This document shows positions 1 through 64,000 of a DNA stretch of 64,000 bases, one piece after another. The notes beneath the pieces were generated by a model. It was not told where the DNA came from and did not search any database. It saw only the letters and a list, made by a program, of their open reading frames with translations. The translations under genes and the position numbers were made by a program. The DNA comes from Streptomyces sp. BA2 (GTDB lineage Bacteria; Actinomycetota; Actinomycetes; Streptomycetales; Streptomycetaceae). The stretch lies in contig NZ_WSRO01000002.1 of assembly GCF_009769735.1 (NCBI RefSeq), forward strand, positions 7,737,001 to 7,801,000, written 5' to 3'. Within the stretch, counting starts at the first letter, position 1. Each line of letters starts with the position of its first letter.

Positions 1-410
1 TGCCCGGCCAGGACACGGACGCGTACGTCCACCCCGTCACGCTCCTCAACCCGCCGCCGTCATCGCCGCTGCACCACGCGGAGCCGTTCGGCCCGGTCGA
101 CACCATCGTCCTGGTCGACACGGAGGCGGAGCTGCTCGCCGCCATGAACGCGTCGAACGGAGCGCTGGTCGCCACGCTGTCGACCGACGACACCGCGACG
201 TACGAACGCCTCGCGCCGCAGATCCGCGCGTTCAAGACGGGCCACGGCAAGCCCCGCTCGCGCGGGGACCGTGACGAGCTGTTCGGCGGGTTCGGCGCGT
301 CCTGGCGCGGCGCGTTCGTCGGCGGCGAACTCCTTGTGCGCGCGGTCACGCACGGCCCGGCGCAGGAGCGGCCGCCGGGGAACTTCCCCAGCTACCACCT
401 CATGGCGTGA
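1..410 (+). CDS. Aldehyde dehydrogenase family protein, C-terminal part (cut by window edge)
   Basis: Only the last 135 or so residues are in the window. The open frame runs from the left edge to the TGA at 408-410. The segment EPFGPVDTIVLVD, followed by a variable loop and the stretch ending RGDRDELFGGFGASW, is typical of the C-terminal catalytic and oligomerisation part of NAD(P)-dependent aldehyde dehydrogenases, in which the EPFGP glutamate contacts the cofactor ribose. The active-site cysteine region lies outside the window, so substrate class cannot be told. It converges with the DUF2254 gene, 27 bp away. Confidence 0.7.
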   Translation, partial: PGQDTDAYVHPVTLLNPPPSSPLHHAEPFGPVDTIVLVDTEAELLAAMNASNGALVATLSTDDTATYERLAPQIRAFKTGHGKPRSRGDRDELFGGFGASWRGAFVGGELLVRAVTHGPAQERPPGNFPSYHLMA

Positions 411-437
411 GAGCCGGTCCGGCAGGGGATCGGGTGG

Positions 438-1772
438 CTAGCCGATGCCCTGCCGGTCGGGCAGCAGCGCGAACGCACGGTCAGCGGCCTCCGGGACCGT
501 GCGTTCCACCGCCTGCGCGAGCAGCTCGCGGTGGCGCAGGAGCGGCTCCCTGCGCTCCTCGGGCGCGAGCCGCAGCAGATCGTCGAGGCCGGCCAGCATG
601 CGCCGGGTGACCTGCGGATTGCCGATCGCGCACCCCCGGATCTCGGCGAACCCGAGATCCACGAGCGCCGTCCAGTCCGGCACGGGCTGCACCATCCGGA
701 CGGCACCGCGCCGGTCGCGGTGGCGCAGGGCGCCCAGCGGATAGCCGGCCACCGACGCCAGGAACTGGATGATGCGGTCCAGGGCCTGCACGGCGGTGGT
801 CGGATCGTTCACCGCGGGGGAGAGGGCTCGCAGCGCGATGTCGGCGAGCTGTCGAAGACCGAACCCAAGGTCCTGGTGGAAGGTGCGTTCCACGCCGACG
901 TACACCGTGTACCGCAGTGCGCGCCGTGACGGCGCGGCCCCGCCGTGGACGGTGAACACCGGGGTCCCCGGCACCACGAAGTCCCCGATGCGCGGCAGCA
1001 GCCGCAGCACCACACCGTGGCGTCTGGCCGCCCGCACGACGCGGGCGATGTGCACGTCCCGCAGCACTCCGGCCCGCCCGAGGTGAGTGATCCGGGCCGT
1101 GGCGGGGCCGAGGCGTTCGTCGTCCACCGCGCCTTCGGTCGGGTGCTTCACGGCGACCCGGAACGACTCCCGGGCGATCCGGTCGATGACGAAGCTGATC
1201 CGCATCATGCGGAGCGTGCCGTTCACGTACGCCACGAACAACAGCAGACTCAGGAACACCATTGCCATCGCCAGGACCGACTCGACCAGCGGCACGCTCG
1301 TCAGCCGCCGCGGATCGGTCTCGCTGTCGAAGGACGTCAGCGTCATCAGCGAGAACAGGAACGTCGCCAGAAAGACGGTGAGCGTGATCTTGGTGATCCG
1401 CGACCTGACGTACAGCCGCACCACCCGCGGACTGAACTGTCCGCTGGCCATCTGCACGGCCACCAGCGAGATGCTGAAGACGACACCGATGAAGGTCATC
1501 ATCGCCGAGCCGATGGTGCTGATCACCGCCTTGGCGTCCTCGGCGATCCCCATCAGGCTCTCGACGGTGTCGTACTCCCCGGCGTCCTGCGCCGCCGCCA
1601 CGATCTTGCTGTCCAGCTCCGCCGCGACGGCCCACAGCACCATGGCCCCCACGAGCCCGGCGGTCGGCGCGAACCACATGGTGTCCCGCAGATGCTCGCG
1701 CAACGGGGACAGCAGCCGAGGCCGCCGCACCTTCACATCACCGAGCACTCCCGTAATCAACCCGTCACTCAT
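438..1772 (-). CDS. DUF2254 family integral membrane protein
   Basis: The product has 444 residues, the usual length for DUF2254. The N-terminal half carries about four hydrophobic segments (around residues 35-55, 85-110, 130-150 and 165-185). The C-terminal half is soluble and contains the family signature ALSPAVNDPTTAVQALDRI. The start is the ATG at 1772. No biochemical role is established for the family; I infer only an inner-membrane protein with a cytosolic domain. The gene stands alone between a convergent dehydrogenase and the tRNA-Leu gene. Confidence 0.85.
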   Translation of the reverse strand: MSDGLITGVLGDVKVRRPRLLSPLREHLRDTMWFAPTAGLVGAMVLWAVAAELDSKIVAAAQDAGEYDTVESLMGIAEDAKAVISTIGSAMMTFIGVVFSISLVAVQMASGQFSPRVVRLYVRSRITKITLTVFLATFLFSLMTLTSFDSETDPRRLTSVPLVESVLAMAMVFLSLLLFVAYVNGTLRMMRISFVIDRIARESFRVAVKHPTEGAVDDERLGPATARITHLGRAGVLRDVHIARVVRAARRHGVVLRLLPRIGDFVVPGTPVFTVHGGAAPSRRALRYTVYVGVERTFHQDLGFGLRQLADIALRALSPAVNDPTTAVQALDRIIQFLASVAGYPLGALRHRDRRGAVRMVQPVPDWTALVDLGFAEIRGCAIGNPQVTRRMLAGLDDLLRLAPEERREPLLRHRELLAQAVERTVPEAADRAFALLPDRQGIG

Positions 1773-1911
1773 GGTGAGACTCTAGATGCGGCGGGGAGGG
1801 CCGCCGGGCATCCGCCCGCCGACCGACGGATACGCAGGTGAAAGGCACTCCGAAAGCTTGGTATTGTTGTCCATGTCGCCGCGGGGAACACCCCGCGAAC
1901 GGCAGCACCTA

Positions 1912-1999
1912 GTCCGGGTGGCGGAATGGCAGACGCGCTAGCTTGAGGTGCTAGTGCCCTTTATCGGGCGTGGGGGTTCAAGTCCCCCCTCGGACACCA
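1912..1999 (+). tRNA. tRNA-Leu (anticodon GAG)
   Basis: An 88-nt class II tRNA with encoded CCA. The acceptor stem GTCCGGG pairs with CTCGGAC (one G-T pair). The anticodon stem CTAGC/GCTAG encloses the loop TTGAGGT, giving anticodon GAG at 1945-1947. A long variable arm (TGCCC...GGGCG) is present, as expected for tRNA-Leu, and the T arm reads GGGGGTTCAAGTCCCCC. The gene directly precedes a decayed accessory stretch, a common integration context. Confidence 0.95.
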
Positions 2000-2005
2000 A
2001 TCAGG

Positions 2006-2039
2006 TCCCCACGGTTCTTCGCGAACCGTGGGGATTTTT
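2006..2039 (+). terminator. Rho-independent terminator after tRNA-Leu
   Basis: A perfect 12-bp stem (2006-2017 with 2023-2034) and a 5-nt loop, followed by TTTTT. It lies 6 bp past the tRNA CCA end. Confidence 0.85.
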
Positions 2040-2097
2040 GGTTTTCGTGCGGGTCATCTGCCGGTCCGTAGCTTGCCGTGTGCGTCGGGGGCGTCTG

Positions 2098-2440
2098 CCC
2101 GCGTCAGCCGCCCAACGCCTTCCCTGCCCCAGTGAGCGGAGGCGCCAACAGCCCGTTGTTCGACTTGGTCGAGGTGCAGGCGTGGCTCGACATGCAGCGC
2201 AAGGGGCAGGGTGTCTCGGAGGAGGTTCAGCTCCGGCAGTCGCTGCGGGGAATCCACGGTGAAGACGTGATCGGTGGCCTTGCCGACGTCGCCCGCCTGC
2301 TCGCCGATGGGAAGCGTCGGCGTAGCTTCCGGCGGAGGCCCTCCGGCTGGCGCGAGTCATGGCGGAGAGCAGCTCGGCAGGTGACGTGGTCACCGCCTTC
2401 GCCGAGCGGTTCACCGAGTCCGTACGCCGGGCCGGTTCGG
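2098..2440 (+). pseudogene. Remnant of an N-6 DNA methylase gene (frameshifted)
   Basis: In one frame (about 2110-2320) the translation includes SPLFDLVEVQAWLDMQRKG and, later, DVIGGLADVARLLADG. It continues after a frame change near 2350 as AGDVVTAFAERFTESVRRAGSDQ. These segments resemble, from memory, the N-terminal winged-helix and linker part of large actinobacterial N-6 DNA methylases of restriction-modification systems. No catalytic NPPY or AdoMet motif follows, and the frame is interrupted, so this is a fragment. It lies between tRNA-Leu and McrBC, consistent with an old restriction island. Exact limits are uncertain. Confidence 0.45.
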
Positions 2441-2663
2441 ACCAGGAGGAACTTCAGGCTCCCGTTCATCCCCTTCTCGGGCAGCACCCGGCCGCGGGCC
2501 TGCGGCCCGTTGTTCGGCAGGCGCAGCCGGAACTCCTGGTTCGCCGCTGCGGCGCCGACGCCCGTCGTGCCGGGCCGCGCCTCGAATTGCTCGCTCACAC
2601 CCACTCCTCGATCCGGCGCTCAAGGCGTCGGGGCCTCCCGTTTCCACTTGCTGTCCAGACGTG

Positions 2664-3134
2664 TCAGCGTCCGGAGGTCTCGACTTTGAACATCGGGTGC
2701 TTCATGCCGTCGGCGAACTCCAGGACACCTGGCTCGGTGTCCGGCACCATGAGCACCGTCGTGCCTCGGACGAACTCACCTGGGCGGGGGTGCGGTTCGA
2801 CGAGGAGGTTCTCCTTCACGAGGCCGAGTTTCGCGCAGTTCCCGCCGATCTCCTGGTCGACCTTCGTGGTCTGCCCGCCCTTGCCCGTCCAGCGTGCCTG
2901 CGTCAGGTGCGAGGTGTCGAACTCTTCGTCGCTGGTGTTCTTGACCTTGAACTCCAGGCAGACGAACGTGGTTCCGGGATCGGCCTTCTCAGGTGAGAGG
3001 CCCGCTTCCTGGGGCAGGACGTCGGCCTGTTTCAACTCGGTGAGCGTCACCTCGGCCGAACTTGCGGGGATGTCGAACAGCTCGTTCGGTGAAATCGCGA
3101 CGGGCAGTGTCTGCCCCTCCTTCAGGGTGGGGAC
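2664..3134 (-). pseudogene. Truncated secreted or lipoprotein-like gene lacking its N-terminus
   Basis: The frame is open on the minus strand from just after a TAG near 3135 to the stop at 2664. The readable protein of about 156 residues contains FVCLEFKVKNTSDEEFDTS and VLMVPDTEPGVLEFADG, which recall the immunoglobulin-like DUF4352 fold of actinobacterial lipoproteins. That family normally starts with a lipobox signal peptide, which is missing, and the only internal start (GTG at 3050) would leave a truncated domain. I therefore call it a remnant; a short cytosolic protein starting at 3050 is the alternative. Confidence 0.5.
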
Positions 3135-3285
3135 CTAGCTTCCGCCCGCAGAGCGCGCACCGTAGGTCGGCGGTAAATCGCCGACCGCTCGGCGAGGTGC
3201 GGGCGGCTGCCTCGGCACTGAGTGCTTCGGTCCCCATCCGCACGCGCTGATTCCGTCCCGCGGCTGGAGCTGCTGATCCCTGGGT

Positions 3286-4536
3286 TCAGCTGAGGGCTTG
3301 GAGCAGCACTGACCGGATCCACGCGGGCGATTCCTCTGGGAGCGCACGGGTGTCAATGCCGAGGACGTCGATGATGCCGAGCCTGCCCTGGGGGCCGTCG
3401 ACCTGGAGGCGGCGGTGCCTGTGTCCCCCCGGCTGGGGGTGGATGATCACCGAGTTCGGGGCGTCGGTGGGGGCGTAGCCGACGCTGTAGGTCAGAAGTT
3501 GGTGGATGTCGGCGGAACTGATGCCGTGGCGGTCGTAGCGCTTGTACTTCGCGTCCACCGGCAGCAGCGTGCGTCGGGCCGCGTCACGCCGGGGCAAGCT
3601 GAGCAGAAGGTCGGGCCGGAAGGTCGAGTTGTTGCCGAGGTCTCCCCGTACGGTGATTGCCGTGCGGCCGCTGCTGGTCTCGGGGAGGCCCCCGTTCAAG
3701 GCACCGGCCTCGGTTGCCAGGCGGCGAACGACTGCTTCCCAGAGCGCCGGCATAGCCAGCAGCAGGCCGTCCGCTGTATGGCCGTGGTCCGTGAGAAGGT
3801 CGGTCACGCCTCCGCCGCGCAGCAGCAGGCGGGCCCAGGTGTGGGCGGCACGGTAGCGGGCATTCAGACGCGTGTAGTGGGCGCGGTCCAGAGCGCGCAG
3901 CGCCGCGGCCGGGGTGGGAGCGCTCGGAAAGGCGCCGACGATCCCGTGGAGGTCGCGGGCCAGGTCGGAGCCGGTGGCCAGGCCGAGCGCCGCCTTCAGT
4001 GCGCTCCCCAGGACACGGTTGTCCCAGATGTCCGCCTCCCGGTCGAAGGTACGGACGTGCAGCTGGTCCAGTTGCCCATAGCGGCGGGTCGCTTGGGCAG
4101 CGACGTCCAGACGTCCCCGGAGTACCGGTTCGAGGCTCTGGCGGCGTACGTAGTCCCTGCGCAGGCCCTCGCGCAACAGCTTCTCGCACTGTTCGAGGAG
4201 GGCGGCGGCCACCAGGTCGGCATAGCCCTCCGGGCCGGTGGTCCAGCGTCTGGATGTCACCGGGACGGGCGTGCCGAGGGCATACGCGAGCCAGCTCATG
4301 AGCTGCTCTCCCGGAATGGCGAACTTGGGCTCGGCGACCAGGCGGACACGGTCCAGGACCAGGACCCCGACGGTTCCGTCGACCTTGAGGCGCCACCCGT
4401 TCCGGTCGGGGGACAGCGTGAGGCGGCCGTGTGCCTGGAGGGCGCGCAGGCGGTCGACGTCCCGGGGAGTGAGTTGTTCGAAGCCCAGCGGAGCGGACTC
4501 GTATTCGCCGAGCCGCAGCTCGGTGCGGTCAGGCAT
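3286..4536 (-). CDS. mcrC: McrC-like subunit of a type IV (McrBC) restriction system
   Basis: 416 residues. McrC supplies the nuclease that cuts modified DNA after translocation by the McrB GTPase. The C-terminal part carries a PD-(D/E)xK core: RPDL at about 307-310 and LPVDAKYKRY at about 325-334, with D309, D328 and K330 as the likely catalytic residues. The start ATG at 4534-4536 overlaps the mcrB stop by 8 bp, so the subunits are translationally coupled. The gene looks intact, although its surroundings are full of gene fragments, which suggests it is still under selection for defence against modified foreign DNA. Confidence 0.85.
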   Translation of the reverse strand: MPDRTELRLGEYESAPLGFEQLTPRDVDRLRALQAHGRLTLSPDRNGWRLKVDGTVGVLVLDRVRLVAEPKFAIPGEQLMSWLAYALGTPVPVTSRRWTTGPEGYADLVAAALLEQCEKLLREGLRRDYVRRQSLEPVLRGRLDVAAQATRRYGQLDQLHVRTFDREADIWDNRVLGSALKAALGLATGSDLARDLHGIVGAFPSAPTPAAALRALDRAHYTRLNARYRAAHTWARLLLRGGGVTDLLTDHGHTADGLLLAMPALWEAVVRRLATEAGALNGGLPETSSGRTAITVRGDLGNNSTFRPDLLLSLPRRDAARRTLLPVDAKYKRYDRHGISSADIHQLLTYSVGYAPTDAPNSVIIHPQPGGHRHRRLQVDGPQGRLGIIDVLGIDTRALPEESPAWIRSVLLQALS

Positions 4537-6643
4537 CGGGGCCGGGTACGCCGCTGGTGAACTCGGTCGCCAGCGCGTCGGCCAGGTCCTGCGGCGACAT
4601 GAGGACGGGGCGTCCGGTGTCCGCGTCGACCAAGCCGCCGAGGATGCGGTGCAGCAGGTCGGCCCGGCCGAGGCAGTAGTCCTCCAGGAGTGGGATCACC
4701 TCGTGGTGGAAGGCGGCGGCCAGATCCCCCTCGGTGGCGAGCGGCCATCCGTCCCGCAGCAAATAGGCGTGCCCGATCTGGTGATCGGCGTCGAGATGGC
4801 GGGTGATGCGGGTGTTGAGGGACTCGAAGAACGCGGCCAGGTCCAGGGGGCCGACGGCTCCCGAGACGGCGTCCGAGTCGGGGCCCACGGGCAGGAAGGC
4901 GAAACGGCGGCGGACCGCGGCGTCCAGGTGGCTGATGCTCCGGTCCGCGGTGTTCATCGTGCCGATGATCCGGACGTTCGGAGGTACGGAGAAGCGCCGC
5001 TTGCTGACGGGCAGGGAGACCGGCAGGTTCCGCTTGTCGAGTTCGAGGAGCGTGATCAACTCACCGAAGACCCGCGGCAGGTCGCCGCGGTTGATCTCGT
5101 CGATGACCAGGAGGAACGTCTGCTCGGGATGGGCGGCAGCCCGGCCGCACAAAGTGTGGAACAGACCGTCCGCGAGGGAGAGAGTGAGCCCGGGGCCGGT
5201 GGTGCTCACGTCCGGTTTGAAGCCCTCGACGAAATCCTCGTATCCGTACGAGGGGTGGAAGGTGACGAGGTGGACACGGTCGCCGTGCAGCATCTCGGCC
5301 TGGGCCCTGGCACGTTGGACGGGGTCAGCCCCGAGCATGTCCGCGCGACCGGCCAGGGCGAGGGCGACTCCGAGCGCGAGCCGGGTCTTGCCCGTGCCCG
5401 GCGGACCGTGCAGGATCACTTGCCCCTTGCGCTCCAGCGCGTCCAGTACGGCCTGCACATCCTCGGGCAATGCGACCGGCACGCCCTCCTGTGCCTGGTC
5501 CGCGTCCACGGCGGAGTCGGAGCGACGCGCGGTGAACCTGGCGAAGAGGGCAGGGTCGACCTTCGCGAAGGTCGACCGCCACCCGTGCTGGGGCTTCGAC
5601 AGTTTCTGCGCGCGTGAGTCGTCCCAGGTCACCGGGACGACGTGGTGGAACTCCGGGCGGTCCGGGTCGAAGCGGTAGCTCCCGTCGACCGTGCCGGTGG
5701 CCAGGACCTCGTCCGTCCCGCGGTTGGCGACGACCCGGTCTCCCGGCTCCAGGTCCCGGAAGGCCAGCAGTCGGCGGGCGAGGGTCAGGCTGCCCCCACT
5801 GCTGCGCGGCCAGTACGCGTCGAGCGCCTGCTTCAGTTCGGTGTCGTTCTGGTACTGGCCGAGATCGCCGAGCTCGTCCCACCCGACGCAGATGAACCCG
5901 CCGTCCCGGCATTCCTCCCACAGACGGCCGCGCTCGCCGGGGGCGATCTTCCAGATGGTGCGCTGCCGGGGACGTGGATCGAAGTGCGCGTACAGGAAGT
6001 GCATCACCTCCTGTCCCGTCCATCCCTCGAACTCCTCGCGCTCATGCACGAGTTCACGCAGCTGACGGTTTCTGCGCCAAGCCGGTGCGTCGGCCTCCGC
6101 GGCGCCGCCCAGCAGGGTGACGAAGCTGCGCAGATGTTCGTTCGCGTAGATGGGGAGGAAGTGCTGGGGGAAGTAGGTCGCCAGTGACTTCGTCACCAAC
6201 GCCGGACCGAATCGAAGCAGTTCGAGATCGTCCAGGGCCTCGAAGTCTCCCTCCCCGACGCGGTCGAAGGCGCGGACGAACTGTCCGCGCAGTTCCGCCC
6301 ACGCGTCCTGCGGATCCATGCCCCGCAGCGGAGCGGCCAGCCGCCAGTCGCCGGAGCGATGGTGGTACATGATGTGCTTCGCGGCGCTGCCGCCCTTGAT
6401 GCTGCCCAGGTGCGGCGTGCCGAATTCCATGAGTTGGCAGTACGTCGGGCGTGACGCGGAGGGCTCGCCCTGACCGAGGGCATAGCGCTTCAGCGGCAGC
6501 TCTCCCCACTCCTCCAGCGGAAACAGGGACAGCACCTGCTTGCGCTGCTCCTCGGCGGCCGCCTCGTCCTCCGTCACGGCACTCCGGTCGAATTCGGCCG
6601 CCGCCGTGCGCACATCCACCCCACCTGTCATGACGGTCATCAT
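4529..6643 (-). CDS. mcrB: McrB-like AAA+ GTPase of a type IV restriction system, with an N-terminal EVE/PUA-like module
   Basis: About 704 residues from the ATG at 6643; the ATG at 6631 is equally possible and neither has a strong ribosome site. The C-terminal AAA+ motor has Walker A GPPGTGKT (413-420), the McrB-typical TFHPSYGYEDFVEGFKP (461-477), Walker B LLVIDEINRGD (511-521) and MNTADRS (563-569). Upstream, residues about 229-340 (WKIAPGERGRLW through FHHVVPVTW) resemble a PUA/EVE fold, a family that binds modified bases, and probably form the modified-DNA sensor. Residues 1-225 have a further helical domain I do not recognise. It is followed at once by mcrC. Confidence 0.85.
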   Translation of the reverse strand: MMTVMTGGVDVRTAAAEFDRSAVTEDEAAAEEQRKQVLSLFPLEEWGELPLKRYALGQGEPSASRPTYCQLMEFGTPHLGSIKGGSAAKHIMYHHRSGDWRLAAPLRGMDPQDAWAELRGQFVRAFDRVGEGDFEALDDLELLRFGPALVTKSLATYFPQHFLPIYANEHLRSFVTLLGGAAEADAPAWRRNRQLRELVHEREEFEGWTGQEVMHFLYAHFDPRPRQRTIWKIAPGERGRLWEECRDGGFICVGWDELGDLGQYQNDTELKQALDAYWPRSSGGSLTLARRLLAFRDLEPGDRVVANRGTDEVLATGTVDGSYRFDPDRPEFHHVVPVTWDDSRAQKLSKPQHGWRSTFAKVDPALFARFTARRSDSAVDADQAQEGVPVALPEDVQAVLDALERKGQVILHGPPGTGKTRLALGVALALAGRADMLGADPVQRARAQAEMLHGDRVHLVTFHPSYGYEDFVEGFKPDVSTTGPGLTLSLADGLFHTLCGRAAAHPEQTFLLVIDEINRGDLPRVFGELITLLELDKRNLPVSLPVSKRRFSVPPNVRIIGTMNTADRSISHLDAAVRRRFAFLPVGPDSDAVSGAVGPLDLAAFFESLNTRITRHLDADHQIGHAYLLRDGWPLATEGDLAAAFHHEVIPLLEDYCLGRADLLHRILGGLVDADTGRPVLMSPQDLADALATEFTSGVPGPDA

Positions 6644-6758
6644 GCCGGAATCCGGGGCAACGCCGCCTGCGCGAACCGGGGTTGAGTGACTCCCTGCGGG
6701 CGGCTTACGCGGGTGGGACAAGGACACCCTGGACGGGGAGCCTTCCGACAAGGAGACC

Positions 6759-7085
6759 ATGCGCCGTCTCGCCCACGAAGACCCAGGACGCGACTTCTGG
6801 CTCAGCCGGCGCAACCGCATGAACCCGGGCGCCCGCCTGTGGTTCTTCTTCAGCCAGCCGGAGTCGGCGGTAGGCGCGGTGGCCGAGGTCGACAGAGAGC
6901 CGCGGGAGGTCTCCGACGACCCGGACTTCCCCTATCGGGTCGATGTGACCTTGCTTCAGGAGGCCACGGACGCGCTGTACCGCGATCCGGTGGGCCGGGA
7001 CAAGCTGGAACTCGGCCAGGTGCGGACGGTGCAGAAGGTCAAGCCGGGGACGTTGAGCATCCTGCTGGCGAGGGCCGGTCTGTGA
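6759..7085 (+). CDS. Small protein of unknown function
   Basis: 108 residues from the ATG at 6759, transcribed away from mcrB. It has normal Streptomyces codon bias. The core LWFFFSQPESAVGAVAEVD followed by FPYRVDV loosely recalls the beta-barrel of EVE/PUA-like proteins, in which a residue near the start of a strand is followed by a G-x-A-x-V stretch, but this is only a resemblance. It could be a fragment of a larger gene, since its neighbours are fragments. No signal peptide or membrane segment is visible. Confidence 0.4.
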   Translation: MRRLAHEDPGRDFWLSRRNRMNPGARLWFFFSQPESAVGAVAEVDREPREVSDDPDFPYRVDVTLLQEATDALYRDPVGRDKLELGQVRTVQKVKPGTLSILLARAGL

Positions 7086-7115
7086 GCCGACCTACCGCCG
7101 GGGTGGGTTGCGGGA

Positions 7116-7655
7116 ATGCCGGGAGATGCCTACTGCCCGCCAGGCGACGCTGGGTGTCGGCTGGTGCCGGGGCTTTTGCAGTCGGAGGGGTATGCGCGGG
7201 CGGTTTTCGACAACAGCATTCCGCCGCTGTCGGATGAGCAGTTGGAAGCGCAGGTCGTTGCGCGGATGGAGCGGCAGAGGATGTTGTGCGAGCGGCCCAA
7301 CGTGCCGTTCAGCTTCATCGTCGAGGAGCACCTGTTCCGGCGTCGTCTTGGTGGGTGTGAGGTGACGCGGGGGCTGCTCGACCACGTGCTGGAACTGACA
7401 GCACCGCGCAATGTGACGCTGCAAATCATGCCGCTGGATGCCGAATCCCATGCCTGCCTGGACGGTCCCGCGCAGTTGTTGGAGACCCTTGAGCGGAGGC
7501 GGCTCGCGTGCTCCGAAGGGCAGCAGAACGGCCGCCTGATCAGCGACTCGAAAGAGGTGAGCCTCCTCTACCAGTGCTATGACACACTGCGCTCGCAGGC
7601 CCTCAACCCCAAAGACTCGCGGGGCCTGCTGGAGCGACTGCGAGGAGAGCTATGA
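7116..7655 (+). pseudogene. DUF5753 regulator fragment missing its XRE helix-turn-helix
   Basis: Recognisable homology starts at LVPGLLQSEGYARAVF (around 7160). It continues through QVVARMERQRML and VTLQIMPLD, the DUF5753 domain that normally forms the C-terminal 180 residues of Scr1/WhiJ-type XRE regulators of about 280 residues. The N-terminal helix-turn-helix is absent, and the first 15 residues of the frame do not resemble the family. Its stop overlaps the downstream DUF397 gene as ATGA, the normal arrangement for the pair. A short protein could still be made from the ATG at 7116, but it should not bind DNA. Confidence 0.6.
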
Positions 7656-7837
7656 GCACGACGAAACTCGCCTGGTTCAAGTCCAGCTACAGCGGCACCC
7701 AGGGCGACAGCTGCGTGGAGGTCGCCGTCACCGAACAGGCCATCTGCGTACGGGACTCCAAGGACGTGTCGCGCCCTCACTTTGCTGTCGGGCGTGAGCA
7801 GTGGTCGCGGTTCGTTGGGTTCGCGGCTGGGTCCTGA
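7652..7837 (+). CDS. DUF397 domain protein (partner of XRE-DUF5753 regulator)
   Basis: 61 residues. The pattern WFKSSYSGTQGDSCVEVA, then ICVRDSKD and W-x-x-F near the end, is the full DUF397 domain. In streptomycetes these small proteins are encoded next to XRE-DUF5753 regulators and modulate them, in a toxin-antitoxin-like or developmental switch. The ATG overlaps the upstream stop by 4 bp. The partner has lost its DNA-binding domain, so this copy may be non-functional or act on a paralogue. Confidence 0.8.
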   Translation: MSTTKLAWFKSSYSGTQGDSCVEVAVTEQAICVRDSKDVSRPHFAVGREQWSRFVGFAAGS

Positions 7838-7888
7838 GTCGTGTCGTCCCGGCGGTCGCGTGGTCACCTTCACCGCCGGGCCACCGAG

Positions 7889-8218
7889 TCAGTGGAGGTC
7901 GGGTCCGCCCGCCTCAGCTATCTCGTCGAGCAGACTGATCTCCTCGTCGGCGTCGTCCGGGCCGTCAGGGCTCGTGTTGGGGAATGATCCGGGTGCCTCC
8001 TCGTCAGCGAGATGCGGGTACTTCTCCAGGAGGAACCGCCGCCGGTACGCCATCTCGGCGGCGTCGACGATCCCTTCCAGAGTGGACCAGTTGAGGGTGC
8101 CTCCGACGACGATCCCGACTGCGGGTACGGCCTTGTCGAGCCCCTTCTTGGTGAGGCGGAAGCCGACGCCTTCGCGAACTGCTGGCGCCGCTCCGGCGAA
8201 CAGATCCGGGCCCTGCAC
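7889..8218 (-). pseudogene. EcsC-family protein, C-terminal remnant
   Basis: 109 residues from the GTG at 8218. The stretch VGFRLTKKGLDKAVPAVG, followed by GGTLNWSTLEGIVDAAE and AYRRRFLLEKYP, matches the C-terminal part of EcsC-like membrane-associated proteins, which are usually 250-300 residues. The frame stays open upstream to about 8280 with plausible EcsC-like sequence but no good start, so the N-terminal half appears to be lost. It converges with the DUF397 gene. Confidence 0.5.
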
Positions 8219-8348
8219 GGCGGCGGGGTCCAGCTCTTTTCCCGCGCCGGCTCGATGCCCGCCACTCGTACTTCGCGGAACCGGACACCTCCGGTCCCGG
8301 CCGCCGCTGTTTCGTGGTCGCCTCTCAGCCCCACGCGGCCAGGAGCCG

Positions 8349-9524
8349 TCAGGTCGGCTGTATAAAGGCGCGCGGCGCCGGGATCTCAGCGGCGTGGGGG
8401 TAGGCGGCCGCCCGGTGCTGGAACGAGAGGATCTTCGGGTTCAGGATGACGCCGTCCTGGATCTCGATGGCGTTCCTGAGCGTGGCGTCGGCCTCCCATG
8501 ACGCGGGTCCGGTCATGACCTTGCGCAGGTAGGGGAGGAGCGCCTCGCTGTTCTCCCACGTGGCGGAGTTCCACAGGTGGGACGGGCTGTGATCCACCGC
8601 GTAGTAGTGGCAGCCCGGTCCCACCAGGTGCATCGGCTCTCCGAAGGAGGTCGGGCGGGCCCATTCGAAGCCCATGCCCTCGTCGCAGGAGACGTCGATG
8701 AAGAAGGTCCCCGGCCGGAACAGGGCGAGGTCGTCCTCGGTGACCAGCATCATCGGGGCGTCGGTGTCCTGCCGGATGCAGTTGACGATGATGTCGAACC
8801 CGGCGAGGTACTCCGCGAGTGGCACGGGGCTGGGCTCGGTGAGTGCCTGCAGGCGGGAAGGGTCGTCCTCACGTTCCGCGAAGTGGCCCATCACGACCGA
8901 CGGCATCGTCGAGGCCACCGCCGTCGCGGCGCGCTGGGTGAGCACCGTGACATCGGAGACCCCCATCGCGTCCAGGCCGGTGACCGCTCCGCGCGCCGTG
9001 GCGCCGAAGCTGATGACCACCGCACGCAGGCGTCGTCCGTAGCTTCCGGTCTGGCCGCCGAGCTGCAGGGCGTGCAACACCGAGCAGTAGCCGGCGAGTT
9101 CGTTGTTCTTGTGGAACACATGGACGCTGAAGGCGCCCGTCGACGTCCAGTGGTTCATGGCCTCCCAGGCGATGAGGGTCAGCCGTCGGTCGATGGCGAT
9201 CTGCGTCATCTTCTCGTCCTGGACACAGTGCGGCCATCCCCACAGCACTTGACCTTCGCGCAGCCCGGCGACGTCCTCGTGCATCGGCTTGGGCAGCGTC
9301 ACGATGTCGCACTCGGCGAGGAGTTGCTCGCGGGAGCGCAGTCCGGCGACGAGGGGGCGCAGTGCCTCGTCGCCGATGCCGAACCGTCTGCCGTAGCCCT
9401 CTTCGAGGAATATCTTCTCGCGTACGTCCGGGGGGATCCGGTCGAGGTGGGCGGGGTGCAACGGCAGCCGGAACTCGTTCTCCTTGTGGGAGGAGGCAAG
9501 CACTCCCAGACTCATCAGGCCCAT
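8349..9524 (-). CDS. Alanine dehydrogenase/PNT-family protein, N5-(carboxyethyl)ornithine synthase-like
   Basis: 391 residues; start ATG at 9524 with GAGGAAG a few bases upstream. The N-terminal half has the alanine-dehydrogenase/transhydrogenase catalytic fold (KENEFRLPLHPAHL, and later IVTLPKP with a conserved Lys). The second half is a Rossmann domain (VVISFGATARGAVTGLDAMG) for NAD(P)H. The pattern and length match actinobacterial proteins related to N5-(carboxyethyl)ornithine synthase, which reductively condenses pyruvate with ornithine. Alanine or saccharopine dehydrogenase relatives are the alternatives. It is monocistronic, and nothing nearby tells the amino-acid substrate. Confidence 0.65.
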   Translation of the reverse strand: MGLMSLGVLASSHKENEFRLPLHPAHLDRIPPDVREKIFLEEGYGRRFGIGDEALRPLVAGLRSREQLLAECDIVTLPKPMHEDVAGLREGQVLWGWPHCVQDEKMTQIAIDRRLTLIAWEAMNHWTSTGAFSVHVFHKNNELAGYCSVLHALQLGGQTGSYGRRLRAVVISFGATARGAVTGLDAMGVSDVTVLTQRAATAVASTMPSVVMGHFAEREDDPSRLQALTEPSPVPLAEYLAGFDIIVNCIRQDTDAPMMLVTEDDLALFRPGTFFIDVSCDEGMGFEWARPTSFGEPMHLVGPGCHYYAVDHSPSHLWNSATWENSEALLPYLRKVMTGPASWEADATLRNAIEIQDGVILNPKILSFQHRAAAYPHAAEIPAPRAFIQPT

Positions 9525-9801
9525 GAACTTCCTCGTCGTTGAATTTTCGTCGTCCTTGTCGTCCCTGCCGCGTACCGCGCTACTGCGGGACGCGGCAGAG
9601 AAGGTGGACGGCGGCGCGACAGTGCGAGCGGGGAAGCATGGGGTGGCTCATTTCCGGCCGGGCAGGACGTGCTCCGGCATTGCCGTTCCCCGAGGGCGAC
9701 GCCGAAACGGATGACGGCGTGCGAGGTGCGCTCGGTGCCGCAACCGTACCCCCCCTGGGGCCCTGGGAGTCCAGTACCCGTGCTCGCCGCCCCCTGTGGG
9801 C

Positions 9802-11259
9802 TCAGGCCGTGGACTCGGACGCCGGGCGCGGTTCTGTGTCCGCCCCGGGTGCCTCGGGTCCCGCCGCTACCTCCCGTACGGGAATGAACGCCGCGACCAC
9901 CGCCGCCGCGAGGCCAACGCCGCAGCCCATCATCATGGCGGCCCGGAAGCCGTTCTCCGACGGGAGGAAGTGACCGCCGAAGTCCGTGGTCATCTGGGCC
10001 AGGACGACACCGATCACGGCTGCGGCGGCGGAGCTGCCGATCGAACGCATCAGGGTGTTGAAGCTGTTGGCCGACGCGGTCGCCGACTGGGGCACCGCGC
10101 TCATGATCAGGGCGGGCATGGCGCCGTACGCGAGGCCCACGCCCGTGTTGCAGATGAGCGTCACGACCAGCAGGCCCCAGGTCGAACCCATCAGGAGCAG
10201 GGAGGAGCCGTAGCCGAGAGCGATGACCAGCGCTCCGACAGACAACGTCACCTTGGGCCCGCGGGCGGCCGAGAGCTTCGCGCCGAGCGGTGCGAGGGCC
10301 ATCATCATCAGGCCCGCCGGAGCCATCCACAGACCCATGGCCATCATCGACTGGCCCAGGCCGTAGCCGGTGGCCTCGGGCAGCTGAAGGAGTTGGGGGA
10401 CGACCAGCGACTGGGCGTACATCGCGAACCCGACGAGCACCGAGGCCGCGTTGGTCATCAGGACCTGCGGCCGGGCGGTGACGCGCAGGTCGACCAGCGG
10501 CTCGTCGGTGCGCAGCTCCCAGCGGCCCCAGGCCAGCAGGACGGCGACCGCCGCGGCGAAGAGGCCGAGCGTGGTGCCGCTCGTCCAGCCCCAGTCGGAG
10601 CCCTTGGAGACGGCGAGCAGCAGGCAGACGAGGCCGCTGCCGAGGCCGACAGCGCCGAGGGCGTCGAAGCGGGCCGATCCGGTGCCCACCCGGCCCGCGG
10701 GCACGAACAGCCAGGCCAGGACGGCGACCAGGAGGCTCAGGGCGGCGGCGACCCAGAACAGTACGCGCCAGCTGGCGTTCTCGGCGACGGCAGCGGAGAA
10801 GGGCAGGCCGAGCGCACCGCCCACGCCCATGGACGCGCTCATCAGGGCGATGGAGGAGCCGAGCTTCTCGGGCGGCAGCACGTCACGCAGGAGGCTGACG
10901 CCCAGCGGCACCACGCCCATGCCGAGGCCCTGCAGCCCTCGGCCGACGATCATCGGCACCACGGAGGAGGCGAGCGCGCAGACCACCGACCCCGCGACGA
11001 GCGGCACCACGGAGACGAGCAGCATGCGCCGCTTGCCGTACATGTCACCGAGCCGCCCGGCCACGGGCGTCGCCACCGCCGCCGAGAGCAGCGTGGCCGT
11101 GACCACCCAGGAGGCGTTCGACGGGCTGGTGTCGAGCATGCCGGGGAGGTCGCCGATCAGGGGCACCACCAGCGTCTGCATGATCGCGGCCACGATGCCC
11201 GCGAGGGCGAGTACTCCGACGACGCGCCCCGGGCGGACGTCGGGCTTCGAGCTGACCAC
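9802..11259 (-). CDS. MFS drug-efflux transporter (DHA2-like, 14 TM)
   Basis: 485 residues from the GTG at 11259. I prefer this start because GAAGGAGA lies 6 bp upstream and longer starts would run into the operator region. The protein has 14 hydrophobic segments and the MFS motifs GRLGDMYGKRRM (loop 2-3) and GRGLQGLGMGVVPLGVSLLRD (motif C region), typical of proton-driven DHA2 exporters. It is divergent from a MarR gene with a shared 98-bp promoter, so it is very probably repressed by that regulator and induced by a toxic ligand. It is 2.7 kb from the siderophore locus; a role in siderophore export cannot be excluded. Confidence 0.85.
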   Translation of the reverse strand: MVSSKPDVRPGRVVGVLALAGIVAAIMQTLVVPLIGDLPGMLDTSPSNASWVVTATLLSAAVATPVAGRLGDMYGKRRMLLVSVVPLVAGSVVCALASSVVPMIVGRGLQGLGMGVVPLGVSLLRDVLPPEKLGSSIALMSASMGVGGALGLPFSAAVAENASWRVLFWVAAALSLLVAVLAWLFVPAGRVGTGSARFDALGAVGLGSGLVCLLLAVSKGSDWGWTSGTTLGLFAAAVAVLLAWGRWELRTDEPLVDLRVTARPQVLMTNAASVLVGFAMYAQSLVVPQLLQLPEATGYGLGQSMMAMGLWMAPAGLMMMALAPLGAKLSAARGPKVTLSVGALVIALGYGSSLLLMGSTWGLLVVTLICNTGVGLAYGAMPALIMSAVPQSATASANSFNTLMRSIGSSAAAAVIGVVLAQMTTDFGGHFLPSENGFRAAMMMGCGVGLAAAVVAAFIPVREVAAGPEAPGADTEPRPASESTA

Positions 11260-11307
11260 TGGCTTCTCCTTCGGCTTTCCGGGCGGCCCCGGACGGTCGC
11301 CGCGATG

Positions 11308-11340
11308 TGCACTATACATATGAAGTGCATGATGCATATG
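11308..11340. promoter_or_regulatory. Probable MarR operator in the divergent promoter
   Basis: The inverted repeat TGCACT (11308-11313) and AGTGCA (11324-11329) is followed by a second overlapping dyad with ATGCAT at 11332-11337, plus CATATG at 11317-11322 and 11335-11340. The segment is AT-rich compared with its surroundings and lies between the start codons of the MFS and marR genes, as expected for an autoregulated MarR pair. Confidence 0.6.
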
Positions 11341-11357
11341 CCTAGTAGAATGCCTGC

Positions 11358-11855
11358 ATGGAAAAGCCCGGTCGTCGCATGGACAAGCCCACTGGCCGCA
11401 CGGAGAAGCCCGTACGGCAGGTCGAATTCGAGACGATGCTGCTCGGACGGCACTCGCATCTGTTCAACCCCCGCACACGCTCATCGGGCGGGCGCCTCGA
11501 CCGCAGCGCGTACATCCTGCTCAGCCGCATCCAGATGGACGGCCCCATGTCCATCGGTCAGCTCACCGAAGCCTTCGGCCTCGACGCCTCCACCCTGAAC
11601 CGGCAGACCGCGGCCATGCTGCGCGGCGGCCTCGTCGAGCGCATCCCGGACCCCGACGGCGGCATGGCCCGCAAGTTCCGCATCTCCGCCGAGGGCGCGC
11701 GGCAGCTCGACGCCGACCGGGCCGAGTACATCCTGAGCCTGGGCAAGGTCATGGACACCTGGTCGCCGGAGGACGTGGCGACGTTCGCCGGTTTCCTCCA
11801 GCGCTTCAACAGCGATATCGAGCGCCTGGAGGGACATCCCTGGCCGCGCCCGTGA
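11358..11855 (+). CDS. MarR family transcriptional regulator
   Basis: 165 residues. The winged helix-turn-helix occupies about residues 50-120. PMSIGQLTEAFGLDASTLNRQ is the recognition region, and the wing follows in VERIPDPDGGMARKFRIS. The N-terminal 25 residues are basic and low complexity. MarR proteins are dimeric repressors released by small phenolic or lipophilic ligands. The divergent exporter and the palindromes between the two genes suggest it represses that exporter and itself. Confidence 0.85.
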   Translation: MEKPGRRMDKPTGRTEKPVRQVEFETMLLGRHSHLFNPRTRSSGGRLDRSAYILLSRIQMDGPMSIGQLTEAFGLDASTLNRQTAAMLRGGLVERIPDPDGGMARKFRISAEGARQLDADRAEYILSLGKVMDTWSPEDVATFAGFLQRFNSDIERLEGHPWPRP

Positions 11856-12069
11856 ACCACCGCCGTGCGGGACACGGGCGGCCCTGCGCCCGTCGGGAGG
11901 CCGAGTGGCCGACGATGATGCAAGAAGTCGATCGGAGAACTCGATGCTCACCAGATGGCAGCGGCACGCTGAGGTCCACCACCGAGCCGTCCGACCGGCC
12001 CGCGTGACGGGCCGGCGGGCTGATCCCGGCCGGCGGCGGCATCCACTCGCACCCGCCACGCCCGCCACC

Positions 12070-12237
12070 GGCCACGGCTTCCGTCCCGGCTGCGGCTTCG
12101 GACTCATAGGCATGCGGGAACGCGCCCACTCCGCCGGCGGTCACCCGTACGCGGGCCACCGCCCCGATGCCGGCTTCGAAGTCACCGCCCACCTGCCGCC
12201 GCACCCCGAGAACACGGAAGAGAAACGCACCACATGA
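12070..12237 (+). pseudogene. C-terminal remnant of a NarL-type sensor histidine kinase
   Basis: The last 55 codons read GFGLIGMRERAHSAGG followed by GFEVTAHLP. This is the G2 box and end of the ATPase domain of HisKA_3 kinases. No N box, phosphoacceptor histidine or membrane segments can be found upstream in any plus-strand frame, where the DNA is only 200 bp from marR. The fragment ends in an ATGA overlap with the response regulator, which proves it was once the upstream gene of a normal two-component operon. Confidence 0.6.
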
Positions 12238-12917
12238 CCCTCCGCGTCCTGCTTGCCGACGACCAGGCCCTCCTCCGGGCGACCTTCAGCACCCTGATCG
12301 ACTCCTGCGACGACATGGAGGTGGTCGCCGAGGCCACCGACGGCGAGGAAGCCCTCGAACTCACCCGGACCCACCTCCCCGATCTCGCCCTCATGGACAT
12401 CCGCATGCCCGGCACGGACGACGGCCTGGCCGCGGCCTCCCGGATCTGCGCCGACCCGGAGCTCGCCGCCACCCGCGTCCTCATCCTCACGACCTCCGAG
12501 ACCGACGAGTACGTCGCCGAGGCCCTGCGCGCGGGCGCGAGCGGATTCCTCGGCAAGGACGTGGGCGTCGACGAACTCCTCGGCGCGATCCGCACCGTGG
12601 TCGCGGGCGATTCGCTGCTCTCCCCGTCGGCCACGCGCGCCCTCATCACCCGCTTCCTCGCCACCCCCGGCCCCGGCGGCCACCTGACGCCGCCCGAGAG
12701 CCTTGCCTCGCTCACCTCCCGCGAGCGGGAGGTGATGGTCCTGGTCGCCGAGGGGAAGTCCAACGCCGAGATCGCCGAAGCGCTCGGCGACAGCCCGCCG
12801 GGCGTGCGCACCCACGTCCGGAGCGCCATGACCAAGCTCGACGCCCGTGACCGCGCCCAACTGGTCGTCATCGCCTACCAGTCGGGCCTCGTCCGGCCCG
12901 CGCCGCCCCTGTGCTGA
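12234..12917 (+). CDS. NarL/FixJ-family response regulator (orphaned)
   Basis: 227 residues. The receiver domain has the acidic pair D9/D10, phosphoacceptor D55 in LALMDIRMPG and K108 in FLGKDV. The LuxR-type HTH is at about 155-215 (LTSREREVMVLVAEGKSNAEIAEAL). The recognition helix region reads GDSPPGVRTHVRSAMTKL, where LSPxTVKTHV is usual, so DNA binding may be altered. Its cognate kinase is reduced to a fragment immediately upstream, so it would need cross-phosphorylation or act unphosphorylated. Confidence 0.85.
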   Translation: MTLRVLLADDQALLRATFSTLIDSCDDMEVVAEATDGEEALELTRTHLPDLALMDIRMPGTDDGLAAASRICADPELAATRVLILTTSETDEYVAEALRAGASGFLGKDVGVDELLGAIRTVVAGDSLLSPSATRALITRFLATPGPGGHLTPPESLASLTSREREVMVLVAEGKSNAEIAEALGDSPPGVRTHVRSAMTKLDARDRAQLVVIAYQSGLVRPAPPLC

Positions 12918-12921
12918 GCCC

Positions 12922-13815
12922 CTACTTCTTGAGCCCGTCCATCGCCGCGCGCGTGTCGGACTTGAGCATCTCCTCGACCTCCGACGCGGTCGGCGGCTCG
13001 GTCTTGTCGTCAGCGCCGCCGTAGTAGCTCCAGCGCGTCTCGATGGTGAACCAGCCCTCGCGCACGGCGAGGGTCATGCCGTTGAGGTCGTCGTCGCCCG
13101 AACCGCTCCTGTCGGTGATCAGGTACGCCTCGTCACCGATGCCGCTCACGGCCTTGGTCTTGTAGGTGTACGTCTTCTGCGACTGGTCCTCGTAGGCCTT
13201 CTGCTCGGAGGCGAACTCGCCCTTCGGGTCGGTGGCCTTGTGCCACCGGGCGGTGGAGTAGACGTAGATGCTCGCATAGCTGTCGGCGCCCGCCTCCGGG
13301 TCCTTGAGCTTGCGGCTGCAGTAGCTCTGGTCGAACCCCTTCTGCTGTGAGCCGTAGTGGGTGGTCGAGGTGGAGTCCGTGTCGATCTCGTACTTCTTCT
13401 TGAAGGCGTCGAGCGGGGAGACGTCGCAGAGGTTCTTCGTGTACTGGTATCCGGCGAGGTCCGCCTTCGCGTCGTCGCCGCCGCCGCTGTCGCTGTCGGA
13501 GCCGAGGTTGCCGGTGGCGAAGAGCGCCCCCGCCCACAGGGCCGAGGCGACCACGACACCGCCGATTCCCCATACCCAGCCGGGCGTCGGCTTGCGCGGG
13601 CCGGCCGGGGGTGCGGGCGGCTGGCCGTAGAGGCCGGGCTGCTGTCCGTACGGACCCGGGGGCTGGCCGAAGGGCTGAGGCGAGGCCGGGGGTGCTTGGG
13701 GCGGCACCGCGCCCGGGGGCTGCTGGTACGGGTTCGGGGTCTGCTGGTACGGGTTGGGCTGGTTCGGCTGATTGGGCTGGTTCGGCTGGTTGGGCTGGGG
13801 ATTCGGTATCGACAT
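12922..13815 (-). CDS. Membrane-anchored protein with Pro/Gln-rich N-terminus, unknown function
   Basis: 297 residues from the ATG at 13815; an upstream TTG is less likely. Residues 1-75 are low complexity with repeats of NQP and PNPYQQ. One transmembrane helix follows (WGIGGVVVASALWAGALFA), then an extracytoplasmic domain of about 190 residues with two cysteines (C in KNLCDVSP and YCSRKL) that could form a disulfide. This architecture is common in streptomycetes, and the outer domain has no known function. It ends 5 bp from the response regulator on the opposite strand. Confidence 0.7.
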   Translation of the reverse strand: MSIPNPQPNQPNQPNQPNQPNPYQQTPNPYQQPPGAVPPQAPPASPQPFGQPPGPYGQQPGLYGQPPAPPAGPRKPTPGWVWGIGGVVVASALWAGALFATGNLGSDSDSGGGDDAKADLAGYQYTKNLCDVSPLDAFKKKYEIDTDSTSTTHYGSQQKGFDQSYCSRKLKDPEAGADSYASIYVYSTARWHKATDPKGEFASEQKAYEDQSQKTYTYKTKAVSGIGDEAYLITDRSGSGDDDLNGMTLAVREGWFTIETRWSYYGGADDKTEPPTASEVEEMLKSDTRAAMDGLKK

Positions 13816-13888
13816 AGGCGGCAATGTACCGCCGGTCGCGGGGCGTGCGGACGTGGCCCGGCCCTGGTCGCCCCGGGGGTGGCCAGCT

Positions 13889-13909
13889 CAAGTAAGGTCA
13901 CCCTTAGCT
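13889..13909 (+). promoter_or_regulatory. Candidate iron box upstream of the esterase gene
   Basis: The dyad TAAGG-TCAC-CCTTA at 13893-13906 lies 37 bp before the esterase start. It matches the Streptomyces DmdR/IdeR box only partly (about 11 of 19 positions by my alignment), but it is symmetrical and correctly placed to give iron-repressed expression. Confidence 0.5.
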
Positions 13910-13942
13910 ATGCGTACGCAGTGAACCCCTGGAGGCTCCCCC

Positions 13943-15244
13943 ATGCCGCTCACCGCTCCTCCCGACGGGGCTACTCGTCGGCCGCCCCGCATCCCGAGGC
14001 CGCGGCCCGTCGAGCGCGCGGACAGTGCGTGGGTGGACCGGGCCGCGGAGCGGGGCGTGGAGCGGGGCGACTTCTGGGACGCGGTGCGGGCGGCGGGCGG
14101 GGCGCCGGTCGTCGAGCCCGATCCGCAGGGCGACGACGAGCATCGGGTGGTCACTTTCCTGTGGCGCGGCACGGACGCGACCCGCGCGGTCCTCGTCATG
14201 CCGAACAAGATCGTCGACCCGCGTGACATGGCACCCAACCTGATGGAGCGGGTGCCGGGCACGGACATCTGGCACTGGTCGATCCGGATGCGGGCGGACT
14301 GGCGGGCGACGTACAGCCTGTGCGTGGACGAGGGGGACGGACCTCGGCCCGAGGGTGAATACTGGCCCTGGCTGCGCCGACAGCAGCGAACGGACCCGCT
14401 CAACTCACGCACCCTGACCCGACGTTGGGGCGGCGACCCGGTCTCGTACGTCGAGCTGCCGCAGGCGCCGGCCGGCGACGACTGGCAGCGCCGCGAGGGC
14501 ATCGCGTGCGGCACGGTCAGCACGCACACGGTCCGCAGCGAACTGCTGGGCAACGAGCGGCAGGTGCACCTCTACGAGCCGCCGGGCGGCGGACACGACC
14601 TGCCTGTCCTGGTCCTGATGGACGGCGAGATGTGGCAGCCGGGCCTGGATGTCGCGGCCCTCCTGGACAACCTCATCGCCGACGGCCGCATCCCGCCCCT
14701 GGCCGCCTTGCTGCCCGAATCCCTGAGCGCCGACCAGCGCTGGTCCGAGCTCGCCTGCAACGAGCGGTTCGTCGGATTCCTGGAGACCGAGCTGCTGCCC
14801 TGGGCGGGCGAACGACTGTCCCTGACCGCCGATCCCGCACGGACCGTCATCGCGGGCCAGAGCCTGGGCGGCCTCACCGCCGCGTACGCCGCGGTCGTCG
14901 CGCCGGGGCGGTTCGGAAACGTCCTGGCGCAGTCGGGTTCCTTCTGGTGGCCGGACGGCCCCGACCTCGAACGCTCCGAGTGGCTGACCGGCCGCATCGC
15001 CACGAGCGAGAAGCTACCGGTCCGGTTCTGGCTGTCGGCCGGCGAACAGGAGTGGGTGGCGCTCCCCGCCATGCGCAGGCTGCGCGCCACTTTGCGGGAG
15101 AAGGGTTACGAGGACGCCGCGTACCGCGAGTTCAACGGCGGGCACGACTACTTGTGCTGGCGCACCGAACTGGCGGACGGGCTCGTGGGGTTGCTCGGGG
15201 CGGAGGCTGCGGGCGAGTCCGCAGGGGGGATCGCTGCCGCGTAG
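13943..15244 (+). CDS. fes: Fes-type ferri-enterobactin esterase
   Basis: 433 residues, the size of the Fes family. Fes hydrolyses the trilactone of imported ferri-enterobactin in the cytosol to free the iron. The N-terminal domain (about 40-170) is the Fes-specific beta domain. The C-terminal alpha/beta hydrolase has nucleophile S307 in GQSLGG and the probable catalytic H401 in GGHDYLCW. No signal peptide is seen, consistent with intracellular iron release. The start ATG has GGAGG upstream. Its last 97 bp overlap the convergent PPTase gene. The gene sits beside the enterobactin-type operon on the opposite strand and behind a candidate iron box. Confidence 0.85.
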   Translation: MPLTAPPDGATRRPPRIPRPRPVERADSAWVDRAAERGVERGDFWDAVRAAGGAPVVEPDPQGDDEHRVVTFLWRGTDATRAVLVMPNKIVDPRDMAPNLMERVPGTDIWHWSIRMRADWRATYSLCVDEGDGPRPEGEYWPWLRRQQRTDPLNSRTLTRRWGGDPVSYVELPQAPAGDDWQRREGIACGTVSTHTVRSELLGNERQVHLYEPPGGGHDLPVLVLMDGEMWQPGLDVAALLDNLIADGRIPPLAALLPESLSADQRWSELACNERFVGFLETELLPWAGERLSLTADPARTVIAGQSLGGLTAAYAAVVAPGRFGNVLAQSGSFWWPDGPDLERSEWLTGRIATSEKLPVRFWLSAGEQEWVALPAMRRLRATLREKGYEDAAYREFNGGHDYLCWRTELADGLVGLLGAEAAGESAGGIAAA

Positions 15245-15870
15245 CCGTCGGGGGGCGCGTCTTTCGCTGTGGCGATTGCTGCCGCGTAGCCCTCGGGGGC
15301 CGTTACGTCCCGCACCGTCCAGCCTTGGACCGGGGAGGGCGTGGTGCCCGTGCCCACCAGCAGTGACTCCATCCCGCCGGCGGCCAGGCCTTCGCCTGTC
15401 CCCTTGAGGCAGGCCTCCTTGCGGGTCCAGCAGCGGGCGAAGGCCAAGGGGCGCTCCGAGGGCGGGAGTTCGCTCAGTTCGGTTTGTTCCTGGGGGTGCA
15501 GGGACGCCGCCACCTCGGCCACCACCTTCGCGGACGGCAGCCTCTCGACATCGGCGCCGACCGGCCGGTCCGCGAAGGCGAGCAGGGCCAGGCCGTCCGT
15601 GTGGGAGAGCGAGAAGTGCGGGCCCGCGCTTCCGGCGACGGCGGGGCGGCCGTGCGGCCCGCCGCACAGCGGGCACGGCAGTCGGACCAGCTCCACCGCC
15701 GCGGGATCGACGGAGAGGTACGCGCCGAGCCGCAGGCGGAGCGCGGTGTGCGCCGCCGCGTACAGTTCCTGGTCCGCCGGGCGCCGCAACGCCGCCGCCC
15801 GGCGCCGCTCCTCCGCGTCGAGGAGCGACACGTCGAGCGGCGCCGGGCGGACGAACTGGATCTCCGTCAC
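15148..15870 (-). CDS. Sfp/EntD-type 4'-phosphopantetheinyl transferase
   Basis: 240 residues from a GTG that overlaps the mbtH stop as GTGA. Sfp-type enzymes move phosphopantetheine from CoA to the serine of carrier proteins, here presumably the ArCP and the T domain of EntF. Visible motifs are HFSLSHTDG (85-93), the Mg-binding VGADVE (D107, E109) and FARCWTRKEACLKGTG (K151, E152, K156). The C-terminus is odd: the usual ending GYAAAIA is followed by a 15-residue duplication (PPDGYAAAIPP) and a Ser/Pro tail, encoded where the gene overlaps fes. It is the last gene of the siderophore operon. Confidence 0.88.
   Translation of the reverse strand: MTEIQFVRPAPLDVSLLDAEERRRAAALRRPADQELYAAAHTALRLRLGAYLSVDPAAVELVRLPCPLCGGPHGRPAVAGSAGPHFSLSHTDGLALLAFADRPVGADVERLPSAKVVAEVAASLHPQEQTELSELPPSERPLAFARCWTRKEACLKGTGEGLAAGGMESLLVGTGTTPSPVQGWTVRDVTAPEGYAAAIATAKDAPPDGYAAAIPPADSPAASAPSNPTSPSASSVRQHK
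15229..15302. repeat. 45-bp tandem duplication within the fes/PPTase overlap
   Basis: 29-nt segments at 15229-15257 and 15274-15302 match at 26 positions, with a 45-bp period (15 codons in the PPTase frame). The left copy contains the fes stop codon. The duplication explains the extended C-terminus of the PPTase and probably created the overlap of the two genes. Confidence 0.75.
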
Positions 15871-16058
15871 GCGGGCGGGTCCTGGAGGCGGGCCACACAA
15901 CGGCCGTACGTCTCCGGGCCGTACACCGTGGTCCATCCTTCGGGCGCGGTGCGGAAGACCGGCCACAGGGAGTGTTCCCCGAGCGCGTTCTCCAGTACGA
16001 GGTGCGTCGGCCCGGTGTCGGTGTCCACCGGGTCGAAGGGGCCGGGTGTCGTCGTCAT
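15867..16058 (-). CDS. mbtH: MbtH-like protein
   Basis: 63 residues. The MbtH core is seen in LVLENALGEHSLWPVF and APEGWTTVYGPETYGRCVARL. MbtH-like proteins bind NRPS adenylation domains and activate them; the E. coli enterobactin equivalent is YbdZ. The protein ends about ten residues early, without the usual W-T-D-x-R-P ending, although the two tryptophans that clasp the A domain (in SLWP and PEGW) are present. ATGA and GTGA overlaps with entF and the PPTase gene place it firmly in the operon. Confidence 0.85.
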   Translation of the reverse strand: MTTTPGPFDPVDTDTGPTHLVLENALGEHSLWPVFRTAPEGWTTVYGPETYGRCVARLQDPPA

Positions 16059-19000
16059 GCGTGGTCCAGCTCCTTGAGGCGGGCGGCGAGTACGGCACAG
16101 ACCTCGTCGAGGCGGCGCGGCTGCGTCAGCTCCGGGTGCAGGCAGTCCACATCATGATTGCTGATCGAGCCGCTGACGTACGGCGCCCAGGCCTCCCTCG
16201 TCAGCCAGTCCTCGGCGCGCGGCGCTGCCGCCGTGAAGAACAGGGCGTCACCGTCGAAGCGGCGGTGATCGTGCTCGCGCATCAGGCGGGCGTTGTTGAT
16301 GACGATGTCGAGGACCGCTGACAGTGTCCTGTCCGGCAGGCCGGCCAGGGCGCTGCCTTCGCGCTGCAGCGTGGCAAGGACGTCCTCGCGGGTCAGCTCG
16401 TCCGTCAGGTCGTAACCGGCCATCCGCAGCAGCGCCTTCAGGGCGTCCGCCTCCGCCGGGACCGCGGCGTCGCGCCACTGGTCGGAGGGGTAGGCGTCGA
16501 GCAGCGCGAGCAACTCGACCTCATCGCCCGCTTCTTGGAGGAGCACTGCGACCGTATGGGCGAGTACGCCGCCGACCGACCAGCCGAGCAGCCGGTAGGG
16601 CCCGTGCGGGCGCACGGTCCTCAGCGCGTCCACGTACTCCGTCGCCATCTCCTCCATCGTGGCCGGGAGTTCACCCTCGCCGTGCAGGCCGCGCGCCTGG
16701 AGGCCGTACACCGGTTGTCCCGGGTCGAGCCGCGACAGCAGCCCCGAGTAGCACCAGCTCATGCCGCCCGCAGGGTGGAACGCGAACAGCGGGGTGCGGT
16801 CGCCGCCCGCGCGCAGCAGAAGCAGCACGTCGAGGGCGTGGTCGGCCTCATGGTGGTCCGCGTCCAGGTGGGCGGCGAGCGCCGCAGGGGTCTGCGCCTG
16901 GAAGAGCGTGCCGATGGTGAGCTCGGCGCCCAGCGTGTCGCGGACCCTGGCTACCAGGCGGGCCGCCAGGAGCGAGGTGCCGCCGAGGTCGAAGAAGGCG
17001 TCGTCCACGCCGAGTTGGGACACACCGAGGACCTCGGCGAAGAGGCGCGTGAGGGTCTCTTCGCGGTGGCCGCTCGGCACCCGGCCGCCGTCGCCGGACC
17101 CCTCGAAGGCGGGGGCGGGCAGGGCGCGCCGGTCCAGCTTGCCGTTCGGGCTGAGCGGGAAGTCGTCGAGGACGAGGATCGCGCCCGGCACCATGTAATC
17201 GGGCAGCGTGCGCGCGAGCCTGGCGCGCAGCTCCTCGGGATCGGGGGCGGGGACGGCTCCGGTCTCGGAGGGCGTCACGTACCCGACGAGCCGCTGGTCG
17301 CCCGGCCGGTCCTCGCGGACCAGGACACTGGCCGCGCCCACCGCCGGATCGGCGGCCAACTCAGCCTCGATCTCGCCCAGTTCGATGCGCAGGCCGCGCA
17401 GCTTCACCTGGTGGTCGGTGCGGCCCAGGTACTCGATCTCGCCGTGCTCGGTCCAGCGCGCCAGGTCGCCCGTGCGGTACATGCGGGTGCCGGGCGGACC
17501 GTAGGGGTCGGCGACGAAACGGGACGCGGTCAGTTCGGGGCGCCCCAGGTACTCAGCTGCCAGCTGGGTGCCCGCCAGGTACAACTCGCCCTGAATGCCG
17601 GGCGGGCACGGCTGGAGCGCCGCGTCCAGGACGTACAGGCGCGTGTTCCAGACGGGCCTGCCGATCGGCACCGGGCCTGTCGCGTCGGTGTCGCACGGGT
17701 GGTACGTCACGTCGACGGCCGCCTCGGTCGGGCCGTACAGATTGTGCAGCGGGACGCCGTCGAGCACGCGCCCGAACTCCCGCACCGTCTCGCGCGGCAA
17801 CGCCTCGCCGCTGCAGAAGACGTGCCGCAGGCCGCCCGCGCAGTCCGCCGCCGACGGTTCGGAGAGGAACACCTGGAGCATCGACGGCACGAAGTGGCAT
17901 ACGGTGACCCCCTGTTCGCGGATGACGCGCGCCAGATACGCCGGGTCCTTGTGGCCGCCCGGTTCGGCGACGACGAGCGTCGCGCCCACCCGCAGTGCCC
18001 AGAAGAACTCCCACACCGACACGTCGAACCCGGACGGCGTCTTCTGCAACACCCGGTCACCAGCGGTGAGTTCGTACGTCGCCTGCATCCAGCGCAGCCG
18101 GTTGTCGATCGCCGAGTGCGGCACGACGACGCCCTTGGGTCGGCCGGTCGACCCGGACGTGTAGATGACGTAGGCGGGGTGGTGCGGAGTGAGCGCGCGC
18201 GGCGGGTCGTACGAGCCGTACGGCGTCGTGTCCAGGCTGTCCAGGGCGACCAGCGGCACACCCGACGCGGGCACCCGGTCGGCACGGTCGGCGATCACGC
18301 AGGCAGGGCCCGCGTCCTCCAGCATGTACGCGAGCCGGTCCGCCGGATAGTCCGGATCCAGCGGGAGATAGGCGCCGCCCGCCTTCAGCACGGCGAGGAG
18401 CGTGATCACCAGGTCCAGGGAGCGGGGCACGGCGACTGCCGCGAGCGCGCCCGGACGTACGCCGACCTCGATGAGATGGTGAGCGAGCCGGTTGGCGCGG
18501 GCGTTCAGCTCGGCGTACGTCAGCTCCTGGTCGCCGAAGACCAGGGCGGTGGCGTCCGGGGTACGGACGGCCTGGCCCTCGATGGGTCCGATCAGCGTGG
18601 TGGGCGGTACCGGGTGCGCGGTGGCGTTGAACTCCTCGGTGACCAGGGAGAGTTCAATGCGCCGTGCGATCGTGTGCTCGGCCAGCGGAGTGTGCGGCCC
18701 CGCGTCGGCGATGCGCTCCAGGAGCTCCATGAAGCGCGCCTGGTGGACGCCGAGTTCCTCCGGCTCGTACAGGGCGGGATTGCCGTCGTAGTCGATGCGC
18801 AGGCCGCTGCCGTCGGCGCGGTCGTAGACGTTGACCGTGAGGTCGTCGACCGGGCCCGCCGACAGGTTGTGGGCGTCCGTGCGGGCGCCCGCGAAGGTCA
18901 GGCCGTAGTCGAACGGCATGACGTTGACCAGCGGGCCGACCAGGGACCGGCTCTCGCCGAGGAGGCCGAGGTCGCGGCGGATGTCCTCGTAGCGGTAGCG

Positions 19001-19951
19001 CTGGTGGCGGCGGGCGGCGCGGATGCCGAGCACGACCTGCCGGGTCAGCTCGGCGAAGGTGGCCTGCGGGGTCACGGTGAGCCGCAGCGGCAGCACGTTC
19101 ATCACCATGCCGGGCACGCGAAGGGCAACCGAACCCATCCGGCCCATCATCGGCAGGCCGAGCACCACCTCGGCGGACCCGGTGGCCCGGGAGACGTACA
19201 GGGCCTGCGCGGCGACGAGAACCTCGGGCCAGGTCGCCCGCATCGAGGACGCCGACTCCCGCAGCCGCGCGGTCGCCTCGGGGGAGAGGCGGGCGCTGCG
19301 GCGGTGGAAGGTGCGGGACGGCAGCGCGGTGCGCCCGGCCAGGTTGGGGGCGTCGGGGCGGTCGGCGAAGGCGCCGTCCCAGTAGCGGCGGTCCGTCTCG
19401 AACGTCTCCGAAGCGCGGTACGCGGTGTCCTCGGCGACCAGGTCCTCTAGCCGCCCGAAGGGGCTCTCGCCCGGCTCGTTTCTCGCGGCGAGCGCGGTGT
19501 AGACCTCGGCGGTGCGCCGTGCGAGCAGCGAGTAGCCGAAGCCGTCCATCACGATGTGGTGCACCCGCTGGTACCACAGCCAGCGCTCGTCGCCGACGCG
19601 GAACAGCGCGTGCGCGAACAGCGGCCCGGCCGCCAGGTCGAACGGCGTGGCCAGGTCCTCGCGCATCCAGGCCTGCGCCTCGGCGTCCGGGTCAAAGGCG
19701 GCGCGCAGATCGCGCACCTTCAGCGGAAGCGTCGGGTCGGCGACCTCCAACTGGCTGGGTCCGTCGGCCCCTTCGATGATCCTCACGCGCAACGCGTCGG
19801 CCTCGGACACCACCTGACGCAGTGTCCGCGCGAACGCCGACGGGTCGATGGGCCCGTGGATCTCCAGGCACTCGGCAGTGTTCTGGGCCGGGCTGCCGGG
19901 GTCGAGCGCCTGCGCGAACCACATGCCCGACTGGGCAGCGGTGAGCCTCAT
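16055..19951 (-). CDS. entF: Enterobactin synthase EntF-like NRPS (C-A-T-TE, serine-specific)
   Basis: 1298 residues, close to E. coli EntF (1293). Domains: condensation about 1-440 with HHIVMDG at 131-137; adenylation about 460-945 with YTSGSTGRPKG (597-607); carrier about 960-1030 with phosphopantetheine S993 in GGTSLL; thioesterase about 1045-1298 with S1125 in GWSVGG and D1152. The ten specificity residues (D643, V644, W647, H686, F712, S714, L738, V746, D747, K938) spell DVWHFSLVDK, the serine code of EntF. A single module with an iterative TE predicts the cyclic trimer of 2,3-dihydroxybenzoyl-serine, enterobactin. The ATG overlaps the ArCP stop as ATGA. Confidence 0.9.
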   Translation of the reverse strand: MRLTAAQSGMWFAQALDPGSPAQNTAECLEIHGPIDPSAFARTLRQVVSEADALRVRIIEGADGPSQLEVADPTLPLKVRDLRAAFDPDAEAQAWMREDLATPFDLAAGPLFAHALFRVGDERWLWYQRVHHIVMDGFGYSLLARRTAEVYTALAARNEPGESPFGRLEDLVAEDTAYRASETFETDRRYWDGAFADRPDAPNLAGRTALPSRTFHRRSARLSPEATARLRESASSMRATWPEVLVAAQALYVSRATGSAEVVLGLPMMGRMGSVALRVPGMVMNVLPLRLTVTPQATFAELTRQVVLGIRAARRHQRYRYEDIRRDLGLLGESRSLVGPLVNVMPFDYGLTFAGARTDAHNLSAGPVDDLTVNVYDRADGSGLRIDYDGNPALYEPEELGVHQARFMELLERIADAGPHTPLAEHTIARRIELSLVTEEFNATAHPVPPTTLIGPIEGQAVRTPDATALVFGDQELTYAELNARANRLAHHLIEVGVRPGALAAVAVPRSLDLVITLLAVLKAGGAYLPLDPDYPADRLAYMLEDAGPACVIADRADRVPASGVPLVALDSLDTTPYGSYDPPRALTPHHPAYVIYTSGSTGRPKGVVVPHSAIDNRLRWMQATYELTAGDRVLQKTPSGFDVSVWEFFWALRVGATLVVAEPGGHKDPAYLARVIREQGVTVCHFVPSMLQVFLSEPSAADCAGGLRHVFCSGEALPRETVREFGRVLDGVPLHNLYGPTEAAVDVTYHPCDTDATGPVPIGRPVWNTRLYVLDAALQPCPPGIQGELYLAGTQLAAEYLGRPELTASRFVADPYGPPGTRMYRTGDLARWTEHGEIEYLGRTDHQVKLRGLRIELGEIEAELAADPAVGAASVLVREDRPGDQRLVGYVTPSETGAVPAPDPEELRARLARTLPDYMVPGAILVLDDFPLSPNGKLDRRALPAPAFEGSGDGGRVPSGHREETLTRLFAEVLGVSQLGVDDAFFDLGGTSLLAARLVARVRDTLGAELTIGTLFQAQTPAALAAHLDADHHEADHALDVLLLLRAGGDRTPLFAFHPAGGMSWCYSGLLSRLDPGQPVYGLQARGLHGEGELPATMEEMATEYVDALRTVRPHGPYRLLGWSVGGVLAHTVAVLLQEAGDEVELLALLDAYPSDQWRDAAVPAEADALKALLRMAGYDLTDELTREDVLATLQREGSALAGLPDRTLSAVLDIVINNARLMREHDHRRFDGDALFFTAAAPRAEDWLTREAWAPYVSGSISNHDVDCLHPELTQPRRLDEVCAVLAARLKELDHA

Positions 19952-20178
19952 GCGGAGGCTCCCAGGAGCGGCGCCCAGGCTTCGATGGCGGGCTGCTCGG
20001 CCAGGTCCACGAAGGTGGCCGTGATGTCGTGCTCGCGGCGCCAGCGCTCGATGAGCGACATGATGCGCACCGAGTCGAGGCCGTAGTCGACGAGGTTCTC
20101 GTCGACGGGGATGTCGGCCGGGTCCTCGCCCAGGACATCGGCGACGTCGGCCCGTATGAGTTCCACGCTGAGCGCCAT
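19948..20178 (-). CDS. Stand-alone aryl carrier protein
   Basis: 76 residues. The motif YGLDSVRIMSL gives phosphopantetheine attachment site S36, followed by a typical carrier-protein four-helix pattern. In E. coli and Bacillus this domain is fused to the isochorismatase (EntB, DhbB); here it is a separate gene starting one base after the isochorismatase stop, with AAGGGG as its ribosome site. It should be loaded with 2,3-dihydroxybenzoate by EntE and donate it to the EntF condensation domain. Confidence 0.88.
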   Translation of the reverse strand: MALSVELIRADVADVLGEDPADIPVDENLVDYGLDSVRIMSLIERWRREHDITATFVDLAEQPAIEAWAPLLGASA

Positions 20179-20179
20179 G

Positions 20180-20812
20180 TCAGATCCCCTTCAGAACCGC
20201 GTCGGTGGTGGTGACGACCGCGCACCGGCCGGCAGCGTAGCGCAGCGCCATGTCGTGCTCCTCGCGGGAGAAGTCGGCCACGGCATCCGCGACGACGAAC
20301 GCCTGCACGTCACGCATCCACGCGTCGCAGGCCGTCATCAGGACGCCGATGTGCGCGTAGACGCCGACGATGACGATCTGGTCCCGGCCCGCCTCGCGCA
20401 TGCGCTCCTCGAGGTCGGTACGGACATAAGCGCTGTACTTCCACTTCGTGAGCACAGTGTCGCCGGGCTCCGGCGCGACCGGGCCCGCGATCGCCTTCGC
20501 GTGCTCGTCGTCGGGCAGCCCAGGGCCCCAGAAGTCCTGCTGAAGGCCGCGCTCGGCCGGCGACTGGCCGCCCGGCTGCGCGGAGTACAGGACGGGAATG
20601 CCGGACGCGCGCGCCGCCTTCGCCAACTCGCCGACATTCGCGAGGAGTTCGGTGGTCGGCGAGGTGTCGGGGGTGTAGGCGGTCAGGAAGTGGTTCTGCA
20701 GGTCATGGACGAGCAGCACCGCCCGCTGCGGGTCGACGGTCCACGCGACCCGGTTGTCGGGCAGCTCCTCGGGCGAGGGCATCGGGTACGGCGTGACGGC
20801 GGGGAGCGCCAT
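20180..20812 (-). CDS. entB: Isochorismatase (EntB-type, without carrier domain)
   Basis: 210 residues, matching only the isochorismatase half of EntB (285). It hydrolyses the enol ether of isochorismate to 2,3-dihydro-2,3-dihydroxybenzoate and pyruvate. The catalytic Asp is D37 in [10 protein letters not shown], and the conserved lysine lies in TKWKYSAY (123-130). [12 protein letters not shown] replaces the cysteine-nucleophile loop of amidohydrolase relatives with the isochorismatase form. It lies 85 bp after entE, the largest gap in the operon, and 1 bp before the ArCP gene. Confidence 0.9.
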
Positions 20813-20897
20813 GGTGGGGCCTTTCGGGAACTCAAGGGAGCTGGGTGGAACGGGCGCTGCCGGGCGGAGGTCAGCCGCCCGGAGCTGGTGACAGGGG

Positions 20898-22523
20898 TCA
20901 GCTGCCCGGAGTCGCGGCGGTCGTCCGCTGGTCCTTCTTGCTGATCTTGCCGATGCCGGTCTGCGGGAAGGCGGTCACGAACTCGACCCGGTCGGGCACC
21001 TTGTACGCGGCGAGCCCGCGCTCCCGTACGAACTTCTTGATGACGACGGGCTTCAGCGGTTCGGTGTCCGCGCGCAGGATCACGTACGCGAGGGTCCGCT
21101 CGCCGAGATACTCGTCGGGGACGGCGACGACCGACACGTCGTGGACGTGGGGGTGGGCGAGAATGATGTTCTCGACCTCCTCCGGCGCGATCTTCTCGCC
21201 GCCGCGGTTGATCTGGTCCTTCGCACGCCCTTCCACCACCAGATGTCCGGTGGGGGTGCGGCTCACGATGTCGCCGGTTCGGTAGAAGCCGTCGGCGGTG
21301 AACGAGCGTGCGTTGTGCTCGGGGGCGCGCCAGTAGCCGCGGATGGTGTACGGGCCGCGGGTCAGCAGATGGCCCGCCTCACCGTCCGGGACCTCCTGGT
21401 CGAGGTCGTCGACGATGCGGATCTCGTCGTCCGGGGAGATCGGGCGGCCCTGCGTGGTGACGATCGTCTCCGCCGGGTCGTCGAGCCGCGTGTAGTTGAC
21501 CAGGCCCTCGGCCATCCCGAAGACCTGCTGGAGGGTGCAGCCGAGGGCGGGAGCGACCCGGCGCGCTGCCGACTCGCTGAACTTCGCGCCACCCACGAGG
21601 AGCACCTCCAGGCTGGAGATGTCGTACGGAGTGCTGCGCCCCGCGTCCGTCCACACGAGCGCCAGCGGCGGGACGAGACCGGTGATCGTCACGCGTTCCC
21701 GCTCGATGAGCGGGAACGCGGTGTCCGGGTCGGGCTGCGGACACATCACGACACGGCCGCCCGCGTACAGCAGGCCCAGCGAACCCGGCGACGACAGCGG
21801 GAAGTTGTGGGCCGCGGGCAGCGCCACGAGATAGACGGAGTCCTCCGTCACGCCACAGATCTCGTTCGAGCCCCACAGCGAGTACATGTAGTCGTCGTGA
21901 GTGCGGGGGATCAGCTTGGGCACGCCGGTGCTGCCGCCCGACAGCTGAAGGAACGCGAGGTCGGACGGGGCGGGCCCGTCGATCTCGATCGGCTCGCGCG
22001 GCACGTCGGACAGGGCCGTGTGCTCGCCCGGGTCGCCCACCACGAACACGTCGCGCAGCGTGGGGACTTCGGCGCGGACCTTGGTCGCGAGGTCACGGTG
22101 GTCGAAGCCGCCGAGCCGGTCCGGGATGACGTAGGCGACGGCCTCGGTGAACTCGCAGAAGTAGTGGATCTCCGTCTCGCGGTGCGCGGGGAGCGCGAAG
22201 ACCGGCAGGGCGCCGATCCGGAAGAGCGCGAAGATCACCTCGAAGAACTCGGCGACGTTCGGCAGCTGGACGACGACCCGGTCACCCTTGGAGATGCCGC
22301 GTGCGGCGAATCCCGCCGCCAACTGGTCGGCGCGCACGTCGAGTTCGCCGTACGTCCAGTTCCGCTCCCCGTCGGTGATCGCGACCCGCGCGGGGTGCGC
22401 GTCGGCGCGCTCGCGGAGCATGCCGCCGAAGGTCTCGCCGCGCCAGTACCCGGCGGCGCGATAGCGCTCGGCGAAGACCTCCGGGATACGCGGCGCGTCT
22501 GCGCGAGTTGTTGCCGTCGTCAT
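20898..22523 (-). CDS. entE: 2,3-dihydroxybenzoate-AMP ligase
   Basis: 541 residues, the standard size of EntE/DhbE. It activates 2,3-dihydroxybenzoate with ATP and loads it on the aryl carrier protein. Motifs: [17 protein letters not shown] (phosphate loop), the [14 protein letters not shown] region (substrate pocket) and the hinge and catalytic lysine segment [14 protein letters not shown] with a C-terminal TGIGKISKK. The ATG at 22523 overlaps the entC stop as ATGA; in-frame starts further upstream would lie inside entC. Confidence 0.93.
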
Positions 22524-23740
22524 CGGTCGACCCCCACCGCGTCCAGGAACGTACGGAACTTGGCGCCCGTCTCGGCGCGTTCGGCCTCCGGCGAGGATTC
22601 CGCCACGACGCCCGCGCCCGCGAAGAGCCGCAGCCGTCCGGTGCCGCTCTCGGTCTCCTCGGCCTCCGCGCAGCGGATCGTGACGACCCACTCGCCGTCG
22701 CCGCGTGCGTCGCTCCATCCCACCATTCCGGTGTAGTGCCCGCGGCCGAAGGGTTCGAGCTCGCCGATCACGTCACGGGCGTGCCCGGTAGGGGTACCGC
22801 AGACAGCCGGAGTCGGGTGCAGGGCGGTGGCCAGCTCCAGGGCGGAGGTGGCCGGTTCGGCGAGCTCGCCGGTGATGGTCGTCGACAGGTGCCACATGGT
22901 GGCGGTGCGGACCAGGGTGGGCCGCTCGGGCACGTCGAGGTCGGTGCAGAACGGGGCGAGGGCCTTGTGTACGGCGTCCACGACGACGGCGTGCTCGTGC
23001 AGGTCCTTCGCCGATTCGAGCAGCGCGGCCGCCCGGCGCACGTCCTCGGCGAGGTCCGCCGAGCGGGGCGTCGAACCGGCCAGGGGATTGGCGGTCAGAC
23101 GGTTGCCCTGCCGCGAGACGAGCAGCTCCGGGCTGGCGCCGAGGAGGGTGCGGCCCGCGCCCGAGGGCACCGCGAAGGAGTAGCCGCGCGGGTCGCGGCG
23201 GGCCAGGCGCTGGAGCATCGCGGGCAGGTCCAGCGGACCGTCCGTGGACAGCTCCAGGGTGCGGGCGAGGACGACCTTGTCGAACTCGCCGCTCTTCATG
23301 CGCGTCACGGCGGCCTCCACCGAAGCGGCGTACTCCTCGCCCGAGGGAACCTCGCGCACCTGCCAGCCGCCGGCCGTGGCGGGCGGCTCGGTGGGCAGCG
23401 CGACCAGCGGGTCGGTGCGCAACGCGGGCGCCCAGCGTGCCGCTTCGGGCACGGCGAGCACGGCGGGCTCGGCCGGGTCGAAGGGGATGGTGCCCACGAC
23501 GACCGGGGCCTGGTTGCCCGCGCGCAGCTGCGCGTCGAGGGTGGCGGCGACCCGCTCCGTCAACGGCCGCTCGTCGTGCGGGACTTCGGCGGCCGTGCCG
23601 TGGGCGAGGAGGGTGCGGGTGGGCGACGCGAAGAACCGGGTGTCGCCGGGTCGGTAGGCGTCGAGCAGCGCGGTCGCCGCGCCGACGGCCCCGGGGGTGG
23701 TGGGGGCGGCGTCTGCGACCACGTCGTTGGGGGGTGTCAC
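22520..23740 (-). CDS. entC: Isochorismate synthase
   Basis: 406 residues from a GTG with GGAG 9 bp upstream. It converts chorismate to isochorismate, the first committed step to 2,3-dihydroxybenzoate. The C-terminal chorismate-binding domain has [25 protein letters not shown] and the active-site segment [12 protein letters not shown], followed by [15 protein letters not shown], which holds the Mg-binding glutamates. Its product goes to EntB. It sits between entA (39-bp gap) and entE (4-bp overlap). Confidence 0.92.
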
Positions 23741-23779
23741 GGATGACTCCTCGTCAAGTAGGGGAGGGCGGCGCGGCTT

Positions 23780-24580
23780 TCAGGCGCGCAGGGTGGCGCC
23801 GCCGTCCACGTACAGGTCGTGCAGGGTGATGTGCCTCGCCCGGTCGGAGACCAGGAAGGCGACCGCGTCGGCGATGTCGGAGGGGTCGGCGATCCGGCCG
23901 AGCGGAATGCCGACCCGGTACGAGTCCGGGTCGCCGTCGATGACACGGGCGGCGGCCTGCTCGTGGTCGCCCGTCCACAGCTGCCGCTGCATGTCGGTGT
24001 GCGTGGAGCCGGGCGACACGACGTTGCAGCGCACGCCGTCGCGGGCGACCTCAAGGCCGAGGCATTTGGTGAACATCGTGGCGGCGGCCTTGGACGCGGC
24101 GTAGGCGGCCATCTGGGTGCGGGGTACCCCGGCGGCGTTCGAGCCGACCGTCACGATGGCCCCCTTGCCCCGCGCGGTCATGCGGCGGGCCGCGGCGCGC
24201 GAGGTGTGGAAGACGCCGTTCGTGTTGACGGCGAAGGTCTCCGCCCAGTCGGTGTCGGTGAGTTCGACGACCGGGGCGGGCCGCAGGATGCCCGCCACGT
24301 TCACCAGGATGTCCAACGGCCCCGCGGTGCGCTCGACTTCCTCGAACGCCGCGTCCACGGCCGCCGCGTCGGTGACGTCGAGGACCATGCCGGTGATGCG
24401 GCCGCCCGACGTCCGCTCCTCGGCGTCCTGGTCCTTGACGTCGGGCGACAGGTCGGCGGCCACGACCCGCGCGCCGCGCTCGGCGAGCGCGCGGGCCACG
24501 GCCTGTCCGATGCCCCGGCCCGCGCCGGTGACCAGGGCCACCCGCCCCGCGAGCTCGGGGTCGGTTATGCCGGAGGTCAC
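23780..24580 (-). CDS. entA: 2,3-dihydro-2,3-dihydroxybenzoate dehydrogenase
   Basis: 266 residues; GTG start overlapping the fepB stop as GTGA. A classical short-chain dehydrogenase that oxidises 2,3-dihydro-2,3-dihydroxybenzoate to 2,3-dihydroxybenzoate with NAD+. It has the cofactor motif TGAGRGIG (18-25), the NVAG motif (94-97), S147, and the catalytic Y160 and K164. Context with entC, entB and entE fixes the substrate, which sequence alone would not. Confidence 0.9.
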
Positions 24581-25557
24581 TTGCCCATCGCCTTCTCGAC
24601 GTCCTGAAGGACGGAGACGGCGGCCTGCGCGCCACCCAGGCTGGTCCACTTCGAGCCGTCGATCTCGGTGGTGTGGTTCTTCTTGACCGCGTCGAGCTGC
24701 TTGTACGCGGCCTTGCCCTTCAGCTCCTTGAAGAGGTCGGCGTCAGGCCCTGCGGAGGCGAGGGTGCCGATGAACAGCCAGTCGGCGTCGATCTGCTTGA
24801 GGTCCTCGTCGCTGAGCGGCGTCGAGTGGCCCTCGCCCTTCTTGTTCTGGATGCCGGGCCGCTTGAAGCCGAGGTCCTTCAGGACGTCGGAGATGAACAC
24901 GCCCTGCTGCATGACGGCGGTGCCCTTGGCGGAGTAGCGCGCCACGGAGACGCTCGCGCCCGCGTTGTCGCCGAGGTTCTTCTTCACGGCGGCGGCCTTG
25001 GTGTCGTAGTCCTTGAGGAACGCGCTCGCCTCGTTGGACTTGCCGAGCACCTTGCCGGTGATCTCCAGGGACTTCTTCCAGTCCTTGGTCCTGTCGATCG
25101 TGACGACCGTCGGGGCTATCGCCTTCAGCTGCTTGAGCACCTGCTGGTCGGCGAGCTGCCCGGCGAGGATGACGTCCGGCTTGGCCTGGAGGACCTTCTC
25201 GATGTCGGGGCCGGTGACCGCGCCCACGACCGGGATGCCCTTGGCCTGGTCGGCCAGGTACTCGGGGGCGCCCTTCTGGCCTCTGCCCGCGGAGAGACCG
25301 ACGGGCTTGACCTTCAGGGCGAGGGCGGAGTCCAGGTCCATCTCGCTGAGCGCGATGACCTTCTCGGGGTTGGCCGGAACCTTTACCTCCGCACCGGAGG
25401 CGTCGGTGACGGTGACCTTCGCGGCGTTCTTGGCCTTGTCACCGGAGCCGGAATCGTCGGACGAGTCCGAACCGCAGGCGGAGAGGGCGAGCGCGGAGGC
25501 CAGAGTGATGGCCGCAACCGCGGTCAGCCGGGTGCGCGGGGAGTGGTTCGAGGACAT
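24577..25557 (-). CDS. fepB: Ferri-siderophore-binding lipoprotein (FepB-like)
   Basis: 326 residues. A type II signal peptide ends in LALSAC with lipidated C28, followed by a Ser/Asp/Gly linker. The rest is a class III (FecB/FhuD-type) binding protein: [36 protein letters not shown], and paired lobes joined by a long helix. It should capture ferri-enterobactin at the outer membrane face for FepDGC. The start ATG has GGAGAC at a good distance. It is the first gene of the ten-kilobase operon, behind the iron box at 25695. Confidence 0.9.
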
Positions 25558-25694
25558 GTCCGTGTCTCCATGCTTCAGAGTCCGGGGGTCAGTCCGGACA
25601 TAAGGGTCATCCCTGGCCGTGTCGGGGCATGGCGAAGTACCCCTGAATGAACAGGGAGTTCGCCGCCACCCCGACTCGGGGCTCCAGGTCAAGG

Positions 25695-25713
25695 TTAGGT
25701 TAGGCTAACTTCA
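25695..25713. promoter_or_regulatory. Iron box between fepB and fepD
   Basis: TTAGGTTAGGCTAACTTCA matches the Streptomyces DmdR/IdeR iron box TTAGGTTAGGCTCACCTAA at 16 of 19 positions. It lies in the divergent promoter region and should let ferrous DmdR1 repress both the biosynthetic operon and the importer. Its last base is the A of the annotated fepD ATG. Confidence 0.85.
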
Positions 25714-26801
25714 TGTTGGTTGCGCAAGAGGGGCGGGTCCCAACGTCCGGATCCAGACCTCCCATACCGGGCTTGGCGAAGTCGCATCGCCCCACGCTGT
25801 GGGCGGCTGCCGCCCTTGTTGTCCTGCTCCTGCTGCTCGGCCTCCTTTCGCTCCTGGTCGGGTCCGGGTCGACGCCGATGGGCCGCGCCTTGGACTTCCT
25901 CACCGGGGACCCGTCCGCGCGGGCCGACGCCCAGATACGGCTCGCCGTGATGGACGTACGCCTTCCGCGTACGCTCGCCGGCGTCCTGGTCGGTGTCGCC
26001 CTCGGCGCGGCGGGCTGCCTCCTCCAGGCCGTCACACGCAACCCGCTCGCCGAGACGGGCCTCCTCGGGGTCAACTCGGGCGCGGCGCTCGGCGTCGTGA
26101 TCGGCCTCACCTACTTCGAAGTGACGTCGGCGTACGGCGTGTTGGTGTGGGCCCTGGTCGGCGGCATGGCCGCGAGCGCGGTGGTGCTGCTGCTCGCCGC
26201 GTCAGGCCGGGCCGCGGGCTCCCCGCTGCGGCTCGTGCTCGCCGGATCGGCGCTCGGCGCGACCTTCCACGGCATGACGTCGTACGTGCTCCTTGGTGAG
26301 CAGGCAACCTTCGACACCTACCGCTACTGGACCATCGGCTCGCTGGCCGGCATCAAGACGTCCGAGACGTACCCCCTGATCCCGCTGATCGCGGTCGGGC
26401 TGCTCATCGCCTTCTGCTGCGTACGCCCGCTCTCCGCCCTCGCGCTCGGCGACGACAGCGCACGCTCCCTCGGGCACCACCCTGGGCGGATCCGCCTGAT
26501 CGTGGCGGCGGCGGTGACCCTCCTCGCGGGCTCGGCGGTCGCCCTCGCCGGACCCATCGCCTTCCTCGGCCTCCTCGCGCCGTACGCCGCGCGTGCCGTC
26601 ACCGGCCCCCGGATGGCGGGCCAGTTGGTGCTCTCCGCGCTGGTCGCCGCGAACGTGATGATCGCCGCAGATCTTCTCGCCAGGGTCGTGATCCGCCCCT
26701 GGGAGACCCCGGTCAGTGTGCTTCTCGCCTTCATCGGCGGCCCGTTGCTGATCTGGATCGCCCGCTCGCGGCGGATGTCCACGGCGGGGGTCGCCGCGTG
26801 A
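25713..26801 (+). CDS. fepD: FecCD-family siderophore permease subunit 1
   Basis: 362 residues with about nine or ten membrane helices and the FecCD signature DVRLPRTLAGVLVGVALGAAG-type segment followed by TRNPLAETGLLGVNSGAALG. It forms a heterodimeric channel with the next gene for uptake of ferri-siderophore. The ATG at 25713 overlaps the iron box, so the true start may be downstream, for example the TTG before AKSHRPTLW about 20 codons on. It overlaps fepG by 4 bp (GTGA). Confidence 0.88.
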   Translation: MLVAQEGRVPTSGSRPPIPGLAKSHRPTLWAAAALVVLLLLLGLLSLLVGSGSTPMGRALDFLTGDPSARADAQIRLAVMDVRLPRTLAGVLVGVALGAAGCLLQAVTRNPLAETGLLGVNSGAALGVVIGLTYFEVTSAYGVLVWALVGGMAASAVVLLLAASGRAAGSPLRLVLAGSALGATFHGMTSYVLLGEQATFDTYRYWTIGSLAGIKTSETYPLIPLIAVGLLIAFCCVRPLSALALGDDSARSLGHHPGRIRLIVAAAVTLLAGSAVALAGPIAFLGLLAPYAARAVTGPRMAGQLVLSALVAANVMIAADLLARVVIRPWETPVSVLLAFIGGPLLIWIARSRRMSTAGVAA

Positions 26802-27883
26802 CCACGGAACGCACGCCCGGCTCCGGGCCCGCCGACATCACCCCGCCCGACTCCACCGCCGTACGCGTCGGGACCTTCTCCTGGCTCTTCCCCTACCGCA
26901 GCGCCCTCGCCGCCGTCGGGCTCACGCTGGTGATCGCGGCGGTCGTCTCGCTCGCCACCTTCGCGAGCTCCACCGGGATGAGCTTCTCCGACAGCCTCTC
27001 CGGACTGCTCGGAACCGGAGACTCCGCCACCGTCATGCTGGTCCAGGACTTCCGGCTTCCACGGATCGCCGTGGGGCTCATGGTCGGCGCGGCGCTCGGC
27101 ATCGCCGGGTGCCTGACCCAGACGCTCGCGGGCAACCGCCTCGCCACTCCCGACATCATCGGCGTCAACGAAGGCGCCACCGCGGCCGTCGTCGCCTCCG
27201 TCGTCGGATCGTCCACCGGGATGATCGGCGACTGGTGGCTCGGGCCGCTGGGAGCCGCCGCCGCGGCCATGGTCGTCGTCGCCTGCGCGGGCGGCGCGGG
27301 TAGCGGGGGGTACCGGATCCTCGTCGTCGGCATCGGCGTCTCCACCGTCATCGGCGCCGTCACCGACCTCGTCATGTCCCGCGAGAACGACAACACCGCG
27401 GGCGGCGTCTTCCTCTGGACCGTCGGCTCGCTCAGCGGCCGTGACTGGAGCGTCGGCACACCCCTGTCGATCGTCCTGCTCATCCTGGTCCCGCTGTCCC
27501 TCGTCGCCGGCAGCCGCCTCCAACTCCTGCGGTTCGACGACGACATGGCGGCTACCCTCGGCGTCAACGTCCGCCGCGTCCGCGCCGTGACCCTCGCGCT
27601 CGCCGTCGCCCTGTCCGGCGTGGCCGTCGGCATCGGAGGGCCGATCGCGTTCGTCGCGCTCGCCGCGCCCGTCGTCGCCGGCCGGCTCAGCGGCCCGACC
27701 CGAGTCCCGATCATCGGCTCGGCCCTGGTCGGGGCGGCCCTCGTGGGCGCCGCCGACGCGCTCGGCCGCGTCGTCGCCCCCGTGGAGATCCCCGTCGGCG
27801 TCATCACCAGCGTCCTTGGCGGACCCTTCCTCCTCTGGGTCCTCTTCGGCAAGAACTCAGAGCAGCAGACCGGAAAGGCCTGA
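26798..27883 (+). CDS. fepG: FecCD-family siderophore permease subunit 2
   Basis: 361 residues, GTG start. The polytopic FecCD fold is seen in DFRLPRIAVGLMVGAALGIAG, NRLATPDIIGVNEGA and, near the C-terminus, GGPIAFVALAAPVVA. It is paralogous to the preceding subunit and pairs with it. The N-terminal 30 residues are cytosolic and Pro/Thr-rich. The gene ends 5 bp before the ATPase gene. Confidence 0.9.
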   Translation: MTTERTPGSGPADITPPDSTAVRVGTFSWLFPYRSALAAVGLTLVIAAVVSLATFASSTGMSFSDSLSGLLGTGDSATVMLVQDFRLPRIAVGLMVGAALGIAGCLTQTLAGNRLATPDIIGVNEGATAAVVASVVGSSTGMIGDWWLGPLGAAAAAMVVVACAGGAGSGGYRILVVGIGVSTVIGAVTDLVMSRENDNTAGGVFLWTVGSLSGRDWSVGTPLSIVLLILVPLSLVAGSRLQLLRFDDDMAATLGVNVRRVRAVTLALAVALSGVAVGIGGPIAFVALAAPVVAGRLSGPTRVPIIGSALVGAALVGAADALGRVVAPVEIPVGVITSVLGGPFLLWVLFGKNSEQQTGKA

Positions 27884-27888
27884 CCCCC

Positions 27889-28734
27889 GTGCAACTGACC
27901 GTCGAGGCGCTCACCTCCGGCTACCCCGGCCACACGGCCGCCGTGGACGGCGTCGACCTGACCATCCCCAGCGGACAGGTCGCCGCCATCGTCGGCCCCA
28001 ACGGCTGCGGAAAGTCGACGCTGCTGCGCTCCATCGCCCGGCTCCACAAGCCGAGTTCGGGCACGGTGCGCGCCGGGGACGACGACGTGTGGCGGCTCAC
28101 CCAGCGCCGCGCCGCCCACCGCATCGCGCTGCTCGCCCAGTCCCCACAGGCCCCCGAGGCGGTCACCGTCGCCGGACTCGTCCGCTACGGCCGCCACCCC
28201 CACCAGGGCCTGTTCCGCCAGTGGTCGCGCGAGGACGAGGCCGCCGTGCGCGAGGCCCTCGAAGCCACCGGCACCACGGACCTCGCGGCGCGCCGCCTCG
28301 ACCACCTCTCCGGCGGCCAGCGGCAGCGCTGCTGGCTCGCGATGGTCCTCGCACAGCAGACGCCGATCGTGCTCCTCGACGAGCCGACCAGCGCCCTGGA
28401 CCTCGGCCACGCCGTCGAAGTCCTGTCCCTGGTACGGGAGGTGGCCGCCGCGGGCCGCACCGTCGTCATGGTCCTGCACGACCTGGCGAGCGCCGCGCGC
28501 TACGCCGACACCGTCATCGCCATGAACGCGGGCAAGATCGTCGCGAACGGCCCGGCCCGCGATGTGGTGACCGCCGAGCTGGTCAAGGAGCTGTACGGAA
28601 TCGAGGCGGACATCCTCCGCGCACCGGGCGACGGCTCCCCGGTGGTCGTACCGACGATGAACGCGAAGGCGCCCACGGCGCTGTCCAAAGAGGCCTTCGC
28701 CACGGCCCCCGCGAAGGCGGCTGAGCGGGGCTGA
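27889..28734 (+). CDS. fepC: Ferri-siderophore ABC transporter ATPase
   Basis: 281 residues, GTG start. Walker A is GPNGCGKST (about residues 41-49), the signature LSGGQRQRCW, Walker B IVLLDEPTSALD and the H-loop VLHDL. It powers FepDG import. The C-terminal tail of about 25 residues after VVVPTMNAKAP is Ala/Lys-rich. It is the last gene of the importer operon and is followed by hairpins and an insertion sequence. Confidence 0.92.
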   Translation: MQLTVEALTSGYPGHTAAVDGVDLTIPSGQVAAIVGPNGCGKSTLLRSIARLHKPSSGTVRAGDDDVWRLTQRRAAHRIALLAQSPQAPEAVTVAGLVRYGRHPHQGLFRQWSREDEAAVREALEATGTTDLAARRLDHLSGGQRQRCWLAMVLAQQTPIVLLDEPTSALDLGHAVEVLSLVREVAAAGRTVVMVLHDLASAARYADTVIAMNAGKIVANGPARDVVTAELVKELYGIEADILRAPGDGSPVVVPTMNAKAPTALSKEAFATAPAKAAERG

Positions 28735-28774
28735 TTCCGAAGGCGCCCGCGAAGGCGCTCGGCGTCCGAGGGGC

Positions 28775-28794
28775 GTCGGCGAAAATGCGCCGAC
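28775..28794 (+). terminator. Hairpin after fepC
   Basis: A perfect 7-bp stem GTCGGCG/CGCCGAC (28775-28781 with 28788-28794) and a 6-nt loop, 41 bp after the fepC stop. There is no T tract, so it is a weak or 3'-stabilising hairpin rather than a classical terminator. Confidence 0.4.
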
Positions 28795-28814
28795 AGGCGC
28801 CCGTAAAGGGCGCC

Positions 28815-28855
28815 GCACCCGCACCCGCACCCGCACCCGCACCCGCACCCGCACC
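28815..28855 (+). repeat. GCACCC hexamer tandem repeat
   Basis: Six exact copies of GCACCC followed by a partial seventh. The array lies just left of the insertion sequence and is non-coding. Confidence 0.9.
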
Positions 28856-28870
28856 GCGAGGCGGCTAACT

Positions 28871-29751
28871 GGCTCTAACGAAAGCTGCTGATCATGAGAC
28901 GGTCGGTCCTTTTCCTCGTAGGTCTGGGTATGGGAACCCGTCAGTCGCGGCCGTGGATCGTGTCAGATGAACTGTGGTCGCTGGTCGAGCCGTTGCTGCC
29001 GACGCCGGGGCCGAAGAAGGTCGAGGGCAGACCGCGGGTGCCGGACCGGCAGGCGCTGTGCGGGATCCTCTTCGTCCTGCACACCGGCATCCAGTGGGAG
29101 TACCTGCCCCAGGAGCTCGGCTTCGGCTCGGGCATGACCTGCTGGCGGCGCCTGGCGGCCTGGAACGAGGCCGGTGTGTGGGACCAGCTGCACGTGCTGC
29201 TGCTGGAGAAGCTGCGGTCGAAGAACCAGCTGGACTGGGAGCGGGCGGTGATCGACTCCTCGCACGTGCGGGCCGCCCGGCGGGGCCCAAAAGCGGGCCG
29301 AGCCCGGTCGACCGCGCACGGCCGGGCAGCAAGCACCACCTCATCGTCGACGGCCAGGGCATCCCGCTCGCGGTGTCGCTGACCGGCGGAAACCGCAACG
29401 ACGTCACCCAACTCGAGCCGTTGCTCGACAAGATCCCCGCCGTCGCAGGCCAGGTCGGCAGACCTCGTCGGCGCCCGGATGCCCTGCTGGCCGACCGCGG
29501 CTACGACCACGACAAGTACCGCCGCCTGCTCTGGCAGCGCGGGATCCGCCCCGTGATCGCGAAACGGGGCGAGCCGCACGGCACCGGCCTGGGCGTCTTC
29601 CGCTACGTCGTCGAGCGCACGATCGCCTGGCTCCACGGCTTCCGCCGCCTACGCATCCGCTGGGAGAGACGCGACGACATCCACGAAGCATTCCTCGGCC
29701 TCGCCGTCTGCCTGATCACCCACCGCCACGTCCGACGCCTTTGTTAGGGCC
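28871..29751 (+). mobile_element. IS5-family insertion sequence, 881 bp
   Basis: The left terminal repeat GGCTCTAACGAAAG at 28871 is matched by the reverse complement of the right end, GGCCCTAACAAAGG, ending at 29751. CTAA occurs just outside both ends (28865-28868 and 29753-29756) and fits the YTAR target duplication of IS5 elements, with one base of uncertainty at the edge. One transposase is encoded in two frames. The element lies at the 3' end of the M20 amidohydrolase gene, whose TAG stop is part of the right-hand CTAA. Confidence 0.8.
28930..29747 (+). CDS. IS5-family DDE transposase, expressed by -1 frameshift
   Basis: The first frame begins MGTRQSRPWIVSDELW (ATG 28930) and would stop at 29382. 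The transposase continues in the -1 frame from the slippery heptamer C-CCA-AAA at 29286-29292, in phase, giving PKSGPSPVDRARPGSKHHLIVDG and ending at 29747. The fusion protein has about 272 residues. DDE catalytic residues are visible as D in AVIDSSH, D in LLADRGYD and E in YVVERTIAW. Both frames look undamaged, so the element may still be active. An ATG at 28894 is an alternative start. Confidence 0.82.
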
Positions 29752-29752
29752 T

Positions 29753-30907
29753 CTAAGTGCGGCTGGCGGCGAAGTCTGCGGCCGTCCACGCGAGCCCCAC
29801 GGCCCCGTCGACCATGGCCTGTTCGGCGGCCGGAGTGGCGGCCGCGGCGGCGAACTCCGGCTGGTGCGGGCCGCAGCCGCCCCCGCTGATGTCGAGCACG
29901 GGGTGGATCGACGGCACGACGTGCGAGACGTTGCCCATGTCGGTCGAGGCGAAGGGACCGCGCCGCTGCGGTTCGGGGCGCCCAAGAGCGCGGGCGTTCG
30001 CCTCCCACAGTGCGACCAGAGCGGCATCGGACCGGAAGTCGAGATAGTCGGGCGCGGGCTGTTCGAGCTCCACCGCGCAGCCTGCCGCCAGCGCCCCCGC
30101 CCGGAAGCAGTCCGCCACCCGTTCCCGCAGCTCGCGCAGTTCCTCCACCGACGGCGTCCGCAGCGCGTACGCGGCGCTTGCCCGCTCGGGAATGGCGTTG
30201 AGCGCCGTCCCCGCCTTGGTGGTGATGCCGTGCACCTTCCACTCCCCGGGCAACTGCTGCCGGAGCAGCCCGAGGGCCACCTGCGCCACGGTCAGCGCGT
30301 CGGCCGCGTTCCGCCCGTCCTGAGGGTTGAGCGCGGCGTGCGCGGACTTCCCCGTGTACTCCACCGAGAGCGCCCCCATCGCGTACGAATGGAAGTCGGC
30401 GACCTCGAACGGACACGGGTGCACCATCATCGCCGCGTCGACCCCCTTGAACGCCCCGGCGTCGAGCAGCAACGCCTTCCCGGCCCCGCTCTCCTCTGCG
30501 GGTGTCCCCAACACACGTACAGTGAGCCCGAGTTGAGCGACGACCGGAGCAAGCCCGAGGGCGGCCCCCACGCCAGCCGCAGCGATCAGATTGTGCCCGC
30601 AGGCATGCCCCATGCCGGGCAGCGCGTCGTACTCGCAGGCAAGCGCGACGGTCACGGGGCCCGACCCCAGCGTCGCCTCGAAGGCGGTCTCGAGCCCGTA
30701 CGCCGGAGCGGTCACCGCGAAGCCGTGCCCGCGCAGCACATCCGCACACCACCCCGCGGCCCGCCGCTCCTCGAACGCGATCTCCGGATGGGCGTGAATA
30801 CGCCGACTGAGCCCGACGAGCTCGCCCCGCACCTCGCCGATCCGAGCCCGGATCTCCTCCTTGAGCCCGTCGAGCCCGTCGCCTGCCACGCGCGTCCTCC
30901 TCGCCAC
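29753..30907 (-). CDS. M20 family metallo-amidohydrolase (AbgB/hippurate hydrolase type)
   Basis: 384 residues. Zinc-peptidase motifs: HPEIAFEE near the start, GMGHACGHN (first metal ligands), TPAEESG with the catalytic and bridging glutamates, MMVHP and the C-terminal VVPSIHP. The family removes acyl or aminoacyl groups from small amides such as N-acyl amino acids or p-aminobenzoyl-glutamate; the substrate is not readable here. The stop TAG directly abuts the insertion sequence, so the coding region is intact but its natural downstream sequence has been displaced. Confidence 0.82.
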   Translation of the reverse strand: MARRTRVAGDGLDGLKEEIRARIGEVRGELVGLSRRIHAHPEIAFEERRAAGWCADVLRGHGFAVTAPAYGLETAFEATLGSGPVTVALACEYDALPGMGHACGHNLIAAAGVGAALGLAPVVAQLGLTVRVLGTPAEESGAGKALLLDAGAFKGVDAAMMVHPCPFEVADFHSYAMGALSVEYTGKSAHAALNPQDGRNAADALTVAQVALGLLRQQLPGEWKVHGITTKAGTALNAIPERASAAYALRTPSVEELRELRERVADCFRAGALAAGCAVELEQPAPDYLDFRSDAALVALWEANARALGRPEPQRRGPFASTDMGNVSHVVPSIHPVLDISGGGCGPHQPEFAAAAATPAAEQAMVDGAVGLAWTAADFAASRT

Positions 30908-30962
30908 TTCCGCCGACCACCGACATCCCGCCCGGCCAGCTTACGGTCGGCCGCGCTCCGGC

Positions 30963-32413
30963 TCAGACAGGCAGCAGACGCCCGATCAGCGCACTGAGCT
31001 GCCGGGCGTTGCGGCACTCGTACATCTCCACCAGCTCGGCGTAGGTGCCGGCCGCCGAGTCGCCCGTCTGCCACTGGGCGCGGCGCTCCGGGTTGAGCCA
31101 GTACACCTGGCGGGCGCGGGACGCGACGGTGCGCAGGGCGGGGACGTTCGGGTCGCTCATGTTCGTGCGGGCGTCGCCGAGTACGAAGACCGTGGAGCGC
31201 GAGGTGACCGCTTCGGTGTAGCGCTCGGCGAACTCGCCCAGGGCGGAGCCGTAGTCGCTGCTGCCGTGGTGGCCGGTGACCGCCGCTCCCGAGATGATGC
31301 GGCTGCCCAGACCCTCGGGGTCGGCGGTGCCGCGCGCGATGAGGTCGGTCACCTCGTCGACGCGGTTGACGAAGGCGAAGACCCGGACCTTGCTGAACTG
31401 GTCGTGCAGCGCCTGGACGAGCAGCATCGTGAAGTTGGCGAAGCCCGCCACCGAGCCGGACACGTCGCACAGCAGGACCAGTTCGGGGCGTGCGGGGCGG
31501 CGCCGCCGCAGGACCGGGCGCATCGGGATGCCGCCCGTGGACAAGGAGCCGCGCAGTGTTCGGCGCAGGTCGATGTGGCCGCGGGCGGCGCGGCGGCGGC
31601 GCGCGGCGAGGCGCGTCGCCAGCTTGCGGGCCAGCGGCTGGACTGCTCTGCGGAGTTCGTCGAGCTGGGCGCGGCCCGCGATGAGAAAGTCGACCCGGTC
31701 GGCCGTCGGGGCTATGGCCCGCCGCGCGATCTCGTCAGCGCCGCGCCGTTCGGCGACCCGGCGGCGCGCTTCGGAGCCCACGAGTGCGCGGAAGTCCTCG
31801 ATGCGGCGGCGGATCTCGTCGGCGGTGAGACGGTCGGTGAACTCGCCCTCGGTGAACTCGCCGTCGGTGAACCCGCCCTCGGCGGGCTCCCCTTCGGCCG
31901 CTCCCTGGCGGATACCGGCCAGGATCCGGGCCAGCAGGGTCTCCGGTCGGAGCCGGGAGAGCGTCTGGTGCGACGACCACCCGTCCGAACCGCCGGTACC
32001 TCCCGACCCGGGGCGCGTCCCGTATCCGCCCATGCCGTCGACCGCCTCGGCCGCCAACTGGGCAAGGAGCGCCCGGTCGTTGGCGGCCAGCGCGGCGGCC
32101 AGACGCTCACGCAGGTCGTCCCTGTCGAACTCCCGGCCGCTTGAGCCGGCGCCTGAGCCGTCCGGCACCCCCGGAGCCCCGATCCCGCGTGGAAAGTACA
32201 GGTCGAAGACCGGATCGAAGACCGGCCGCTGCCCCTCGCTGTGCAGCAGCGCGGCGGCGAGCCCCTCCCGTACCCGCTCCCGGTCGGCGAGACCGAGGGC
32301 CTCGATGGCCTGACCGGCGTCCACCGTCTCGCCCGTACCGATCCGGATGCCGTGCGAACGCAGCGCCTGCACGAGCGCGGTGAGCCGCTCCGTGACCCCG
32401 GTCGAGGAGGTGG

Positions 32414-32417
<4 letters not shown>
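30963..32417 (-). CDS. VWA domain protein (CoxE-like), partner of a MoxR AAA ATPase
   Basis: 484 residues. The C-terminal half is a von Willebrand A domain with the MIDAS motif DVSGS in LVLLCDVSGSVAGFANF and a later DYGSALGEF. The N-terminal part is charged and helical with several short EFTEGEFTD-like repeats. VWA/AAA pairs of this kind act as metal-dependent chaperones that mature or remodel enzyme complexes, as CoxDE does for molybdenum CO dehydrogenase. The client is unknown, and no molybdenum hydroxylase is nearby. GTGA overlap with the ATPase gene. Confidence 0.85.
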
Positions 32418-33334
<917 letters not shown>

Positions 33335-33464
33335 GGGCCGCTCCACAACGGGCCCGCCGCGTTTGCGTCGAACGTCACGTGACAGGTCCCGCACCCGCCG
33401 CGGGCTGCTGAGTCCAGTCCTGAGACCCACCGGGATGCCTCGCCCCTTCTCGTATCCTTGCGGC

Positions 33465-33962
33465 ATGAGGCGGACCTCCTTTGCCAACTGGCCCTGCTCC
33501 ATCGCACGCACCATGGACCTGCTGGGCGACTGGTGGACCCCGCTCGTGCTGCGCGAGGCGTTCTACGGGATCAAGCGGTTCGACGCCTTCCAGCAGGAGC
33601 TGGGCATCGCGCGCAACACCCTGACCGACCGGCTGCGCCGCCTGGTCGACGAGGGGCTCATGGAGAAGCGCGCCTACCAGAGCGAGCCGGTGCGCTACGA
33701 CTACGTGCTCACCGAGAAGGGCCGCGACTTCTTCGGCGTGCTCGCCGTGATGAACAGCTGGGGCAACCGCTGGCTGAGCGGTGACGAGGGAGCGCCGGTC
33801 GTCTTCGAGCACGACCGCTGCGGACACGAGACCGAGGCCGAGGTGGTCTGCGGCCACTGCAAGGAGCCGATGTCGGCCGACGACACGCATGCGCGCATCG
33901 GTCCCGGCTACCCGGCACGCCTGGCCGAACGGCCGGACATCCGGGACCGCTTCAGCCGCTGA
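33465..33962 (+). CDS. HxlR family transcriptional regulator with C-terminal zinc-ribbon-like cysteines
   Basis: 165 residues. The winged helix-turn-helix spans about 10-100: WPCSIARTMDLLGDWWTPLVLRE, RNTLTDRLRRLVDEGL and YVLTEKG are HxlR signatures. The N-terminal Cys of the family's redox-sensing type is present (ANWPCS). After residue 125 the protein adds C-G-H...C-G-H-C (RCGHETEAEVVCGHCKEPM), which could bind zinc. It precedes the SRPBCC/LLM pair by 102 bp and may control it. Confidence 0.85.
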   Translation: MRRTSFANWPCSIARTMDLLGDWWTPLVLREAFYGIKRFDAFQQELGIARNTLTDRLRRLVDEGLMEKRAYQSEPVRYDYVLTEKGRDFFGVLAVMNSWGNRWLSGDEGAPVVFEHDRCGHETEAEVVCGHCKEPMSADDTHARIGPGYPARLAERPDIRDRFSR

Positions 33963-34064
33963 ACGCCCGTCTCCCTGTCGGGGCCCACACCCTTGACGAG
34001 TGAGTCTATCTACGCAACTCTCGTGGTCAGAGAGGTAAGCAGGACAACAGAGAGGCGACCCCCG

Positions 34065-34598
34065 ATGGAGTGGACAGGTGCGCGTTACGCGGACAAGCCG
34101 ACGGCCGAGGTGCGCACACGGATCGCCGCTTCACCAGAACGCGTGTGGGAGCTCGTCTCCGACATCGGCCTGATGCCGACGCTGAGCTCGGAGCTGCGGT
34201 CGGTCGAGTGGCTGGACGGCGCGGCGTGGCCCGCGCTCGGAGCGCGGTTCGTCGGCCGCAGCGAGCACGTGTCCTTCGGCGCGTGGCAGACCACGTCGTT
34301 CGTCGTGGAGTGCGAGGCCCCGCGCGTGTTCGCCTGGGCGGTCGAGGACCCCGAACGCCCCAGCGCAGTCTGGCGTTTCAGTCTCACGGCGGCGGACGAC
34401 GGCGGCACCGAGCTGACTCAATGGATGCAGATGGGACCTGGCCGCTCGGGCCTGTCGTACGCGATCGACCGGATGCCGGAGAAGGAGCAGAAGATCGTGT
34501 ACGTACGGATGCGGGAGTTCGAGCGGAACATGACCGCCACGCTGGACGCGATCAAGAAGCTGGCCGAGGGCGCCGACTCCACGGAGGTGGGCGCCTGA
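34065..34598 (+). CDS. SRPBCC family (polyketide cyclase/START-like) protein
   Basis: 177 residues, full-length for the helix-grip SRPBCC fold: an N-terminal strand then IAASPERVWELVSDIGLMP, the usual long beta sheet and a C-terminal helix with MREFERNMTATLDAIKKLAE. These proteins bind hydrophobic ligands or act as cyclases and dehydratases. The ATG at 34065 has GAGAGG upstream. Its TGA shares a base with the ATG of the LLM gene, so the two are co-translated and probably work on the same small molecule. Confidence 0.8.
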   Translation: MEWTGARYADKPTAEVRTRIAASPERVWELVSDIGLMPTLSSELRSVEWLDGAAWPALGARFVGRSEHVSFGAWQTTSFVVECEAPRVFAWAVEDPERPSAVWRFSLTAADDGGTELTQWMQMGPGRSGLSYAIDRMPEKEQKIVYVRMREFERNMTATLDAIKKLAEGADSTEVGA

Positions 34599-35695
34599 TG
34601 CGCACGTCGACGACCATCGAGGCGTCCGGGCCGAACTGGCGGGAGACCGTCGACTTCGTCACCGAGGCCGAGAAGCTGGGGATGGACATCTGCTGGGTCG
34701 CGGAGGCGTGGGGCGCCGAAGCGCCTTCCCCGCTCGGCTACTTGGCCGCGCGCACGGAACGTATCCTGCTCGGCTCCGGCATCATCCAGCTCGCCACCCG
34801 CACCCCGGCGGCCATCGCCCGCGCGGCGATCACCCTCTCCAACATCTCCGGGGGCCGCTTCCTCCTCGGGCTCGGCCCGTCAGGACCGCAGGTGATCGAA
34901 GGCCTGCACGGAGTGCCGTTCGCGCGGCCGCTCACCCGGATGCGGGAAACGGTGGAGATCGTCCGCCAGGCAGCCACGGGGGAGAAGATCTCGTACGCGG
35001 GACGGGAGTTCACGCTTCCGCTGCCCGGCGGCGAGGCCAAGCCCATGCGTCTGTCCATGCGCGCCGAACACGAACTGCCCGTCCATCTGGCCACCCTCTC
35101 GCCCAAGATGCTGCGCCTGACCGGCGAGATCGCCGACGGCTGGCTGGGCACCAGCTTCGTCCCGGAGGGCGCGAAGGAGGCCTACTTCGACCACCTCGAC
35201 GCGGGCCTGGCCGCCTCCGGCCGCACCCGCGGCGACCTGGACATCTGCCAGGGCGCCGAAGTGGCCTTCGCCGAAGACGAGGACGCGCTGCGCGCGATGG
35301 TCGCGGGCCGCAAGAAGGAGCTCGCCTTCAGTCTGGGCGGCATGGGCTCCGCCACCACCAATTACTACAACAACGCCTACAGCAGGCAGGGCTGGGCCGA
35401 CATCGCCGCCGAGGTCCGCGAGCGCTGGCAGTCCGGCGACCGTGACGGCGCCGCCGCCCTGATCACCGACGACATGGTCCTCGCCACCACCCTCATCGGC
35501 ACCGAGGACATGGTCCGCGAGCGGCTGAGGGTGTGGCGTGGCGCGGGCGTGGACACCGTCCGCTTCTACCCGGCGGGCGAGAGCCTTCAGGCGCGGCTCA
35601 CGACCCTGGGGCGGGCGATCGATCTGGTGCGGCAGGTGGAGGAGCAGGAGAGCGCTCCGGCCGCCCGGCCGCCGTCAGGCGCCACAGCGACGTGA
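34598..35695 (+). CDS. F420-dependent LLM-class oxidoreductase
   Basis: 365 residues with the luciferase-like TIM barrel: EAEKLGMDICWVAEAWG, LLGSGIIQLATRTPAAIARAA, SGGRFLLGLGPSGPQVIEG and GEIADGWLGTSFVP. The GSG and SGGRF-GLG segments are typical of the F420-using actinobacterial branch rather than FMN luciferases. The physiological substrate is unknown. The last 98 bp overlap the convergent methyltransferase gene. Confidence 0.83.
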   Translation: MRTSTTIEASGPNWRETVDFVTEAEKLGMDICWVAEAWGAEAPSPLGYLAARTERILLGSGIIQLATRTPAAIARAAITLSNISGGRFLLGLGPSGPQVIEGLHGVPFARPLTRMRETVEIVRQAATGEKISYAGREFTLPLPGGEAKPMRLSMRAEHELPVHLATLSPKMLRLTGEIADGWLGTSFVPEGAKEAYFDHLDAGLAASGRTRGDLDICQGAEVAFAEDEDALRAMVAGRKKELAFSLGGMGSATTNYYNNAYSRQGWADIAAEVRERWQSGDRDGAAALITDDMVLATTLIGTEDMVRERLRVWRGAGVDTVRFYPAGESLQARLTTLGRAIDLVRQVEEQESAPAARPPSGATAT

Positions 35696-36803
35696 CCTCC
35701 GCCGCGCGTGCCGCGTGCAGGGGATCCTCGGGGTCGGATGCCCGCGCGTGCCGGGGCAGGGTGTCGAGGCGGGCGGCGACCCGCAGGCCCGCCGCCGCGA
35801 AGGCCGAGCCGAGTTCGCCGGGGGCGCGCAGGCCCAGGTGCTCGGCCAGGTCCGACATGATCAGCCAGCCTTCGCCGCCGGGCAGCAGATGAGCGGCCAG
35901 GCCCGTCAGGAAGGCGTCGAGCATGGTGCCCTTGGGATCGTAAACGCCCTGCTCAAGCGCCGAGCTCGGCTTCGCGGGGAGCCACGGAGGGTTGCACACG
36001 ACGAGGGCGGCGCGGCCCGGCGGGAAGAGTGCGTCGCCGGCGGTGATCTCCACCTGGCCCGTCAGGCCGAGGCGGCTCATGTTGGCGCGGGCGCAGGCCA
36101 CCGCGCGGGGGTTGTTGTCGGTGGCCACGACGCGGCGGACTCCGCGCCGGGCCAGGACGGCGGAGAGGACACCGGTACCGGTGCCGAGGTCGAAGGCGGG
36201 TCCGCCGTGCGAGGCGGGGCGGGGCAGCGGCGCCCGCGCCGCCAGGTCGACGTACTCGCCCCTGACCGGTGAGAACACCCCGTAGTGCGGGTGGATCCGG
36301 GCGTCGAGCGCGGGGACGTCCACACCCTTCGTGCGCCACTGGTGCGCGCCGAGCACACCGAGCAGCTCCCGCAGGGAGACCACCGAAGGGGTCGGCCGGG
36401 GCGGGCCGTACGCCTCCTCGCAGGCGGCCCGGATGTCCGGCGCCCTGCGCAGGGCGAGCGTGTAGTCCGCGCCCAGCGGCACGAGGAGCCTGCCGAGCAC
36501 GCGGGCCCGGTGGCCACTGGCGCGGCGCTGGAGGTGGAAGGCCGCCGTGGGTGACGGGGCCGCCGAGGGGGCTTTGCGGTCGACGCGGCGACCCATCGCC
36601 TGGAGCAGCTGGCGCGCCTGGTGGTAGTCGCCCTGCCACAGCAGGGCGGTGCCTTCGCAGGCCAGGCGGTGGGCGGTGGACGCGTTCATGCGGTCGTCGG
36701 CCATGACGACCTGACGGGGTACCGGCATTCCGGACTCGGTGTGCCAGCGGGCGGTGTGCTCGGCATCGCCGTCGCTCCAGTGGATCCAGCGGATCTCGGA
36801 CAC
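35598..36803 (-). CDS. Class I SAM-dependent methyltransferase (HemK/PrmC-like)
   Basis: 401 residues. The C-terminal Rossmann domain has motif I FDLGTGTGVLSAVLA, an acidic motif II (VVATDNNPRAV) and the N-P-P-W motif in VVCNPPWLP, which in HemK-type enzymes positions an amide or amino nitrogen for methylation. The N-terminal half (about 1-180) is a separate domain with GTALLWQGDYHQARQLLQAMGRR, seen in actinobacterial methyltransferases of this group. The target (protein glutamine, rRNA or small molecule) is not readable. The gene ends inside the 3' end of the LLM gene. Confidence 0.8.
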   Translation of the reverse strand: MSEIRWIHWSDGDAEHTARWHTESGMPVPRQVVMADDRMNASTAHRLACEGTALLWQGDYHQARQLLQAMGRRVDRKAPSAAPSPTAAFHLQRRASGHRARVLGRLLVPLGADYTLALRRAPDIRAACEEAYGPPRPTPSVVSLRELLGVLGAHQWRTKGVDVPALDARIHPHYGVFSPVRGEYVDLAARAPLPRPASHGGPAFDLGTGTGVLSAVLARRGVRRVVATDNNPRAVACARANMSRLGLTGQVEITAGDALFPPGRAALVVCNPPWLPAKPSSALEQGVYDPKGTMLDAFLTGLAAHLLPGGEGWLIMSDLAEHLGLRAPGELGSAFAAAGLRVAARLDTLPRHARASDPEDPLHAARAAEVTSLWRLTAAGRPERSPAPPPAAPDRSPAPGS

Positions 36804-36819
36804 AGAAACTCCTCAGAGA

Positions 36820-37050
36820 GTGAACGTGCAGGGGCACGAACAGCACTTCGACGAGGAGCGGGAGCGGTCGGCTCAGGACTTCCTTGAGGAGATGGGCCGT
36901 GAGGAGGGCGAATGTCTCATACGGGACCTCGGCCGGGCAATCGAATTCCCGGCCCCTCTGCCGTGGCCACCCTCACCGGGGCTGACCAGCAGATCCGATG
37001 ATCGTCAACTACCGGTGTGGCAGGGCCTGTTGGCTCCGGGAAACCCTTGA
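36820..37050 (+). CDS. Possible small charged protein
   Basis: A 76-codon frame from a GTG, divergent from the methyltransferase and 32 bp before qcrB. The first 45 residues are highly charged and helical (HEQHFDEERERSAQDFLEEM), and the rest is proline-rich. There is no clear ribosome site and no family match known to me. The 36804-37082 interval otherwise holds only promoter DNA for qcrB. Confidence 0.25.
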   Translation: MNVQGHEQHFDEERERSAQDFLEEMGREEGECLIRDLGRAIEFPAPLPWPPSPGLTSRSDDRQLPVWQGLLAPGNP

Positions 37051-37082
37051 TCTAACCTGGTAGCCGCCTGAGGGGGAGACGA

Positions 37083-38732
37083 ATGAGCGGAAGCGTCGAG
37101 CACACCCGGGAAAGCAAACGGCCGGAGCCCGCCGGTAAGGGGGAGCGGGTCGCCGACTGGGCGGACGGCCGCCTCGGCATCAACACGCTGGCCAAGAGCC
37201 AGATGCGCAAGATCTTTCCCGACCACTGGTCCTTCATGTTCGGGGAGATCTGCCTCTACAGCTTCCTCATCCTGATCCTCACCGGGGTCTGGCTGACGCT
37301 GTTCTTCGAGCCGAGCGGCGCCGAGGTCGTCTACGACGGCGTCTACACCCCGCTCAAGGGCATCCAGATGACCCGGGCGTTCGAGTCCACGGTCGAGATC
37401 AGCATGGAGGTGCGCGGCGGTCTGCTGATCCGGCAGATCCACCACTGGGCCGCGATCGTCTTCGTCGCCGCCATGCTCGTGCACATGATGCGGGTGTTCT
37501 TCACCGGCGCCTTCCGCAAGCCGCGTGAGGTCAACTGGCTGTTCGGCTGGACGCTGCTGTTCCTCGGAATCATCACCGGCCTCACCGGATACTCGCTCCC
37601 GGACGACCTGCTCTCGGGCACCGGCATCCGCTTCGCACAGGGCGCGATCCTGTCCGTCCCGGTGGTGGGGACGTATCTCTCCTTCTTCCTCTTCGGCGGA
37701 GAGTTCCCGGGCGACGCCATCATTCCGCGGCTCTTCAGCGTCCATGTCCTGCTGCTGCCGGGGATCATGCTGGGGCTCGTCGTCGCCCACCTGATCCTGG
37801 TCTTCTACCACAAGCACACCCAGTTCGCCGGGCCGGGAAAGACCGAGAAGAACGTGGTCGGGGCGCCGTTCATGCCCATCTACATCGCCAAGGCGGGCGG
37901 CTTCTTCTTCCTCGTCTTCGGCGTCCTGGCGTTCATGGGCGCGGTCGCCACCATCAACCCCGTGTGGGTGATCGGGCCCTACCGCCCGGACCTGGTCTCC
38001 ACGGGCGCTCAACCCGACTGGTATCTGGGCTTCTCCGAAGGCCTGATCCGGGTGATGCCCAGCTGGGAGATCAACGCGTGGGGGCACACGCTCGAACTGG
38101 GCGTCTTCATCCCCTTCTCGCTCTTCCCGCTCATCCTGATGGCCATCGCCGTCTATCCGTTCATCGAGGCCTGGGTCACCGGCGACAAACGCGAGCACCA
38201 CATCGCGGACCGGCCGCGCAACGCCCCGGTGCGCACCGGGCTCGGCGTGGCGTGGCTCACGCTGTTCGCCGTACTGATGGTCGGCGGCGGCAACGACATC
38301 TGGGCCACGCACTTCCATCTCTCCATCAACGCGATCACCTGGTTCGTGCGGATCGCCTGCTTCGCCGGTCCGGTCCTCGCCTTCTACGTGACCCATCGAT
38401 GGTGCATGGGGCTCCAGCTCCGTGACCGAGAGAAGGCGCTGCACGGCCGGGAGAGCGGCACGATCAAACGCCTGCCCCACGGTGAGTTTGTGGAGGTCCA
38501 TGTGCCGCTCACACAGGGGGAGTTGTACAAGCTGACCGCACACGAGCAGCCCAAGCCGTACGAGATCGGTCCGGCCGTCGACGAGCACGGCGTCGCACGC
38601 AAGGTCACCCGGGGCGAGCGGATGCGGGCGCGCCTGGGGCGGGCCATGTACGGTCCGTCGGCGCAGGTGCCCAAGGCGACGCCCGAGGAGTATCTGGAGA
38701 TCCAGCAGGGCGGCGGGGACGGACACCACTGA
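37083..38732 (+). CDS. qcrB: Stand-alone cytochrome bc1 cytochrome b subunit (QcrB-type)
   Basis: 549 residues, the length of actinobacterial QcrB. Haem-ligand histidines are seen in IRQIHHWAAIVF and MLVHMMRVFF (helix B) and in FSVHVLLLPG and VVAHLILVFYHKH (helix D). The quinol site carries PDWY, the actinobacterial form of PEWY, in GAQPDWYLGF. It would pass electrons from menaquinol to the c-type subunit. The genes for QcrC and QcrA, which normally accompany it, are absent here, so this is probably a second copy. GGGGGAG precedes the ATG. Confidence 0.88.
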   Translation: MSGSVEHTRESKRPEPAGKGERVADWADGRLGINTLAKSQMRKIFPDHWSFMFGEICLYSFLILILTGVWLTLFFEPSGAEVVYDGVYTPLKGIQMTRAFESTVEISMEVRGGLLIRQIHHWAAIVFVAAMLVHMMRVFFTGAFRKPREVNWLFGWTLLFLGIITGLTGYSLPDDLLSGTGIRFAQGAILSVPVVGTYLSFFLFGGEFPGDAIIPRLFSVHVLLLPGIMLGLVVAHLILVFYHKHTQFAGPGKTEKNVVGAPFMPIYIAKAGGFFFLVFGVLAFMGAVATINPVWVIGPYRPDLVSTGAQPDWYLGFSEGLIRVMPSWEINAWGHTLELGVFIPFSLFPLILMAIAVYPFIEAWVTGDKREHHIADRPRNAPVRTGLGVAWLTLFAVLMVGGGNDIWATHFHLSINAITWFVRIACFAGPVLAFYVTHRWCMGLQLRDREKALHGRESGTIKRLPHGEFVEVHVPLTQGELYKLTAHEQPKPYEIGPAVDEHGVARKVTRGERMRARLGRAMYGPSAQVPKATPEEYLEIQQGGGDGHH

Positions 38733-38786
38733 GGAGCGGGCGGCAGGGCCACCGAATGCGTCGATCAGCCTCACGGAGAGACCCAA

Positions 38787-39638
38787 GTGCCCGAGAAAGA
38801 CCCGAAGTTGTACGCCATCAGCGATCTGCACGTCGCGTACGACGACAACCGGAAGTTCCTCGAGTCCCTGCGCCCGGAGACCGACGAGGACTGGCTGATC
38901 GTCGCGGGTGACACCGCCGAGCGCATGGCCGACGTCGAATGGGCGCTGCGCACCCTCAGCGGCCGTTTCGCCAAGGTGGTGTGGACACCGGGCAACCACG
39001 AACTGTGGACGCCACGCGACGACCCGAACCAGCTGCGCGGCGAGGCCCGTTACCGCTATCTCGTGGACCTGTGCCGCTCCTTGGGCGCCGCGACCCCCGA
39101 GGACCCCTACCCGGTGTGGCGCGGCGACGGCGGCCCCGTCACCGTGGCGCCGCTGTTCCTGCTCTACGACTACACGTTCCGCCCCGAAGGAACGCACACG
39201 AAGCGGGACGCTCTGAAGGCGGCGTACGCGGCGGGCGTCGTCTGCACCGACGAGGTGCTCCTGCACCCCGACCCATACCCGGGCCGCGACGACTGGTGCC
39301 GCGCCCGCGTGGCGTTCACCGAGGAGATGCTCGCCCGGCGGACGCCCGGCCTCCGCACGGTCCTGATCAACCACTGGCCGCTGGTGCGCGACCCCACCCG
39401 GATCCTGCACTACCCCGAGTTCGCCCTGTGGTGCGGCACCGAACTGACCGCCGACTGGCACGTGAAGTACGAGGCGACGGCCGTCGTCTACGGCCACCTG
39501 CACATCCCCCGCACCACCTGGCACGACGGAGTCCGCTTCCAGGAGGTATCGGTCGGCTACCCCCGCGAGTGGCGCCGGGACCGCCACCCCGCCCCACGCC
39601 TGCGCCAGATCCTGCCGGAGCCGCGGGAAGCCGGATAG
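38787..39638 (+). CDS. Calcineurin-like metallophosphoesterase
   Basis: 283 residues, GTG start. Two-metal phosphoesterase motifs occur in order: ISDLHVAY (D-x-H), VAGDT (G-D), WTPGNHELW (G-N-H-E), INHWPL and VYGHLHIPR (G-H-x-H). The substrate is unknown. It follows qcrB by 54 bp on the same strand and may share its transcript, but no functional link is evident. Confidence 0.88.
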   Translation: MPEKDPKLYAISDLHVAYDDNRKFLESLRPETDEDWLIVAGDTAERMADVEWALRTLSGRFAKVVWTPGNHELWTPRDDPNQLRGEARYRYLVDLCRSLGAATPEDPYPVWRGDGGPVTVAPLFLLYDYTFRPEGTHTKRDALKAAYAAGVVCTDEVLLHPDPYPGRDDWCRARVAFTEEMLARRTPGLRTVLINHWPLVRDPTRILHYPEFALWCGTELTADWHVKYEATAVVYGHLHIPRTTWHDGVRFQEVSVGYPREWRRDRHPAPRLRQILPEPREAG

Positions 39639-41918
<2,280 letters not shown>

Positions 41919-41994
41919 CTACCCCAGCGGGGCGTGACCGATGCGGCGAGCGCCGGAGGGTCACACCATTGCGTGACCCACGGAGTTCAAACCC

Positions 41995-44082
41995 TCAACG
42001 GAGCCACTCGATGCGCGTGGTGGCCGGCTCGCCCCGGGTGCCGTCCGGGGCCACCGGTGTGAGGGTCAGTTCCGTGGTCGCCTCGCCCTCGCCCCGGCGC
42101 AGCGACTTCACGTAGTACACCTCGTCGTAGATCCGCCCCAGCCACTCCTGCCCGCGGTGCACGTCGTAGTACCAGACCTGCCCGGGGTCCGCGAGATGCC
42201 AGGAGAGGAACACCTCGGCGGTCCCGCCGTCGACGTACGCGGCGTCGATCCGGAAGCCACGGGGGCGCTCCGGCGGGGGCAATGGGCGTTGTCGCAGGGC
42301 GAGTTCACCGAGGCGCAGGGGAGAGGCGGCGCGCACCGCGAGCGCCGCGATCGTACGCCCCCGGAACTCGGCGAGCGAGCGGGCCGCGGTGTGCCATCCG
42401 GCTCCGGAACCCGTTGCGCCGACCTGCCGCCAGGCGAAGGTGCCCGGATCGTCGGCGAAGAGCAGCCCCACCTCCGGCGCGCTCCCCGAGAAGGTGACCG
42501 AGAGCGTCTCCTCGCCCGTGCGCACCGCCAGCTCCGTCTTGTAGAGGCGGACCGTGGTGCCGCCCGGAACACGCAGGCAGGAGCCGCCGTCGTAGGCCCG
42601 TGTGTAGTCGAAGTCGGGCGTCTCCCGGCCCGCGGAACCCTCCGGCCCCTCCGACCAGAACTGCCACGTGGGCAGCACGTCCTGGATCGACGCGTTGTAC
42701 CAGTCCGCGTCGCTCGCGCGGCGCCCCGCCAGGAAGAAGCCACGACCGTGCCCGGTGTTGAAGCGGGTGACGAAGGGGAAAGCGCCGATCACCGAACGCT
42801 CGGTGATGTGGTGGGCCACGCCGTCCCACTTGTGGGGGTTGGCGGGGTCCGGCGCGCCGGGCTCATGAAGCTGGGTGCGGCCGGTCCGCGTGGGGTCACC
42901 CGCGGGACCCGACCAGTACTGCCGCTCGCGCTCGAAAGCGGGGCCCTGGTCCTGAGGATCCTCGTGCCCGGGATGCAGCTCCCAGACGAAGTGCGAGCCG
43001 AAGAGGGCCCAACTGGTCCTCGCGGGAGCCGAATCGGGGAAGATCAGCCGTGGGTCGTACTCCGGATCGAATCCGAACTGCTCGTTCTCCGTGCCGTGGA
43101 AGACCGCCTCGTACGGATCGCGGCCAAGGCGCAGGGCCGTGGCCCGGGAAGTCTCCACCCCCGCCTCGGTCATCCAGTAGTTGGCGAAGAAGCTGTCGGC
43201 GGCGGACTCCAGCCAGGGGGCGTTCTCGTCGTTCAGGTGGTTGAGGTAGTCGAGGCCGCCGTCCGGCCTGATCGTGTCGTACCACTGGAGATGGAAGCCC
43301 TCGGGAGCCCGGGAGCGGAGATACGTGAGCAGCTCGCGCAGCCGCTTCGCCTCGTCGGGCGGGGTCTCGGCCTCATGATTGATGAAGTAGCCGTCGAATC
43401 CAAAGTATTCGGCCATCTCGATCAATTTGTCCGCCACCGGGTACGAACCGTCCGCATGCCGTTCGAGATACGGGGCGAAATCGCCCGGCCGCGGCCAGAA
43501 CCAGCAGCCGAGACTTCTGACGCCATTGCGGTGGGCGGCGTCCGTGTAGGCGGGGTTGGGCGGATTGATCAGGCCGTGCACGATGCGGTCGGGTTCGGCG
43601 GTGGGGGATCCGTCGACCGGCAGGCCGTGCCAGGAGCCGTAGAAGTCCGAGTACTGCCAGAAGCGGAGCAGGCGGCGGGCGAAGGCGTCGTCGTACTTGC
43701 GGGCGGTGAAGAAGGCGCCGTCGTAGTCGTTGCAGAGGTTCATCACCTGGGCGCCCATGGGGAGTTGAGGGCGGGCCTGAGTGGCGGGGAACGGTGCGAT
43801 ACGCGCGGCGAGCGGCACGCGTGAGCGGAAGTACCTCGCCCAGCGGTCGGTCTGCGGACTCCAGTGCTTCAGCGCCTCGGCGTCGTACCCGTGCATGAAG
43901 GGCTGATGGCCGGGCGCGGAGGCCTGATGGCCCCGTGCGAAGGGCGGGCGGCCCGCTGCCGGGCTCACCGCGGGGCCAGTGGTGTCGGGCTCATCCGGGT
44001 GAGAGTGAAGCAGAAACAAGCCTCCGTCAATACCCGTAACAGCCCCGGAATTTGGATTCCCACGCCCCCTTGTCCCCGGCAC
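41995..44082 (-). CDS. GH85 endo-beta-N-acetylglucosaminidase (ENGase)
   Basis: Up to 695 residues from a GTG at 44082. GH85 enzymes cut between the two GlcNAc residues of the N-glycan chitobiose core by substrate-assisted catalysis. The catalytic Asn-x-Glu is N235/E237 in FDGYFINHEAE. HGYDAEALKHWSPQ (64-77) and FRSRVPLAARI mark the start of the GH85 barrel, and beta-sandwich domains follow from about 520. No Sec or Tat signal is visible from any in-frame start, so the enzyme looks cytosolic, unusual for a bacterial ENGase. The GTG touches a LacI-type operator, so the real start is probably 20-60 codons downstream (GGAGG lies at codons 20-21). Divergent from lacI. Confidence 0.8.
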   Translation of the reverse strand: MPGTRGRGNPNSGAVTGIDGGLFLLHSHPDEPDTTGPAVSPAAGRPPFARGHQASAPGHQPFMHGYDAEALKHWSPQTDRWARYFRSRVPLAARIAPFPATQARPQLPMGAQVMNLCNDYDGAFFTARKYDDAFARRLLRFWQYSDFYGSWHGLPVDGSPTAEPDRIVHGLINPPNPAYTDAAHRNGVRSLGCWFWPRPGDFAPYLERHADGSYPVADKLIEMAEYFGFDGYFINHEAETPPDEAKRLRELLTYLRSRAPEGFHLQWYDTIRPDGGLDYLNHLNDENAPWLESAADSFFANYWMTEAGVETSRATALRLGRDPYEAVFHGTENEQFGFDPEYDPRLIFPDSAPARTSWALFGSHFVWELHPGHEDPQDQGPAFERERQYWSGPAGDPTRTGRTQLHEPGAPDPANPHKWDGVAHHITERSVIGAFPFVTRFNTGHGRGFFLAGRRASDADWYNASIQDVLPTWQFWSEGPEGSAGRETPDFDYTRAYDGGSCLRVPGGTTVRLYKTELAVRTGEETLSVTFSGSAPEVGLLFADDPGTFAWRQVGATGSGAGWHTAARSLAEFRGRTIAALAVRAASPLRLGELALRQRPLPPPERPRGFRIDAAYVDGGTAEVFLSWHLADPGQVWYYDVHRGQEWLGRIYDEVYYVKSLRRGEGEATTELTLTPVAPDGTRGEPATTRIEWLR

Positions 44083-44083
44083 C

Positions 44084-44117
44084 TTTAGCGCTTTAGCCTG
44101 CTCGCCCTCAAGCGCTT
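44084..44117. promoter_or_regulatory. Pair of LacI-type operator sites
   Basis: TTTAGCGCTTTA (44084-44095) and TCAAGCGCTTTAG (around 44109-44120) share the palindromic core AGCGCT, with centres 24 bp apart. They lie between the divergent ENGase and lacI genes. The A-A-G-C-G-C-T-T shape is the usual LacI/GalR half-site pair. Confidence 0.55.
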
Positions 44118-44193
44118 TAGCTCGGCAGTCGCACCGGGCGGTCGGCGCTCAGCCGTCCGCGCTCAGCGGCAACCACGCGAGGGGAGGTCACGC

Positions 44194-45240
44194 ATGCGCC
44201 GCACCCCGGCCCGACGCCCCACCATCAAGGACATCGCCCTGCGGGCCGGTGTCTCGGAGAGCGCGGTCTCCTTCGCGCTCAACGGCCGGCCCGGAGTCTC
44301 CGAGAGCACCCGCGGCCGCGTCCGCCGGGTCGCCGAAGACCTCGGCTGGCAGCCGAGCGCCGCCGCTCGCGCCCTCTCCGGCGAGGGGTCGGGCACGGTC
44401 GGTCTCGTCCTCGCGCGCCCCGCGAAGACCCTGGGCGTCGAGTCGTTCTTCCTCCAGCTGGTCTCCGGCATCCAGGAGGTGCTCTCGCGCCGCAACCTCG
44501 GCCTGCTCTTCCAGGTCGTCGAGGACATCGACGCGGAGTGCGCGGTCTACCGCCGCTGGTGGGCCGAGCACCGCGTCGACGGCATGCTCGTCGTCGACCC
44601 GCGCGGGTCGGACCCACGCCTCGCGCTCCTCGACGAACTCGGGCTCCCCGCCGTCGTAGTGGGCACGCTGCCGGACCCGCACACCGACCACCCCGGCATC
44701 TCCAACCTCTGGGCCGACGACGCCCTCGCCATGGCCTCCATCGTCGACCACCTGTACGACCTGGGCCACCGCCGCATCGCGCACATCGCGGGCCTGCCCG
44801 ACCTCACCCACACCCGGCGGCGCATCGACTCCCTGCGGGCGGAGGCCGGGCGCCGCGGGCTGCGGCACGTGGACTCTCTCACCACGGACTACTCCGACAC
44901 CCAGGGCGCCGAGGCCACCCGGCAGGTCCTGGCGTGGGACCCGCGTCCCACGGCGATCGTCTACGACAACGACGTCCTGGCCGTCGCGGGCCTCGGTGTC
45001 GCCGCCGAGCGCGGCATGGCCGTACCGGCCGACCTGGCCATCGTCGCCTGGGACGACTCCGTCCTCACCCGCTCCACCCACCCCGCGCTCACCGCCCTCG
45101 TCCGCGACACCGCCGTCTACGGCGGGCACGCCGCCGAGCAGCTGATCGCCCTCCTCGACGGCGGCCCCGCCGTCCGCGTCAAGGACGAACTCCCGCACCT
45201 GGAGGCGCGCGGCAGCACCGCAGCCCGCGCCGCCCCCTGA
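44194..45240 (+). CDS. LacI family transcriptional regulator
   Basis: 348 residues. The helix-turn-helix is TIKDIALRAGVSESAVSFALNG (10-31), then the hinge helix around SAAARALSGEGS. The sugar-binding periplasmic-type domain follows (VGLVLARPA, VDGMLVVDPR, HLYDLGHRRIAHIAG, AIVAWDDSVLTRSTHPALT). It stands between the ENGase and the transporter operon, with operator-like palindromes on both sides. I infer that it represses the whole locus and is released by a glycan breakdown product. Confidence 0.9.
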   Translation: MRRTPARRPTIKDIALRAGVSESAVSFALNGRPGVSESTRGRVRRVAEDLGWQPSAAARALSGEGSGTVGLVLARPAKTLGVESFFLQLVSGIQEVLSRRNLGLLFQVVEDIDAECAVYRRWWAEHRVDGMLVVDPRGSDPRLALLDELGLPAVVVGTLPDPHTDHPGISNLWADDALAMASIVDHLYDLGHRRIAHIAGLPDLTHTRRRIDSLRAEAGRRGLRHVDSLTTDYSDTQGAEATRQVLAWDPRPTAIVYDNDVLAVAGLGVAAERGMAVPADLAIVAWDDSVLTRSTHPALTALVRDTAVYGGHAAEQLIALLDGGPAVRVKDELPHLEARGSTAARAAP

Positions 45241-45275
45241 CCCGCCCCGCGCACCCGTACTGTCCCCGCCCGCCC

Positions 45276-45287
45276 GACAACGTTGCC
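45276..45287. promoter_or_regulatory. Possible LacI operator before the transporter operon
   Basis: GACAACGTTGCC is symmetrical at 10 of 12 positions around AACGTT, and lies directly upstream of the ribosome site of the solute-binding protein gene. It differs in core from the AGCGCT sites, so one of the two may bind another regulator. Confidence 0.35.
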
Positions 45288-45306
45288 AACCGGAGGTATC
45301 AAAGCC

Positions 45307-46950
45307 ATGAAGTGGACCAGACTGGGCGTCACGGGCGCGGCCGCTCTCGCGCTCGCCGTCACCGCGGCAGGCTGTTCGGCGACCCCCGCCGGCCCCGGCG
45401 GCAGCGGCTCGGACTCCCTGACCGTGAACATGGGCTTCTCCGGCAACACCATTCCCCGCAACTTCAACCCCTTCTCCCTCAAGGCGAGTCAGGGCACCTT
45501 CGGCTTCCAGTACGAGCCGCTGTTCGCCTTCAACACCCTCCAGGGCGGCAAGTTCGTGCCCTGGCTCGCCACCAAGTACGCCTGGTCCGACGGCGGCAAG
45601 AAGATCACCATCGATCTCGACAAGCGCGCCAACTGGAGCGACGGCACGAAACTGACTGCCAAGGACGTCGTCTTCGCCCTGGAGTACGTCACGAAGCAGG
45701 ACCTCCCCGTGGAGTGGAAGTTCGAGTACGAGAAGGCCAAGGCGACGGACGACCACACCGTCGAGATCACCTTCGACACCCCCGGCTACGCCCGGCTGCG
45801 CAGCATCGGCTCCATCCGCCCCGTGCCGGAGAAGGTCTGGAAGGGCAAGAACGGCAAGACCTTCACCAACCCGGAACCGGTCGCCAGCGGCCCCTACACG
45901 CTGAAGCGGTACGCCGCCCAGCAGCTCACCTTCGAGGCCAGGGACGACTACTGGAAGCAGAAGGTCCCGGTGAAGACCCTCAAGGCGCCGGTGGTCGCCT
46001 CGTCGTCCGAGATAGGCAAGCTCCTCAGCGGTGAGGTCGAGTGGAGCGGCGGAGCCGTCCCCGACGTCAAGAAGTCGTACGTCGACAAGGACCCGAAGAA
46101 CCACCACGCCTGGTACCCCACCTACGGCGGCACCTACATGTTCTTCAACCACAAGAAGGCGCCCTTCAAGGACGTCCACGTCCGCAAGGGAATCTCGCTC
46201 GCCGTCAACCGCTCCGAGCTCGCCGACGTCGGCAACCCGGGCATGTTCGAGCCGCTCAACCTCACCGGGCTCGACGCCAAGACGCAGGGCAAGTGGATCG
46301 ACGCAAAGTATCAGGACGCCGCGCAGCCCAAGCCCGAACTCGCCGCGGCCGGGGCGGAGTTCGCCAAGGCCGGATACAAGAAGAAGGACGGAAAGCTCGT
46401 CGGCAAGGACGGCAAGCAGCTCAGCTTCAAGATCCTTGAGGTGACCGAGTTCGCCGACGCCATCCAGCGGGACAAGGTCCTCGCCCAGCAGCTGAAGCAG
46501 GCCGGCATCAAGGTCGAGGTCGAGCCCATGGCCAGCGCCCAGCTGGACACGGCGCGCCAGGAGGCCAAGTTCGACGTCCTGGTCGGCGGCGCCGTCTTCT
46601 ACAACACGCCGTACAACTTCTACAAGGACATGCTGCACAGCGAGAACGGCGGCATCTGGACCAACTACGGCCACTACAAGAGCGCCAAGGCCGACGGCAT
46701 CCTCAAGGAGATGGAGCGCGCCGGCGACGACGCCACCATCAAGAAGCTCTCCGCGAAGCTGGAGAAGCTGATGATCGACGAGGTGCCCGCGGCCCCGCTC
46801 ATCACGAACGGCGCCTCCACCCAGTACAACAGCAAGAACTGGACCGGCTGGCCGGACGAGAAGAACCCCTACGCCATCCCCGCGCCCTGGGCGGGCCCCA
46901 CCGACATGGTGCAGACGATCCTGTCGCTGCGCCCGGTGAAGGCGGGCTAG
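45307..46950 (+). CDS. ABC transporter solute-binding lipoprotein, peptide/oligosaccharide (SBP_bac_5) family
   Basis: 547 residues from the ATG after CGGAGG. A lipoprotein signal peptide ends at TAAGC with C23. The family 5 fold is shown by FQYEPLFAFNTLQGGKFVPWLATKYAWSD-type sequence near residue 70, then W-S-D-G-T-K-L-T-A-K-D-V-V-F and GPYTLKRY. These proteins bind di- and oligopeptides, nickel or beta-linked oligosaccharides (cellobiose, chitobiose). Given the GH85, GH29 and GH84 neighbours, an N-glycan fragment or glycopeptide ligand is likely. Confidence 0.85.
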   Translation: MKWTRLGVTGAAALALAVTAAGCSATPAGPGGSGSDSLTVNMGFSGNTIPRNFNPFSLKASQGTFGFQYEPLFAFNTLQGGKFVPWLATKYAWSDGGKKITIDLDKRANWSDGTKLTAKDVVFALEYVTKQDLPVEWKFEYEKAKATDDHTVEITFDTPGYARLRSIGSIRPVPEKVWKGKNGKTFTNPEPVASGPYTLKRYAAQQLTFEARDDYWKQKVPVKTLKAPVVASSSEIGKLLSGEVEWSGGAVPDVKKSYVDKDPKNHHAWYPTYGGTYMFFNHKKAPFKDVHVRKGISLAVNRSELADVGNPGMFEPLNLTGLDAKTQGKWIDAKYQDAAQPKPELAAAGAEFAKAGYKKKDGKLVGKDGKQLSFKILEVTEFADAIQRDKVLAQQLKQAGIKVEVEPMASAQLDTARQEAKFDVLVGGAVFYNTPYNFYKDMLHSENGGIWTNYGHYKSAKADGILKEMERAGDDATIKKLSAKLEKLMIDEVPAAPLITNGASTQYNSKNWTGWPDEKNPYAIPAPWAGPTDMVQTILSLRPVKAG

Positions 46951-48018
46951 GTGACCGGCACCGCAGCCGTGATCGCGGCCGATGAACGCGTCAAGGACCG
47001 GCCGGGCCGCCGCGTCCGGCTCGGCGCAGCCCGCTACTTCGTGCAGCGGCTCGGCTTCTACCTCGCCGCCGCCTGGATCGCCGTCACGCTCAACTTCCTG
47101 CTGCCCCGCCTTATGCCAGGCGACCCGGCCTCCGCGCTCATCGCGCAGATGCAGGGCCGCTCGGCGCTCAGCGGAGAACAGATCGCCAGCATCTACCGGC
47201 TCTTCGGCGACCCGGGCGAGCCCCTCTGGAGCCAGTACGTCACCTACCTCGGGCAGGTGGCGCACCTCGACTTCGGCCTCTCCGTGGCGTTCTTCCCGAC
47301 ACCGGTGTGGGAGGTCATCAGCGCCGGGCTGCCGTGGACGATAGGGCTCGTCGGCATCACCGCCGTCCTGTCATTCGTGATCGGCACCGCGGGCGGCATC
47401 ATGGCGGGCGGTCGCGCGGGCTCGCGTACCGACTCGGTGGCCACGCCCGGGGCGATGTTCCTCAACGCCCTTCCCACCTTCTGGATCGCCCTGCTCTTCG
47501 TCCTCGTCTTCGGCTTCCAGCTGGCGTGGCTGCCGACCGGCGGCGCGTACGACGGGGATCTGACCCCGGGCTTCTCGGCCGCTTTCATCGGCAGTGTCAT
47601 CAGCCATGCCGCGCTGCCCGCGCTCACCATCGCCCTGGGCTGGTCGGCCACGTGGTTCATCGGCATGCGGAACATGATGATCACGACGGTCTCCGAGGAC
47701 TACGTCCTCCTCGCCCGCGCCAAGGGCCTGGGCAGGACCCGCGTGATGTTCCGGTACGCGGCCCGCAACGCGATCCTGCCGAGCGTCGCGGGCTTCGCCA
47801 TCAACATCGGCAACGTGGTCGGCGGCCAGCTCCTGGTGGAGGCCGTCTTCGCGTACCCGGGCGTCGGCTATCTGCTCTACCAGTCCGTGGCCAGCGTCGA
47901 CTATCCGCTGATGCAGGCCCTGTTCCTGATGGTCTCGCTGTCGGTGCTCGCCGCGAACTTCCTCGCCGACTCCGTGTACGGCCTGATCGACCCACGCGCA
48001 AGGGAGGGCCGCGCATGA
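46951..48018 (+). CDS. ABC transporter permease (DppB/OppB type)
   Basis: 355 residues; GTG directly after the binding-protein stop. Six membrane helices, with the N-terminal YFVQRLGFYLAAAWIAVTLNF and GDPASAL typical of OppB/DppB, and the coupling helix segment LLARAKGLGRTRV that contacts the ATPases. It forms the heterodimeric channel with the next permease. Its stop overlaps that gene as ATGA. Confidence 0.88.
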   Translation: MTGTAAVIAADERVKDRPGRRVRLGAARYFVQRLGFYLAAAWIAVTLNFLLPRLMPGDPASALIAQMQGRSALSGEQIASIYRLFGDPGEPLWSQYVTYLGQVAHLDFGLSVAFFPTPVWEVISAGLPWTIGLVGITAVLSFVIGTAGGIMAGGRAGSRTDSVATPGAMFLNALPTFWIALLFVLVFGFQLAWLPTGGAYDGDLTPGFSAAFIGSVISHAALPALTIALGWSATWFIGMRNMMITTVSEDYVLLARAKGLGRTRVMFRYAARNAILPSVAGFAINIGNVVGGQLLVEAVFAYPGVGYLLYQSVASVDYPLMQALFLMVSLSVLAANFLADSVYGLIDPRAREGRA

Positions 48019-48949
48019 GGCTCAAGGTGGCACCTCGGCTGAACGTGGCACCTCGGCTGCCGGAGAACCGCAAGGTGCGGGCCGGGATCGCGATCCTGGT
48101 GCTCTTCGCGCTGTTCGCGCTGGCCGGGCCCTTCCTCGTGGAGGACGTCTTCGGGCTCTCCGCCACCGCCATCCACACCGCCGACGGCATGCAACCCCCT
48201 TCCGGTGAGCACCTGTTGGGTACGACCGCGACCGGCGAGGACGTCCTTGCCCAGCTCGTCGTGGGGAGCCGCGTCTCGCTGCTCGTGGGCCTGGTCGCCG
48301 CCGTCATCTCGACCACCCTGTCGGTGCTCGTCGGCGTCGCGGGCGGCTATCTGGGCGGAACGGCGGACGCGCTGCTCACCGCGGGCACGAACGTCGCCCT
48401 GGTCATCCCCAGCCTGCCGCTGCTCATCATCGTCGCGAGTTACGTCAAGGGGCGCGGTGGCTGGCTCACCGTGGCCCTCATCATCGGCCTGACGTCCTGG
48501 CCGTGGGGCGCACGAGGCAAACGCGCGCAGACCCTTTCGCTGCGACGGCGGGACTTCGTGACGGCCGCGGAGATGACCGGCGAGAGCCGCTGGTGGATCA
48601 TCACCCGTGAGCTGATCCCCAGCATGGCTCCGCTGATCTCGGCGAGCTTCCTGTCCGCCGTGGTCCTGTCGATGTTCGCCGACGCCGGGCTCTCCTTCAT
48701 CGGCCTCGGCAACATCAACCTCACCAGCTGGGGCTCGATGCTCTACTGGGCGCAGAACGCGTCGGCCCTCGCACGCGGCGCCTGGTGGTGGTTCATCCCG
48801 CCCGGCGCCTGCATCGCCCTCGTCGGGATCGCCGCGGGACTCATCAACTTCGGCATCGACGAGATCGCCAACCCCCGCCTGCGCAAACCGAGTCGGGCCG
48901 TACGCCGCCGGGCAGCCGCCGCGGCGCTGCGCACCCCCGAGGAGGCACG

Positions 48950-48953
<4 letters not shown>
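48015..48953 (+). CDS. ABC transporter permease (DppC/OppC type)
   Basis: 312 residues, six helices. The N-terminal extracytoplasmic loop ends in the DppC hallmark HLLGTTATGEDVLAQLVVGSR, and the coupling segment is VTAAEMTGESRWWII. ATGA overlaps at both ends show tight coupling with the first permease and with the first ATPase. Confidence 0.88.
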
Positions 48954-49961
<1,008 letters not shown>

Positions 49962-49975
<14 letters not shown>

Positions 49976-50975
49976 ACCAGTACTTGAGGCCCGCGAGGTC
50001 ACGAAACGCTTCCCGCTGCACGGCCCGGGGCAGCACGGCAAGGTCGTACGAGCCGTCGAGCCCACCACCCTCGCACTCCACCCGGGCCGCATCACCGCCC
50101 TCGTCGGCGAGAGCGGCAGCGGAAAGTCGACCCTTGCCCGGCTCCTCGCCCTCGGCTATCCGCCCAGCGAGGGCGAGATCCGCCTCGACGGCGCACCCGT
50201 GACGGCGGCGCGCTCGGCCAAGGCCAAGCGTGCCTACTACCGCCAGGTGCAGATGGTGTTCCAGGATCCCTTCTCCTCGCTCAGCCCCGTCCACCGGCTG
50301 CGCTACATCCTCGGCCGTCCGCTGCGACTGCACGGCCACGCCCGGGGCAGGGCGGAGGTGGAGAAGGCCGTCGTCGACCTCCTGGAGCGGGTCAATCTCA
50401 CCCCCGCCGACCAGTTCATCGACAAGTTCCCGCACGAACTGTCGGGCGGACAGCGCCAGCGCGTCGCCATCGCCCGCGCGCTCGCCGCCCGCCCCAAGGT
50501 GCTGCTCGGTGACGAACTCGTGTCGATGCTCGACGTCTCCATCCGCCTCGACATCCTCAACCTCCTCGGCAGGCTCCGCGACGACGAGGGCCTGGCGATC
50601 CTCTACATCACCCACGACATCGCGAGCGCACGCTACTTCGCCGACGAGATCAAGGTGCTCTACGCGGGCCAGCTCGTCGAGTCGGGTCCGGGCGACGCGA
50701 TCGTCGAGAACCCCCGACACCCCTACACCCGGCTCCTGTTGGAGTCCGCGCCCGACCCGGACCGGGGCGGACTCCTCGACGCACCGGAGGTCCTCGACGA
50801 CGAGGAGACGCTCGGTGAGCCGCCGAGCCTCGTCGACCCACCGGCCGGCTGCCGGTTCCATCCGCGCTGCCCGATCGCCAGACCGGTGTGCGCCACGGCC
50901 TTTCCGCCGCGCACGCACTTCGATGACGGGCAGTGGGCCCACTGCTGGAGCTATGACGAGGAGAATTTCAAGTGA
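49962..50975 (+). CDS. ABC transporter ATPase (DppF/OppF type)
   Basis: 337 residues from the ATG at 49962 with GAGGAGC upstream. Walker A GESGSGKST, signature LSGGQRQRVAIA and Walker B VLLGDELVSMLD, in which Leu replaces the usual Pro after the catalytic Glu. The C-terminal cysteine cluster CRFHPRCPIARPVC is present. With the preceding subunit it forms the ATPase pair of a five-component importer. The fucosidase gene starts 13 bp downstream. Confidence 0.9.
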
Positions 50976-50988
50976 AGGAGAACTGCCA

Positions 50989-52251
50989 GTGATTCAGCCG
51001 TGGTTCACGGACGCCAAGCTCGGCATCTTCCTCCACTGGGGCATCTACAGCGTGGACGGAGTGGCCGAGTCCTGGTCCTTCTTCCACGATCAGGTGCCCT
51101 ACGACCGCTACATGGCGCAGCTCGACGGCTTCACCGCCTCCGCCTACGACCCCGATGCCTGGGCCGATCTCTTCGTCCGCGCGGGCGCCCGCTACGCCGT
51201 GCTCACCGCGAAGCACCACGACGGGGTCGCCCTCTGGGACACCGCGGCGAACGACCTGTCCGTCGTCAAACGCACCCCCGCGGGCCGCGACCTCATCACC
51301 CCGTACGTCGCCGCCCTGCGCGCCCGGGGCATCAAAGTCGGCCTGTACTACTCGCACTTGGACTGGTCCCACCCCGACTACGCCACCGTGCGCCCCGGCG
51401 GGCAGGACCCGGCCGAGCGCGGCAACCGCTACTCGATGCCTCCCGTCGGCGAGGAGTCCGAGGAGAGGTGGGCGGACTTCCTCGCCTTCCACCGCGTACA
51501 GGTGCGCGAACTGCTTGAGCGCTTCGAGCCGGACCTGCTGTGGTTCGACGGCGAGTGGGAGCGCAGCCCCGAGCAGTGGCGGATGGCGGAACTCGCCGAC
51601 GAGATCCGGGCGCTGTCCCCGGGCACCGTCGTCAACGGCCGCCTCACCGGACACGGCGACTACGCAACGCCCGAGCAGGGCGTACCGATCGAACCGCCCG
51701 GCCAGTCATGGGAGTTGTGCCTCACCGTCAACGACTCCTGGGGCTATCAGCCGCAGGACACCCGCCACAAGTCACCGCGTCAGCTCGTCCGCATCTTCGT
51801 CGAGGCCGTCGGAGGCGGCGGCAATCTCCTCCTCGACGTCGGCCCGAAGGAGGACGGCACGCTGCTCCCCGAACAGACCGAGCGCCTCGAAGCGCTGGGG
51901 GAGTGGACGCGCCGACACGCCGACGCGGTCTACGGGACGGTGCGGGGTCTTCCGCACGGCCACTTCTACGGCCCTTCGACCCTCTCCGCCGACCGCCGCA
52001 CCCTGTACGTGTTCCTCTTCGACCGGCCCAACGAGTACGTGGTGCTCCGGGGCGTGCGGAACGGAGTGACGTCCGCCCGGGTGCTCGGCACGGACACCGC
52101 CGTCCGGCACGAGCGGGTCGGCGGCCTCGGCGACGTACCCGGCTGGGAGTACGTCCATCTCACCGACGACCAGCTCGATCCGCTGTGCACGGTCATCGCC
52201 CTGGAACTCGACGGCGAACTCGACCTGTACCGCGCGCACACGCGTGACTGA
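50989..52251 (+). CDS. GH29 alpha-L-fucosidase (cytosolic)
   Basis: 420 residues from the GTG at 50989 with AAGGAG 7 bp upstream. GH29 retaining fucosidase signatures: WFTDAKLGIFLHWGIYSV, YAVLTAKHHDGVALWD and the nucleophile segment DLLWFDGEW with D187. A small C-terminal beta domain follows about residue 330. There is no signal peptide, so it acts on imported material. Its place as the last gene of the importer operon, next to an ENGase, suggests it removes core alpha-1,6-fucose from GlcNAc or GlcNAc-peptide; other fucosides are possible. Confidence 0.88.
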   Translation: MIQPWFTDAKLGIFLHWGIYSVDGVAESWSFFHDQVPYDRYMAQLDGFTASAYDPDAWADLFVRAGARYAVLTAKHHDGVALWDTAANDLSVVKRTPAGRDLITPYVAALRARGIKVGLYYSHLDWSHPDYATVRPGGQDPAERGNRYSMPPVGEESEERWADFLAFHRVQVRELLERFEPDLLWFDGEWERSPEQWRMAELADEIRALSPGTVVNGRLTGHGDYATPEQGVPIEPPGQSWELCLTVNDSWGYQPQDTRHKSPRQLVRIFVEAVGGGGNLLLDVGPKEDGTLLPEQTERLEALGEWTRRHADAVYGTVRGLPHGHFYGPSTLSADRRTLYVFLFDRPNEYVVLRGVRNGVTSARVLGTDTAVRHERVGGLGDVPGWEYVHLTDDQLDPLCTVIALELDGELDLYRAHTRD

Positions 52252-52281
52252 GCGCTCCGCCGGATACGCGGTTCATTCACC

Positions 52282-52332
52282 GCGGGCCGGTGGGGGCTGA
52301 TCGCGCAGTTCCCCGCGCCCCTACGGGCGCGC
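52282..52332 (+). repeat. Dispersed Streptomyces intergenic repeat, copy 1
   Basis: Contains GCGGGCCGGT...CGCAGTTCCCCGCGCCCCT-ACGGG, a motif scattered between genes in many Streptomyces genomes. The second copy in this window is at 56492-56544. The 3' half folds as GGCGC/GCGCC around CCCCTACGGG. Confidence 0.7.
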
Positions 52333-52376
52333 CCCCTGACCCCACCCGCACCCCCATCCCGAAGTTCGGAGGCCCT

Positions 52377-54323
52377 ATGCCCCGCACCACACGCAATCTC
52401 AGACCCCGGACGGCGCTTCTCGCGCTCGCCGTCCTGGCGATCCCCCTCGCACCATCCGCGGCCGCCGCGCCTTCCGCTGCCCAGGAGGAAGCCGTGACCG
52501 GCCGGCTCCCCGTCGTGTCGCCCACCCCGCAGCACATGGCCCGTGCGGGCGACGACGTGCCGCTCGCACGCCGTGCCGAACTCGTCGTCGGCGACGCCGC
52601 CGGGGAAACCGACGAGGTGGCCCAGCGCCGCGTCACCGAGACGCTGCGCGCCCACGGGGTGCGCGACATCGACGTACGCGCCAATGCGTCGGGCCGTGCC
52701 CCGCTGACCGTGCTGCTCGGCCCGGCGACCCGGCCCGACATAGCGAAGGCGCTCGGCGGCACGAAGGTGCCCGCGCAGGCGGAGGGCTACGCCCTGCGGG
52801 CGGAGCACCGCACCGTTGCGCTGGGCGGCAAGGACGCGACCGGACAGTTCTACGCGGCGCAGACCCTCGGCCAGCTCATCTCCAAGGGCCGGATAGCCGG
52901 TGCCGAGGTCTCCGACTTCCCGTCCATGCCGCTGCGCGGAAGCATCGAAGGGTTCTACGGACCGCCCTGGACCGAGGCCGAACGCCTCGACCAGATGGAC
53001 TTCCTGGGCGACACCAAGGCCAACACCTACGTCTACGCACCCAAGGACGACCCCTACCACCGGGAGAAGTGGCGCGAGCCGTACCCGGCGGACAAGCTCA
53101 CCGAGCTCGGCAAGCTGATCGACCGCGCGAGCGCCAACCACGTGCGCTTCACGTTCGCGGTCTCGCCGGGCGGCTCCATCTGCTATTCGGACCCGGCTGA
53201 CGTCAAGGCGCTGACGGCGAAGCTCCAGGCGATGTACGACCTCGGGGTGCGGTCCTTCTCCGTCCCGCTGGACGACATCAGCTACACCAAGTGGAACTGC
53301 GAGGGCGACAAGGCCAAGTTCGGCGAGCCCGGCCGTGGACCGGCGGCGAAGGCGCAGGTAGGGCTCCTCAACACCATCCAGCGGGACTTCATCGCGCGGC
53401 ACGAGGACGCCAACCCGCTGCAGATGGTGCCCACGGAGTATGGGGACCTCACCGACACCGCGTACAAACAGACGATGCGCGCCGAGCTCGACGGCGCCGT
53501 GGAGGTGATGTGGACGGGCACGGACGTGGTCCCGCCGGAGATCACCAACTCCCAGGCGGAGAAGGCCGCGGAGCTCTTCGGGCGGAAGGTGTTCGTCTGG
53601 GACAACTACCCGGTGAACGACTTCGCACGCACGGCGGGGCGGCTGCTGCTCGCGCCCTACGACAAGCGCGAGCCCGGTCTGTCCGGTCACCTGAGCGGCA
53701 TCGTGTCCAACCCGATGAACCAGGAGGGCGCCAGCAAGCTCGCCGTCTTCACCATGAACGACTTCTCCTGGAACGACCGCGGGTACGAGCGGGCGCGGTC
53801 GGGGCGCCAGGCGGCGCTGTACCTCGCCGGAGGCGATGGACGGGTCGCCGACGCGGTGCAGACGTTCGTGGACCTCAACCACGCGGCGCCCACCTTCGGT
53901 GAGTCGAACTGGCAGCCGCAGTCCCCGGTCCTCGGCCCGAAGCTGGACGCGTTCTGGAAGCGGTACGAGAGTGACCCCGCCGGGGCGGTACGGGCGCTGC
54001 GGCCCACGGCCAGGGAGATCGAGAAGGTCCCCGCGGTGCTGCGTGCCGGGGTGCCGGATGCGCTGTTCCTCCATGACGCGAAGCAGTGGCTGGACGCGAC
54101 GGAGCTGTGGGGCGGCGCCCTGCGACACGGGCTCTCGGCGCTCTCCTGCGCCCAGGATGGGGACTCCGGCTCGGCGGCGCGGGAGCGGGCCTCGATGGAG
54201 TCGCTCGTGAAGCGGGCCCGCGCGATCACGGTTGACCCGGCTGAGCACCATCAGCTGGGGCCGGTGAAGATCGCCGACCCGTACCTGGATCAGTTCGTCA
54301 AGGGGGTCCAGGACAGGGTCTAG
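52377..54323 (+). CDS. Secreted GH84 beta-N-acetylglucosaminidase
   Basis: 648 residues from the ATG after CGGAGG. A Sec signal peptide is followed by an AxA-type site near residue 30. An N-terminal GH20b-like domain (about 45-185) precedes the GH84 barrel, which starts SIEGFYGPPWTEAERL (189-204) and carries the catalytic pair D299/D300 in SVPLDDISYTKW. A helical C-terminal part follows. GH84 enzymes remove terminal GlcNAc from glycans or proteins by substrate-assisted catalysis. It follows the fucosidase by 125 bp on the same strand and probably trims glycans outside the cell before uptake. Confidence 0.88.
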   Translation: MPRTTRNLRPRTALLALAVLAIPLAPSAAAAPSAAQEEAVTGRLPVVSPTPQHMARAGDDVPLARRAELVVGDAAGETDEVAQRRVTETLRAHGVRDIDVRANASGRAPLTVLLGPATRPDIAKALGGTKVPAQAEGYALRAEHRTVALGGKDATGQFYAAQTLGQLISKGRIAGAEVSDFPSMPLRGSIEGFYGPPWTEAERLDQMDFLGDTKANTYVYAPKDDPYHREKWREPYPADKLTELGKLIDRASANHVRFTFAVSPGGSICYSDPADVKALTAKLQAMYDLGVRSFSVPLDDISYTKWNCEGDKAKFGEPGRGPAAKAQVGLLNTIQRDFIARHEDANPLQMVPTEYGDLTDTAYKQTMRAELDGAVEVMWTGTDVVPPEITNSQAEKAAELFGRKVFVWDNYPVNDFARTAGRLLLAPYDKREPGLSGHLSGIVSNPMNQEGASKLAVFTMNDFSWNDRGYERARSGRQAALYLAGGDGRVADAVQTFVDLNHAAPTFGESNWQPQSPVLGPKLDAFWKRYESDPAGAVRALRPTAREIEKVPAVLRAGVPDALFLHDAKQWLDATELWGGALRHGLSALSCAQDGDSGSAARERASMESLVKRARAITVDPAEHHQLGPVKIADPYLDQFVKGVQDRV

Positions 54324-54356
54324 CCCAGACCTAGCCCGCCGCTTCGCGGCGGATCT

Positions 54357-54413
54357 CTCCCACCCACCCACCCGTTTACCCCGCAGTGCAGGGGTGAGGG
54401 GGTGGGTGGGCGT
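54357..54413. repeat. GGGTGGGTGGGC-type repeat and hairpin (copy C)
   Basis: CCCACCCACC at 54359 pairs with GGTGGGTGGG near 54401-54410 around a GCAGTGCAGGGG loop. It resembles the two repeats near 62.4 and 63.5 kb and could act as a terminator after the GH84 gene. The 54324-54645 interval otherwise holds only the regulator's promoter region. Confidence 0.5.
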
Positions 54414-54530
54414 GCGTGGTCCCGGTGCCGGTGGGCCGGTCGTCCCGTCGTCCCCGTTGTGGGCAGGCGTTCCGCACGGCGGAACGGGTGGGCACAACGC
54501 CTGCGCTGCGGGGGGCGGTGCTGCAATGCG

Positions 54531-54616
54531 TTGCGATAACTGAGACGTCAGTCAGGATCGCAACCCCGGCGGGTAGCTGCGCAAAGGCTCGCCCCGTGGA
54601 TTCGCGGATTGCGATC
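54531..54616. promoter_or_regulatory. Repeated TTGCGAT motifs before the XRE-TetR regulator
   Basis: TTGCGAT at 54531-54537 and its inverted copy ATCGCAA at 54557-54563 form a dyad around GACGTC. A third copy, ATTGCGAT, lies at 54609-54616, 30 bp before the regulator start. Placement and symmetry suggest autoregulatory operators. Confidence 0.45.
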
Positions 54617-54645
54617 AGCGCAACGCCAAGGTAGCGTCACCGCCC

Positions 54646-55512
54646 ATGCAGCAAGACCCCGAGGTCGCGGACAGAGTCCGCAAGGTCATCTCCGACGCCG
54701 GAGCGACCCAGCGCGAGTTCGCCCGGCGCATCGTCATGGACCCCTCCAAGCTCTCCCGCTCCCTCGGCGGCACCCGCCGCTTCACCGCCGCGGAGCTCGC
54801 CCGCATCGCCGACACCGGCGGCGTGGACGCGGGCTGGCTCCTGGGCACCCAAAGCCTGCCGGGCACCCAGCACGTGGCACCCGCGGCCCGCCGCGAACGC
54901 ACCGCCGCAGCCCCGGAAGGCGGCCGCCCCCTCCAGATCGTCCGCGAAACCGTACGGCTCGTCGCCGAGCGCGGGTTCCACGCCGTCCGCGTCGCGGACA
55001 TCGCGGAAGCCTGCGCCACGAGCACCGCCGCCATCCACTACCACTTCCCCGGCCGCGACGACCTCCTGGAGGCCGCGGTCCGCTGGTGCATGGACGAGGA
55101 CACCGCCCGCCGCGCGGCCCGCATCGCCGAAGCGGCCGACGCCGCCGACGAGCTGCGCCAGCTGATCGAGCTCCAGACCCCCCGCACCCCGCAGCAGCGC
55201 TGGCAGTGGAGCGTCTGGCTCGACCTGTGGGCGGAGGCCGCCCGCTCCACCGCCGTGGGGAGGCTGCACGCCGAGTACTACCGGCAGTGGCGCGCGACCG
55301 TCGCCGACGTCATCCGGCGCGGCGTCGACCAGGGCGTGTTCCGCCTCGTCGATCCGCAGTCCGCCGCACTCCGGCTCACCGCGCTGATCGACGGCCTCGC
55401 CACCCAGGTGCTCGCCTCCACCCCCGGCACCGACGGCACGACCGCCGACGACATGCACGAGGCGCTGCTCGTGTACGTGGACGCGACGCTCGCCGCGCCG
55501 CGCAGCGGGTAG
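54646..55512 (+). CDS. XRE-TetR fusion transcriptional regulator
   Basis: 288 residues with two DNA-binding domains. Residues about 8-65 are a lambda-repressor-like HTH (GATQREFARRIVMDPSKLSRSLGGTRRFT). Residues about 95-140 are a TetR HTH (VRLVAERGFHAVRVADIAEACATSTAAIHYHF), followed by a helical TetR ligand-binding domain. This double-HTH type is found beside carnitine and betaine genes in actinomycetes. It probably controls the downstream operon in response to carnitine or a CoA intermediate. Confidence 0.85.
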   Translation: MQQDPEVADRVRKVISDAGATQREFARRIVMDPSKLSRSLGGTRRFTAAELARIADTGGVDAGWLLGTQSLPGTQHVAPAARRERTAAAPEGGRPLQIVRETVRLVAERGFHAVRVADIAEACATSTAAIHYHFPGRDDLLEAAVRWCMDEDTARRAARIAEAADAADELRQLIELQTPRTPQQRWQWSVWLDLWAEAARSTAVGRLHAEYYRQWRATVADVIRRGVDQGVFRLVDPQSAALRLTALIDGLATQVLASTPGTDGTTADDMHEALLVYVDATLAAPRSG

Positions 55513-55572
55513 ACGCCCCGCGACGCCTCTCCGCAAGAACACCAACACCCCACCCCTGAGGGAGAGTTCACC

Positions 55573-56463
55573 ATGCCCGTGAATCAAGACGTCATCATCA
55601 CCGCCGCCCTCACCGGCGCGGGCGACACCGTACGCAAGAGTCCCCACGTCCCCGTCACCCCCGAGCAGATAGCCACCTCCGCCGCGGAGGCCGCCGAGGC
55701 AGGCGCCGCCGTCGTGCACATCCACGTACGCGACCCGGAGACCGGCGACCCGTCGCGCGACCCCCGCCTGTACCGGGAGGTCGTCGAGCGCATCAAGGAG
55801 ACCGGCACCGACGTCGTCATCAACCTCACCGCGGGCATGGGCGGCGACCTCGTCATCGACCCGGTCGAGCCGCTGAAGGAGCTCGGCGAGCTGCCCGGCA
55901 CCGACCTCGTCGGCGGCCTGGACCGGCTTCCGCACGTCGAGGACCTGCTCCCGGACATCTGCACCCTGGACTGCGGCTCCCTCAACTTCGGCGACAACCT
56001 CTACATCTCCACCCCCGACATGCTCCGCCAGGGCGCCAAGCGCATCCAGGAGCTTGGCGTACGGCCCGAGTTGGAGATCTTCGACACCGGACAGCTCTGG
56101 TTCGCCAAGCAGCTCCTCGCGGAAGGGCTGCTCGACAACCCCACCGTCTTCCAGCTCTGCATGGGCATCCCGTGGGGCGCCCCCGCAGACCCGGGCGTCC
56201 TCCAGTCCATGGTCAACATGCTCCCCGAGGGCGCCCAGTGGGCCAGCTTCGCGCTCGGCCGCATGCAGATGCCGTGGGTCGCCCAGTCCATCCTGCTCGG
56301 CGGCCAGGTCCGCGTCGGCCTCGAGGACAACCTCTACCTCGGCAAGGGCAACAAGGTCTCCAACGCCCAACTCGTCGAGCGTGCCGTGCAGATCACCGAG
56401 AACCTCGGCTCGCGCGTCGCCACGCCGGACGAGGCCCGCCAGAAGCTCGGCCTCAAGCGATAG
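55573..56463 (+). CDS. Beta-keto acid cleavage enzyme (BKACE), probably dehydrocarnitine-specific
   Basis: 296 residues; GGGAGAG precedes the ATG. BKACE enzymes (formerly DUF849) use zinc and acetyl-CoA to cleave beta-keto acids. Metal and substrate motifs are visible: [17 protein letters not shown] (His-x-His) and [11 protein letters not shown], and later [10 protein letters not shown]. Next to L-carnitine dehydrogenase and a thioesterase, the likely reaction is dehydrocarnitine plus acetyl-CoA to betainyl-CoA and acetoacetate. Other BKACE members cleave 3-keto-5-aminohexanoate, so the specificity rests on context. Confidence 0.85.
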
Positions 56464-56491
56464 CGCTTCGCTGGATTGTGCGGCACTTGGC

Positions 56492-56544
56492 TGCGGGCCG
56501 GTCGTGGCTGGTCGCGCAGTTCCCCGCGCCCCTACGGGGCACGC
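56492..56544 (+). repeat. Dispersed Streptomyces intergenic repeat, copy 2
   Basis: Same unit as at 52282-52332 (TGCGGGCCGGT...CGCAGTTCCCCGCGCCCCT-ACGGGGC), here in the 114-bp gap between the BKACE and carnitine dehydrogenase genes. Confidence 0.7.
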
Positions 56545-56577
56545 ACGCCCCCCGCAGCATGGAGAGGACCCCCCATC

Positions 56578-57549
56578 ATGACCACTACCACCCCTGAAGA
56601 AGTACGCCGCGTCGCCTGCGTCGGCGCCGGTGTCATCGGCGGCGGCTGGGTCGCCCACTACCTCGCCCGCGGCTACGACGTCACCGCCTGGGACCCCGCC
56701 CCCGACGCCGAGCAGAAGCTGCGCCGCCTGGTCGACGCGGCCTGGCCCGCGCTGACGCAGCTCGGCCTCGCCGAAGGCGCGTCGCCGGAGCGCCTCACGG
56801 TCACCCCCACCCTCGAAGAGGCCGTGGCCGACGCCCAGTTCGTGCAGGAGAGCGCCCCGGAGGAGCTGGAGCTGAAGCGCGATCTGCTGGCCAAGCTGGA
56901 CGCCGCCGCGCCCGCCGGAGTCGTCATCGCCTCCTCCACCTCCGGCTACCCGATGACCGACATGCAGACCGAGGCCACCGACCCCGGGCGCCTCGTCGTC
57001 GGCCACCCCTTCAACCCGCCCTACCTCATCCCGCTCGTGGAGGTCGTCGGCGGCGACAAGACGGCCCCCCACGCGGTCACTTGGGCGTCCCGCTTCTACG
57101 AGGTCGCGGGCAAGTCCGTGATCACCATGGCGAGCGAGGTGCCCGGCTTCATAGCCAACCGCCTCCAGGAAGCGCTCTGGCGCGAGGCCCTGCACATGGT
57201 CGCCAACGGCGAGGCCACGGTGAAGGAGATCGACGACTCGATCACCGAAGGCCCCGGCCTGCGCTGGGCGTTCATGGGCCCCATGCTCACCTTCGCGCTC
57301 GCGGGCGGCGAGGGCGGCATGGCCCACATGCTCGACCACTTCGGCCCGTCCCTGAAGTCGCCGTGGACGCGGCTCGAAGCACCCGAGCTGGACAAGGAGT
57401 TGTATGACGCCGTGGTCGCCGGATGCGATGACGCGGCGGACGGCCGGACCATCGCCGACCTGGTCGCCGAGCGTGACCAGGGAGTCATCGACGTGCTGCG
57501 GGCGACGGGACGCCTGCCGCAGCAGCGCACGAAGGAGGACACCAAGTGA
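56578..57549 (+). CDS. L-carnitine 3-dehydrogenase
   Basis: 323 residues. The 3-hydroxyacyl-CoA-dehydrogenase-like Rossmann domain has CVGAGVIGGGWVAHYLARGYDV at 12-33, and ESAPEELELKRDL, ASSTSGYPMTDMQ and GHPFNPPYLIPLVEVVGG mark the active site and cofactor cleft. The helical domain follows GFIANRLQEALWREALHMV. The family includes L-carnitine and lambda-crystallin-like dehydrogenases; the neighbouring BKACE and thioesterase favour carnitine (to 3-dehydrocarnitine). Its stop overlaps the thioesterase GTG by 4 bp. Confidence 0.85.
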   Translation: MTTTTPEEVRRVACVGAGVIGGGWVAHYLARGYDVTAWDPAPDAEQKLRRLVDAAWPALTQLGLAEGASPERLTVTPTLEEAVADAQFVQESAPEELELKRDLLAKLDAAAPAGVVIASSTSGYPMTDMQTEATDPGRLVVGHPFNPPYLIPLVEVVGGDKTAPHAVTWASRFYEVAGKSVITMASEVPGFIANRLQEALWREALHMVANGEATVKEIDDSITEGPGLRWAFMGPMLTFALAGGEGGMAHMLDHFGPSLKSPWTRLEAPELDKELYDAVVAGCDDAADGRTIADLVAERDQGVIDVLRATGRLPQQRTKEDTK

Positions 57550-58037
57550 CCGCGCCCCTGCCCGTTCTGCACCGGACCGTACGGCCCGAGTGGATCGACT
57601 ACAACGGCCACATGAGCGAGGCGTTCTACGTCCTCGTCTTCGGCTACGCCACCGACGCCATGATGATCGAGACCGGCCTGCACGCGGGATACCGCGAGTC
57701 CACCGGCTGCTCGCTCTACACGGTCGAGGCGCACATCCGCTATCTCGACGACGTCGCGGACGGCGTCCACCTCGCGGTCCGCACCCGCATCCTGGGCGCG
57801 GACGCCAAGAAGGCGCGCTTCACCCACGAGCTGTACGTCGTCGAGGAGCCCGAAGCGGAGATCGCCCCGGAGGCCACCCCCGTGGCAACCACCGAACTCC
57901 TCGCCATCCACGTCGACCAGAACGCGGGCCGCGCGACCCCCTTCCCGGACACGATCCGCGACCACCTGACGGCCCTGGCGGAACCGGCCCCTGAGTGGGC
58001 GGGCCGCTCCATCACGGAGGTACCCCGCAAGCCCTGA
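57546..58037 (+). CDS. Acyl-CoA thioesterase, probably betainyl-CoA-specific
   Basis: 163 residues with a hotdog fold: EWIDYNGHMSEAFYVLVFGYATDAM contains the Asp and NGHM motif of 4-hydroxybenzoyl-CoA-type thioesterases. As the last gene of the carnitine operon it should release glycine betaine from betainyl-CoA, making an osmoprotectant. The GTGA overlap with the dehydrogenase supports co-translation. Substrate is inferred from context only. Confidence 0.8.
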   Translation: MTAPLPVLHRTVRPEWIDYNGHMSEAFYVLVFGYATDAMMIETGLHAGYRESTGCSLYTVEAHIRYLDDVADGVHLAVRTRILGADAKKARFTHELYVVEEPEAEIAPEATPVATTELLAIHVDQNAGRATPFPDTIRDHLTALAEPAPEWAGRSITEVPRKP

Positions 58038-58057
58038 CCGCCCAGCCGCGCAGCCCC

Positions 58058-58537
58058 TCAGCTGTCGCAGCCGACGCCGTCACCGTCACGGTCGAGGTGA
58101 GGCCCATAGCCGGGCTCGCCACGGTGCACGGGCGCGGCTCCCGCGGCACGGGCTTCGGTGCAGTTGCCATAGGAGACGCTGCCACCCCCACCGGTGCCGG
58201 AGCCGCTGTCACCCGAGCCGGGGTCGGCCGCCTCGGGCTGGGCGGTGACGGTCGCCTTCACCGTCTTCGTGGCCTCGACGGTCTTGGTGACCGTCGGAGC
58301 GGGCTTGGCCTTCGCCGTCTCGGTCGCAGTCGCAGTCGCCGTCGCTGTCGCCGTGACGGTCGGCGTCGGGCCTGCCTCCTTCGCGGCAGCCTTCGTCGAG
58401 GTGCTGCCGTCGTCACCGAGACCGGCCCCGAGGCCGATGAAGAAGGTGAGGGCGAGGGCGGGGAGCACGAAGCGCTTGCGTGCCCACTTCGGTGCCTGTC
58501 TCGGTGCTGACGGTGGCGCGGGATACGGATTGGTCAT
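58058..58537 (-). CDS. Excalibur calcium-binding domain protein
   Basis: 159 residues. An N-terminal membrane segment or uncleaved signal (KRFVLPALALTFFIGLGAGL) is followed by a Thr/Ala/Lys-rich low-complexity stalk with TATATATA. The excalibur domain ends the protein: YGNCTEARAAGAAPVHRGEPGY and DRDGDGVGCDS, the D-x-D-x-D-G-x-G-C calcium loop. It is an extracellular, wall-facing protein of unknown role. It converges with the thioesterase gene. Confidence 0.88.
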   Translation of the reverse strand: MTNPYPAPPSAPRQAPKWARKRFVLPALALTFFIGLGAGLGDDGSTSTKAAAKEAGPTPTVTATATATATATETAKAKPAPTVTKTVEATKTVKATVTAQPEAADPGSGDSGSGTGGGGSVSYGNCTEARAAGAAPVHRGEPGYGPHLDRDGDGVGCDS

Positions 58538-58614
58538 GGTGCCCCCCCTTGGCGCGGGAAAGAGGCACGACGCTAGTCCTGGAATGTGAGATGTGAAGGT
58601 AATTTGTGTGAGAG

Positions 58615-58660
58615 GTGATGGATCCGTGACCCAAGAGGGCCATCACCCCGCTTGCTGGGG
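58615..58660 (-). terminator. Two adjacent hairpins after the MHS transporter gene
   Basis: GTGATGG (58615-58621) pairs with CCATCAC (58640-58646), and CCCC (58646-58649) with GGGG (58657-58660). They lie directly downstream of the transporter stop on the minus strand and probably end its transcript. No T tract is present. Confidence 0.45.
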
Positions 58661-59965
58661 CTAGCGGTCCAGTTCTTTGTGCGCGGTTTCCGGGAGCTTG
58701 AGATAGACCGCTGACGACGCGAGGCAGAGCACGGCCACGTACCAAGGGAAGAGGCCCGGGTTGCCCATTTCCTTGAACAGGGTGCCCATGTACGGGGCTG
58801 TGCCGCCGAACAGGGCGACGGTGAGGGAGTACGGGAAGCCGATTCCCGCGGCTCGGACGTGGGCGGGGAAGATCTCCGCGTTCACGGCCGCTGAGATCGA
58901 TGTGAAGCCGGTGAGCAGCACCATGCCCGCGCACTGCACCAGCAGGAGCGAGCCGAACGAGCCGTTCAGGGAGCGCAGCAGCGGCACGCTCAGGACGGCG
59001 AAGCCGAGTCCGAAGAAGAGAAGGAGCGGTCTGCGGCCGAAGCGGTCGGAGAGCAGTCCGCCGACCGGCTGCAGCAGCGCGAAGAACGCGAGCGAGAGGG
59101 TGCCGGAAAGCAGCGCCTGGCTCTTGCTGATGTCGGTGTTCAGCTCGGCGTACGTCGGAAGGTACGACGTCCACGTGTAGTACGCGATCGTGCCGCCGGC
59201 CGTGATGCCGCAGATCAGCAGGGACTGGCGCGGATAGGTGCGCAGGGCGTCGAACAGGCCGGGCCGTTCGGATTTCTCCTGGGGCGCCTGATGGGTCTCG
59301 TGCGCGCCCTGCCTGATCCAGAAGCCGACCAGGCTGAGCACCGCGCCGATGACGAACGGCAGCCGCCAGCCCCAGCCGTCCATCTGCCCGTCCGAGAGCG
59401 TGCCGACGAGCAGAGCCGCGATCCCGGAAGCGGCGAGCTGGCCCGCACTCGTCGACACGTACTGGAAGCTGGAGAAGAGACCGCGCCGCCCGGGCCCCGC
59501 GGACTCGACGAGGAAGGTCGTCGACGCCGCGAACTCACCGCCCACGGACAGGCCTTGGAGCAGCCTGGCCAGGACCAGGACGACCGGAGCCAGCACGCCG
59601 ACCGACGCGTAGGTCGGCGTCAGGCCGACCAGCAGGCTGCTGCCGCCCATCAGCAGGATCGTGACGGTCAGCGCGGCGCGCCTGCCGCGCCGGTCGGCGA
59701 CCGCACCCATGAGCAGGCCGCCGACCGGACGCATGAAGAAGCCGACCGCGAAGACGGCGAATGTGGAGAGCAGCGGTACGAGGGAGTTGCCCGAGCCCTT
59801 GGGAAAGACCTGGTCGGCGATGTACGTGGCGAGGAACGTGTACGCGTACCAGTCGTACCACTCCACGGCGTTGCCCACCGAAGCGGCGAGCAGCTGCCGT
59901 ATGGGGCGGCGGGCGCCGGCGGGGAGTGTGTCGGGCACGGGTTCGTGCCGGTGTTGCTGTGTCAT
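58661..59965 (-). CDS. MHS-family MFS transporter (ProP/metabolite:H+ symporter type)
   Basis: 434 residues from the ATG at 59965. Twelve helices. The MHS marks are AASVGNAVEWYDWYAYTF at the start, GFFMRPVGGLLMGAVADRRGRR in loop 2-3 and LLQGLSVGGEFAASTTFLVESA. This family includes the osmoprotectant symporter ProP and several organic-acid carriers. Being one gene away from the carnitine operon, it could import carnitine or betaine, but it is on the opposite strand and separately transcribed. Confidence 0.85.
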   Translation of the reverse strand: MTQQHRHEPVPDTLPAGARRPIRQLLAASVGNAVEWYDWYAYTFLATYIADQVFPKGSGNSLVPLLSTFAVFAVGFFMRPVGGLLMGAVADRRGRRAALTVTILLMGGSSLLVGLTPTYASVGVLAPVVLVLARLLQGLSVGGEFAASTTFLVESAGPGRRGLFSSFQYVSTSAGQLAASGIAALLVGTLSDGQMDGWGWRLPFVIGAVLSLVGFWIRQGAHETHQAPQEKSERPGLFDALRTYPRQSLLICGITAGGTIAYYTWTSYLPTYAELNTDISKSQALLSGTLSLAFFALLQPVGGLLSDRFGRRPLLLFFGLGFAVLSVPLLRSLNGSFGSLLLVQCAGMVLLTGFTSISAAVNAEIFPAHVRAAGIGFPYSLTVALFGGTAPYMGTLFKEMGNPGLFPWYVAVLCLASSAVYLKLPETAHKELDR

Positions 59966-60043
59966 GATCGCGACCATCCCCCGGCAGGACCCTCCGCACA
60001 CGTCCGGCGTGTGCGGGGTGTGTTCGGAGCGGGCGCGCGCGGG

Positions 60044-60922
60044 TCAGCCGGTCGTCGGCCTGTACGAGTACACCGACGTCGTCACCAGACACGGCACCGG
60101 AGGCACGACCTCGGCGCGCAGCGTACGGCGCTGGGAGTCGTAGTCGACACCCTCCGTCTCGAACGTGCCGCGGCAGATGCTCCGTTGAGGGACGGCGAAC
60201 AGGCTCGTGACCTTGCCCGTGACGGGCTTCCCGTCGAGCGCGTGCTCCAGGTCCACCTGGAGGACGGGCCGGTCCTCGGGCCACAGCTCCTTCGACGCGT
60301 CGTTGGACGCGCACACGAGGCGGGTCTCGGAGACGAAGTCGCAGCCCTGGATGTCACGGACCGGCTTGTCGAGCGAGATCTGGCCGGCCTGGGGGAGTGC
60401 CCCACCGGTGGGCGGGGTCGAGGAGTTGAGGAGCGGGGCGGGGAAGACCTGGAGGCGGTTCTGGTCGCCCCACTCACCCGACACGAGCCACTGGTTGTCG
60501 GGCGAGAGGGCCGCGAAGGAGTTGTTGAGCTTCTCGCCCGCGTCGAGTTGGTGCTCGTAGAGGTAGCGCTTCCCGCCCGGCGTCGTGACGGCGAACATCT
60601 TCGACTTCGCGTCGTCGCCGCCCTGATAGGCGTCGACGGTGTGACCGGCGGCTATGTCCGGGTCGCCGACGTGACTCCAGCCCTTGACCCGCAGGTCGAG
60701 CGGTATCGAGGCGAGGCCACGGTAGAGCAGGCTGCCGTCGGCGCGGCTCGCCAGGCCCTGGCTGCCGGTGAGGGAGTTGACGGACGAGACGCCGGACTCC
60801 TGCCAGCCGCCGGGGGATCTCGGGGCGGTGTCGGCCGAGGCGCCGGTGCCGGTCGCCACCGTCAGGGCGAGGGCGCCGAGCAGGGCGGCGGATGCCTTCG
60901 CTGTCGTCTTGAGGGATGTCAT
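60044..60922 (-). CDS. Secreted protein of unknown function
   Basis: 292 residues. A clear Sec signal peptide (SAALLGALALTVATGTGASA) is cleaved after residue 30. The mature part has Trp/Gly/Asp-rich blades (ALSPDNQWLVSGEWGDQNRLQVF) that suggest a beta-propeller, and four cysteines. No enzyme motif is recognised. It is monocistronic, divergent from the GH4 gene. Confidence 0.75.
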   Translation of the reverse strand: MTSLKTTAKASAALLGALALTVATGTGASADTAPRSPGGWQESGVSSVNSLTGSQGLASRADGSLLYRGLASIPLDLRVKGWSHVGDPDIAAGHTVDAYQGGDDAKSKMFAVTTPGGKRYLYEHQLDAGEKLNNSFAALSPDNQWLVSGEWGDQNRLQVFPAPLLNSSTPPTGGALPQAGQISLDKPVRDIQGCDFVSETRLVCASNDASKELWPEDRPVLQVDLEHALDGKPVTGKVTSLFAVPQRSICRGTFETEGVDYDSQRRTLRAEVVPPVPCLVTTSVYSYRPTTG

Positions 60923-61059
60923 GGTGCGCTGCCTCCGTGGGGGGTCGATCGCTGCCGGGCAATCGTACGTAACGTGACCTCTGTCGACGGTTGAGTTCTG
61001 ACAGGTCGACAGGTATGTGTGCGCCGGTCGCGCCGGTTCCGACAGAAGGTGGTTGAGAC

Positions 61060-62412
61060 GTGAAGCTGGTCATTCTCGGTGGCGGCGGATTCCGCGTTCC
61101 GCTCGTGTACGGGGCGCTGCTCGGCGACCGTGCCGAAGGCCGGGTCACGGAGGTCGTGCTGCACGACCTGGACACGGGCCGGCTCGGTGCGGTCGCCCGC
61201 GTACTGGCCGAGCAGGCGGCCGGGGTGCCGGACGCCCCCGCCGTCTCGGCCACCACCGACCTCGACGAGGCGCTGCGGGGCGCGGACTTCGTCTTCTCCG
61301 CGATCCGGGTGGGAGGTCTGGAGGGGCGAGCTGCCGACGAGCGGGTCGCCCTCGCGGAGGGCGTCCTGGGTCAGGAGACGGTCGGCGCGGGCGGCATCGC
61401 GTACGGCCTGCGGACCGTTCCCGTCGCCGTCGACATCGCGCGGCGGGTGCGGCAGCTGGCCCCCGACGCCTGGGTCATCAACTTCACCAACCCCGCGGGC
61501 CTCGTCACCGAGGCGATGTCCCGGCACATCGGCGACCGCGTCATCGGCATCTGCGACTCGCCGGTGGGCCTGGGCCGCCGTGTGGCACGCACGCTGGGCG
61601 GCAACCCCGACGAGGCGTTCATCGACTACGTCGGACTCAACCACCTGGGCTGGCTACGGGGCCTGCGGATCGCGGGACGCGACGAACTGCCGCGGCTGCT
61701 CGGCGATGCGGAGCTCCTTGGCTCGTTCGAGGAGGGGCGGCTGTTCGGCGCGGAGTGGCTCCAGTCGCTGGGGGCCATCCCGAACGAGTACTTGCACTAC
61801 TACTACTTCAACCGCGAGGCGGTCCGCGCCTACCAGGAGGCGGAACAGACACGCGGGGCTTTCCTACGTGACCAACAGGCGCGCTTCTACGAGGAGTTGG
61901 CACGGGCGGCTGACGGGGCTCCGTCGTCGGCGCTGAAGGCGTGGGACGCGACGCGTGCGGAGCGTGAGGCCACGTACATGGCCGAGAACCGCGAGGCCGC
62001 GGGCGTGGGGGAGCGTGCGGCCGAGGACCTTGAATCCGGGGGGTACGAGAAGGTCGCCCTCGCCCTGATGCGGGCGATCGCGCGGGACGAGCGGACGACG
62101 CTGATCCTCAACGTCCGCAATCGCACGACCCTTTCGGCGCTGGACGCCGAAGCGGTGATCGAGGTCCCGTGCTCCGTCGACGCCAACGGCGCGCATCCCA
62201 TGGCCGTGGATCCGCTGCCCGGTCACGCGACGGGGCTTGTGTGCGCGGTGAAGGCGGTGGAGCGAGAGATCCTCTCCGCGGCGGAGAGCGGCTCACGCAC
62301 CACGGCGGTGAAGGCGTTCGCGCTGCATCCGCTGGTGGATTCCGTGACGGTGGCGCGGCGATTGGTGGAGGGATACCGGGCGGCGCATGCGGGGTTGGGG
62401 TACTTGCGCTGA
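61060..62412 (+). CDS. GH4 family glycosidase (6-phospho-beta-glucosidase-like)
   Basis: 450 residues, GTG start. GH4 enzymes use NAD+ and a divalent metal in a redox elimination mechanism. The dinucleotide fold begins LVILGGGGFRVPLVYGALL; the metal ligands are in VIGICDSPVG (Cys) and GLNHLGW (His), and the NFTNPAG motif is present. The C-D-S form and the sequence EYLHYYYF point to the beta-glucosidase (BglT/CelF) branch. No PTS genes are nearby, so the phosphorylated substrate must come from elsewhere. Confidence 0.87.
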   Translation: MKLVILGGGGFRVPLVYGALLGDRAEGRVTEVVLHDLDTGRLGAVARVLAEQAAGVPDAPAVSATTDLDEALRGADFVFSAIRVGGLEGRAADERVALAEGVLGQETVGAGGIAYGLRTVPVAVDIARRVRQLAPDAWVINFTNPAGLVTEAMSRHIGDRVIGICDSPVGLGRRVARTLGGNPDEAFIDYVGLNHLGWLRGLRIAGRDELPRLLGDAELLGSFEEGRLFGAEWLQSLGAIPNEYLHYYYFNREAVRAYQEAEQTRGAFLRDQQARFYEELARAADGAPSSALKAWDATRAEREATYMAENREAAGVGERAAEDLESGGYEKVALALMRAIARDERTTLILNVRNRTTLSALDAEAVIEVPCSVDANGAHPMAVDPLPGHATGLVCAVKAVEREILSAAESGSRTTAVKAFALHPLVDSVTVARRLVEGYRAAHAGLGYLR

Positions 62413-62420
62413 GGGTTCCC

Positions 62421-62501
62421 TGCGGGGCTTGGGCGGGAAAGCTTGTTCGTCCAGGGGCGGATGCGGGGTGATCGGGTGGGTGGGCGGAAGGGCTTGTTCG
62501 G
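62421..62501 (+). repeat. Long GGGCGGGAAAGCTTGTTCG repeat, copy A
   Basis: Two degenerate units (TGCGGGG...GGGCGGGAAAGCTTGTTCG, then TGCGGGG...GGGCGGAAGGGCTTGTTCG) in tandem. Copy B, in inverted orientation, lies at 63521-63602; about 50 bp align with only five or so differences. Confidence 0.75.
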
Positions 62502-62559
62502 TCACGTGGGGCTGCCGGGGGCCATATGGGTCTGACAACAAGGCTGAGATGATCACCGG

Positions 62560-62949
62560 ATGAGTCCCGTCATCTCCATAGGATCCGCCGCCGCCCGCCC
62601 CTGCACACTGGTCGTGTGCCGGGGCTGCTGCTGCGGCAACTCGCGGAAGCACCCCGGTACCGACCACGCCTGGCAGCTCGAGCGGATGCGGGCCGCCGCC
62701 GCGCAATCGGCGGGGCGGTTCGCGGTGCGTACGAGTGAGTGCCTCGGGCCCTGCGGGCAGGCGAACATCATCGTCGTACAGCCCTCCCGAGAAGGACGCA
62801 GGCGAGGTGGCCGAGCCGTCTGGATCGGCTTCGCCATGGACGACGACTCGATCGACGAGATACTCGCGTGGGCCGGGGCGGGCGGGCCGGGCATCGCCGC
62901 GCCGTCGGCGGCACTCACGCTGCAGGTGGTCGATCCGCGGAAGACCTGA
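62560..62949 (+). CDS. Thioredoxin-like [2Fe-2S] ferredoxin domain protein
   Basis: 129 residues. Cysteines sit in VVCRGCCCGNSRKH near the start and SECLGPCGQANIIVV further on, the pattern of the thioredoxin-fold [2Fe-2S] ferredoxin family (C-x-n-C ... C-x3-C). Its redox partner is unknown. It is convergent with the FBP gene, 3 bp apart, and both lie between the inverted repeat copies A and B. Confidence 0.8.
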   Translation: MSPVISIGSAAARPCTLVVCRGCCCGNSRKHPGTDHAWQLERMRAAAAQSAGRFAVRTSECLGPCGQANIIVVQPSREGRRRGGRAVWIGFAMDDDSIDEILAWAGAGGPGIAAPSAALTLQVVDPRKT

Positions 62950-62952
62950 GGG

Positions 62953-63468
62953 TCAGGCCGCCGCCTTCGAGCCTTGGAGGACCTTGTCGACGAAGCCGTG
63001 CAGGTTCGCCGCGGTGCGCGCGTTCTGCTCCTCCAGGGTGAGGCTTTCCTCGAAGCGGCGGGCCAGCGCGGTGGTCTTCTTGCCGCGTACGTAGAGGGAG
63101 CAGGCGAGGTCCGCGCAGATGTAGATGCCGACCGAGTTGCCCTGCCGGCCCGCGGGGCCGGAGAGGGGTGCCACGAGCAGCGTGATGCCCGAACCGGACT
63201 GCGGGGTCACGCAGACGGAGCAGATGCTGGACTTGAGCAGGCTCTTGCGTGCGCCGGTCGAGGCGCGCAGTGCGATGCCTACGTACTCGCCGTTCCGCTC
63301 CGTCACGATGTAGCCGCGGTCCGGGGCCTTGGGGTCCCGCCAGCCGAGGAAGTCCAGGTCTGACCAGGGGGTGTCCGGGAAGCCCGCAGGGAGAGTGAGT
63401 CTGCGGGCTTCGCCCTTGGAGCAGTTGACGAAGGACGCGCGGATCTCTTTCTCGCCGATAGGTTCCAT
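62953..63468 (-). CDS. FBP domain protein (EF-G-binding, treble-clef zinc finger)
   Basis: 171 residues from the ATG at 63468. A zinc finger of C-x2-C (SSICSVCVTPQSG) and C-x4-C (IYICADLACSLYVRG) spacing is the FusB/FBP treble clef that binds elongation factor G. In staphylococci such proteins (FusB) release EF-G from the ribosome and give fusidic acid resistance; in streptomycetes the role is untested. The N-terminus is EKEIRASFVNCSKGEA. Confidence 0.78.
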   Translation of the reverse strand: MEPIGEKEIRASFVNCSKGEARRLTLPAGFPDTPWSDLDFLGWRDPKAPDRGYIVTERNGEYVGIALRASTGARKSLLKSSICSVCVTPQSGSGITLLVAPLSGPAGRQGNSVGIYICADLACSLYVRGKKTTALARRFEESLTLEEQNARTAANLHGFVDKVLQGSKAAA

Positions 63469-63520
63469 GATCCGGAATTTACCAACCGGGCCGCTGCCCC
63501 GTCCTCCCCTTTTTTGCTCC

Positions 63521-63602
63521 CCCACCCACCTGCCCGTTCACCCCGCATCCGACCCTGAACGAACAAGCTTTCCCGCCCACCCACCCGATTGCCCCGCAGC
63601 GA
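63521..63602 (-). repeat. Long GGGCGGGAAAGCTTGTTCG repeat, copy B (inverted)
   Basis: The reverse complement of 63521-63602 aligns with copy A at 62421-62501. It lies upstream of the FBP gene. The 63469-63796 interval contains only this repeat and the hairpin described next. Confidence 0.75.
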
Positions 63603-63640
63603 CCATCGATCGGCTGCAGTCGGCGACGCGCGCGAGGGGA

Positions 63641-63739
63641 CGTGCCGGTATGTCTGCCCGGAGCACGGCTCCCGGAGGCTCCGGTGCCGAAGTAGCCCGG
63701 CGGCCACGGGACGATAGCGAGGACGGACATACCGGCGCG
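63641..63739. other. Long imperfect hairpin of about 99 nt
   Basis: GCCGGTATGTC (63644-63654) pairs perfectly with GACATACCGGC (63726-63736), and the stem extends 3 bp outward with one wobble pair. The loop is GC-rich and can fold into smaller hairpins (CCGGAG.../CTCCGG). It is non-coding; it could be a structured RNA element or a miniature inverted-repeat element. Confidence 0.5.
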
Positions 63740-63796
63740 GCCCCGCACCACACACGCACCAGCCCCGGCGCCCCGCCCCAGCCCCGCAGGGACCCC

Positions 63797-64000
63797 TCAG
63801 CCACCCCCGCCCCCACCCCCCACCGGCACCCGAGCCGACAGAAACCGAGTCCCGCAGCGCAGGCTGAACCCCAGCGACTCGTACAGCCGGATGGCATTCG
63901 TGTTCTGCGCCGACGTATGCAGGAACGGAGTCTCCCCGCGGGCGCGGATCCCGTGCGCCACCGCCAGGATCAGCCGCGTCGCAAGCCCCTCCCCCCGGTA
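63797..64000 (-). CDS. GNAT family N-acetyltransferase, C-terminal part (cut by window edge)
   Basis: The last 67 residues are present. YRGEGLATRLILAVAHGI contains the acetyl-CoA pyrophosphate loop (R-G-x-G-x-A), and HTSAQNTNAIRLYESLGF is the usual final strand and helix of GNAT enzymes. The tail is a poly-glycine stretch. The start lies beyond the right edge. Confidence 0.8.
   Translation of the reverse strand, partial: YRGEGLATRLILAVAHGIRARGETPFLHTSAQNTNAIRLYESLGFSLRCGTRFLSARVPVGGGGGGG

What the first reader, a model, noticed from the sequence alone, without database searches (positions are those of the whole stretch)
41995..54323. Candidate N-glycan/glycopeptide salvage locus: GH85 + LacI + Dpp-type importer + GH29 + GH84
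Seen: a GH85 ENGase, a divergent LacI regulator, a five-gene peptide/oligosaccharide-family ABC importer, a cytosolic GH29 fucosidase and a secreted GH84 hexosaminidase lie contiguously, mostly with overlapping genes. Known: GH85 splits the chitobiose core of N-glycans, GH29 removes fucose and GH84 removes terminal GlcNAc. Inference: the cell trims glycans outside with GH84, imports a GlcNAc- or fucosyl-GlcNAc-bearing fragment, perhaps a glycopeptide because the binding protein is of the peptide family, and finishes inside with ENGase and fucosidase. I know of no described Streptomyces system with this make-up; the intracellular ENGase is the strangest part.
Basis: partly seen in the sequence, partly recalled or inferred. 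Interest (0 to 1): 0.85.

Follow-up and report, generated by a model that had tools for sequence, protein, structure and literature searches.

The report
Import-first N-glycan utilisation locus in Streptomyces
A soil bacterium appears to take up the sugar trees of glycoproteins before cutting their base, using a glycan-cutting enzyme that has lost its export signal and sits beside a sugar importer, whereas bacteria commonly make this cut outside.

Summary
The genes are real and correctly named: GH85, LacI, a five-gene SBP_bac_5 importer, GH29 and GH84 lie contiguously at 41995-54323. The same gene order recurs in seven other Streptomyces genomes (complete in three, up to the edge of the DNA held in four). 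It belongs to N-glycan catabolism: in five of the seven a GH5_18 beta-mannosidase (79-81% identical to the window genome's own) lies between LacI and GH85, in one with GH38. The window genome has a second, classical-type N-glycan locus whose LacI is 70% identical and whose tandem operators nearly match. In the classical loci sampled, GH85 carries a Tat-like signal; the eight GH85s of this locus carry none and form one clade nested among signal-bearing relatives, so the signal was probably lost once, in the lineage with this importer and a cytosolic fucosidase. Best explanation: uncut N-glycan core (GlcNAc2-ended, with or without fucose) is imported and split in the cytosol. A new variant of a known kind; activity, substrate and induction are untested.

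The parts
41995..43968 (-). GH85 endo-beta-N-acetylglucosaminidase without signal peptide (GTG start preferred; frame open to 44082)
   Evidence: PF03644 and GH85_C; Endo-A-type N-x-E kept; no N-terminal hydrophobic signal in the 8 locus-A members; one clade 100/100
44083..44096 (+). LacI-type operator 1, CTTTAGCGCTTTAG
   Evidence: Found in 8 of 8 locus-A regions, one base different in L036 and in L037; genome-wide scan
44107..44120 (+). LacI-type operator 2, CTCAAGCGCTTTAG
   Evidence: Found in 8 of 8, one base different in L037; genome-wide scan
44194..45240 (+). LacI-family regulator (LacI-A)
   Evidence: Pfam; 70% identical to LacI-B of the genome's second N-glycan locus
45307..46950 (+). 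Solute-binding lipoprotein, SBP_bac_5, oligosaccharide-binding type (cluster C-VI-like)
46951..48018 (+). ABC permease 1
   Evidence: PF00528
48015..48953 (+). ABC permease 2
   Evidence: PF00528; start
48950..49975 (+). ABC ATPase 1 (OppD-like)
   Evidence: ABC_tran and oligo_HPY
49962..50975 (+). ABC ATPase 2 (OppF-like)
   Evidence: ABC_tran and oligo_HPY
50989..52251 (+). GH29 alpha-L-fucosidase, predicted cytosolic (starts at the catalytic domain)
   Evidence: PF01120; 27% identical over 340 columns to the secreted-looking GH29 of locus B
52377..54323 (+). GH84 beta-N-acetylglucosaminidase with GH20b domain and signal peptide (by eye)
   Evidence: PF07555; closest solved NagJ, Asp-Asp pair kept; N-terminus

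Best explanation
This is an import-first N-glycan core utilisation locus. Secreted enzymes (GH84 here; GH20 and another GH29 at the second locus) trim the glycan outside. The Opp-type importer with an oligosaccharide-type binding protein takes up a core oligosaccharide that still carries the GlcNAc-beta1,4-GlcNAc (chitobiose) end, with or without core fucose. In the cytosol GH85 cuts between the two GlcNAcs, GH29 removes fucose from the reducing-end GlcNAc, and GH38 and GH5_18 (same locus in some relatives, second locus here) take the mannoses. LacI represses both divergent arms through a tandem operator and is released by an N-glycan-derived sugar. Shown by sequence: gene content, lack of an export signal on GH85 and GH29, homology, conserved operators, co-conservation. 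Inferred: activities, direction of flux, substrate, regulation. Of the two forms of substrate, free chitobiose-ended glycan is slightly favoured over Asn- or peptide-linked glycan.
For: Gene content. GH5_18 lies between LacI and GH85 in L033 (same genome as L053), L035, L036, L037 and L054, and GH38 as well in L037; the L033 gene matches ScGH5_18 structures at E 1e-224 and BlGH5_18 at 5e-126. The genome's second locus holds GH20, GH29, LacI-B, CUT1 importer, GH5_18 and GH38, with GH92 about 7 kb upstream, but no GH85, and the genome has a single GH85. LacI-A and LacI-B are 70% identical with alike tandem operators; exact sites of the joint pattern lie at 5 places in 10 Mb, 4 of them at these two loci. 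GH85 without signal in 8 of 8 locus-A genomes, against a Tat-like signal in 28 of the 30 best-scoring GH85 loci of the genus (2 not assessable) and in L034, L040, L051, L052, L055, L058; one clade. Binding protein closest to VhCBP, TM1223 and TM1226, with aromatic-x-Asp and Trp clamp residues. In 392 genomes the binding protein at 67% or more and the complete locus coincide, 4 of 4.
Confidence: 0.68

Rival explanations
1. Same locus, but the imported substrate is an Asn- or peptide-linked core glycan (glycoamino acid or short glycopeptide); the ENGase then releases the glycan inside.
For: ENGases act on Asn-linked glycan; the importer is of the Opp/Dpp architecture; in the related VhCBP the reducing-end units extend beyond the groove (passages of PMC8449061), so an aglycone might be tolerated.
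Against: Closest binding proteins by sequence and fold bind oligosaccharides; no Asparaginase_2 family gene in the genome to finish GlcNAc-Asn (the control search rang in 5 of 14 genomes); no peptidase among the nine genes.
Confidence: 0.3
2. GH85 reaches the outside without a recognisable signal, so the pathway is the classical cut-first one with an unusual importer.
For: An extracellular enzyme without a known signal has been proposed in pneumococcal N-glycan use (SpGH92; passage of PMC5215778).
Against: Close relatives carry Tat-like signals, and loss coincides with the importer lineage; the neighbouring GH29 also lacks a signal, and GH5_18, which joins the locus, starts without one by eye.
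Confidence: 0.1
3. The importer serves chitooligosaccharides or another GlcNAc or mannoside oligomer, and GH85, GH29 and GH84 are neighbours in a general GlcNAc-scavenging unit.
For: The nearest solved binding proteins are chitin-oligosaccharide binders.
Against: Characterised GH85 enzymes act only on N-glycans (review passage, PMC10154615); GH5_18 and GH38 join the locus in relatives; the LacI is a paralogue of the N-glycan locus regulator.
Confidence: 0.12

Closest known systems
Classical-type Streptomyces N-glycan locus (my label 'locus B': LacI-B, CUT1 importer, GH5_18, Tat-like-signal GH85, GH38)
   Same: Paralogous LacI with alike tandem operators; a GH85; GH5_18 and GH38 join locus A in relatives
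   Different: CUT1 (SBP_bac_1) importer against SBP_bac_5/Opp importer; GH85 with signal against none; a GH29 without signal is added in locus A
Streptococcus pneumoniae EndoD/NgtS-P1-P2 system
   Same: GH85 plus ABC import of N-glycan; exo-trimming outside (passages, PMC5215778)
   Different: EndoD is cell-wall anchored and NgtS binds the cut product with its reducing-end GlcNAc buried; here GH85 has no export signal and the binding protein belongs to another family
Cutibacterium acnes N-glycan-processing locus 1
   Same: Predicted cytoplasmic GH38 and GH5_18, proposed import of Man3-GlcNAc2, GH29 without signal elsewhere (passages, PMC6160142)
   Different: The triad GH38/GH5_18/GH20 is held sufficient to take the core apart; no cytosolic ENGase is proposed in the passages seen
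Lactobacillus casei alf-2 pathway for Fuc-alpha1,6-GlcNAc-Asn
   Same: Import followed by intracellular alpha-fucosidase on a core-fucose fragment (passages, PMC6960285)
   Different: MFS permease and glycosylasparaginase; no ENGase named in the cluster
Eukaryotic cytosolic ENGase and Man2c1 free-oligosaccharide pathway
   Same: Cytosolic ENGase, then mannosidase, on chitobiose-ended free glycans (start of abstract only, PMC2909182, listing)
   Different: Here the glycan would come from outside by ABC import; analogy only

Membership tests
GH85 ENGase | Family domain over curated cut-off | tested here: met
   200.9 bits against 22.2
GH85 ENGase | Catalytic Asn-x-Glu as in Endo-A | tested here: met
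   FINHE aligned to FINQE of the Endo-A structures; N171A inactive (one passage of PMC2646837); role of the Glu recalled
GH85 ENGase | Hydrolysis of GlcNAc-beta1,4-GlcNAc of N-glycans | not testable with these tools
   Needs assay
Classical-type Streptomyces N-glycan locus (B) | LacI of the same family with tandem operator | tested here: met
Classical-type Streptomyces N-glycan locus (B) | CUT1 importer (SBP_bac_1) | tested here: not met
   SBP_bac_5 plus two ATPases instead
Classical-type Streptomyces N-glycan locus (B) | Secreted GH85 | tested here: not met
   No signal in the window GH85
Classical-type Streptomyces N-glycan locus (B) | GH5_18 and GH38 in the cluster | tested here: not met
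   Absent from the window cluster, present about 0.5 Mb away; GH5_18 inside in five of seven relatives, GH38 in one
Cluster C-VI oligosaccharide-binding proteins | Closest to VhCBP/TM1223/TM1226 by sequence and fold | tested here: met
Cluster C-VI oligosaccharide-binding proteins | Trp363, Asp365, Trp513, Asn204 conserved | tested here: inconclusive
   By my counting on the alignment: Asp365 is Asp384, Trp513 is Trp528, Trp363 is Phe382, Asn204 is Ser; across 21 aligned relatives position 382 is aromatic in 21 and 384 Asp in 20
Opp/Dpp peptide importers | SBP_bac_5 plus two permeases plus two oligo_HPY ATPases | tested here: met
Opp/Dpp peptide importers | Binds peptides | not testable with these tools
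   Nearest solved relatives bind oligosaccharides
L. casei alf-2 type glycoamino-acid pathway | Glycosylasparaginase present | tested here: not met
   No PF01112 match in the genome; control rang in 5 of 14

The most novel reading that the evidence does not exclude
Bacteria have an import-first N-glycan pathway: in one Streptomyces lineage the ENGase lost its Tat signal when the CUT1 importer (kind known to bury a single reducing-end GlcNAc) was joined by a C-VI-type Opp importer that accepts uncut chitobiose-ended, core-fucosylated (possibly Asn-linked) glycan, so that the cut made outside by other bacteria is made in the cytosol.
Probability: 0.5. Interest if true: 0.72.

Novelty: new variant of a known kind. 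Interest (0 to 1): 0.58.

Why it matters
A 2023 review places prokaryotic GH18, GH85 and PNGase enzymes commonly outside the cell (passage of PMC10154615). A clade in which the ENGase was moved inside together with a different importer would show that the order of cutting and import is evolvable, would give a private way to use glycans that competitors cannot share, and would supply a binding protein and a cytosolic GH85/GH29 pair for core-fucosylated glycans. It also gives a clean testable pair: two paralogous loci in one genome, one of a type that is cut-first in its relatives, one import-first.

Tried and rejected
Peptide or nickel importer reading: NCBIfam names the binding protein's nearest models nickel or oligopeptide binders, but all far below cut-off; sequence and fold comparison favour oligosaccharide binders.

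Plasmid-borne copies of the binding protein: no match at E 1e-60. Orthologues across the class at E 1e-90: 1 of 394, the window's genome itself. The contexts of the Nonomuraea, Kribbella and Streptacidiphilus relatives were not read. Further operator sites: the fifth exact site (C2:327946) is about 300 bases from an ORF that I did not identify; one-mismatch sites do not exceed background. PNGase F family search: uninformative, since the control rang nowhere. Paper searches for a Streptomyces N-glycan system or a bacterial cytosolic GH85: none seen, judged on titles and starts of abstracts of capped listings (for example 20 of 86 papers, 15 of 60, 15 of 53). One listed Streptomyces paper that names GH85, GH92 and N-glycans (PMC11475409) was looked into: a table of CAZyme families and a remark, no locus. 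Subscription papers are missing from that library; I recall a Bifidobacterium longum high-mannose study (Nature Chemical Biology) that I could not read here.

Not examined or dropped: L053 was left out of both trees as the same genome as L033. The GH85 tree used 8 of the 30 best-scoring loci (L063-L070, which repeat genomes of L002-L016). L017 and L021 N-termini could not be assessed, L041's is partly masked. In the LacI tree, hits under 250 residues or over E 1e-25 were dropped. The binding-protein alignment used 20 of the 90 homologues. The GH85s of G036, G030 and G321 were not located. L039 and L057 GH85s also lack a signal but are distant. Whether GH92 of the second locus is secreted was not seen (its start lies outside the stretch fetched).
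Full report
Observation. GH85 runs on the minus strand; LacI, the binding protein, two permeases, two ATPases, GH29 and GH84 run on the plus strand. Likely starts: GH85 GTG 43968, binding protein 45307, GH29 50989, GH84 52377. GH85 keeps the Asn-x-Glu of Endo-A, GH84 the Asp-Asp pair of NagJ. By eye, GH84 has a signal peptide and the binding protein a lipobox; GH85 and GH29 have neither. dN/dS is 0.05-0.29 for nine genes against L032 and eight against L056, so these are maintained genes.

Conservation. One genome-contig scan gave 13 loci. tblastn showed the same gene order in L032, L033, L035, L036 and L037 as far as the DNA reaches, while L034 holds only GH85 and GH84. In 392 genomes of the genus the binding protein occurs at 67% or more in 4: the window's, G280, G161 and G308; G008 has one at 40%. 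Each of the four holds the whole block with GH84 (window; L056+L083, L053+L081, L054+L082). The GH29 at 82% or more is in 7 of 392 (one a fragment at a contig end), with the next at 67%. Of these, G123 shows in its 20-kb stretch only terpene synthase, GH29, a GH84 fragment and TetR of the set and has no GH85, that is, GH85, LacI and importer are missing together. G103 has the GH29 beside GH92-, GH20- and CUT1-like genes. So the GH29 alone is not tied to the block; the importer is, as far as sampled.

What pathway. L033, L035, L036, L037 and L054 carry one gene between LacI and GH85. Pfam does not name it, but the L033 copy matches ScGH5_18 structures at E 1e-224 and bifidobacterial BlGH5_18 at 5e-126. 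GH5_18 is a beta-mannosidase of the N-glycan core, as described for C. acnes (passages of PMC6160142). L037 adds GH38. The window, L032 and L056 lack both inside the locus. The window genome has its GH5_18 about 0.5 Mb away (81% identical to that of L033), in a locus with GH20, a GH29 with Tat-like start, a LacI 70% identical to the window's, a CUT1 importer and GH38, and with GH92 about 7 kb upstream across unrelated-looking genes. That second locus has no GH85; the genome's only GH85 is the one in the window.

The classical-type locus. PF03644 occurs in 155 of 392 Streptomyces genomes. By E-value I split them into a majority class and lower-scoring classes, the window's among the latter; the labels are mine. 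In 8 of 8 sampled majority-class loci (taken from the best-scoring 30, not at random) GH85 sits between GH5_18 and GH38 behind a CUT1 importer and the LacI-B regulator, and is about 30% identical to the window's. Of the 30 best-scoring loci, 28 show a Tat-like hydrophobic N-terminus and 2 could not be assessed. Nearer relatives outside the block (L034, L051, L055, L058; more distantly L040, L052) also have one. The eight members inside the block have none; in L033 an in-frame stop lies 12 codons upstream of the conserved start region. A tree of 33 GH85s places these eight in one clade, 100/100, nested among signal-bearing relatives (sets with L034 100/99 and with L051 99/99; the fork that puts L055 and L058 nearest is 94/93). 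The simplest history is one loss of the export signal, in the lineage that has the Opp-type importer and the GH29 without signal. Two distant GH85s (L039 Bacillus, L057) also lack a signal, so the state is not unique, and the GH85s of G036, G030 and G321 were not located.

Regulation. Upstream of LacI all eight loci have two 14-base sites, CTTTAGCGCTTTAG (one base different in L036 and L037) and CTCAAGCGCTTTAG (one base different in L037), 24-25 bases apart. Locus B has the same arrangement in the 10 regions read, with a half-site change (CTAATGCGC), L065 and L069 with a variant site. The exact joint pattern occurs at five places in the 10-Mb genome, four of them these two loci. With one mismatch allowed the pattern is rarer than its reversed control (20 against 92), and in an earlier scan 3 sites stood against 5 in the control, so only position and conservation carry weight. 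The two LacIs fall into separate groups of one family, the dividing branch at 73/96. Shared effector or cross-talk is inference.

Substrate. Free chitobiose-ended glycan or Asn-linked glycan both fit the enzymes. No Asparaginase_2 gene was found, nor a PNGase A family gene (control rang in 1 of 14); the PNGase F test was uninformative. I favour free glycan slightly, since its products could then be used with the enzymes seen. The source of such glycan (decaying plant, fungal or insect matter) is conjecture.

Verdict. A real, conserved locus of N-glycan catabolism with conserved operators, a sister of the classical-type Streptomyces one, with importer family and enzyme location changed together. 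New variant of a known kind. Eight paper searches, judged on capped listings, showed no described bacterial system with a cytosolic GH85 behind an importer; the library lacks most subscription journals.

Noticed in passing
G000:C2:8272000-8294840 (L046, L047): Second N-glycan locus of the same genome: GH92, then about 7 kb on GH20, GH29, LacI-B, CUT1 importer, GH5_18 and GH38, lacking the GH85 that the 8 sampled relatives have between GH5_18 and GH38.
   Followed up: yes
window 43965-43994 (-): A promoter-like pair (TTGACG, 17 bases, CACTCT; read by eye) ends 7 bases before an ATG that opens a 9-codon frame whose stop overlaps the GH85 GTG start; in L032 the same ATG is in frame with GH85, suggesting a leaderless start there.
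   Followed up: partly
window 39639-41876 (-): Terpene synthase with two Terpene_syn_C_2 stretches (geosmin-synthase-like, name recalled) beside GH85, also neighbouring the locus in L032, L056 and its remnant in L071.
   Followed up: no
window 54646-58037 (+): TetR-family regulator with an extra N-terminal HTH_31 domain, followed by BKACE, 3-hydroxyacyl-CoA dehydrogenase and thioesterase; the regulator flanks the locus elsewhere too, on the GH85 side in L033, L035, L036, L037 and L054, that is, with the block inverted.
   Followed up: no
L039 6102-12619: Bacillus niameyensis GH85 without signal peptide beside GH1 and two ROK-family genes, with a second GH85 carrying a FIMAH domain nearby: a possible independent cytosolic ENGase.
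   Followed up: partly
L071 (G123): Remnant of the locus: GH29 and a GH84 fragment between the usual flanks, GH85, LacI and importer not found in the stretch.
   Followed up: partly
L103 10908-11228 (G036): Short GH85-like stretch (110 residues, 42%) between GH5_18 and GH38 in a classical-type locus.
   Followed up: no
L105 (G008): A 40% relative of the binding protein with its own permeases and an ATPase, cut by the contig end; none of my glycosidase queries matched on the 8-kb contig.
   Followed up: no
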